This document shows, one piece after another, positions 1 to 34,967 of a DNA stretch of 34,967 nucleotides. The DNA comes from an uncultured SAR86 cluster bacterium (lineage in GTDB: Bacteria > Pseudomonadota > Gammaproteobacteria > Magnimaribacterales > Magnimaribacteraceae). Below the pieces are notes generated by a model that was not told the DNA's origin, did not search any database, and saw only the letters and a list, made by a program, of their open reading frames with translations. The position numbers were made by a program, and so were the translations under genes. The DNA lies in assembly GCA_902628375.1 (NCBI GenBank), contig CACOMS010000012.1, positions 1 through 34,967 on the forward strand, given 5' to 3'. Within the stretch, counting starts at the first letter, position 1. Each line of letters begins with the position of its first letter.

Positions 1-1
1 C

Positions 2-634
2 TTAATGGAGCTCCCAAATATATTGGTTTATTCACATGATTCTATTGCTGTTGGAGAAGATGGGCCAACACATCAGCCCATAGAGCACTTATCAAGTCTC
101 AGATCAACACCTGGATTAGAAACGTGGAGACCTTGCGATAAAGTAGAAACCTCTGTTTCTTGGAAAATGGCCCTAAAAAATAGCAATAAGCCAACTGCAA
201 TCATTTTATCTAGGCAAGGGTTAGAGTCTTTAGAAAGAGATGACATTGCATTATCACAGATAGAAATGGGTGGTTATATTGCTCATGAACCAGATGAAGA
301 GCCAAAAGCTGTTATTATCAGTTCTGGGTCTGAAATAGGGGTATCTATAAACGCAGCAAAGAAATTAGGCAACGTTAGAGTTGTATCTATGCCATGCACT
401 GAAAGATTTGATATTCAAGACGATAAATATAAAGAGTCTGTTTTAGGCAAAGGACTACCAAGGCTTGCAGTAGAATCATCTCATAAAGACTGGTGGTTTA
501 AGTATGTAGGCCTAGAGGGCGAAGTTTTAGGCATGGAAAGTTTTGGAGAGTCCGCGCCAGGAAATATTCTTGAAGATCATTTCGGTTTCAGTGAAGAAAA
601 CATCCTTAAAATACTAAAGAACCTAATAAAATAA
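2..634 (+). CDS. tkt: Transketolase, C-terminal part (5' truncated by window edge)
   Basis: This is the last ~210 residues of transketolase, the TPP enzyme that moves two-carbon units between sugar phosphates in the non-oxidative pentose phosphate pathway. The frame is open to the left edge, so the Met at position 5 is internal and not a start. The motif GEDGPTHQP, then SLRSTPGLETWRPCD and the C-terminal FGESAP segment match the pyrimidine-binding and C-terminal domains of E. coli TktA throughout. The pyrophosphate-binding domain lies outside the window. The stop TAA shares its last A with the pgk start codon, so the two genes are translationally coupled. The identification is firm; only the length is unknown. 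Confidence 0.96.
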   Translation, partial: LMELPNILVYSHDSIAVGEDGPTHQPIEHLSSLRSTPGLETWRPCDKVETSVSWKMALKNSNKPTAIILSRQGLESLERDDIALSQIEMGGYIAHEPDEEPKAVIISSGSEIGVSINAAKKLGNVRVVSMPCTERFDIQDDKYKESVLGKGLPRLAVESSHKDWWFKYVGLEGEVLGMESFGESAPGNILEDHFGFSEENILKILKNLIK

Positions 635-1770
635 TGAAGTATCTTCGTGATATAGATTTCTCAGGAAAGTCTGTTTTACTAAGATTAGACTTGAATACCC
701 CAATAGATTCAGGAAAAGTTTCTGATAATGAGAGAATTGTAAGATCTTTAAAAACTATAGAATTCTTGGCAGACCAGTCCAAGAGGCTAATTATTATCTC
801 TCATTTAGGAAGGCCGCAAGAGAATAATGAGATTCAACCTGAGTATAGTCTTAAACCTGTAGCTGAAGAGCTGTCTAAACTAATAGCTAAAAAAGTAGAT
901 CTAGCTGAGAGCCTCTCTGATATAGATGAAACTAATTCACTTACCTTGTTGGAGAATGTTAGATTTCTAGAAGGCGAAAAGAGCAATAATGATAAATTGG
1001 CTAAAACTTTATCTAGCTTAGCAGATGTTGTAGTTTTTGATGCTTTTGCAACTTCTCATAGAGCTCATGCATCTACTTCTGGAATTATTTCTCATAGCAA
1101 AGAAGCTTGTGCTGGATATCTGATAGAAGAAGAACTTTATTCACTAAATAAAGCTTTTTCTGACCCAAAAAGGCCTTTTGTAGCAGTAATAGGAGGCTCA
1201 AAAGTATCAACAAAACTGGGTCTCTTGGATTCCTTGGCCAGTAAAGTAGATTTATTATTATTAGGTGGAGGGATAGCAAATACTTGCTTACTTTCACAAG
1301 GAAAAAGTATTGGAAATTCATTAGCTGAAGAGAGCATGTTGCATGAAGCAAAGCGCCTTTCAGAAAATAAAAAAGTGATAATTCCTGATAAGTTTATGGT
1401 TCTTACAGAAAATGGAATGGTGATCGAAAAGACAACAGATGAGATTGAAGATACAGATCAGATTTTTGACGTATCTGAAAATTTTTTCAGAGAGAATGAC
1501 GATTTATTCAAAGAAGCAAAGACAATAATTTGGAATGGTCCTATAGGAATGATAGAGGATGATCGATTTTCAAAAGGCACAGTAAGACTTGCAAAAATTA
1601 TTTCAAGCTCTAATGCTTTTTCTGTCATAGGTGGCGGAGATACCATAGCGGGCGCTAAGAAAGCTAAAGTTTTGGATAAGGTAGGTTATGTATCGACTGC
1701 AGGTGGTGCTTTCTTGGAGTTTTTGGAAGGCAAGCAATTACCTGCAATTGCTTGCTTAGAAAACAAATAA
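634..1770 (+). CDS. pgk: Phosphoglycerate kinase
   Basis: This 378-aa protein catalyses the ATP-forming conversion of 1,3-bisphosphoglycerate to 3-phosphoglycerate in the cytosol. The N-terminal substrate domain carries RLDLNTP and SHLGRP. The nucleotide domain has GGSKVSTKLGLL, the WNGPIGM segment and the glycine-rich SVIGGGDT loop, and the C-terminus has the usual STAGGAFLEFLEG. Length fits bacterial Pgk (E. coli 387). The ATG overlaps the transketolase stop by one base and no Shine-Dalgarno is visible, so translation probably depends on the upstream gene. The classical neighbour epd (erythrose-4-phosphate dehydrogenase), often found between tkt and pgk in gammaproteobacteria, is absent. 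Confidence 0.98.
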   Translation: MKYLRDIDFSGKSVLLRLDLNTPIDSGKVSDNERIVRSLKTIEFLADQSKRLIIISHLGRPQENNEIQPEYSLKPVAEELSKLIAKKVDLAESLSDIDETNSLTLLENVRFLEGEKSNNDKLAKTLSSLADVVVFDAFATSHRAHASTSGIISHSKEACAGYLIEEELYSLNKAFSDPKRPFVAVIGGSKVSTKLGLLDSLASKVDLLLLGGGIANTCLLSQGKSIGNSLAEESMLHEAKRLSENKKVIIPDKFMVLTENGMVIEKTTDEIEDTDQIFDVSENFFRENDDLFKEAKTIIWNGPIGMIEDDRFSKGTVRLAKIISSSNAFSVIGGGDTIAGAKKAKVLDKVGYVSTAGGAFLEFLEGKQLPAIACLENK

Positions 1771-1771
1771 C

Positions 1772-1800
1772 TTGAGTCATGGCTATTTGGGTTTTAGGAT
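1772..1800 (+). promoter_or_regulatory. Candidate sigma70-type promoter for the aldolase gene
   Basis: TTGAGT at 1772-1777 and TAGGAT at 1795-1800 are separated by 17 bases, right after the pgk stop. A start of transcription near 1807 would leave a leader of about 19 bases that contains the strong AAGGAG ribosome-binding site at 1815-1820. The hexamers are imperfect and such matches are common in AT-rich DNA, so this is only a candidate. Confidence 0.3.
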
Positions 1801-1825
1801 AATAATGAGAGAAAAAGGAGAGGAA

Positions 1826-2830
1826 ATGGAAAATATTGAAGATATAGCATCTTATATAGTTTCAGATGGCAAAGGAATATTGGCAGCGGATGAAAGCAAC
1901 CCAACTTGCACCAAAAGATTCGATTCAATAGGAGTGGAATCAACAGAAGACAAAAGAAGAGAGTATAGAGAAATGCTTTTTAGGTCTGAGGGAATGAAAG
2001 GCAATATAGGTGGAGTTATTCTCTTTGATGAAACAATTAGACAAGATGCTGAAGACGGAACCTCTTTAGTTGAGGTTATTAGGAATCAAGGAGCTGTACC
2101 CGGAATTAAAGTAGACAAAGGCCTAGAGGTTATTAATGATCAAGAGGAAACAGTAACAAAAGGGCTAGAAGGGCTGAATGAGAGATGTTCAGAGTACTAT
2201 TCTCTTGGAGCTAGATTTACAAAATGGAGGGCAGTGATAAAGATTGGAAATACCATTCCCTCAAAAGAATGTATTAATAGAAATATGGAAGCCTTAGCGG
2301 AATACGCTCTTATTGCTCAGGCTAATGGAATGGTTCCTATTGTTGAGCCTGAAGTACTTATGGACGGAGATCATTCTATTGACCAATGTTATGAAGCCTC
2401 TTCAAGGAGTTTAGATGCTTTATTTAGTATGCTTACCTCTAAAGGTGTAAATATAAAAGGGACTATCTTAAAGCCCAATATGATTACTTCAGGATCTAAT
2501 GTTACTAGTAAGGCAAATATAGACGAGGTAGCATCAATGACTCTTAAATGTCTAAAAAGCCATGTACCTGATGAGCTTCCGGGTGTTGCTTTTCTATCAG
2601 GTGGGCAATCTGATTTAGATGCTACTGCTCACCTTAATGCAATGAACAAAAAAGGAGGTTTTAAGTGGGCTCTTTGCTTTTCTTATGGAAGAGCCCTTCA
2701 GCAGCCTGCTCTTAAAGTTTGGCTTGGCGATAACAAAAACTCCTCCTTAGCACAGGCAGCACTTTCACATAGAGCTTTGATGAATAGATTAGCTTCTCAA
2801 GGAAGATGGGAACAAGGCTTAGAAAGTTAA
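1826..2830 (+). CDS. Fructose-bisphosphate aldolase, class I
   Basis: This is a Schiff-base (metal-independent) aldolase splitting fructose-1,6-bisphosphate into two triose phosphates. From the ATG at 1826 the protein has 334 aa. Class I hallmarks appear in order: GILAADES (17-24), FTKWRAV (131-137), VPIVEPEVL (170-178), the Schiff-base lysine K216 in GTILKPNM, and FLSGGQS. I chose 1826 because AAGGAG sits five bases upstream and the protein then begins just before the conserved region. Longer readings from TTG 1772 or ATG 1805 add residues without family support. Its place after tkt-pgk is where many gammaproteobacteria carry the unrelated class II zinc enzyme, so this looks like non-orthologous replacement. 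Expression is probably strong, given the good ribosome-binding site. Confidence 0.95.
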   Translation: MENIEDIASYIVSDGKGILAADESNPTCTKRFDSIGVESTEDKRREYREMLFRSEGMKGNIGGVILFDETIRQDAEDGTSLVEVIRNQGAVPGIKVDKGLEVINDQEETVTKGLEGLNERCSEYYSLGARFTKWRAVIKIGNTIPSKECINRNMEALAEYALIAQANGMVPIVEPEVLMDGDHSIDQCYEASSRSLDALFSMLTSKGVNIKGTILKPNMITSGSNVTSKANIDEVASMTLKCLKSHVPDELPGVAFLSGGQSDLDATAHLNAMNKKGGFKWALCFSYGRALQQPALKVWLGDNKNSSLAQAALSHRALMNRLASQGRWEQGLES

Positions 2831-3268
2831 TTGAAAATTTTAGTTCAAAGAGTTCTGCAAAGTAGTGTCCATATAAATAATTCAAAGGTTGCATCTATTC
2901 ATAGAGGAATCCTGTGCTTAATAGGTTTTGAAAAACATGACAAAACAGAAGACTGTTCTGAGCTAATGAAAAAAGTTATTAACTATAGGATATTTCCTGA
3001 TGATCAAAGGAAAATGAATTTAAGTCTTATAGATATAGAGGGTGAGTTATTGATTGTTCCTCAAGTAACCTTAGCAATTGAAACTAATAAAGGAAATAGG
3101 CCTAGTTTCTCAAAAGCAGCAGACCCGGAAAAAGGAGAAGAATTATTTGAAGAATTAAAAAATTTTTTAGATGAATCTTTCGAAAACTATCAATCTGGCA
3201 TCTTTGGCGAAGATATGAATATAGAGATTGTGAATGAAGGGCCAGTAACTTTCTTATTTCAAAATTAA
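2831..3268 (+). CDS. dtd: D-aminoacyl-tRNA deacylase
   Basis: Dtd hydrolyses D-aminoacyl-tRNA (and Gly-tRNA-Ala), preventing D-residues from entering protein. At 145 aa it matches the E. coli length and aligns along its whole length: ILVQRV at the N-terminus, YRIFPDDQRKMN (52-63), NRPSFSKAADP (89-99) and the active-site NEGPVT (135-140) with its Gly-Pro pair. The start must be TTG at 2831, directly abutting the aldolase stop, because the next Met (residue 46) lies beyond conserved sequence. One oddity: the usual SQFTL motif reads PQVTL here (P77, Q78, T80), so the conserved serine is proline. Its stop is one base from the convergent tatC stop. Confidence 0.94.
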   Translation: MKILVQRVLQSSVHINNSKVASIHRGILCLIGFEKHDKTEDCSELMKKVINYRIFPDDQRKMNLSLIDIEGELLIVPQVTLAIETNKGNRPSFSKAADPEKGEELFEELKNFLDESFENYQSGIFGEDMNIEIVNEGPVTFLFQN

Positions 3269-3269
3269 T

Positions 3270-3989
3270 TTATTTTTTCTCTTGTATAAATATTCTTGAG
3301 CACAGAAGCCCTATTTCAAAAAGTAGATAAGCTGGCAATGCCAATAATATCTGAGATATTACATCTGGCGGAGTAATTATCATTCCAAATATAAAACAAG
3401 TTATAAGTACATATGGTCTTTTTAAAGCAAGAGATTCCACAGAAGAGATACCTGTCCAGCAAAGGAGAAAAATTAGTACGGGTATTTCAAAAGATATCCC
3501 AAAGGCAAAAAATATAGAAAATATGAAATCAAGATATCTAGATATATCAGTCATAAGGACTATGCCTTCTGGTGCAGAAGATGTAAAAAAGTTAAAAACT
3601 AATGGCAGAATCACAAAGTAAGAGAAGAAAACTCCTACATAAAATAATACTAAGCTAGATAAAAATATACCAAAGGCAAAAGCTTTTTCATCTTCATACA
3701 TGCCTGGGGCGATAAAGCCCCAAATCTGGACTATTGAATAAGGTATAGAGAAAAATAAAGATACAAAAAAAGAGATCTTTAGTGGAGCTATAAAAGGAGA
3801 AGCAACTTCTGTTGCAATCATAGAAGAATTAGCAGGTAGTATTTGTTGCAAAGGACTTGATACTAGAAGATAAATTTCATTTGCAAAAGGTATAAATGGG
3901 ACAAAAAATAGCCCTACCACTATGAGAGATTTAATTAATCGAGCTCTAAGCTCCTTTAAGTGATCTAAAAAACTAATTTCATCTTTCAT
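3270..3989 (-). CDS. tatC: Sec-independent protein translocase subunit TatC
   Basis: TatC is the polytopic receptor of the twin-arginine pathway. It binds RR signal peptides and recruits TatA to export folded proteins. The 239-aa product starts with the typical cytosolic FLDHLKELRARL, has a periplasmic loop followed by PFIAPLKISF and PYSIVQIWGFIAPGMYEDEK, and shows about six hydrophobic segments. The conserved glutamate of GMYEDEK and the region SFEIPVLIF are present. It is the last gene of the minus-strand ubi-tat cluster, eight bases after tatB, and no tatD follows. Its stop faces the dtd stop with one base between. Confidence 0.96.
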   Translation of the reverse strand: MKDEISFLDHLKELRARLIKSLIVVGLFFVPFIPFANEIYLLVSSPLQQILPANSSMIATEVASPFIAPLKISFFVSLFFSIPYSIVQIWGFIAPGMYEDEKAFAFGIFLSSLVLFYVGVFFSYFVILPLVFNFFTSSAPEGIVLMTDISRYLDFIFSIFFAFGISFEIPVLIFLLCWTGISSVESLALKRPYVLITCFIFGMIITPPDVISQILLALPAYLLFEIGLLCSRIFIQEKK

Positions 3990-3997
3990 TGGGTTAA

Positions 3998-4222
3998 TTA
4001 TTCTTTATCTTTCCTCATTATTTCTTCGTTATGAATTTCTCTTTTTATCTCATCAAGTCCAACTTCCTTCTCAAGTTCGATCTTTGTTTCATTAAAAAAA
4101 GATTTAACTTTATTTAGAAATCTAGTTAAAAATTTTACAACTTCAGGGATTCGCTCTGGACCCAATGCCACTATGCATACTAAGCTTAAGAGAATAAGCT
4201 CAGGCAATCCTATATCAAACAT
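3998..4222 (-). CDS. tatB: Twin-arginine translocase subunit TatB
   Basis: This 74-aa protein has a single N-terminal membrane helix (MFDIGLPELILLSLVCIVAL) followed by the hinge GPERIPEV and an amphipathic, charged helix. The GPERIP hinge and the MFDIG start distinguish TatB from TatA. TatB forms the signal-peptide-binding complex with TatC. It is far shorter than E. coli TatB (171 aa) because the poorly conserved cytosolic tail is nearly absent. It sits between tatA (one base away) and tatC (eight bases), in the standard order. Confidence 0.92.
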   Translation of the reverse strand: MFDIGLPELILLSLVCIVALGPERIPEVVKFLTRFLNKVKSFFNETKIELEKEVGLDEIKREIHNEEIMRKDKE

Positions 4223-4223
4223 A

Positions 4224-4406
4224 TTAGGATTCTTTTTCTTCTTTAGGCTCTTCTTCTTTTGACTCGTCTTGGCTAGTATTGATGGCCTCTTTAAATCCCT
4301 TTACGCCCTCACCTACATCCTTGCCTAATGTTTTAAGTTTTGTTGTTCCAAAAATTACAGCAACAATAACTAAGACGATTATTAATTCCCATATTCCAAA
4401 TGACAT
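4224..4406 (-). CDS. tatA: Twin-arginine translocase subunit TatA
   Basis: The 60-aa product has the TatA plan: N-terminal membrane helix in MSFGIWELIIVLVIVAVIFG, then the TKLKTLGKDVGEGVKGFKEA amphipathic helix with its FG hinge, and a very acidic/basic hydrophilic tail rich in Glu and Lys. TatA assembles into the protein-conducting part of the Tat system. A clear AGGAG ribosome-binding site (complement of 4413-4417, six bases from the ATG) stands out in a region where most genes lack one. This fits the need for TatA to be made in excess over TatB and TatC. Confidence 0.94.
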   Translation of the reverse strand: MSFGIWELIIVLVIVAVIFGTTKLKTLGKDVGEGVKGFKEAINTSQDESKEEEPKEEKES

Positions 4407-4419
4407 TTTTATCTCCTGT

Positions 4420-4743
4420 CTAATCTCTTGAAGCCTTTTCTATCAGTCCAGATGTTCCGAGCCTCTTCTTTAATTCCTTAATTATATCTTCACCCTTTAG
4501 GTCTCTACTAGCTAATAAGACTAATACATGAAACCATAAATCAGCAGCTTCATGAATTAATTTCTCTTTTATATCATTTTCTTCTTGTAATACTGAAATT
4601 AACTCTTCGGCTTCCTCTCTTACCTTCTCTATTAACTTCTTATCTCCTTGTTCTAATAGTGACTTTACATAAGACTTTTCTGATGAAGAAAGTTTCCTGT
4701 CTTCTATTATTTCATCTAGTAGAGTAATTATTTCTTCATTCAT
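4420..4743 (-). CDS. hisE: Phosphoribosyl-ATP pyrophosphatase
   Basis: HisE removes pyrophosphate from phosphoribosyl-ATP, the second step of histidine synthesis. The MazG-like all-alpha signature is clear: KVREEAEELISVLQEEN followed by HEAADLWFHVLVLL, which supplies the acidic metal ligands. I place the start at the ATG at 4743 (107 aa, MNEEIITLLDEI), seven bases after the ubiB stop. A longer TTG reading would overlap ubiB and add eight unsupported residues. In Pseudomonas-type synteny hisI and hisE sit together between ubiB and tatA. Here only hisE is present, as a separate protein without a fused HisI domain. Confidence 0.92.
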   Translation of the reverse strand: MNEEIITLLDEIIEDRKLSSSEKSYVKSLLEQGDKKLIEKVREEAEELISVLQEENDIKEKLIHEAADLWFHVLVLLASRDLKGEDIIKELKKRLGTSGLIEKASRD

Positions 4744-4750
4744 CTTAAGC

Positions 4751-6310
4751 TTAAATAAATATACCAACTAAAATTAATATCATTGCTGCAAGTATACTTG
4801 CTTGAAGTAGTGAAGAGACCTTTTTGCCTAGAGAAATCTTTTTTAGAATTTCTTCATGCCTCAATTTATCCTCACTTTTGTATTCTTCAAGTTTATTGAT
4901 CTTGTTTACAAGCTCTTCGGCCGTTTTAGGCAGGTTTTTGGCCTTTTCTATCCAACTAACGGCATTCTTTTTAGCCCAGTCTTCCAATTTCTTTGGATTG
5001 TATCTTTCAGAAATCCATTGTTGTAAAAAAGGTTTAGATATTGACCAAAAATCAAGATCAGGATAAATCTGCTTTCCTAGTCCTTCAATATTAATCAAGG
5101 TTTTTTGAAGTAGCATTAAAGAAGGCTGCATGCTCAAACCATATCTTCTAGCAGAATTAAAAATATATAAGAGAAGTTCTCCAAAATTAATCTTTTCCAA
5201 GGGTTGATCGAACATAGGCTCGCAAGCAGTTCTTATAGTTTTCTCTAAATCTATAGCTTTTGTTTCTGGGTTTACCCATCCTGCATCTATTAGAATTGAT
5301 GATACTTGTAAGAAATCCCTACTAATAACAGCCAGTATCATTCTCCCGATCTGAATTAATTCTTCATCAGTTAATGAACCTATTATTGCGTAATCAACCG
5401 CCAGATAAGTCGGTCCATTTGTGTCATCGGTATTAATAAAAATATTCCCTGGATGCATATCTGCATGAAAGAAATTATCAACAAAGACTTGCTTTAAAAA
5501 GATTTCTACTCCTCTTTCAGAAAGTAGTTTCAAATCTATATTCTTTGCTCTAAGTTTTTCAAGATCATCTACAGGGATTCCTTCAACCAATTCCATGGTT
5601 AGAACTTTATCTGCAGTGTATTCAATAAAGACCTCGGGGACATGTAGAAGATTATTATTCTCAAAATTCCTTCTAGTTTGTCTCATGTTAGAAGCTTCAG
5701 AGCGCATATCTAGTTCTGTATTTATTACAAACTCATATTCTTGAACCAATTCTTGTATTTTTAATCTTTTGGCATCGTCTGAATATCTTTCAAATAATGC
5801 CGCTAGCCTCTTCATCAAAGATATGTCTTTCTTGATTCTATTTTGTATTTTTGGCCTTACAACCTTAATAGCCACCTGTTTTTTGCTATCTTTGAGTTTT
5901 GCTTTGTAGACTTGTGCTATTGAGGCTGCTGCAATTGGCTTATCTTCAAAATCTATAAATAAATCACTTAATTTAGCTTTCAACTCACTTTCTATAAGAG
6001 CTTTAGCTTCCTTTGTAGAGAAAGGAGGAAGATTATCTTGAAGTTTTTTTAAGGGTTTAACTATATCTTCTGGTATTAGGTCAGGTCTAGTTGAGAGAAT
6101 TTGTCCAAATTTTATAAAAACAGGACCAGCCTCTTCTAAAGCAGCAGACAACCTTTCCCCCCTATTATTCCCTTTTGAATATAAGGACCAGGGAAGTATG
6201 ATAAATTTAATTAAAATATTTAATTTATTTTCTTCAGGTATAAGTAAATCAATTCTAGCCTTTAAGAGGATATGAAGAATATGCAAGAACCTAATTAAGT
6301 CTTTAATCAT
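4751..6310 (-). CDS. ubiB: UbiB-family atypical kinase/ATPase for ubiquinone biosynthesis
   Basis: UbiB is a membrane-anchored atypical kinase-like ATPase needed for ubiquinone synthesis. From ATG 6310 it has 519 aa. The family signatures are visible: KFGQ (67-70) in IKFGQILSTRPDLIP, the Ala-rich nucleotide loop AAASIAQV (127-134), AIKVVRP with the invariant lysine (149), and the catalytic HADMHPGNIF (282-291). The metal-binding DFG-like motif reads DYA (306-308) in place of the usual DxG, so the aspartate is kept but the glycine is Ala. The C-terminus has one clear hydrophobic segment, where E. coli UbiB has two. It overlaps ubiE by eight bases. A TTG two codons earlier is a weaker start. 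Confidence 0.95.
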   Translation of the reverse strand: MIKDLIRFLHILHILLKARIDLLIPEENKLNILIKFIILPWSLYSKGNNRGERLSAALEEAGPVFIKFGQILSTRPDLIPEDIVKPLKKLQDNLPPFSTKEAKALIESELKAKLSDLFIDFEDKPIAAASIAQVYKAKLKDSKKQVAIKVVRPKIQNRIKKDISLMKRLAALFERYSDDAKRLKIQELVQEYEFVINTELDMRSEASNMRQTRRNFENNNLLHVPEVFIEYTADKVLTMELVEGIPVDDLEKLRAKNIDLKLLSERGVEIFLKQVFVDNFFHADMHPGNIFINTDDTNGPTYLAVDYAIIGSLTDEELIQIGRMILAVISRDFLQVSSILIDAGWVNPETKAIDLEKTIRTACEPMFDQPLEKINFGELLLYIFNSARRYGLSMQPSLMLLQKTLINIEGLGKQIYPDLDFWSISKPFLQQWISERYNPKKLEDWAKKNAVSWIEKAKNLPKTAEELVNKINKLEEYKSEDKLRHEEILKKISLGKKVSSLLQASILAAMILILVGIFI

Positions 6311-7070
6311 TTGCAAGACCCACTTTTTTCCCTGTATGAACAGCGACTACACCATTAGTTAAATTAGAATAGCTACATTCTTTGAAACCAACTTGTTCCA
6401 TAATTTTCATTAATTCTTCTTGATTAGGGTGCATTCTTATAGACTCTGCTAAATATCTATAACTTTCTTCACTGCCTGCTACCCATTCACCAATCTTCGG
6501 AATTACTTCAAAAGAATAAAGATCATAAATTTCCCTAAACATCTCATTCTCAGGTTTTGAGAATTCTAAGATTACAAGTTTTCCTCCAGGCTTTAGGCAT
6601 CTTAATATTGAAGTAAGCGCATTTTCCTTATTAGTTACATTTCTTAATCCAAATGCAATAGTAATCAAATCAAAATAATCATCAGAGAAGGGTATGTTTT
6701 GGGCATCTAACTGAACGGATAAAAAATTATTAACTCCTTGATCAATTAACCTATCCCTTCCTAGAGACAGCATGCTTTGATTAATATCTGAGAGAATTAA
6801 TACACCTTCTTGACTTATTTTTGGAGATATCAGCCTTATAAGGTCGCCCGTCCCTCCTGCAAGGTCTAGAATCTTATAATTTGGTCTAATTTCAGCTATC
6901 TCTAACGCAATTCTTTTCCATAACCTATGGATCCCAAAAGATAGGAAATCATTCATTAGGTCATAGTTTTCTGATACTGCATCAAAAACACCATCAACCA
7001 AGCCTCTCTTTTCTTCAGAATCAACTTGTTTAAAGCCAAAAGTCGATTTTTCTTTATGGTTGTCACTCAT
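6303..7070 (-). CDS. ubiE: Ubiquinone/menaquinone C-methyltransferase UbiE
   Basis: This is the SAM-dependent C-methyltransferase of quinone synthesis, 255 aa (E. coli 251). The signature VFDAVSENYDLMNDFLSFGIH (residues ~29-49) is diagnostic. The SAM-binding motif LDLAGGTGDL, the downstream ITIAFGLRNVTNKE and the C-terminal YSNLTNGVVAVHTG all match the family. It is the second gene of the minus-strand cluster, 41 bases after the lipoprotein gene, and overlaps ubiB directly. The accessory gene ubiJ, which lies between ubiE and ubiB in E. coli and Pseudomonas, is not present. Confidence 0.97.
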   Translation of the reverse strand: MSDNHKEKSTFGFKQVDSEEKRGLVDGVFDAVSENYDLMNDFLSFGIHRLWKRIALEIAEIRPNYKILDLAGGTGDLIRLISPKISQEGVLILSDINQSMLSLGRDRLIDQGVNNFLSVQLDAQNIPFSDDYFDLITIAFGLRNVTNKENALTSILRCLKPGGKLVILEFSKPENEMFREIYDLYSFEVIPKIGEWVAGSEESYRYLAESIRMHPNQEELMKIMEQVGFKECSYSNLTNGVVAVHTGKKVGLAND

Positions 7071-7111
7071 AAGGGGTCGGTATTCTAACTCATAGGAGTA
7101 GGAGATTCTCT

Positions 7112-7948
7112 TTAAATATAATTATCGATTATTCTATCTAAAGACTTAATAAAGAAGTTAATTCTCTGTCTGTAATTTTTTCTTTGTTTCTGATCTAAAG
7201 AGGATACAAGTTCTGCTAACAGAGCATTAATTTTATTGTTTAATTCTGACTCATCCATTTCATTAAAAACCTTCAGATGTTTGTCTAGTCTAGAATCAAA
7301 ACCATATTCTTTTCTATCCAATAATATAAGATTAAGTTCTGCATTCCATTTTTCTTGGTCAAATTGGTCAAAATTTGGGTCTCTATAAATTTGATTATTT
7401 TCATTGCTAAATTTAATAATTAAATTTTTTTGTTCTTCATTAAGTTCAACTTTAAGAAACTTAAAAATACGAACAAAGGTTTCTAGAGTCCCATTCTCCT
7501 GCTTATTTCTCTTAGATTCTGTTTCTTTTCTCTTACTTACTACGGCCTCAAAGTGTTGCTTAATCTGGTTTACCTGCTTGTCAGTCATTGTTTTAGAAAA
7601 TTTGATGATATGAGGGTGGAAAAAATTATTAGAAGCAATAAACCTTTTTTCTGCCTGATATGAGATGGTTTTAATCTCATTTATAGAAGTGTCGTCGTCT
7701 AGATCCCTGATAGCTACTAGCAAAGATCTGTATTTAGGCAATTCTTCATCAGATAACCAAGTGTGATAAGACTCAGAGATTCTTTTTATTTCATTTCTCT
7801 GGTTTTTATCAAAATCTGCATACTCATAAAAATAATTGGCAATGTATCTATCCATTCTTTCATACCACCACTCTCCCACTAATGAGCAAGAAGTTAGAAA
7901 AACCAAGGCCAGGATTGATCTAAATAATTTGTAATTCTTTTTATTCAT
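7112..7948 (-). CDS. DUF6279-like putative lipoprotein
   Basis: The function is unknown. The 278-aa product begins with a lipoprotein signal peptide (basic MNKKNYKLFR, hydrophobic stretch, lipobox LTSC with the acylated Cys at 21). The body is hydrophilic and largely helical, rich in Lys, Glu and Asn. The start of the mature part (YFYEYADFDKNQRNEIKRI, then WLSDEELPKYRSLL) resembles the gammaproteobacterial DUF6279 lipoproteins, which I recall having an aromatic segment followed by a D-x-x-Q-R helix and an EELP motif. It heads the ubiE-ubiB-hisE-tatABC cluster and is divergent from orn. The residue after the acylated Cys is Ser, not Asp, so sorting to the outer membrane is likely. Confidence 0.7.
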   Translation of the reverse strand: MNKKNYKLFRSILALVFLTSCSLVGEWWYERMDRYIANYFYEYADFDKNQRNEIKRISESYHTWLSDEELPKYRSLLVAIRDLDDDTSINEIKTISYQAEKRFIASNNFFHPHIIKFSKTMTDKQVNQIKQHFEAVVSKRKETESKRNKQENGTLETFVRIFKFLKVELNEEQKNLIIKFSNENNQIYRDPNFDQFDQEKWNAELNLILLDRKEYGFDSRLDKHLKVFNEMDESELNNKINALLAELVSSLDQKQRKNYRQRINFFIKSLDRIIDNYI

Positions 7949-7959
7949 ATTGATGAGGT

Positions 7960-7990
7960 ATTATAGATAGATATTACCTAAATTATTCAA
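7960..7990 (-). promoter_or_regulatory. Candidate promoter for the lipoprotein-ubiE-tat cluster
   Basis: On the minus strand TTGAAT (complement of 7985-7990) and a perfect TATAAT (complement of 7960-7965) are separated by 19 bases in the short divergent gap with orn. The -10 lies only 11 bases from the lipoprotein start codon, so the 5' leader would be a few bases long and no Shine-Dalgarno is visible. The spacer is long for sigma70. Confidence 0.35.
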
Positions 7991-7991
7991 G

Positions 7992-8543
7992 ATGGAATTA
8001 AAAGAATATCCTTATTTAGTCTGGTTGGATCTAGAAATGACAGGACTTGATCCAGATTCGGAAAGAATCATAGAGATAGCAACTGTAATAACTTCGTCTG
8101 ATCTAGAAGAAGTCATAGAGGGTCCTAATTTAGTTATAAATCAACCCAGAGAATATTTAGACAATATGGATGAATGGAATACTTCCCACCATGGAAATTC
8201 TGGTCTCATAGAGGCAGTTAAGGTAAGTAATATTACGGATGAGCTAGCTGAGAAAGAAACACTAAACTTCTTAATGAAATATCTAGAAATAGGCACTTCT
8301 CCACTTTGCGGAAATTCAATTTCTCAGGATAGAAGGTTTCTAAATAGATATATGCCGGACTTAGCTAAATTCTTTCATTATAGAAATATTGATGTGAGTT
8401 CTATAAAGGAATTAACTAAGAGGTGGAGGCCTGATCTAGAAGGAAAGATAATTAAAAGTACCTCACACAGAGCATTATCCGATGTTTATGAGAGTATAGA
8501 AGAATTAAAGTTTTATAGAGACAATCTATTTAAAAACGATTGA
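7992..8543 (+). CDS. orn: Oligoribonuclease
   Basis: Orn is the DEDDh 3'-5' exoribonuclease that degrades 2-5 nt RNA and the linear dinucleotide pGpG. The 183-aa product is standard length. The acidic and histidine ligands are all there: WLDLEMTGL (Asp/Glu pair near 13-15), NSISQDRRFLNRYMP (third Asp) and SHRALSDV (His and fourth Asp). The start ATG gives MELKEYPYLVWLDLEMTG, as in other Orn proteins. It is a single-gene unit: divergent from the lipoprotein gene (43 bases) and convergent with the DUF1820 gene (one base between stops). Confidence 0.97.
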   Translation: MELKEYPYLVWLDLEMTGLDPDSERIIEIATVITSSDLEEVIEGPNLVINQPREYLDNMDEWNTSHHGNSGLIEAVKVSNITDELAEKETLNFLMKYLEIGTSPLCGNSISQDRRFLNRYMPDLAKFFHYRNIDVSSIKELTKRWRPDLEGKIIKSTSHRALSDVYESIEELKFYRDNLFKND

Positions 8544-8544
8544 A

Positions 8545-8877
8545 TTATTTTTTGGGGAATTTACCTATTAAGTCAGAATTGGGCAAAGAACTAACTTTAT
8601 CACCTTTGTTTTTCTTTATTTTTGCGCTACCTCTCTCCTCTACTTCATCTATTCTTAAGATTTGATTTATAGGTATATAGCTCCTTTTTACCCCTTTAAG
8701 CTCATTTTTAAGCTTTTCTTCACTTGTATCTACAACTATTTTGGAGTTTTGATCGAACAAATATTCTTCCACTTCCACAAAACCATATAGGTCACTTTGG
8801 AAGATAGACTTAGCATAAACTTCATAAACTTCACTACCTTGAATAAATACAATTTTGTAGATTCCTTTTTTTGCCAT
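8545..8877 (-). CDS. DUF1820 family protein
   Basis: This 110-aa soluble protein belongs to the DUF1820 family, found mainly in gammaproteobacteria and without an assigned function. The diagnostic core is present: KIVFIQGSEVYEVYAKSIFQ (residues 8-27), then SDLYGFVEVEEYLFD, VVDTSEEKLKNELKGVKRSY and the Ile-Pro-Ile hinge leading to LRIDEVEERG. No signal peptide, membrane segment or known catalytic motif is visible. The last ~20 residues are basic and low in conservation. It is divergent from miaB with a 35-base gap, so both promoters must lie in or near that gap. The family call is good; a role is not inferable here. Confidence 0.85.
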   Translation of the reverse strand: MAKKGIYKIVFIQGSEVYEVYAKSIFQSDLYGFVEVEEYLFDQNSKIVVDTSEEKLKNELKGVKRSYIPINQILRIDEVEERGSAKIKKNKGDKVSSLPNSDLIGKFPKK

Positions 8878-8912
8878 TACAATTCTCGCCTTTTTTTAGA
8901 TAATAACTATAT

Positions 8913-10238
8913 ATGGGCAAAAAATTATTCATCAAGACTCATGGGTGTCAAATGAACGAGTATGACTCGAATAGAGTAGGTGACCTTCTTGGTGAGAGTC
9001 ATGGATTTGAAATAACCTCTAAACCAGAAGAAGCCGACCTGATTCTTTTGAATACTTGTTCAATTAGAGAAAAAGCTCAAGAGAAAGTATTTCATGAGCT
9101 GGGCAGATGGAAAAAATTAAAAAAACTAAAACCTGAGTTAAAAATTGGTGTAGGCGGATGCGTAGCAAGTCAAGAAGGTAAAAATATTATCAGTAGAGCA
9201 CCATTCGTGGATATTGTCTTTGGGCCCCAGACCATACATAGGGTCCCTGATCTCTATCAATCTTCTTTGGTAAATTGTAATCCTGGAATAGATATTGAAT
9301 TTCCTAAAACAGAGAAATTTGATTATTTACCTTCTCCCTCTTCTAAAGGCCCTTCTGCTTTTGTTTCGATCATGGAGGGATGCAATAAATATTGCACTTA
9401 TTGTGTTGTGCCTCACACAAGAGGACACGAAGTAAGTAGAGATAAAAAGGATATTTTAGAAGAAGTTAGAGCTTTAGTGGATAAAGGAGTTAGAGAGGTA
9501 AACTTTCTAGGACAAAATGTTAATGCATATAGAGATGGAAAAGATAAAACTAAAGGACTAGGTTTAGCAAATCTAATAAGGGAAAGCTCAGAAATTGAAG
9601 GTTTAGATAGAATTAGATTCACTACTTCTCACCCTTTTGAATTTGGCCAAGAGTTAGTGAATGTATATGGAGAAGTACCAGAACTTGTTAGCCATTTACA
9701 TCTTCCTGTGCAAAGTGGTTCCAATTCTATACTTAAGTTAATGAGAAGAAGGCACACTCGAGAAGATTACATAGACCTCATCAGCAGAATAAAGGGAAAA
9801 AGGCCAGGGATTAGTTTGTCTTCAGACTTTATAGTTGGTTTCCCAGGCGAGACGGAAGAAGATTTCATGCTCACTCTAGATTTGGTTGACCAAATTGGAT
9901 TTGATGAATCTTATAGTTTTATGTACAGCCCAAGACCAAATACTACAGCATTAGAATTCGAAGATGATGTAAGCCCAGATAAAAAGAAGGAGAGACTCTC
10001 GTCTCTTCAAAATAAAATAAAAAACAATGCAAATATTATAAGTCGAAGAATGGTTGGAACGACTGAAAGCTGTCTTGTTACTGGAGTATCAAAAAAAGAC
10101 CCTGGGCAATTACAGGCAAGAACTGAGAATAACAGAGTAGTAAACTTCAATGCTTCATCTCATTCGATGATCGGGGAATTTATAAATTTGGATATAGTAG
10201 AGGCATTACCTAATTCTTTGAGAGGAGTTATTGCTTAG
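8913..10238 (+). CDS. miaB: tRNA-2-methylthio-N6-dimethylallyladenosine synthase MiaB
   Basis: MiaB is a radical-SAM methylthiotransferase that converts i6A37 to ms2i6A37 in tRNAs reading UNN codons. The 441-aa protein shows the UPF0004 domain with three cluster cysteines (C12 in [11 protein letters not shown]49 in [10 protein letters not shown]83 in VGGCVAS), then the radical-SAM CxxxCxxC triad C157/C161/C164 in [17 protein letters not shown], and a C-terminal TRAM domain. All ligands for two 4Fe-4S clusters are intact. It begins a long plus-strand run with ybeZ, ybeY, corC and lnt, the usual gammaproteobacterial order. No Shine-Dalgarno is visible; a GATAAT hexamer (8899-8904) ends eight bases before the ATG. 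Confidence 0.97.
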
Positions 10239-10243
10239 AAGGC

Positions 10244-11209
10244 ATGGAAAAAAATTTAAAGTTTGAGCTATCGCCTATTGATCAAGAAAGGATAAATAGA
10301 TTATCAGGTCCTACAAACTCAACTTACAAACAAATAGAAAAAGAGCTAGATATAAAGATCATTAGCAGAGGAGAAAACTTTAAGATCCAGGGATCAAAAA
10401 ATAATATTAGGGCAGGACAAGAGATATTAGTAAAACTTTATAAAAGATTAGGTGATAAGGACAATTTAACACCAGAAGAGATACACTTATTCCTTAGAGA
10501 AGTTATGAATAAAGATAACAAAACAAATAAAAAAAATAATAGCAGGACTCCAGTCAAGACTCCTAAAATTACTGTATTACCTAAGGGCGAGAATCAAGAG
10601 AATTATTTAAAAACGATTAGGCAAAAGACATTAACCTTTGGTGTGGGTCCAGCTGGGACTGGTAAGACGTATTTAGCTGTTGCTTTAGCAGTAGAGCAAT
10701 TAAGGTCTGGGGAAATTGAAAAGATAGTATTAACAAGGCCGGCTGTAGAAGCTGGTGAGAAACTTGGATTTTTGCCAGGAGATCTGAGCCAGAAAGTAGA
10801 TCCTTACTTAAAGCCCCTTTATGACGCTTTGTTTGAGACTTTAGGGTTTAAAGAAACAAATAATTTAATAGAAGGGAATATCATAGAAATAGCTCCCTTG
10901 GCTTTTATGAGAGGCAGGACTCTTAGTAATTCATTTATCATTTTAGATGAAGGTCAAAACACTACTAGAGAACAAATGAAGATGTTTTTAACAAGATTTG
11001 GATTCGGATCTAAGGTGGTTGTAACAGGTGATCTCACTCAAGTAGATCTACCTAGTGATTCTTCTTCCGGACTTCTTCATGCTATTGAAGTTCTTAAGAC
11101 AGTTAAAGAAGTAGGCTTTATAGAATTTAGTTCAAAGGATGTCGTGAGAAATTCTTTAGTCCAGAAAATAGTCGAAGCCTATGATAAGTTCAAAGAAAGA
11201 AAGAAATGA
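10244..11209 (+). CDS. ybeZ: PhoH-like ATPase YbeZ
   Basis: This 321-aa PhoH-family P-loop ATPase is the usual partner of YbeY in rRNA maturation and RNA metabolism. An N-terminal KH/R3H-like region (1-75) precedes a charged linker rich in Asn and Lys (~88-105). The ATPase domain follows, with Walker A GPAGTGKT (135-142), LTRPAVEAGEKLGFLPGD and Walker B FIILDEGQN (231-239). It follows miaB by five bases and overlaps ybeY by four (ATGA), so the pair is translationally coupled. This fits the known YbeZ-YbeY interaction. Confidence 0.95.
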   Translation: MEKNLKFELSPIDQERINRLSGPTNSTYKQIEKELDIKIISRGENFKIQGSKNNIRAGQEILVKLYKRLGDKDNLTPEEIHLFLREVMNKDNKTNKKNNSRTPVKTPKITVLPKGENQENYLKTIRQKTLTFGVGPAGTGKTYLAVALAVEQLRSGEIEKIVLTRPAVEAGEKLGFLPGDLSQKVDPYLKPLYDALFETLGFKETNNLIEGNIIEIAPLAFMRGRTLSNSFIILDEGQNTTREQMKMFLTRFGFGSKVVVTGDLTQVDLPSDSSSGLLHAIEVLKTVKEVGFIEFSSKDVVRNSLVQKIVEAYDKFKERKK

Positions 11210-11688
11210 CCTGCCCTATTTCTATCTTCATAGAGCAAGAAAAAGAGGTTGATTCAGTAATTTCCCAAGAAACCTTTGAAAGCTGGATAAATGAAATAGA
11301 ACTTGAACTAGGTCCAGGCCTCTTTGAAGACTTTTCAAGTGTATCTATAGGTTTAGTGAGTAAAAAGACTATCCAAGGCCTAAATCAAACCTATAGAGAG
11401 AAAGATGCGCCTACTAATGTGTTGGCTTTTGAAGGGGATTTGGGCTTGGGAGAAGAACTTAACTCCTTAGGGGATATAGCTATATGCCCTGAGGTATTAA
11501 GAGAGGAAGCTTTAGAACAATCAAAGGACGAGAGTCATCATTTTGCCCATCTATTTATTCACGGAATACTTCATTTAATTGGATACAATCATGAAAAAAC
11601 TTTTGAAGCCGAAGAGATGGAAAAGTTAGAAATTAGAATATTAAATAGATTAGGTATTGCTGATCCATACCAAATAGATTTAATATAG
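11206..11688 (+). CDS. ybeY: Endoribonuclease YbeY
   Basis: YbeY is a zinc-dependent single-strand endoribonuclease needed for 16S rRNA 3'-end processing and late 70S quality control. The UPF0054 zinc motif H-x3-H-x5-H is complete in HGILHLIGYNH (H119, H123, H129). The conserved segment NQTYREKDAPTNVLAF (60-75), with its Arg, and LGDIAICPE are also present. The 160-aa length is normal. The start ATG overlaps the ybeZ stop (ATGA), and no internal start agrees better with the family. Confidence 0.96.
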   Translation: MTCPISIFIEQEKEVDSVISQETFESWINEIELELGPGLFEDFSSVSIGLVSKKTIQGLNQTYREKDAPTNVLAFEGDLGLGEELNSLGDIAICPEVLREEALEQSKDESHHFAHLFIHGILHLIGYNHEKTFEAEEMEKLEIRILNRLGIADPYQIDLI

Positions 11689-11714
11689 GTTTGTGTTAAG
11701 AAATATAGGTGTTC

Positions 11715-12587
11715 ATGAACGAAGAACCCCCAAGTACAGAAGCTGAGTCGCAGAAGACCAGCATTCAAGAAAAACTAGAAAAAAAATTAAAGGAAATCTA
11801 CCAAAGGTTTTCTTATAAACCCAAAAATAAATCTGAAATTGCTGAAACTATAAGGGATTCAAGCGATTCAGGGGTATTGGAAAAAGCTACTCTTAGTATG
11901 ATGGAAGGAGCCCTTAAAGTTTCTACTTCCAGAGTAAGAGATATCATGGTGCACAGGCCTCAAATTACTTTTGTAGACTCAGATGAAAGCGCAGAAGAGT
12001 ACATACCAAGGATTATTAAGTCAGGACATTCAAGATTTCCTGTTTTATCAAAAGAATCAGATGAAGTAATTGGTATTTTAATGGCAAAAGACCTTTTAGG
12101 ATTACTTGATCAGGCAGGTGAGCAGAAAAATAGTGACCTAAACAGCCTTTTAAGGCCAGTTGTACTTATTCCTGAGAGCAAAAAGCTTGATACGCTACTT
12201 GAAGAGTTTAAGTCAAGCAGGAATCACATGGCAGTAGTAGTGGATGAATATGGAGGGGTTACTGGTCTGGTTACCATTGAAGATGTACTTGAAGAAATAG
12301 TAGGTGAGATTGAAGATGAATATGATGAAGAGCAGATAGAATTTATAAAGCCTATATCAGAGAACGAATTCTTGGTCTCAGCATTAACTCCTATAGAACA
12401 ATTCAATGAAGAACTGGGATCTGACTTACAACATAATAATTTTGACACCATAGGTGGGGTTGTAATGCATAATTTCTCAAGACTTCCAAAGTTGAATGAT
12501 TCTACAACAATATCTGACTTTAAATTTGTAGTAACTTCTACCGGAAATAAAAGAATTAAGAGATTGAAAGTTATTAAAAAAATATAA
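11715..12587 (+). CDS. corC: CBS-domain protein CorC/YbeX
   Basis: This is the soluble CorC/YbeX type, linked genetically to magnesium/cobalt homeostasis and, in E. coli, to ribosome maturation. From ATG 11715 it has 290 aa (E. coli 292). A charged N-terminus precedes two CBS domains (about 65-190; RVRDIMVHRPQITFVD and GHSRFPVLSKESDEVIGIL in the first, NHMAVVVDEYGGVTGLVTIEDVL in the second). A CorC/HlyC-type C-terminal domain follows (~205-285). No DUF21 membrane domain is present. A GTG two codons earlier is possible. It lies between ybeY and lnt, as in most gammaproteobacteria. Confidence 0.93.
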   Translation: MNEEPPSTEAESQKTSIQEKLEKKLKEIYQRFSYKPKNKSEIAETIRDSSDSGVLEKATLSMMEGALKVSTSRVRDIMVHRPQITFVDSDESAEEYIPRIIKSGHSRFPVLSKESDEVIGILMAKDLLGLLDQAGEQKNSDLNSLLRPVVLIPESKKLDTLLEEFKSSRNHMAVVVDEYGGVTGLVTIEDVLEEIVGEIEDEYDEEQIEFIKPISENEFLVSALTPIEQFNEELGSDLQHNNFDTIGGVVMHNFSRLPKLNDSTTISDFKFVVTSTGNKRIKRLKVIKKI

Positions 12588-12629
12588 ATTCTTCTGTAAG
12601 TAATATCTCCTTCTATATAAGATTGGTAC

Positions 12630-14129
12630 ATGTCTAAATATGTAATAGCCTTATTTTCAGGCTTATTATTTTCTCTAGGATTTTCGCCTTTTAACTTTCT
12701 ATTTTTGACCATAGTTTCTTTATCATCCTTTTTGTTTTTACTCGAAAAAAGCTCAAGTCTTAGAGAGAGTTTTTTGATAAGTTTTATATTTGGAATAGGG
12801 GTATGGTCAATTGGTATTTCTTGGGTGATAGTAAGTATTTACTATCATGGAAATGTTTCATTAATAGTATCTGTACTAATTACTTCACTATTTATTGTTC
12901 TGCTTTCTTTATACAAATCTTTAGTAGGAATAATCTATTTTAAACTCAAGAAAAATTTCATATTTAATGCCTTAGTGTTATTTCCGTTTGCCTGGGTTTT
13001 TGTAGAAACACTAAGAGGTTTCCTGTTTTCTGGATTTCCTTGGCTTTTATTAGGCATATCAATTACCAACTCTCCTTTGAGCGGCTTTCTTCCAATTTTT
13101 GGATCTTCTGGCTCTTCAATTATTCTATGTATTATTTCTGCACTACTAGTAATAACATTTAATTTAAAAAGATCTAATAAGCTATCTAAATATCAGATAA
13201 ACAAAATAAGAATGATATCTGGTTCTTTTCTCATAATTCTAGTAAGTACACCTCCCCTGCTATTAAATAAGATTTCTTGGACAGAAGAAATTGGGAAGCA
13301 AAAAGTATCCATCTATCAACCTAACCTGACTCTAGAAGAAAAATGGAGTTATGAAGGAATAGCTGAAACTAGAAATCTTCTAAATAAAGCTCTTTTAGTA
13401 GCTGAAAATAGAGAATTGATTATTTTTCCTGAGACAGCTTTTATTTCAAATGAAACTTCAAGAGAATCATTTTTTAAATCTTTAGAAGATTTGCTTAGTA
13501 AAAAGGAAATTTATTTAATTACAGGTATTTTGGGAACAAAGGGAGAAGCCAGAACTAATACATTACATGGTTATGGTCTAGCAAAAGGCACTTATGATAA
13601 AGTAAAACTTGTACCTTTTGGTGAATATGTACCTTTTTTAGATATTTTCGGTAATTTTCTAAACTTTATAGGCATAAATATTACAAATATGCAGCCAGGT
13701 TACGAATATAAAACCTTAAAAATAGGAAAATATGTAGTTTCTCCTACTATTTGCTATGAAATAGCCTTTGAATCAATAGTATTAGAAACTGCAAGTATAT
13801 CTAATTTATTTATTACTTTATCTAATGATACTTGGTTTGGAGATTCAATTGGACCATATCAGCACCTTGAAATTTCTCAAGCTAGGGCTATTGAGCATGA
13901 AAGAGCAGTTTTAAGATCTACAAACAGTGGAATAAGTGCCATTATTAATGAAAAAGGAGAAATACAAGACAAAATTGGAATATTTGAAGATAAGTCATTA
14001 AATCATACAGTTTCAATTAGAGAAGGAACTACACCCTATTCTTATTTTAAGAGATATCCTTTATACTTATATTTACTTTTAATTTTTATGTACCTTTATC
14101 AAAATAATAGAACAAATGTTACTAAATAA
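12630..14129 (+). CDS. lnt: Apolipoprotein N-acyltransferase
   Basis: Lnt adds the third acyl chain to lipoproteins in the outer leaflet of the inner membrane, which allows Lol-dependent sorting. The 499-aa protein has about six to seven N-terminal membrane segments (1-210), a periplasmic nitrilase domain and one C-terminal hydrophobic segment. The catalytic triad aligns with E. coli E267/K335/C387: E268 in IIFPETAF, K326 in KVKLVPFGEYVP and C375 in SPTICYEIAFES. It follows corC by 42 bases without an obvious ribosome-binding site. Its last 14 bases overlap the start of the L,D-transpeptidase gene. Confidence 0.97.
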   Translation: MSKYVIALFSGLLFSLGFSPFNFLFLTIVSLSSFLFLLEKSSSLRESFLISFIFGIGVWSIGISWVIVSIYYHGNVSLIVSVLITSLFIVLLSLYKSLVGIIYFKLKKNFIFNALVLFPFAWVFVETLRGFLFSGFPWLLLGISITNSPLSGFLPIFGSSGSSIILCIISALLVITFNLKRSNKLSKYQINKIRMISGSFLIILVSTPPLLLNKISWTEEIGKQKVSIYQPNLTLEEKWSYEGIAETRNLLNKALLVAENRELIIFPETAFISNETSRESFFKSLEDLLSKKEIYLITGILGTKGEARTNTLHGYGLAKGTYDKVKLVPFGEYVPFLDIFGNFLNFIGINITNMQPGYEYKTLKIGKYVVSPTICYEIAFESIVLETASISNLFITLSNDTWFGDSIGPYQHLEISQARAIEHERAVLRSTNSGISAIINEKGEIQDKIGIFEDKSLNHTVSIREGTTPYSYFKRYPLYLYLLLIFMYLYQNNRTNVTK

Positions 14130-14769
14130 TCTTAAAATATTATGTAAAGAACATTTTAAAATAAATCTAGTTTTATTATTTTCATTATTCTTCTTAATAT
14201 CTTGCAGCAATCAACTTATAATAGGCACAAATAACACATTTACTAATTTGATTAAAAATATATCTATAGATGAATTAAATAGCTTAGAAGATTCAATTGT
14301 GGTAAGTATAAGAGAACAAAAGCTATACTATTTAAAAAAAGGTACAGTTATTGATGAGTATCCTATTTCTTCATCAAAGTATGGAATAGGTTCTATGGAA
14401 AATAGCTATAAAACTCCACTAGGAAGGCATAAAGTAAGTGAGAAAATAGGAAAGGAACTACCTTTTGGAGCAGTTTTGAAAGGCAGAAAGTGGACTGGAT
14501 CTATAGCAAATATCATAAAAGACCCTATAGATACTGACTTAGATATTGTTACATCTAGAATTTTATGGCTAGAAGGCCAAGAATTAGGTTTAAATAGAGG
14601 GCCGGGAATTGATTCTAAAGAAAGATATATTTATATCCATGGTACTGCAGAAGAAGGTTTAATAGGTAAACCTGCTTCAGATGGATGTATTAGAATGTAT
14701 AATTCGGATGTTATTGAGCTTTTTGATAAAATTCCTATTAACACTAACGTATGGATACTAAATAAATGA
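14116..14769 (+). CDS. L,D-transpeptidase (YkuD domain) lipoprotein
   Basis: This is a periplasmic YkuD-fold enzyme of the class that makes 3-3 peptidoglycan crosslinks or attaches proteins to the wall. The 217-aa product starts with a long hydrophobic signal segment and a lipobox LISC (C30), so it is probably membrane-anchored. The catalytic region is intact: H175 in IYIHGTAEEG and the nucleophile C191 in ASDGCIRM, with R193. The N-terminal part of the fold carries VVSIREQKLYYLKKG and YKTPLGRHKV. There is no LysM or other wall-binding domain. It overlaps lnt by 14 bases and the next gene by four. The only in-frame Met upstream of the signal segment is at 14116. The exact acceptor cannot be told from sequence. 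Confidence 0.92.
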   Translation: MLLNNLKILCKEHFKINLVLLFSLFFLISCSNQLIIGTNNTFTNLIKNISIDELNSLEDSIVVSIREQKLYYLKKGTVIDEYPISSSKYGIGSMENSYKTPLGRHKVSEKIGKELPFGAVLKGRKWTGSIANIIKDPIDTDLDIVTSRILWLEGQELGLNRGPGIDSKERYIYIHGTAEEGLIGKPASDGCIRMYNSDVIELFDKIPINTNVWILNK

Positions 14770-15296
14770 AAAATATAAATAAACTACTCTTTTTATTCCT
14801 CTTTTCTCCTCTACTGTTTGCTGATTGCCCAGATGTTCTTAACCATGATGTTAGAGTATTGGACTCAAAAGAAAAAAGAAATCTTTGTGACTATGAAGGT
14901 AAGGTAATTCTGGCTGTTAATGTGGCAAGCAGGTGTGGCTTTGTTTACCAATATGAAGAATTACAGAATCTATATAAGAAGTATGAAGATAAAGATTTCA
15001 TAGTTCTTGGATTTCCTTCTAGAGATTTTATGTACCAAGAATATTCAGATGAATCTAAGGTAAAAGAGTTCTGCAGCACTGAATACGGGGTTACTTTCCC
15101 TATGTTTGCAACTTCGCCAGTTAAAGGTTCAAAAGCAAATCCATTTTATAAAGATTTAAGTAAATTATCTGGAGAAAAGCCTGGTTGGAATTTTCATAAA
15201 TACCTAATAGACAAGCAAGGAAATGTAGCTAGTTTCTCAACTAAGATCGAGCCCAATAGTAAAGTTCTAATAGAGAAGATTGATAGTATTTTATAG
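14766..15296 (+). CDS. Exported glutathione-peroxidase-like protein
   Basis: The 176-aa protein has an N-terminal signal peptide (MKNINKLLFLFLFSPLLFA, cleavage probably before D20) and a thioredoxin-fold peroxidase domain. The peroxidatic cysteine is C57 in NVASRCGF. W141 and N142 in GWNFHKYLID keep two further members of the glutathione-peroxidase tetrad. The segment that is normally GFPCNQF reads GFPSRDF, so the tetrad glutamine is aspartate (D87). C103 in EFCSTEYGVTFPMF is a possible resolving cysteine, which would favour thioredoxin-like over glutathione reductants, though neither is shown. It overlaps the L,D-transpeptidase gene by four bases (ATGA) and ends the miaB run. The export signal places it in the periplasm, unlike classical cytosolic BtuE. 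Confidence 0.88.
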   Translation: MKNINKLLFLFLFSPLLFADCPDVLNHDVRVLDSKEKRNLCDYEGKVILAVNVASRCGFVYQYEELQNLYKKYEDKDFIVLGFPSRDFMYQEYSDESKVKEFCSTEYGVTFPMFATSPVKGSKANPFYKDLSKLSGEKPGWNFHKYLIDKQGNVASFSTKIEPNSKVLIEKIDSIL

Positions 15297-15308
15297 GTTT
15301 TAAAAGAT

Positions 15309-15322
15309 AGTAAGTACTTACT
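15309..15322. repeat. Perfect 14-bp palindrome between convergent genes
   Basis: AGTAAGTACTTACT reads the same on both strands. It lies in the 28-base gap between the stops of the peroxidase gene (+) and rpiA (-). It could be a weak bidirectional terminator stem or a protein-binding site, but it lacks a GC-rich stem and a clear T-tract, so I leave the role open. Confidence 0.5.
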
Positions 15323-15324
15323 TA

Positions 15325-15993
15325 TTATTCAAGTATTTCTATACCATCATTAGTTGAGAGTATTATCTTATCAGCTTTTCTTTTAGCGAAAATACCATTT
15401 TCAACTACTCCTGGAATGTTATTTAGAAATCCCTCAAGGTCATAAGGGATTTCTATATTAAGGTTATGTACATCAATAATTTGATGGCCGTTATCTGTAA
15501 TTATTCCCTGCCTAAATACTGGCTTTCCCCCCATCTTCAATATTTCTCTAGATATAGCACTACGAGCTATTTCAATAACTTCAATAGGAAGTGGAAATTT
15601 CCCTAACTTCTCTACCTTTTTACTATCATCAACTATACAAAAGAAATTATTGGAGGAATGAGCAAGTATTTTTTCTCTTGTTAATGCGGCTCCCCCTCCT
15701 TTAATTAATTCTAATCTGTCATTAAATTCATCTGCCCCATCAACATAAAAATCAATACCATATACTTCATTAAGGCTCAAAATATCATAAGAAGATCCTA
15801 TAAATTGATCTTCAGAAGCTAATGAGCTGCAAACAACCCCTTTTATCTTTATTTCAAGTTCTAAAAGTTTTTCTATAAATAAATTAGTTGTGCTTCCAGT
15901 GCCTATGCCGAGAACTGATTCTTCATTTAGGCTGTTTCCAATTAGTTCTAGTGCTTTTTTTGCCGCAGACTCTTTTTTTTCGTTTTGGTCCAT
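15325..15993 (-). CDS. rpiA: Ribose-5-phosphate isomerase A
   Basis: RpiA interconverts ribose-5-phosphate and ribulose-5-phosphate, feeding the transketolase encoded at the left edge. The 222-aa product has the phosphate loop GIGTGSTTNLFIEKL (~35-49), the active-site FYVDGADEFND with the two conserved aspartates, and KGGGAALTREKIL with the catalytic lysine and glutamate. Length matches E. coli (219). It stands alone on the minus strand, divergent from ilvA with a 74-base gap. Confidence 0.97.
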   Translation of the reverse strand: MDQNEKKESAAKKALELIGNSLNEESVLGIGTGSTTNLFIEKLLELEIKIKGVVCSSLASEDQFIGSSYDILSLNEVYGIDFYVDGADEFNDRLELIKGGGAALTREKILAHSSNNFFCIVDDSKKVEKLGKFPLPIEVIEIARSAISREILKMGGKPVFRQGIITDNGHQIIDVHNLNIEIPYDLEGFLNNIPGVVENGIFAKRKADKIILSTNDGIEILE

Positions 15994-16004
15994 TATTCTT
16001 TATT

Positions 16005-16034
16005 TTTACAGTTTTTAGCTCTGATAAGTATAAT
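16005..16034 (+). promoter_or_regulatory. Likely sigma70 promoter of ilvA
   Basis: TTTACA (16005-16010) and a perfect TATAAT (16029-16034) are 18 bases apart in the rpiA/ilvA divergent gap. Transcription would start near 16041, giving a leader of about 27 bases. That is too short for a classical leader-peptide attenuator, so branched-chain control of the type seen in E. coli ilv leaders is unlikely here. Confidence 0.5.
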
Positions 16035-16067
16035 AGCGCGCTTTTCGTATTTAGTTGTAAAAAATAG

Positions 16068-17603
16068 ATGAATTTTAAGAACTCTAAGCCGTATTTAAAT
16101 AAGATTGATAACAGTAGTGTCTATGATGTTGCAGAGGTTTCTCCTTTAGAAAAGGCACACATATTAACTAAATCAACAAAGAATAAGGTTTATTTGAAAA
16201 GAGAAGATCTGCAGCCAGTATTTTCTTTTAAACTTAGAGGTGCATATAACAAAATATCTAAGCTACAAGAAAAAGACGCAACCAATGGAGTAATTGCTGC
16301 TTCAGCAGGAAATCATGCACAAGGAGTAGCTTATGCAGCTAAAAAGTTAGGTATTAATTCAACAATTGTAATGCCAACAACAACTCCTGAAATAAAAGTA
16401 AATTCAGTTAGAAGATTAGGAGCAAAGATAGTATTAGAGGGTGATTCATTTGATGAAGCATATCAATATGCAAAAAACTTAGCTAAGAAAGACCAATTAA
16501 CTTTTATACATCCATACGATGATCCATTAGTAATAGCAGGTCAGGGCACTATCGGAAAAGAGATTCTAGAGAGCAACCTAAAGAATATAGACTCTGTATT
16601 TGTTCCAGTCGGAGGAGGAGGCTTATTGGCTGGCATTGGTGCTTATATCAAAGAGAAAAATCCTAAAATAAGAGTTATAGGAGTAGAACCAGAAGATGCG
16701 GCTTGTTTAAGAGCAGCCTTAGATGCAAATAGAAGAGTAACTCTAGATGAAGTTGGCTTATTTGTAGATGGAGTTGCGGTGAAGCAAGTGGGAAAGATTC
16801 CTTATTCAATCATTAGAGAATGGGTAGATGATGTCGTAACAGTCTCAGTTGATGAAATATGTGCCGCTGTTAAAGATATATTTGAAGAAACTAGGTCACT
16901 GGTTGAGCCAGCAGGTGCTCTATCTTTAGCAGGTCTAAAAAAATATGTCCGCAGTAGAGGGCTTAAAAATAAAAATCTTGTTGCTATAAATTCAGGAGCC
17001 AATATAAATCTAGATAGGCTATCTCACATAGTGGAAAGGGTTCAATTAGGAGAGAAGTCAGAAGTATTATTCAGTGTAAAAATCCCTGAGCAAAGAGGGA
17101 GTTTTAGGAAATTCTGTCTAGATTTAGGCAAAAGAATGATTACAGAATTTAACTATAGAGTTGATAAGGCCGATGAAGCGCATATTTTTGTAGCTTGCAA
17201 AATAAGTAAAGGAATAAAAGAGAAAACTTCTTTATTTAAGAACCTCAGAAAAAAAGGCTACTCGCCAATAGACCTTTCTGAAAATGAATTGGCAAAGATT
17301 CATATAAAACATATGGTGGGGGGAAGGGCACCAGAAAAAACAATAGAGAAAGGGGAAAGCATTTTTAGAGTTGAATTTCCTGAAAGACCCGGTGCTTTAA
17401 TGGATTTCCTTACTACATTAGGAGATAGATGGAATATAACTCTTTTTCACTACAGAAACCAAGGGTCGGCCCAAGGTAGAGTTTTAATAGGATTCCAAGT
17501 TTCTGATGAAGATAAAAATAATTTAACCCATTACCTTCAAAAAACAGGGTTCCCTTTTTGGGACGAATCTTCTAATAAAGCATATACAACTTTTCTAGAG
17601 TAA
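16068..17603 (+). CDS. ilvA: Threonine ammonia-lyase, biosynthetic
   Basis: IlvA is the PLP enzyme that turns threonine into 2-oxobutanoate, the first step to isoleucine. The 511-aa protein has the long biosynthetic form: a catalytic domain with the PLP lysine K55 in VFSFKLRGAY, SAGNHAQGVAYAA, the phosphate-binding PVGGGGLLAGI, then two ACT-like regulatory domains (~330-511). The first ACT-like repeat starts around VLFSVKIPEQRGSFRKF and the second around IFRVEFPERPGALMDFL. The double regulatory region predicts isoleucine feedback inhibition. The C-terminus is complete (FWDESSNKAYTTFLE), so the antisense overlap with the next gene is not due to a lost ilvA stop. Confidence 0.96.
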   Translation: MNFKNSKPYLNKIDNSSVYDVAEVSPLEKAHILTKSTKNKVYLKREDLQPVFSFKLRGAYNKISKLQEKDATNGVIAASAGNHAQGVAYAAKKLGINSTIVMPTTTPEIKVNSVRRLGAKIVLEGDSFDEAYQYAKNLAKKDQLTFIHPYDDPLVIAGQGTIGKEILESNLKNIDSVFVPVGGGGLLAGIGAYIKEKNPKIRVIGVEPEDAACLRAALDANRRVTLDEVGLFVDGVAVKQVGKIPYSIIREWVDDVVTVSVDEICAAVKDIFEETRSLVEPAGALSLAGLKKYVRSRGLKNKNLVAINSGANINLDRLSHIVERVQLGEKSEVLFSVKIPEQRGSFRKFCLDLGKRMITEFNYRVDKADEAHIFVACKISKGIKEKTSLFKNLRKKGYSPIDLSENELAKIHIKHMVGGRAPEKTIEKGESIFRVEFPERPGALMDFLTTLGDRWNITLFHYRNQGSAQGRVLIGFQVSDEDKNNLTHYLQKTGFPFWDESSNKAYTTFLE

Positions 17604-18751
17604 ATTGATTGCATATTCTCCTTTTTAAAAGGAAGCTGTTCTTTGCATTGATCATTGAAAGACCGTATGTGCTCTCTCTCTTCTTCCAAAAAGTTATCTA
17701 TAGCTAATTTAAAACGATTGTCATGGATTAAATGTGCAGAGTAGGTCTCAATGGGCAGGAAACCCCTTTTAATTTTGTGCTGACCTTGAACTCCTGGATC
17801 AAATCTTTCGAGAGAGTTTTCGATACAAAACTCTATTCCTTGATAATAGCAAACTTCAAAATGAAGAGAGTCATATGATTCACTAGTTCCCCAATATCTT
17901 CCATATAACACCCTATCATCAAAGAAATTCAATGCACTAGCTATAAGACGGCCTTCAAGGTCTCTAGCAGTTACCATCATTATGTTATCTGGAATCTTAT
18001 TAGCTATATCAAGGAAAAAGTCTAAGTTTAAGTACCCCTCCATTCCTCTTCTGTAATAAGTTGTTTGATATAGTTTATAGAAATCCTCCCATTCCTCTTT
18101 TTTTATTTCTCTACCAATTAGACGATAAGTTTTAATGTTTTGTCTTGATACTTTTTCTCTTTCTTTTCTTATATTCTTTCTTTGTCTAGAAGTCAGCTCA
18201 TTGAGAAAGTCCTCAAATGATTCATAATCATTATTAAACCAATGGTATGAGTTACTAGTTCGTATACTGAATCCAAGATCCATATAATGTTTTAATTCTT
18301 TTAAATTTGGTAGGAGTACGTGAAAGCTAGAAAAATTAGAGCTTAACGATAGATCTTGTATTTTTCTAGCTACAGCTTCGATAATTTTTCCTTTTTGAGA
18401 CACTTCTTTACATAATATTCTTGGTCCTGTAGCAGGAGTGAAAGGAATAGAGTTAATTATCTTGGGATAATAGTCTAGTCCATTTCTATAATATGCGTCA
18501 GCCCAGGACCAATCAAAAACAAACTCCCCTTGAGAGTTTGTTTTTAAATAAATAGGCATTAAACCAATCAGGGTTTCATTTTCTGTGATGACAGCATGAA
18601 AGGGGTACCAACCTTTTTCTGGTGATACGCATCTATTAATTTCTAGGCAAGAAAGAAAATCATATTTTAAGAAGGGATACTCATTTTTTTGTAAGGAATC
18701 CCAATCTGACTTCTTTATATCTGAAATAGATCTAAGAAATTCTACTTTCAA
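17537..18751 (-). CDS. FemAB-like N-acyltransferase (peptidogalycan biosynthesis/recognition family)
   Basis: This GNAT-fold protein belongs to the FemAB_like (DUF482) family, of uncertain substrate. Recognisable parts are the N-terminal EFLRSISDIKKSDWDSL, SWADAYYRNGLDYYPKI, the PFTPATGPRIL segment, and the diagnostic HFEVCYYQGIEFCIE followed by DPGVQGQHKIKRGF and TYSAHLI. I set the start at TTG 18751 (404 aa): CAGGGA lies six bases upstream, and the protein then begins MKVEFLRSI as family members do. A TTG at 18775 has no ribosome-binding site. The conserved part ends near EQLPFKK. About 27 more residues follow, the last ~22 encoded antisense to the end of ilvA (67-bp overlap). It follows ubiA by one base. 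Confidence 0.85.
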   Translation of the reverse strand: MKVEFLRSISDIKKSDWDSLQKNEYPFLKYDFLSCLEINRCVSPEKGWYPFHAVITENETLIGLMPIYLKTNSQGEFVFDWSWADAYYRNGLDYYPKIINSIPFTPATGPRILCKEVSQKGKIIEAVARKIQDLSLSSNFSSFHVLLPNLKELKHYMDLGFSIRTSNSYHWFNNDYESFEDFLNELTSRQRKNIRKEREKVSRQNIKTYRLIGREIKKEEWEDFYKLYQTTYYRRGMEGYLNLDFFLDIANKIPDNIMMVTARDLEGRLIASALNFFDDRVLYGRYWGTSESYDSLHFEVCYYQGIEFCIENSLERFDPGVQGQHKIKRGFLPIETYSAHLIHDNRFKLAIDNFLEEEREHIRSFNDQCKEQLPFKKENMQSIYSRKVVYALLEDSSQKGNPVF

Positions 18752-18752
18752 G

Positions 18753-19601
18753 CTAAGTCCCTGAGACTGACCCAATGAAGATAATTAACCCAACCCAATT
18801 GTTATTCTTAAATGCCAAGAGGCAATCTTTAGCATCAAAATCTTTAATTAAATAGTATTGGTAAAAACAAAAAAGAAGACTAATAAAAATAGCAAAGTAA
18901 TAAATTTTGCTAACTTCAGCTAGGTAACCGGCTAAAGACCATAAAGAGAGAGACATAAGATGAAACAGGATTATAAATAACTGAACGTTTTTATCTAAAA
19001 AGATAGCGGAAGAACCTATCCCTATTGATAAGTCATCTTCTTTATCACACATAGCGTATTCAGTGTCATAGGCTTGAATCCAAAAGAAACAAGCAAAGAA
19101 ACAGGTAATAGAGACTATAGATAAAAGGTGGTTCTCAGCTGCTGAAACCATAATTACGCCCCAAGAGAAGGCAATACCCAAGAAAAGCTGCGGGAAAGAA
19201 AAGAACCTTTTTGATAATGGGTAGATTATGGCCACTAGTAATCCAAATAAAGCAGCAATGAATGTTTGTAAGTTTGTCCAAATAAGCAAAGTAGAAGATA
19301 AAGAAATTAGTATAAAGAAAATGATAAGAGCTTCAGTTGAAGATACGACGCCTGTAACTAAAGGCCGATTCTTTGTCCTTTTCACTTTGCCATCAAAATT
19401 CTTATCAAAATAGTCATTGATAACACATCCAGCTGATCGCATTAAGAAAGTACCAACTATAAATATAAAGATTAATTTAATATCTGGACTTCCTTTAGTA
19501 ATTAGAAAGAAAGCAGTTAAAGTGGGCCAAAGTAATAGTAATACACCTATCGGCTTATCAACTCTCATTAGTAGAAGGTAATTTGCTAACTTTCTTGTCA
19601 T
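18753..19601 (-). CDS. ubiA: 4-hydroxybenzoate octaprenyltransferase
   Basis: UbiA is the membrane prenyltransferase that joins the polyprenyl tail to 4-hydroxybenzoate in ubiquinone synthesis. The 282-aa product has about eight to nine membrane helices and both aspartate motifs: NDYFDKNFDGKVKRTKNRPL (first NDxxDxxxD) and YDTEYAMCDKEDDLSIGIGS (second). The N-terminal MRVDKPIGVLLLLWPTLTA is typical. It is divergent from rubredoxin and transcribed before the FemAB-like gene. It sits apart from the ubiE-ubiB cluster; ubiC is not seen next to it. Confidence 0.96.
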   Translation of the reverse strand: MTRKLANYLLLMRVDKPIGVLLLLWPTLTAFFLITKGSPDIKLIFIFIVGTFLMRSAGCVINDYFDKNFDGKVKRTKNRPLVTGVVSSTEALIIFFILISLSSTLLIWTNLQTFIAALFGLLVAIIYPLSKRFFSFPQLFLGIAFSWGVIMVSAAENHLLSIVSITCFFACFFWIQAYDTEYAMCDKEDDLSIGIGSSAIFLDKNVQLFIILFHLMSLSLWSLAGYLAEVSKIYYFAIFISLLFCFYQYYLIKDFDAKDCLLAFKNNNWVGLIIFIGSVSGT

Positions 19602-19693
19602 AAATTTTCTTATTCTAATTTGATTAACTTAATCTGGCTTCTTAAAACTTAGGTTAGAATAATGATTTTCAAGAAACAAGGAAGCTGATTTTT

Positions 19694-19858
19694 ATGAAAA
19701 AGTGGGAATGTATAGTTTGTGGTCTTATATATGATGAAGCAGAAGGGTGGCCAGAAGATGGAATTGAGCCAGGAACTAAATGGGAAGATGTACCTGAAGA
19801 TTGGGTTTGTCCAGATTGTGGGGTAGGAAAAGAAGATTTTGAAATGGTAGAAATATGA
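19694..19858 (+). CDS. Rubredoxin
   Basis: A small 54-aa iron protein for one-electron transfer. The four cysteine ligands are in the classical arrangement, C6-x2-C9-G and C39-P-x-C42-[16 protein letters not shown] at the N-terminus and [17 protein letters not shown] at the C-terminus, with the conserved aromatic and GT-x-W-x-D-x-P core between. Length and motifs are those of a complete single-domain rubredoxin. A weak AAGGA lies 11 bases before the ATG. The stop overlaps the start of the symporter gene (ATGA), which is unusual company; partner candidates such as rubredoxin reductase, AlkB or rubrerythrin are not in the window. It is divergent from ubiA. Confidence 0.97.
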
Positions 19859-21117
19859 ACACGTTATCTGCACCTAAGAATTTAACAAGAAATGTATTGA
19901 TAGGAATGGGTCTTGGTATTCTCATTGCTTCTATTTTTTATTATTCACAGAACACCCTATCTCAATCTTTATCACTTGGGGTTGAGAAGTATGTATTTAA
20001 TTTAGGCGGTCAAATATTTAAGAATTTATTAATGTTAGTGGTTGTTCCATTGGTATTTTTCTCTTTAGTCTCGGGAATATCTTCTTTATCCAATATGGTT
20101 AAATTAGGATCTATAGCAACAAAAACTATAGGACTTTACTTATTAACAACGGGAATAGCCGTAAGCTTAGCTCTCTTCTTTGGTTGGTTTTTGGACCTTT
20201 CTGGAACTGATGGAGCAATAGCTCCTTATGCACCACCTCCTGGTGATTCAAGTTTGTATGGCACGGTATTAAGGATATTTCCTAACAATATGTTTGGGGC
20301 TTTCATAGAAAATAATATGTTGGGAATTGTATTTATTAGTATTTTATTTGGACTAGCTTTGAATCTCACCGATGATTTAACTAATGGACTTTCCAAGAAT
20401 TTTGAGAGATTCAATATTGTTTTCCTCAAAGTAGTCCTTTTAATTATGAGTTTTGCTCCTATAGGCGTTTTTTGTTTAATGGGAAGTTATGTAATGGACA
20501 AAGGGTTAGATATCTTTGGAGATTTAGCTGAATATGTTGTTTTATTAATCTTTGTACTCTTTTTTCATCTATTCTTTACTTATTCTTTAATTCTAAAACT
20601 GTTTGCGAATCTTAATCCTTTAACTTTTTATAAAAAAATGAGGAATGTAGCCTTATTTGCATTCTCAACCTCCTCAAGTGCTGCAACCATACCCGTTACT
20701 TTAAAGACCGTTACGGATGACTTGGGAGTTAAAAAAGATGTTTCATCATTTGTAGTACCAGTTGGAGCAACAATAAATATGGATGGAACTGCAATTATGC
20801 AAGGACTTGCGACTATGTTCATTGCAAGTACAGTTGGAGTTGACTTAACTCTAATTCAATACGGCCAAATAGTCCTTCTTGCTATAGTAACTTCAATAGG
20901 TACTGCAGCTGTACCTTCAGCTGGAACAGTCACATTGGCTTTAATTTTGGGATCTGTAGGTTTGCCTTTAGACGCTATTGGGTTGATATTAGCAGTAGAT
21001 AGAATTTTGGATATGATACGAACCTCAGTAAATGTATGCGGAGATGCAGCAGTTTCTTGCATAGTTGCTAAATCAGAAGGGGAGTTTGACCAAGAAGTAT
21101 TTGATTCAAGAATTTAG
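19855..21117 (+). CDS. Dicarboxylate/amino acid:cation symporter (SDF family), glutamate/aspartate type
   Basis: This inner-membrane carrier belongs to the sodium:dicarboxylate symporter family (GltP, DctA, GltPh). The 420-aa protein has eight predicted helices and two re-entrant loops. Family motifs are the serine-rich [16 protein letters not shown] loop, [14 protein letters not shown] and [15 protein letters not shown]. In the last helix D386, R389, T390 and N393 (segment DMIRTSVN) align with D394/R397/T398/N401 of archaeal GltPh, which bind acidic amino acids and cation. The substrate is therefore probably glutamate or aspartate, coupled to Na+ or H+. Translation appears coupled to rubredoxin by a four-base overlap. 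Confidence 0.92.
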
Positions 21118-21139
21118 GACTTTAATTAATTTATTATTC

Positions 21140-21167
21140 TTGTAGACTCACGCGCAATTAATATTAA
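21140..21167 (+). promoter_or_regulatory. Candidate promoter of the membrane pyrophosphatase gene
   Basis: TTGTAG (21140-21145) and TATTAA (21162-21167) are 16 bases apart in the 74-base gap after the symporter gene. Transcription would begin near 21174, just before the strong AAGGAG ribosome-binding site at 21181-21186. The -10 falls within an AT palindrome (AATTAATATTAATT, 21156-21169). The match is moderate. Confidence 0.35.
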
Positions 21168-21191
21168 TTTCACTTATTTTAAGGAGAAAAG

Positions 21192-23180
21192 ATGTCAGAA
21201 AGTTTTCTTTTACTACCCACTTTAGTAGGTTTAGCAGGTCTTTGTGTTGCATTGGCCATATACCTTGTTGTCACAAGATTCCCTGAAGGAGATGCAGAAG
21301 TTAAAAAGATAGGAGATCAAATTCACCTAGGTGCAATGACTTTTATGAAGACCGAATATACATACTTAACTATATTTGCATTAGTTGTGATTATTCTGGT
21401 TTGGTTCTCTTTAGGTGATGAGACAGCTTTAGCAGTTTTAGCTGGTGCACTTTCTTCATCTATTGCTGGATGGATAGGAATGTATTCAGCTACAAAAGCC
21501 AATGTTAGGACTGCTACTGCAGCTGCGGAATCAGGAGCTGAGACAGCTCTATCAGTGGCTTTTTATGGCGGCTCTATTATGGGTCTTTGCGTAGCTTCTC
21601 TAGGTTTAATAGGACTAGGTTCTCTTTACTACATTTTGAGTGGAAATGCCCATTCAATAGAAGGATTTGCTATGGGAGCTTCTATAGTTGCCTTATTTTC
21701 AAGAGTTGGTGGTGGGATCTATACAAAAAGTGCGGATGTAGGAGCTGACTTAGTTGGTAAAGTAGAAGCGGGCATACCTGAAGATGATCCAAGAAATCCG
21801 GGAGTTATTGCAGATAATGTGGGTGATAACGTAGGCGACATTGCTGGAATGGGATCTGATATCTTTGAGTCTTATTGCGGCTCTATGGTTGCATGTATAG
21901 CTATAGCCTCAACACTTACAATATTAGACAGAGAAGGCATGATGTTTTTGCCATTAGCCCTTGCATCGATAGGACTAATTTCCTCTGTTCTAGGCATCAT
22001 CATTGTAAGGTTATTCTCTAGCTCTTCTCCTGCTTTAGCCATGAGGATTGGTACAATTGCGGCACCTATTATTTTTGTAATAGCAGCTTATTTTGTCATT
22101 AATCTCCTGGTGCAAGAGACAGGAACAAATATTTGGTTAGCAGTGGTATGTGGTTCAGCAGGAGGGATAGCAATAGGGCTAATTACTGAGTACTACACTG
22201 GATCCACACCTATAGTAAAAATTGCAGAGTCAGGTCAGACCGGACCAGCAACAGTCATGATCACAGGGTTATCGGTAGGAATGCAATCTGTAGTGGCTCC
22301 AATAGCTTGTTTAGCTTTAATAATTTTCATTTCTACACAACTTACTGGACTATATGGAGTTGGGATTGCAGCTGTAGGTATGTTGTCAACAGTGGGGATA
22401 ACTATGGCTATAGATGCTTATGGGCCTGTAGCTGATAATGCAGGTGGAATTGCAGAAATGGCTGGTATGCCATCTGAAACAAGAGAAATCACTGATGAAC
22501 TAGATGAACAAGGGAATACAACAGCTGCAATTGGTAAAGGATTTGCAATTGGAGCAGCAGCATTAGCTGCTTTAGCAATTATTGCTGCCTTTGTAGCTAC
22601 AGTTTCTTCTAATAGAGAAGAACCTTTAGAGTTATTATTAAGTAACCCAATGGTTCTTATAGGAATGTTTATAGGTGGAGCAATCCCATTCTTAATTGCC
22701 TCAATAACAATGACCGCTGTTGGTGATGCAGCTTTTGAAATGATAAATGAAATCAGGAGGCAGTTTAAGGAAATACCTGGTCTTCTAGAAGGCAATGCGG
22801 AGCCGGATACTGCAAAATGCGTAGATATAGCAACTGCTGCAGCTTTAAAGAAAATGTTAATTCCAGGAGTTATAGCAGTCTCAGCTCCTCCTTTGGTTGG
22901 ATTTGGTCTAGGAGCAGAGTCTCTAGGTGGAATGCTTGCCGGAGGACTATTAGCTTGCGTATTAATGGCACTTTTTATGGCAAATGCAGGCGGAGCTTGG
23001 GATAACGCTAAGAAGTATATAGAAAAAGGTAATTTAGGAGGGAAGGGAACCGATACTCATTCTGCTGCAGTTGTAGGAGATACTGTAGGTGATCCCTTCA
23101 AAGACACTTCTGGTCCTTCTATGAATATTCTTATTAATGTTATGGCTATTGTTAGTTTAGTTATCGCTCCACTCTTGTAA
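21192..23180 (+). CDS. hppA: Membrane-bound ion-translocating pyrophosphatase (K+-dependent subclass by motif)
   Basis: This ~16-helix pump uses pyrophosphate hydrolysis to move H+ and/or Na+ across the membrane. The 662-aa protein carries the catalytic acidic motifs [38 protein letters not shown] and the C-terminal [19 protein letters not shown]. The cation switch reads [10 protein letters not shown] (441-450). A445 and G448 occupy the positions that are Lys and Thr in K+-independent enzymes, so I infer the K+-dependent subclass, which contains Na+ pumps and some H+ pumps. Which ion moves cannot be settled here. A strong AAGGAG lies five bases from the ATG, suggesting high expression. Its stop directly abuts the stop of the convergent GNAT gene. 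Confidence 0.96.
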
Positions 23181-23627
23181 CTAAATAACTTTACTCATAG
23201 TTTTATGGGGGATTCCAGTATCTGATTCATAGGAATCCCCAATAACATAGTCTAAAGATTTGTAGAATGCTATTGCATCTTCTCTAGCATTCAAAATTAT
23301 TGTTTTTGAGCCTTGCCTTTTAGCCTCGTCTTCTAATTTACGAACTATTTCACTGCCAATCCCAGATCTATGTAAATCTTCTCTGACAGCCATATACCTT
23401 ATTTGATATTTATCAGTAGTTACTTTATGTATTCTCCCACTCCCTACAATTTCTTTTTTTTCATTAATTGCAATCAAATGAAAGCCATTATTTTCATATT
23501 CATCAACAGAAGATTCTTTGGACATATTCCAAGGCTCTCTGAGCATCTTCCATCTAAAATGATAGTAGCCTTCTATCTCTTGATTAGTTTCTGGATTTTT
23601 AATTAGAAAATCCTTTTTTTTATGCAT
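23181..23627 (-). CDS. GNAT family N-acetyltransferase
   Basis: A 148-aa single-domain acetyltransferase of unknown substrate. The acetyl-CoA-binding motif A is clear: [20 protein letters not shown] (about residues 75-94), with the R-S-G-I-G-S loop. The C-terminal part has [19 protein letters not shown], the usual beta5-alpha4 region. An N-terminal [10 protein letters not shown] segment resembles a group of small GNATs sometimes linked to thiol or polyamine substrates, but that is weak. It is divergent from cmoA with just ten bases between start codons and convergent with hppA with no gap between stops. Confidence 0.88.
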
Positions 23628-23637
23628 AATTAGATCT

Positions 23638-24357
23638 GTGAGTAAGATTGATAATATTTATAAGAATGGTGATTTTAATCATTTACCTTTTTCTTTCAAT
23701 GAAGAAGTAACACAAGTCTTTGAAGACATGATTGAAAGATCAGTTCCAGGTTATATCTCTTCACTTAAAATAACCGAGGAAATTACTACCAAGCTGTTTC
23801 AAAAGGATTCGAATTTCTATGATTTGGGCTGTTCTTTAGGCGCAGTTACTCATCAAGTTTCTGACATAGTAAGAACTAAAAATGGAAATATACTGGCTGT
23901 TGATAATTCAGAGGCCATGATAGATTCTTGTAAAAGTAGGATAAAAGATTCACATATAAGCTTTATATTGGATGACATAACAAAAATAGAGATAGAAAAC
24001 GCTTCAGTAGTATCTTTGAATTTTGTAATACAATTTTTAGAACCATCAGTAAGACTTAATTTTCTCAAGGGAATTTTCAAGGGACTTAAAAAAGGAGGCG
24101 CTCTACTGCTTTCAGAAAAATTCTCTTTTGATAGCAATAAAGAAGAAGAAACAGTTTCTAGAATTCATCATAGCTTTAAGTTAGCCAATGGATATTCAGA
24201 ATTAGAAGTCTCTAGAAAAAGAGATGCCCTAGAAGGGGTGTTAATTTCTCAATCTCAAGCAGAGAATGAAGGGCTTCTTTATGAATCTGGGTTCTCAGAA
24301 ATCAGAAAGGTAATGAAGAATCTAAATTTTGTAACTTTCATGGCTATAAAATTATGA
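23638..24357 (+). CDS. cmoA: Carboxy-S-adenosyl-L-methionine synthase CmoA
   Basis: CmoA makes carboxy-SAM from SAM and prephenate, the donor for wobble uridine modification. The 239-aa protein (E. coli 247) has FNEEVTQVFEDMIERSVPGY at the N-terminus and the cofactor motif YDLGCSLGAVTHQV, both diagnostic. The start is GTG at 23638, which gives the right N-terminus; no ATG fits before the conserved segment. No Shine-Dalgarno is visible, and CATAAT at 23625-23630 could serve as a -10, giving a nearly leaderless message. The stop overlaps the cmoB start by four bases. Confidence 0.95.
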   Translation: MSKIDNIYKNGDFNHLPFSFNEEVTQVFEDMIERSVPGYISSLKITEEITTKLFQKDSNFYDLGCSLGAVTHQVSDIVRTKNGNILAVDNSEAMIDSCKSRIKDSHISFILDDITKIEIENASVVSLNFVIQFLEPSVRLNFLKGIFKGLKKGGALLLSEKFSFDSNKEEETVSRIHHSFKLANGYSELEVSRKRDALEGVLISQSQAENEGLLYESGFSEIRKVMKNLNFVTFMAIKL

Positions 24358-25274
24358 AGGATAATTTAGAGTGGTCTAGAGCTGAATATTTTTATTCAAA
24401 AGACCCACTCAATGGAGAAAAGGATAAAAGAATAGAAAGTTGGTCTAAATTATTAACCTCATTACCCAATGTTGAATTATCTTCTTCAGAGCTTAAAACT
24501 GAGGTTTCTATAAGTCTAAATTGGACATCGGAGCAAAAGAGAGCAACGGAAAACCTTTTGTTGGATTTAATTCCTTGGAGAAAAGGACCCTTTAATTTAG
24601 GTGGAATTGATATTGATACAGAGTGGAGATCTAATCTTAAATGGGAAAGATTTCTCTCTTTGGGCTTATCTTTAGAAGGAAAAAAGGTTCTAGATGTAGG
24701 GGCTGGTAATGGCTATTACGCATTCAGAATGCTAGGCGAAAGGGCAAGAGAAGTTATATGTTTAGAGCCTAATTTAACGCATGTAATTCAATTTCTCTCA
24801 ATTAATCACTTCTTAAAGAAAGAAGAGGTTAAAGTTATTCCTAAAAGATTAGAACAACTCACTCCTAAACCTAATTTTGATATTATTTTTAGCATGGGAG
24901 TCTTGTACCATCAAAGAAACCCATCTGATCATATAAAGCTTTTATCTTCAAATCTAAAGCCGAAAGGAAAAATAGTTTTAGAAACAATTCTATCTTTTGA
25001 AGGTTCAGAAATGGAAATAAAGAACGGTAAGTATGCAAATATGCCTAATGTTTGGTATCTACATGATGCCAATGGAATTAAGGATATAGCTCACCAGCAT
25101 GGTTTAAAAGTTTCTGCCTATACAAAAGGACATGTAACCTCTTCAAATGAGCAGAGAAAGACAAGATGGATGCCTTTTAAGAGTTTTTCTGATGCAATCA
25201 ATATCAAAACAGGCAAAACCTTAGAGGGTTACAGTTTACCCAAAAGAAGTTTTTTTATTCTAGAAAAGAACTAA
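24354..25274 (+). CDS. cmoB: tRNA U34 carboxymethyltransferase CmoB
   Basis: CmoB transfers the carboxymethyl group of carboxy-SAM to 5-hydroxyuridine-34, producing cmo5U for reading degenerate codons. The 306-aa protein (E. coli 323) has PWRKGPFNLGGIDIDTEWRS (~74-93), the cofactor loop VLDVGAGNGYYAFRM, FSMGVLYHQRNPSDH and a C-terminal TRWMPFKSF, all typical. It is coupled to cmoA by ATGA. Its TAA and the recG TAG are read from the same four bases (CTAA, 25271-25274) on opposite strands. Confidence 0.96.
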   Translation: MKDNLEWSRAEYFYSKDPLNGEKDKRIESWSKLLTSLPNVELSSSELKTEVSISLNWTSEQKRATENLLLDLIPWRKGPFNLGGIDIDTEWRSNLKWERFLSLGLSLEGKKVLDVGAGNGYYAFRMLGERAREVICLEPNLTHVIQFLSINHFLKKEEVKVIPKRLEQLTPKPNFDIIFSMGVLYHQRNPSDHIKLLSSNLKPKGKIVLETILSFEGSEMEIKNGKYANMPNVWYLHDANGIKDIAHQHGLKVSAYTKGHVTSSNEQRKTRWMPFKSFSDAINIKTGKTLEGYSLPKRSFFILEKN

Positions 25275-27346
25275 GAATCAGAATAATCTAGTTTAGTCCC
25301 AATCCATCTATCTACAAGCGAATAGGCTAGTTTTTTATTCTTTTTTGCTATTTCTATTGCTCTAACTTGAGCTTCTTCAAGCAATTCTGAATCTCTTATA
25401 GGGTTCGCTATTTTTAGATTCATCATACCTGACTGTCTTAATCCATAGATATCACCTGAACCTCTAAGCTCAAGATCCTTTTCTGCTATCTTAAAGCCAT
25501 CATTAGTCTCTTCCATTGCTTTAATTCTTTCTTTGGCAGATTCACTTAGATTTTCACCATGCAGAAGAAGGCAGTGTGATTGCGAGTTCTCTTTTCTTCC
25601 AACCCTGCCCCTTAATTGGTGCAGTTGAGATAGCCCTAATCTTTCTGGATTTTCTATAATCATTAAAGTTGCTTCAGGAACATCTACTCCAACCTCAATT
25701 ACAGTCGTACATACAAGTAACTGTATATCTCCTTTTCTAAAAGAATCTATGACGCTATCTTTTATTTTTTTATTTAGCTTTCCATGAACAAGACCAACAT
25801 TAATTTTTGGAATTTCTCTAGAGATATCCTCATATAGCTCTTCCGCTGCTTGTGCTTCTAGTTCTTCTGAGTCTTCAATAAGTGTGCAAACCCAATAGGC
25901 TCTCTGCCCTTCGTTGCAGACCTCACTTACTCTATTGATTATTTTGTTTCTCATAGAATTAGGTCTAGATGAAGTGGAAACAGGCTTCCTTCCTGGAGGA
26001 AGTTCATCTATAACTGATGTATCTAGAGATCCATATACGGTCATAGCTAAAGTTCTGGGAATGGGCGTTGCAGTCATAATCAACTGATGAGGGCTTTCAT
26101 TGGAACCTTCTATTCCTTTATCTAATAAAGAGAATCTTTGATGCACACCAAACCTATGTTGCTCATCTATTATTGTTAGGCCTAAATTTTTGAATTTAAT
26201 GTCTTTCTGGAATAAGGAGTGAGTTCCAATAAGTATATCTATCTCAGAATTATCAAGTTTTTTTAAGATATTGGCTCTTGATTTACTAGCTGTAGATCCA
26301 AGCAATAATTCAACATTAAGATTAAACTTATCAAACCATCCAGAGAAATTCTGGAAATGCTGTTCAGCTAGTATTTCTGTAGGACACATAATGGCAACTT
26401 GATGTTTATTTTTGGCGGCTAATAAAGCTGATAGTGCAGCTACTATCGTTTTTCCGGAACCCACATCTCCTTGCAGCAGTCTCCTCATAGGCTTATTTCC
26501 TAGAAGATCCTTCTTTATTTCTTCCCAATTTTTAATTTGTGAATTTGTTAGTTTAAATTCTAATGAATCAAGAAACTTAAGCTCATCATCTTCTTTTGTC
26601 ACAATTTCCGGGCCTTTTCTATTTTCTGACTCTTTCTTTAAGATCCCAGAACATAAAATATGTGCTGTGAGCTCTTCTCTTATTAATGATCGTTGTATTG
26701 GGTGTTTGCCTAGACTTAAAAGATCCAAATCAGTATCACTTGGAGGCGAGTGAATGAAAGATAACGAATCAATTAAGGTCTTATCTTTCTCGTTTATTGA
26801 CTCATTTAATAAATCATTTGTTTTACAAAACCTTAAACTATCAAGAATAATCTTTCTTAGTTTTGTCTGCTGTACTCCAGAAGTGGTAGGATAAATTGGC
26901 GTAAGATTTTCATCTATGGGTGGTAAGTTATCTTTTGTAAAGGATTTGTATTGAGGATGAATCATTTCCTTATTTCTTTGTCCTTGGCGTATAGTGCCAT
27001 AACATCTTATAAGATCACCTTTCTGTAAATTCTTTTGTTGTGCAAAAGCAAAATGAAAAAGTCTCATTGTTAGCCTGCCTGTCCCATCATAAATTTCTAC
27101 AAGAAGTTGCCTTCTTCCTCTGAAAGCAATGGATGAGTTAACTATTTCGCCCTCTATAAGAGATTCTTGATTGATTCTTGCGTTTCCAATTGATGTGATG
27201 GTTGTTCTGTCTTCATATCTAGAAGGAAGATGAAATACACTATCAATTATGTTCTCAATTCCCATATTGGATAGAGCAGAAGATGTCTTTGGGCCAACAC
27301 CCTTTAAATTAGTTAGAGGATAAGTCTTGCCTTCTTTTAAGGGCAT
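25271..27346 (-). CDS. recG: ATP-dependent DNA helicase RecG
   Basis: RecG remodels stalled replication forks and branch-migrates Holliday junctions. The 691-aa protein (E. coli 693) has the N-terminal helix-hairpin and wedge/OB region (~1-170) and then a superfamily 2 motor: Walker A GDVGSGKT near 290-297, DEQH near 393, TATPIPRTLAMTVYG near 425 and the second RecA-like domain with QLRGRVGR. The C-terminal DLELRGSGDIYGLRQSG matches the family. It is the last gene of the gmk-rpoZ-spoT-ridA-recG run, three bases after ridA. trmH, which separates spoT and recG in E. coli, is absent. Confidence 0.97.
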   Translation of the reverse strand: MPLKEGKTYPLTNLKGVGPKTSSALSNMGIENIIDSVFHLPSRYEDRTTITSIGNARINQESLIEGEIVNSSIAFRGRRQLLVEIYDGTGRLTMRLFHFAFAQQKNLQKGDLIRCYGTIRQGQRNKEMIHPQYKSFTKDNLPPIDENLTPIYPTTSGVQQTKLRKIILDSLRFCKTNDLLNESINEKDKTLIDSLSFIHSPPSDTDLDLLSLGKHPIQRSLIREELTAHILCSGILKKESENRKGPEIVTKEDDELKFLDSLEFKLTNSQIKNWEEIKKDLLGNKPMRRLLQGDVGSGKTIVAALSALLAAKNKHQVAIMCPTEILAEQHFQNFSGWFDKFNLNVELLLGSTASKSRANILKKLDNSEIDILIGTHSLFQKDIKFKNLGLTIIDEQHRFGVHQRFSLLDKGIEGSNESPHQLIMTATPIPRTLAMTVYGSLDTSVIDELPPGRKPVSTSSRPNSMRNKIINRVSEVCNEGQRAYWVCTLIEDSEELEAQAAEELYEDISREIPKINVGLVHGKLNKKIKDSVIDSFRKGDIQLLVCTTVIEVGVDVPEATLMIIENPERLGLSQLHQLRGRVGRKENSQSHCLLLHGENLSESAKERIKAMEETNDGFKIAEKDLELRGSGDIYGLRQSGMMNLKIANPIRDSELLEEAQVRAIEIAKKNKKLAYSLVDRWIGTKLDYSDS

Positions 27347-27349
27347 TTC

Positions 27350-27736
27350 TTAATCAGGATTTCCCTTAACGATTATAGCTTCTATCTCTATCAATGCGTC
27401 TAAGGGAAGTTTTGCTACCTGAAGAGCCGCCCTTGCAGGATAAGGCTCGTCAAAGAATTCTTTCATAATTTCGTTGACCTTAGAGAAAACAGACAAATCC
27501 GACAATGAAATATTTACCTTAACTATTTCTGAACTTGTTGCATCTGAGGCTTTGCATAATTCAATAACGTTTTTAAAAGCTTGTCTTATCTGATTTTCAT
27601 CCCCTTCTACTAACTTCATTGTTTTAGGATCTAAAGGTATCTGCCCTGAAAGAAATATTAGGTTTCCAGACTTTATGGCTTGTGAATAAGTTCCTATAGC
27701 TTTAGGAGCATTGGAAGTTTCAATTTTTTCTTTCAT
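27350..27736 (-). CDS. ridA: RidA family enamine/imine deaminase
   Basis: RidA hydrolyses reactive 2-aminoacrylate and related enamines made by PLP enzymes such as the IlvA encoded in this window. From ATG 27736 the product has 128 aa, the normal length, with GTYSQAIKSG (15-24), SGQIPLDP (30-37), the substrate-binding R102 in YPARAALQVAKLP and E119 near the C-terminus. A longer reading from 27778 would overlap spoT by 38 bases and add a basic tail not seen in the family. It follows the spoT stop by four bases. The spoT-ridA arrangement is also known in Pseudomonas. Confidence 0.95.
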   Translation of the reverse strand: MKEKIETSNAPKAIGTYSQAIKSGNLIFLSGQIPLDPKTMKLVEGDENQIRQAFKNVIELCKASDATSSEIVKVNISLSDLSVFSKVNEIMKEFFDEPYPARAALQVAKLPLDALIEIEAIIVKGNPD

Positions 27737-27740
27737 AGTA

Positions 27741-29879
27741 TTAATGTATGGTTTTCGCGTGCCTGTCCTCTTGATCATGAATTCTGTTTACAGAAATTAC
27801 CCTTTTCATTGATCTTAACTTTCTAACGACTTTGGCAAGATGGTCTCTGTTATAAACTTGAATAAATAAATGAAATGCAACCTTTTCTGAGTCTAGGTCA
27901 TTATGTTCCAACGATTCAATGTTGGTATCACTTGAACTTATACTAAAAGCTATATCAGCTAACAAACCAGGATAATCTTCAGCGATAACTTTAATTTCAG
28001 TTGGAAAGGCCTTATCTAACTCTTCGTCCCACTTTACGGGAAAGCACTCCCTGGGATCTTCCCTAACCGAAAGTATGTTTTTACATCTCTCTTGATGAAC
28101 CACCATGCCACCAGATGTAAAGTGGCCTATTACTGAATCTCCTGGAATGGGGTTACAACATTGGCCATACTTAATAGCTAGACCCTCAGTTCCTGATATT
28201 TCTAGAGCAACTGGTAATGAAGTAGCTTTATCAGTCTCATTCATTAGGTTAGAAATCTGCGTTGCTACAATATTTCCAGCTCTTTTACCCAGGCCAATAT
28301 CTTCTAGTAATTCGTTTAGAGAATCTACACCCAGTTTTTGTATAACTCCTGATAAATGATCATTATTTCTTCTATTCAGTTTAATGTTGTATTCAGATAG
28401 AGCCTGTTCAAGTAGTTTCTTACCCACTTTTATAGCCTCGGATGCCTTTGTATTACTTAGATAATGTCTTATGCTATTTCTGGCTCTTGAAGTTATTGCA
28501 AAATCTAACCAAGCTGGTGAGGTTTGTGGCAGTCTATCAGTTAATATTTCCACTGTTTGTCCACTTTCTAGAGGAACACTTAATGGAGCAAGTTTTCTGT
28601 TTATTCTGCAGCCTTTACAGTAATTACCTATATCTGTGTGTACGGAATAGGCAAAATCAATTGGAGTTGAGCCTTCAGGGAGTTCTAATATCTTTCCTTG
28701 AGGAGTAAAGACGTATATTTCATCAGGAAAAATATTAGTTTTTATTGAATCAATATAATCTTCAGAATTTTCATAGTTATTTCTCATTTCAACTAATCCC
28801 GCAACCCATTTTCTAGCTTTTCTTTGGGGAGCTGTTTCTTTTGAATTCCCAGACTTATAGAGCCAATGTGATGCAATTCCGTTTTCAGCCATGTCATCCA
28901 TTTCTTCTGTTTTAATTTGTATCTCAATAGGTTGACCATCTGTTCCTATTACACCGGTATGAATAGATTGATATCCATTTGATTTAGGAATAGCAATATA
29001 GTCCTTAAACCTTCCTTCTATGGGTTTAAATACAGAATGAACAGCTCCAAGCGCTCTATAGCAATCTTCAGATTTATCAACAATTAGTTTGAAAGCATAG
29101 ATATCCATGATGTCACCAAATGACCTTCTGTTTTGCTTCATTTTTCTATAAATACTGTAGATATGCTTATCTCTTCCTTCTATGTAAGCGGCAATGTTAT
29201 CTTCAACTAACTGCTTCTCTAGGACTCTTTGAATCTTTCTAAGTAACCTTTTTTGACTACCTCTATTTTTTTTAACAGCTACTCTTAATCTTCTGTATCT
29301 CCCGGGGTAAAGGATCCTAAAAGACAGGTCTTCCAATTCTCTATAGATATTATTCATTCCTATTCTATGAGCAATAGGCGCATATATTTCTAGTGTTTCT
29401 TTAGAGATTCTGATTTGCTTATCTCTACTCAAGTGTCCTAAAGTTCTCATATTATGTAGCCTATCTGCGAGTTTTACTACTATGACTCTGATATCTTTAG
29501 CCATAGCAAGAATCATTTTTTGATAGTTGTCTGCTTGTAATACTGAAGCCGAAGAGAGTTCTAATTTATCTAGTTTGCTAACTCCATCAACTAAATTTGC
29601 TACGCTAGAGTTAAATTCTTTTTCTATTACCTGTTTAGGTACTCCACAATCTTCAATGACATCATGAAGCATAGCTGCTGAAATACTATCTTCGTCTAGT
29701 CTAAGATTAGATAAGATGTTGGCCACGGCAACAGGATGAGATACGTAAGGATCTCCACTTTTTCTAAATTGACCGGAATGAGCATTATTAGCAAATTCAT
29801 ACGCAGAATTTACTTGCTCTACCTGACTACCAGTCAAGTATTCAGATAATTTTTTTGAAAGAGCATCTATAGATTCCAT
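27741..29879 (-). CDS. spoT: Bifunctional (p)ppGpp synthetase/hydrolase SpoT
   Basis: SpoT sets (p)ppGpp levels in the stringent response. The 712-aa protein has an HD hydrolase domain (H48, HD at 72-73, ED at 76-77 in MLHDVIEDCG), a synthetase domain (RDKHIYSIYRKM, MDIYAFKLIV, RFKDYIAIPKSNGYQSIHT), TGS (FTPQGKILELPEGSTPIDFA), a zinc-finger/helical region with YGQCCNPIPGD, and a C-terminal ACT domain. The RFKD tetrad is the RxKD form found in bifunctional enzymes, not the ExDD of RelA, so hydrolysis should be intact. A weak hairpin lies 10-26 bases before the ATG. Placement after rpoZ is standard. Confidence 0.97.
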   Translation of the reverse strand: MESIDALSKKLSEYLTGSQVEQVNSAYEFANNAHSGQFRKSGDPYVSHPVAVANILSNLRLDEDSISAAMLHDVIEDCGVPKQVIEKEFNSSVANLVDGVSKLDKLELSSASVLQADNYQKMILAMAKDIRVIVVKLADRLHNMRTLGHLSRDKQIRISKETLEIYAPIAHRIGMNNIYRELEDLSFRILYPGRYRRLRVAVKKNRGSQKRLLRKIQRVLEKQLVEDNIAAYIEGRDKHIYSIYRKMKQNRRSFGDIMDIYAFKLIVDKSEDCYRALGAVHSVFKPIEGRFKDYIAIPKSNGYQSIHTGVIGTDGQPIEIQIKTEEMDDMAENGIASHWLYKSGNSKETAPQRKARKWVAGLVEMRNNYENSEDYIDSIKTNIFPDEIYVFTPQGKILELPEGSTPIDFAYSVHTDIGNYCKGCRINRKLAPLSVPLESGQTVEILTDRLPQTSPAWLDFAITSRARNSIRHYLSNTKASEAIKVGKKLLEQALSEYNIKLNRRNNDHLSGVIQKLGVDSLNELLEDIGLGKRAGNIVATQISNLMNETDKATSLPVALEISGTEGLAIKYGQCCNPIPGDSVIGHFTSGGMVVHQERCKNILSVREDPRECFPVKWDEELDKAFPTEIKVIAEDYPGLLADIAFSISSSDTNIESLEHNDLDSEKVAFHLFIQVYNRDHLAKVVRKLRSMKRVISVNRIHDQEDRHAKTIH

Positions 29880-29888
29880 AATAAAAAC

Positions 29889-29905
29889 AAGATCTATAAG
29901 ATCTT
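29889..29905 (-). terminator. Weak hairpin plus T-tract between rpoZ and spoT
   Basis: On the minus strand AAGATCT, loop TAT, AGATCTT is followed by GTTTTTATT, the outline of an intrinsic terminator. The stem has seven pairs and only two are G-C, so termination would be partial at best. The spoT start codon lies ten bases beyond, so the hairpin could also affect ribosome access. Confidence 0.25.
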
Positions 29906-29925
29906 TTTGTTAATCTAGATGCCTA

Positions 29926-30198
29926 TTATTCTGCAGAAGGGCCTTCTGCTGCAAGTTCTTCTGAGAATTCTTCTTCTAAATCAGATATATCTACCGTAAG
30001 TTCGTTTATATTATCTGTAGTAACAGTTCCAGCTTCAATTTCCCTTAGAGCCATGACGGTAGGTTTATCATCTTCCCAATCTAGAGTAGCTTTTCTCCCA
30101 CCTATAGCTAGTTGCCTAGCTCTTTTTGCTGCCAATACTATCAAATCATATCTCGATTCTATTTTTTCGAGAGCATCTTCTACTGTTATTCTTGCCAT
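29926..30198 (-). CDS. rpoZ: DNA-directed RNA polymerase omega subunit
   Basis: Omega assists assembly of the beta' subunit and forms part of a ppGpp-binding site on RNA polymerase. The 90-aa protein has MARITVEDALEKIESRYDLI, AAKRARQLAIGG and KPTVMALREIEAGTV, all typical, and an acidic tail (ELTVDISDLEEEFSEELAAE). It lies between gmk and spoT, so genes for ppGpp binding and metabolism are co-transcribed. No Shine-Dalgarno is visible. Confidence 0.97.
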   Translation of the reverse strand: MARITVEDALEKIESRYDLIVLAAKRARQLAIGGRKATLDWEDDKPTVMALREIEAGTVTTDNINELTVDISDLEEEFSEELAAEGPSAE

Positions 30199-30234
30199 AA
30201 TTGTTTGTTTCTTTTAGTGGGCGCGCATTCTACT

Positions 30235-30858
30235 CTAAATCGAAGCATCTTCCAATAATTTAGATGCAACACTTGAAGCTTCCTCTTGTCTTTCTTCAGC
30301 TATGCCTTGTTCTGTAACCACTTGTTTAAGGTCATTGAGCGCATCTTTAAAGGAGTTGTTTAGGATTAGGACATCAAACTTATTACTTTTCTGAATTTCT
30401 TCTTTAGCAAAAGAGATTCTTTTAGATATTGTTTCTTTAGAGTCTTGACGCCTATTTTTTAATCTTACTTCCAATTCCTTTATCGAGGGGGGCAGAACAA
30501 AAACTGTTATAGCTTCGGGGTAAAATTTTTTTACTTGCAAAGCGCCTTGCCAGTCTAATTCCAGCATAACATCATGACCTTTATGGAGTTTGTCCGACAC
30601 CCACTCCTTGCTTGTACCATAATAATTTCCAAAAACTTCAGCACTTTCTAAGAAATCTCCTTCATCTATCTTTTTTTGGAATTCTTCTTTTGAAATAAAG
30701 TAATAGGATTGACCATTTTTTTCCTTACTTCTTGGTTTTCTTGTTGTAAAAGATATACCAAGCAAAATATCTATTTCATCAAAGTCTTCTAAAAGAGCTT
30801 TTATCAAAGAAGTTTTTCCTCCACCAGAAGGCGCAGATACTACAATTAATTTAGACAT
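30235..30858 (-). CDS. gmk: Guanylate kinase
   Basis: Gmk phosphorylates GMP to GDP and is a known ppGpp target. The 207-aa protein has the P-loop APSGGGKTS (residues 9-17), GISFTTRKPRSKEKNGQSYYF (~34-54) for GMP binding, FGNYYGTSKEWV, and MLELDWQGALQVKK. Length matches E. coli (207). It starts the gmk-rpoZ-spoT-ridA-recG run and is divergent from pyrE with a 90-base gap. Confidence 0.97.
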   Translation of the reverse strand: MSKLIVVSAPSGGGKTSLIKALLEDFDEIDILLGISFTTRKPRSKEKNGQSYYFISKEEFQKKIDEGDFLESAEVFGNYYGTSKEWVSDKLHKGHDVMLELDWQGALQVKKFYPEAITVFVLPPSIKELEVRLKNRRQDSKETISKRISFAKEEIQKSNKFDVLILNNSFKDALNDLKQVVTEQGIAEERQEEASSVASKLLEDASI

Positions 30859-30948
30859 TTAAATTTTTATTACTTTATTATCTTAGGATAATTATTAAAC
30901 CAAGACTAGCTAAGCATTATCTAATCAACATAGAATACACTCTGAACC

Positions 30949-31566
30949 ATGAAACAAACAGAAAAAGACTTCTTAAATCTGGCTATTCAATTAGAAGCTC
31001 TTCTATTTGGAGACTTTACCTTAAAGTCAGGGATTAAGAGTTCTTACTTTTTTAATATCTCTTCTTTTTTTAATTCAGGTCATCTGAGTGATTTAGCCGA
31101 CTTATATCATAAAGAAATAATTGATTCAGGTATTCCTTTCGATATTCTTTTTGGTCCAGCCTATAAAGGAATTCCTCTAGCAGCAGCTGTAACTTCTTTA
31201 GCTGGAGTTAAAGGGGAAAAATCTTTTCCTATAGCCTTTGACAGGAAAGAAGAAAAAGATCATGGAGAAGGAGGGATCATAGTAGGAGAAATTGAGAATA
31301 AAGATGTACTGATTATTGATGATGTATTAACAGCAGGAACGGCCCTAAAAAACTCTATTCATATTATTAATTCTTCGGGAGGAAAGGTAGTAGGAGCAAT
31401 TGTAGCCCTAGATAGAGAGGAAAAAATAGAGAATGAGACTATAAAGGATAGTTTAGAAAAAGAACTAAACATTCCAATACTCTCTATAGCTCAAATGAGC
31501 AGTCTCATTAAATACATCAAGGAGAGTAAAGAGTACTCTCATTTGTCTAAATTCTTTCAAGAGTAA
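30949..31566 (+). CDS. pyrE: Orotate phosphoribosyltransferase
   Basis: PyrE joins orotate to PRPP to give OMP in pyrimidine synthesis. The 205-aa protein has LKSGIKSSYFFNIS at the N-terminus, GPAYKGIPLAAA, the mobile loop FDRKEEKDHGEGG and the PRPP motif VLIIDDVLTAGTA. Length is close to E. coli (213). No attenuator-like leader is seen in the short gap with gmk, where TAGAAT at 30931-30936 ends 12 bases before the ATG. It is followed by riboflavin synthase after six bases, a pairing I would not predict from pathway logic. Confidence 0.96.
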   Translation: MKQTEKDFLNLAIQLEALLFGDFTLKSGIKSSYFFNISSFFNSGHLSDLADLYHKEIIDSGIPFDILFGPAYKGIPLAAAVTSLAGVKGEKSFPIAFDRKEEKDHGEGGIIVGEIENKDVLIIDDVLTAGTALKNSIHIINSSGGKVVGAIVALDREEKIENETIKDSLEKELNIPILSIAQMSSLIKYIKESKEYSHLSKFFQE

Positions 31567-31572
31567 TTTCTA

Positions 31573-32157
31573 ATGTTCACGGGAATAGTGCAGGCAAAAG
31601 GAGCTATTTCAGAAATTAAAAGCTTTGAACAAGGCATAAGATTAAGGATTGAGGTAGACAAAGGCTTTCTTGAAGATCTCAAAAAGGGCGCAAGTATCGC
31701 AGTAAATGGGGTGTGTCTAACAGTTACGGACTTCTCTGAAGGGAGTGTTAATTTTGATGTTATAGAGGAGACTTTAAAAGTTACAAATCTTTCGTATTTC
31801 ACAGAAGGTGATTTAGTAAACATGGAGAGATCTCTAAAGTTTGGTGATGAGGTAGGAGGCCATATCTTATCAGGTCATGTTTCTTGTACTTGTGAAGCAA
31901 TAAAATATGAAGGCGATAAAGAAACAGAAATAAGAGTAAATACTCCCAAAGAGTGGATGAAGTTTATATTTAAGAAAGGATATGTTGCTTTAAATGGCGT
32001 AAGTCTTACTGTAGGAAAGGTAGAGGGCAATTATTTTTCTGTTTACTTAATTCCAGAAACATTAGAAGTAACAAATCTTGGAACTAACAGTGAAAATTTG
32101 ATGTTGAACTTAGAGGTAGATCAAAATACAGTAGCTATAGTCAACGCACAGAATTAA
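31573..32157 (+). CDS. ribE: Riboflavin synthase, alpha chain
   Basis: This enzyme dismutates two 6,7-dimethyl-8-ribityllumazine molecules to riboflavin. The 194-aa product (E. coli RibC 213) starts with the signature MFTGIVQAKG and consists of two lumazine-binding barrels. The first has SIAVNGVCLTV and HILSGHVSCT; the second has YVALNGVSLTVGKVEG and PETLEVTNLG. The other rib genes are not adjacent, and no FMN riboswitch is visible upstream. It lies between pyrE and the amidohydrolase pair. Confidence 0.96.
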   Translation: MFTGIVQAKGAISEIKSFEQGIRLRIEVDKGFLEDLKKGASIAVNGVCLTVTDFSEGSVNFDVIEETLKVTNLSYFTEGDLVNMERSLKFGDEVGGHILSGHVSCTCEAIKYEGDKETEIRVNTPKEWMKFIFKKGYVALNGVSLTVGKVEGNYFSVYLIPETLEVTNLGTNSENLMLNLEVDQNTVAIVNAQN

Positions 32158-32179
32158 TATTTAGGGGGAGAGTTTGATT

Positions 32180-33568
32180 ATGAAGAAAAAACTATTTTTA
32201 TATTCTTTTTTTATTTTTTCTTTAAGTCCTTTTTTTATAAATGCTAAAGAAAATATACCTTTTCAGTCAACTTATAATCCTCAAAAGAGCAGTTCAGTCC
32301 TAATACAGCAAGGAAGACTTCTTACGGCAACTGAAGAAGATTCATTTATTGGCGATATCTTAATTTCAAATAACGTAATTGTAGAGATAGGAAAAAGTAT
32401 AAATCCTCCATTAGGAACAAAGGTAATAGATGCAAGAGGGAAATGGGTAACCCCTGGAATAATAGATATTCATTCTCATATGGGAGTGTATCCAGCACCA
32501 AGTTTAAATTCTAGTTCTGATGGCAATGAATCTACAAGTCCCACTACTGCCCATGTATGGGCTGAGCATTCAGTATGGACACAAGATCCTCAAATGCCTC
32601 TAGCTTTAAAAGGAGGGATAACGACTTATCATGTGTTACCTGGATCAGCAAATTTAATTGGGGGAAGAGGAATAACTCTTAAGAATGTTTGGTCACGAAC
32701 TGTTCAAGGGATGAAATTTCCTAATGCTCCCTATACTTTAAAGATGGCGTGTGGAGAAAATCCAAAAAGAGTTTATGGTGGAAGGAGGATGGAGCCTTCA
32801 ACAAGAATGGGAAATGTAGCTGGTTATAGAAAAGCTTGGATAAAGGCTGAATCATATTTAAGTAGACAACAGCAATATGAGTCTAAGTCTGAACAAGCTA
32901 AACAAATGGGTTATAAACCAACTCGAGATCTCGAAATGGAAACTTTAGCTGGCGTACTCAAAGGAGAGATCTTGATTCAAAATCACTGCTATAGGGGAGA
33001 AGAAATGGCAGTGATGTTAGATTTAGCTAAAGAATTTGATTACAAGGTGACTACTTTCCATCATGCCATTGAGGCCTATAAAGTAGCAGATATTTTGGCT
33101 GAAAATAATGTCTGCGCTGCTATTTGGGCAGATTGGTGGGGATTTAAACATGAAGCGTTTGATATGGTTTGGGAAAATGCAGCCATTATTCATAATGCTA
33201 ATGGCGAAAAAGGATGCGCTATCATCCATTCTGATGATGCTGTTGGCATTCAACGTCTGAATCAAGAAGCTGCTAAAGCAATGGCAGCAGGAAATAGAGT
33301 AGGCCTAAATATATCTGAGGGAGATGCCATTAAATGGATTACATTAAATGCAGCGAAAGGCCTTGGTATTGATAAATGGACTGGGTCTTTAGAAAAGGGA
33401 AAAATGGCTGATGTAGTTATATGGGATGGAAATCCCTTTAGTGTATATACAAAAACTGAGAAAGTATTTATAGATGGGATACTAAAGTATAGTTCAGAGG
33501 ATATTAGTTTACCCAAGCCAACAGATTTTGAATTAGGAATTATTAACCCTGAGGAGAATAGGCTATGA
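32180..33568 (+). CDS. Exported amidohydrolase-superfamily protein with complete metal-ligand set
   Basis: A 462-aa amidohydrolase of the imidazolonepropionase/dipeptidase-like branch. It has a signal peptide (MKKKLFLYSFFIFSLSPFFINA, cleavage near 22), so it acts in the periplasm or outside. The ligands of the TIM-barrel metal site are present: H98 and H100 in PGIIDIHSHMG, H269 in LIQNHCYRGEE, H294/H295 in TTFHHAIEAYK and D352/D353 in IIHSDDAVGIQ. LPGSANLIGGRG (153-164) and KMACGENPKRVYGG follow family usage. The C-terminal GSLEKGKMADVVIWDGNPF closes the small beta domain. I start at ATG 32180, nine bases after GGGGGAG; TTG 32174 is too close to it. It overlaps the next gene by four bases. 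The substrate is unknown. Confidence 0.9.
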   Translation: MKKKLFLYSFFIFSLSPFFINAKENIPFQSTYNPQKSSSVLIQQGRLLTATEEDSFIGDILISNNVIVEIGKSINPPLGTKVIDARGKWVTPGIIDIHSHMGVYPAPSLNSSSDGNESTSPTTAHVWAEHSVWTQDPQMPLALKGGITTYHVLPGSANLIGGRGITLKNVWSRTVQGMKFPNAPYTLKMACGENPKRVYGGRRMEPSTRMGNVAGYRKAWIKAESYLSRQQQYESKSEQAKQMGYKPTRDLEMETLAGVLKGEILIQNHCYRGEEMAVMLDLAKEFDYKVTTFHHAIEAYKVADILAENNVCAAIWADWWGFKHEAFDMVWENAAIIHNANGEKGCAIIHSDDAVGIQRLNQEAAKAMAAGNRVGLNISEGDAIKWITLNAAKGLGIDKWTGSLEKGKMADVVIWDGNPFSVYTKTEKVFIDGILKYSSEDISLPKPTDFELGIINPEENRL

Positions 33569-34785
33569 AAAATACTTTCTTTATAAGCAACCTATTTCTG
33601 CTTATTTTCTCTCTAAATCTATTTGCAGAAGATTTTTTAATAAAAAATGCAAAAATATTTACAGGAACGGATCAAGGTTTAATTAAGAATTCAGATATTC
33701 ATATTAAAGATGGAAGGGTCCAGGAGATTAAAAAAGAAATAGATATTAGTAATATCAAAGTAATTGATTTGAATGGGAAATTAATTACCTCTGGATTTAT
33801 ATCGCCTTTATCACAGTTAGGGTTAGTAGAAATTGGCCTTGAATCGAGAACCAGAAATGATTCATCAGATGTTTATTCAGCAGGATTTAGTGTTGCCAGT
33901 TCATTCAATCCTAAGTCAACTCTGATTCCTTACAATTTAACTGGAGGAATCACTCTTAGTTTATCTTCACCTAGCTCAGGAGGTTTATTTTCTGGTCTTT
34001 CTTCTGCTTTTTATTTATCAGGGAAATTAAAGAATAGCTTGCTAAAAAAAGATATCGCATTAATAGCTTCAATAAGAAGTGGGGAAGGTTCAAAGGCAGC
34101 TAGCTTCCTTCTTTTAGAAGATTTCCTTACTTATGCTCAAGATAGAAATGCTGAAAAAGATCTATCTATAATTCCTTTAAGCCAAGAGGATGGAAATATT
34201 TCTATTAGGGATCTGCGCGCAATAAAAAGAGTTGTTGATAAAGAGATACCTCTAGTAGTTAGGGTAGACAAATCCTCAGATATTTTAACCATATTGGATC
34301 TAGCTAAAAGAAAAGATATAGAACTAATAATAGCTGGTGCCTCAGAAGGGTGGATGGTTGCTAATGAGTTAGCTGACTCAGGCGTGCCAGTTATTTTAAC
34401 TCCTATAGATAATATACCTAGCTCCTTTGATAGCCTTGGTTCTAGGTTAGATAACGCCTCTATGCTTCATAAGGCTGGAGTTAAATTAATCATTAGCTCT
34501 CATGAAACTCACAATGCTTATCTGTCCAGACAGGGAGCAGGAATAGCAGTTTCTTATGGTCTGCCTTGGGAAGAAGCTATAAAAGCATTAACTATAAATA
34601 TTTCAGAATCTTTTAACCTAGACAAATTAGGAGCAATAAAACCTGGTTATAAAGCTGATTTGGTTGTCTGGGATGGAGACCCTCTAGAAGTAACTTCTTT
34701 CGTAGAGAGAGTTTTCATATCTGGAAAAGAAGTTCCTGTTGAGAATAGGTCTATGAGGCTTAGAGATAGGTATCTAGAGAATTAG
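33565..34785 (+). CDS. Exported amidohydrolase homologue lacking metal ligands (probable pseudoenzyme)
   Basis: This 406-aa protein has a signal peptide (cleavage near LFA-E, residue 21) and the overall amidohydrolase plan: N-terminal beta domain (IKNAKIFTGTDQGLIKNSD), barrel, and the closing AIKPGYKADLVVWDGDPLE. The first metal motif, usually PGxIDxHxHxG, reads SGFISPLSQLGL (76-87), so both histidines are lost (L82, Q84). The second histidine region reads AGASEGWM (257-264) and the catalytic-aspartate region SSHETHNA (311-318), without a clear Asp. STLIPYNLTGG and PSSFDSLGSRLDNA mark a subfamily I recall as the downstream partner of the preceding gene in several gammaproteobacteria. Coupled by ATGA, the two may form a complex. 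Confidence 0.87.
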   Translation: MKNTFFISNLFLLIFSLNLFAEDFLIKNAKIFTGTDQGLIKNSDIHIKDGRVQEIKKEIDISNIKVIDLNGKLITSGFISPLSQLGLVEIGLESRTRNDSSDVYSAGFSVASSFNPKSTLIPYNLTGGITLSLSSPSSGGLFSGLSSAFYLSGKLKNSLLKKDIALIASIRSGEGSKAASFLLLEDFLTYAQDRNAEKDLSIIPLSQEDGNISIRDLRAIKRVVDKEIPLVVRVDKSSDILTILDLAKRKDIELIIAGASEGWMVANELADSGVPVILTPIDNIPSSFDSLGSRLDNASMLHKAGVKLIISSHETHNAYLSRQGAGIAVSYGLPWEEAIKALTINISESFNLDKLGAIKPGYKADLVVWDGDPLEVTSFVERVFISGKEVPVENRSMRLRDRYLEN

Positions 34786-34967
34786 CCTAGAGATTCTTTT
34801 ACTTTAATGCTGACGAGTCCCATGTCAGCCTTACCAGACAGTTTATTTTTTAGTAACCCCATTACTTTGCCCATATCTTGCATAGATTCTGCACCAGATT
34901 CAGCAATAGCCTGGTTTACCTCTTGAAGTATTTCTTCTTCTGAGAGCTGCTCAGGAAGAAATTTTTC
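34782..34967 (-). CDS. GatB/YqeY-domain protein, C-terminal part (5' end beyond window)
   Basis: The complement of the right edge encodes the last 61 residues of a YqeY-like protein: FLPEQLSEEEILQEVNQAI, then DMGKVMGLLKNKLSGKADM and a short tail ending in a TAA. This is the helical domain shared with the tRNA-binding tail of GatB, and a DMGKVM motif is typical. YqeY homologues are thought to bind tRNA, without a proven activity. In many gammaproteobacteria yqeY lies next to rpsU and dnaG, which would be to the right. The stop codons of this gene and the amidohydrolase homologue share two bases. Confidence 0.9.
   Translation of the reverse strand, partial: EKFLPEQLSEEEILQEVNQAIAESGAESMQDMGKVMGLLKNKLSGKADMGLVSIKVKESLG

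Follow-up and report, generated by a model that had tools for sequence, protein, structure and literature searches.

The window, by which we mean the whole 34,967-nucleotide stretch of DNA analyzed, comes from a marine SAR86 bacterium and carries two overlapping genes whose products, P1 and P2, probably make up one exported heteromeric hydrolase in which one subunit is catalytic and the other is not. In this enzyme, of which P2 is probably a required half, P1 would carry the metal center and perform hydrolysis. P2 would be a duplicated subunit, stripped of its metal ligands and substrate loops at an early stage, that now serves only as the obligate structural or substrate-gating partner in the P1-P2 heteromer. 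Translational coupling would deliver the two proteins in matched amounts, and in other lineages the halves form one fused chain. We infer direct contact between P1 and P2, the need of P1 for P2, export, and the substrate from the patterns described below. The pair is laid out as follows:

32163..32170, + strand: ribosome-binding site of P1, AGGGGGAG, strong and purine-rich, read directly
32180..33568, + strand: P1, putative catalytic subunit, a predicted exported 3ooq-type amidohydrolase of 462 aa (Pfam, PDB 3ooq_A match, intact ligands)
33565..33568, + strand: ATGA overlap of the P2 start codon with the P1 stop codon, read directly
33565..34785, + strand: P2, ligand-less homologue and predicted exported non-catalytic subunit of 406 aa (AlphaFold2 model, 3ooq match)

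Read from the sequence, P1 runs from ATG 32180 to the TGA at 33566-33568 and P2 from ATG 33565 to a stop at 34785, which bears out both the coordinates and the four-base overlap given in an earlier note on this DNA. The open reading frame list starts P1 two codons upstream, at TTG 32174; this start was set aside because ATG 32180 is better placed behind AGGGGGAG. Both N-termini are hydrophobic and resemble export signals in their sequence features, in keeping with the signal peptides that the note had assigned to both products. A lipobox-like cysteine near the N-terminus is found in about 40% of P1 proteins versus about 6% of P2 proteins (loci L097-L176), and the window P1 has none; P1 may anchor the pair to the membrane in some species.

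Both proteins belong to the amidohydrolase superfamily. P1 exceeds the Pfam gathering scores of PF01979 (Amidohydro_1; 48 bits versus a cut-off of 25) and PF07969 (Amidohydro_3; 51.2 versus 29.7), and P2 scores 58 bits with PF01979 and adopts the barrel fold in its AlphaFold2 model. PDB 3ooq is by far the best structural match of either protein: 3ooq_A heads the list for P1 (E 1.9e-63), and phmmer pairs P2 with 3ooq at E 1.8e-35, the next chain following at 1.4e-8. P2 is thus a member of the same subgroup as P1 and no remote relative. The 3ooq protein, a structural-genomics amidohydrolase from Thermotoga maritima with no assigned function, is the nearest known system to both. Every ligand position of P1 recurs in it, as do the SDGNE, PGSAN, and GENPKR motifs, and these features together with the closest structure place P1 in the 3ooq-type subgroup; P2 has the same closest structure and, in the joint alignment described below, lacks the PGSAN and GENPKR substrate-loop motifs. 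All metal ligands of 3ooq are missing from P2, and the 3ooq chain bears no sign of an export signal, unlike the export-signal-like N-termini of P1 and P2. Xaa-Pro and arginine carboxypeptidase-type amidohydrolases (3feq, 3mkv, 3be7, and 3mtw) share their fold with the P2 model and rank next behind 3ooq (Z about 25-26), but they are clearly more distant, and P1 has conserved loops of its own. Two specific family assignments were rejected: imidazolonepropionase (HutI, TIGR01224), for which P1 and P2 score 49.5 and 30 bits against a curated equivalog cut-off of 298, and Xaa-Pro dipeptidase (NF051886), with 47.7 and 41.5 bits against a curated cut-off of 500. Among the NCBIfam models listed, there is none whose curated cut-off either protein attains.

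What sets the two halves apart is the metal center, which was compared in a profile alignment of 16 P1 and 73 P2 proteins and in a joint alignment that adds four partnerless (solo) relatives and eight fused active domains. The relevant positions are these:

32465..32479, + strand: P1 metal motif D96-x-H98-x-H100, kept in 16/16 P1, 3-4/4 solo relatives, and 8/8 fused active domains
32741..32743, + strand: P1 K188, invariant lysine, kept in P1, solo relatives, and fused active domains; mostly hydrophobic in P2
32984..32986, + strand: P1 H269, metal-ligand position, kept in 16/16 P1, 4/4 solo, and 8/8 fused; mostly K/S/R/T in P2
33062..33064, + strand: P1 H295, metal-ligand position, kept in 16/16 P1, 4/4 solo, and 8/8 fused; Gly in 67/73 P2
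33233..33235, + strand: P1 D352, catalytic/metal aspartate, kept in 16/16 P1, 4/4 solo, and 8/8 fused; variable in P2, Asp in 3/73
33808..33816, + strand: P2 L82-x-Q84, replacing the HxH ligands (profile alignment)

The ligand set of the window P1 is complete (D96-x-H98-x-H100, H269, H294/H295, and D352), and the HxH motif, two further histidines, and aspartate that had been noticed in it are confirmed as H98, H100, H269, H295, and D352; K188 is a possible bridging lysine. At the same columns the window P2 reads S80/L82/Q84, R233, A257/G258, and H313 in the two alignments, so the earlier reading of L82/Q84, with the other ligands lacking a clear equivalent, also stands. Histidine is rare at these columns among the 73 P2 proteins (6/73 at column 82, 4/73 at column 84, 3/73 at the H269 column, and 0/73 at the H295 column). 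As judged from the alignments, ligand loss is a family trait that extends beyond the window protein, and it is more than chance, since P1 and P2 are both closest to 3ooq and the ligand columns are unconserved in all these P2 sequences. The joint alignment further indicates that the substrate-loop motifs NE116-117, PGSAN, and GENPKR as well as K323, all conserved in P1, are gone from P2, which retains structural glycines and prolines, W369, and D365. A genome of the same phylum as the window (G191; L073:6084-8701, + strand) carries a second tandem pair, which is very divergent. The second protein of this pair reads DAHST at the HxH site, with one histidine kept, and possibly represents an early or halfway stage in ligand loss.

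The 73 P2 proteins conserve a set of residues of their own (E89, D98, N115, R177, D239, E261, H316, N317, R395, R402, and Y403), and the polar ones from E89 to N317 could serve a different chemistry. P2 might then be catalytically active in its own right, through another mechanism that is possibly metal-independent or through a metal site that has moved, to which H316-N317 and E89 would lend themselves. We hold this to be improbable, as every metal-ligand column is lost with no new multi-ligand set conserved, and the fused N-terminal domains on the same side of the tree likewise lack ligands. Just one histidine is widely shared among the P2 proteins, H316 (present in 62/73 and missing in 11/73), which makes a relocated metal center unlikely. 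No conserved multi-histidine or His/Asp set emerged across the 73 aligned P2 proteins; metal ligands supplied from other positions, which the earlier note had named in advance as evidence against its reading, were not found.

The P2 gene is under purifying selection, with dN/dS values between close relatives of 0.03-0.16 for P2 and 0.02-0.09 for P1. P2 is confidently predicted to fold as the same barrel (AlphaFold2, pLDDT 92.9, pTM 0.91), the model matching 3ooq with Z 45.3 and an rmsd of 2.6 Å over 361 residues, followed by other structures at Z about 26. A frameshift, a pseudogene, or an assembly artifact was rejected as an explanation for P2 in view of its intact frame, low dN/dS, and presence in many genomes. 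The proposal that the second protein is a conserved pseudoenzyme with an intact frame gains support from the low dN/dS and from the ligand loss shared by the 73 P2 sequences.

P1 and P2 are an obligate pair in every set examined. In a survey of 274 gammaproteobacterial genomes (P1 threshold E <= 1e-50), the P1-carrying and the P2-carrying genomes are the identical 14. In a wide scan of about 85,000 species genomes, the best 80 loci examined all hold both genes in the order P1-P2, directly adjacent in 79 and with the same 4-base overlap in 48. In the one exception, a Steroidobacteraceae MAG (L164:5785-13295), the two genes lie 5.5 kb apart, with order and strand kept and a P-type ATPase and other genes in between, so that matched translation is not essential everywhere. 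Paired loci elsewhere comprise 35/35 of the first regions and 25/25 Alteromonadaceae, alphaproteobacterial genomes agree, and in the SAR86 order all 26 sampled genomes without P2 also lack P1 (26/26). Three candidate cases of P2 alone (G036, G536, and G1109) were dismissed as contig-edge or scoring-limit effects, and the only apparent case otherwise left (G979) is just a contig-edge fragment. Genomes regularly carrying P2 without P1, which had likewise been singled out beforehand as evidence against the pairing, were not found among these joint presences and absences.

The earlier statement that tandem pairs occur in other gammaproteobacteria is correct in that the pair is conserved there; it was too narrow, as the pair also occurs in Alphaproteobacteria, Acidobacteriota, and Gemmatimonadota and, in fused form, in Bacteroidota. 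In nine deep tandem pairs from Acidobacteriota (L235-L243), DxHxH is present in the first gene and absent from the second. Three separate P1-P2 pairs in one Caulobacter segnis genome (G521, contigs C5 and C7) suggest different substrates. No conserved operon partner beyond the pair was seen outside SAR86-specific synteny.

Operon coupling and co-occurrence would also fit two proteins of the same pathway that make no contact. The heteromer is favored because active and ligand-less domains are naturally fused in frame, and these fusions lend support to the suggestion that P2 forms a heteromer with its active partner. In-frame P1-P2 chains are found in two acidobacterial genomes (L232 and L233) and two Gemmatimonadota genomes (G1018 and G1109). 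In the acidobacterial reading frames, one signal-like sequence precedes a P1 domain containing VDTHSHMG, which a proline-rich linker joins to a P2 domain that reads FIEPHTSLG or FIEAGTHLG, and the Gemmatimonadota chains share this layout. Other arrangements are active-pseudo (L228-L231), pseudo-active-pseudo (L227, a single open reading frame of 1419 codons), and pseudo-active chains (L076 and L179-L185). Chains of the last type are about 1035 aa long, with the ligand-less domain at the N-terminus and the active one at the C-terminus; such a chain, followed by a separate ligand-less gene, stands in for the pair in some Alteromonadaceae and others. Structure prediction for fused L076 (1034 aa, 10-row alignment) gave a pTM of 0.42, too low to show how the domains pack. 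Hymenobacter (Bacteroidota) has the same modules, split in annotation. On a plasmid of Hymenobacter volaticus (L206:3988-8188, + strand), annotation breaks the fused pseudo-active gene into several shorter amidohydrolase pieces, likely reflecting a frameshift or a broken gene. An acidobacterial genome (G776; L234:2670-10370, + strand) carries an array of alternating active and ligand-less domains that ends in a chain of two domains, the first of them reading EAHSH.

These fusions bear on two further explanations. P2 might act on its own in the periplasm as a binding or regulatory protein, capturing the same substrate or product within the pathway of P1 but forming no stable complex with it, as stable operon linkage alone would allow. 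Its faster evolution (mean identity 38% versus 59% for P1) and the residues that the joint alignment places in common between P2 and P1 (D98/D114, R236/R272, and E261/E298) point the same way. We nevertheless consider this unlikely: the in-frame P1-P2 chains from two phyla, together with the three other fused arrangements, favor a physical unit, and the substrate-signature loops PGSAN and GENPKR are not retained in P2, which argues against its binding the substrate of P1. Still less probable, in our estimate, is a dedicated periplasmic chaperone that folds P1 or loads its metal and stays outside the mature enzyme. Strict co-occurrence and 1:1 gene order would suit such a helper, but a single chain joined through a linker implies that P2 stays with the enzyme, and a conserved metal-binding set is not seen in P2. 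Common descent already predicts a high mirror-tree correlation between P1 and P2 (r 0.85; 0.45 for deep pairs), so we do not take it as evidence of contact.

As for the substrate of the proposed heteromer, gene neighbors in a few loci hint at a peptide or peptide-like amide. They include POT peptide transporters (L071 and L211), SNF symporters in Kangiella-like loci, and peptidases of families M14, M16, or S9 (L173, L175, L140, and L164).

In the tree, a 99/99 branch parts all active domains (P1, fused active domains, and the solo 3ooq type) from all ligand-less ones. This split fits one ancient loss of the ligands, which is likely, short of proven, given an unrooted tree and the long branches of the ligand-less domains. 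Partnerless copies occur in Nonomuraea, Acetoanaerobium, and Monoglobus, and the solo copies seen all come from monoderm bacteria; we therefore propose that a single-gene enzyme was duplicated and that one copy turned into a subunit in diderms. The ancestor would have been a 3ooq-like enzyme, presumably a homo-oligomer. After duplication, one copy would have retained the chemistry, and the other would have retained the fold and gained a conserved surface of its own, exemplified by the C-terminal R-x3-L-x2-RY motif, to become a dedicated non-catalytic subunit in export-competent diderm lineages.

Pairs of an enzyme and a pseudoenzyme paralogue are a known kind; this one is, as far as our search of the open-access literature tells, new for the 3ooq-type subgroup. 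No description of the P1-P2 pair was found in open-access papers, and neither amidohydrolases nor family M38 come up in a 2024 review of inactive homologues of metallopeptidases. In public annotation both genes are simply labeled "amidohydrolase", so genome and metagenome counts of enzymes probably include the inactive half by mistake. Given P2-profile matches in 97/199 Acidobacteriota and 173/200 Gemmatimonadota genomes sampled (the profile also detects P1), the paired arrangement may represent a major uncharacterized hydrolase that soil and marine bacteria export. If P1 is assayed by itself, failed or misleading results are to be expected, and the natural single-chain fusions provide a ready test of the heteromer.

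The closest parallels lie outside this subgroup and are analogies to P1-P2 that imply no shared membership. M16 metallopeptidases combine a zinc-bearing and a homologous zinc-less half, encoded by neighboring genes or in one chain, and have homodimeric relatives; examples are SPH2681/SPH2682, TTHA1264/TTHA1265, the mitochondrial processing peptidase, and fused M16A/M16C, and the inactive half has been shown to be needed (PMC12731061, PMC11266112). P1 and P2 resemble them as active and ligand-less homologues with obligate co-occurrence and fusion in some lineages, but the fold and family are unrelated, and the need for the inactive half, shown in M16, is one we infer for P1-P2. More tentatively, the ligand-less half might complete or gate the catalytic active site across the interface, which would make the functional unit an exported amidohydrolase built from two halves, in some cases with an additional ligand-less domain; such an enzyme would be convergent with M16 peptidases and widespread among Acidobacteriota and Gemmatimonadota. 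The pseudo-dihydroorotase of Pseudomonas ATCase is an inactive chain of the amidohydrolase superfamily that is required for the activity of its partner (PMC7053772). That chain is cytoplasmic and its partner, ATCase, is an unrelated enzyme, whereas the partner of P2 would be its own active paralogue, and P1 and P2 both look exported.
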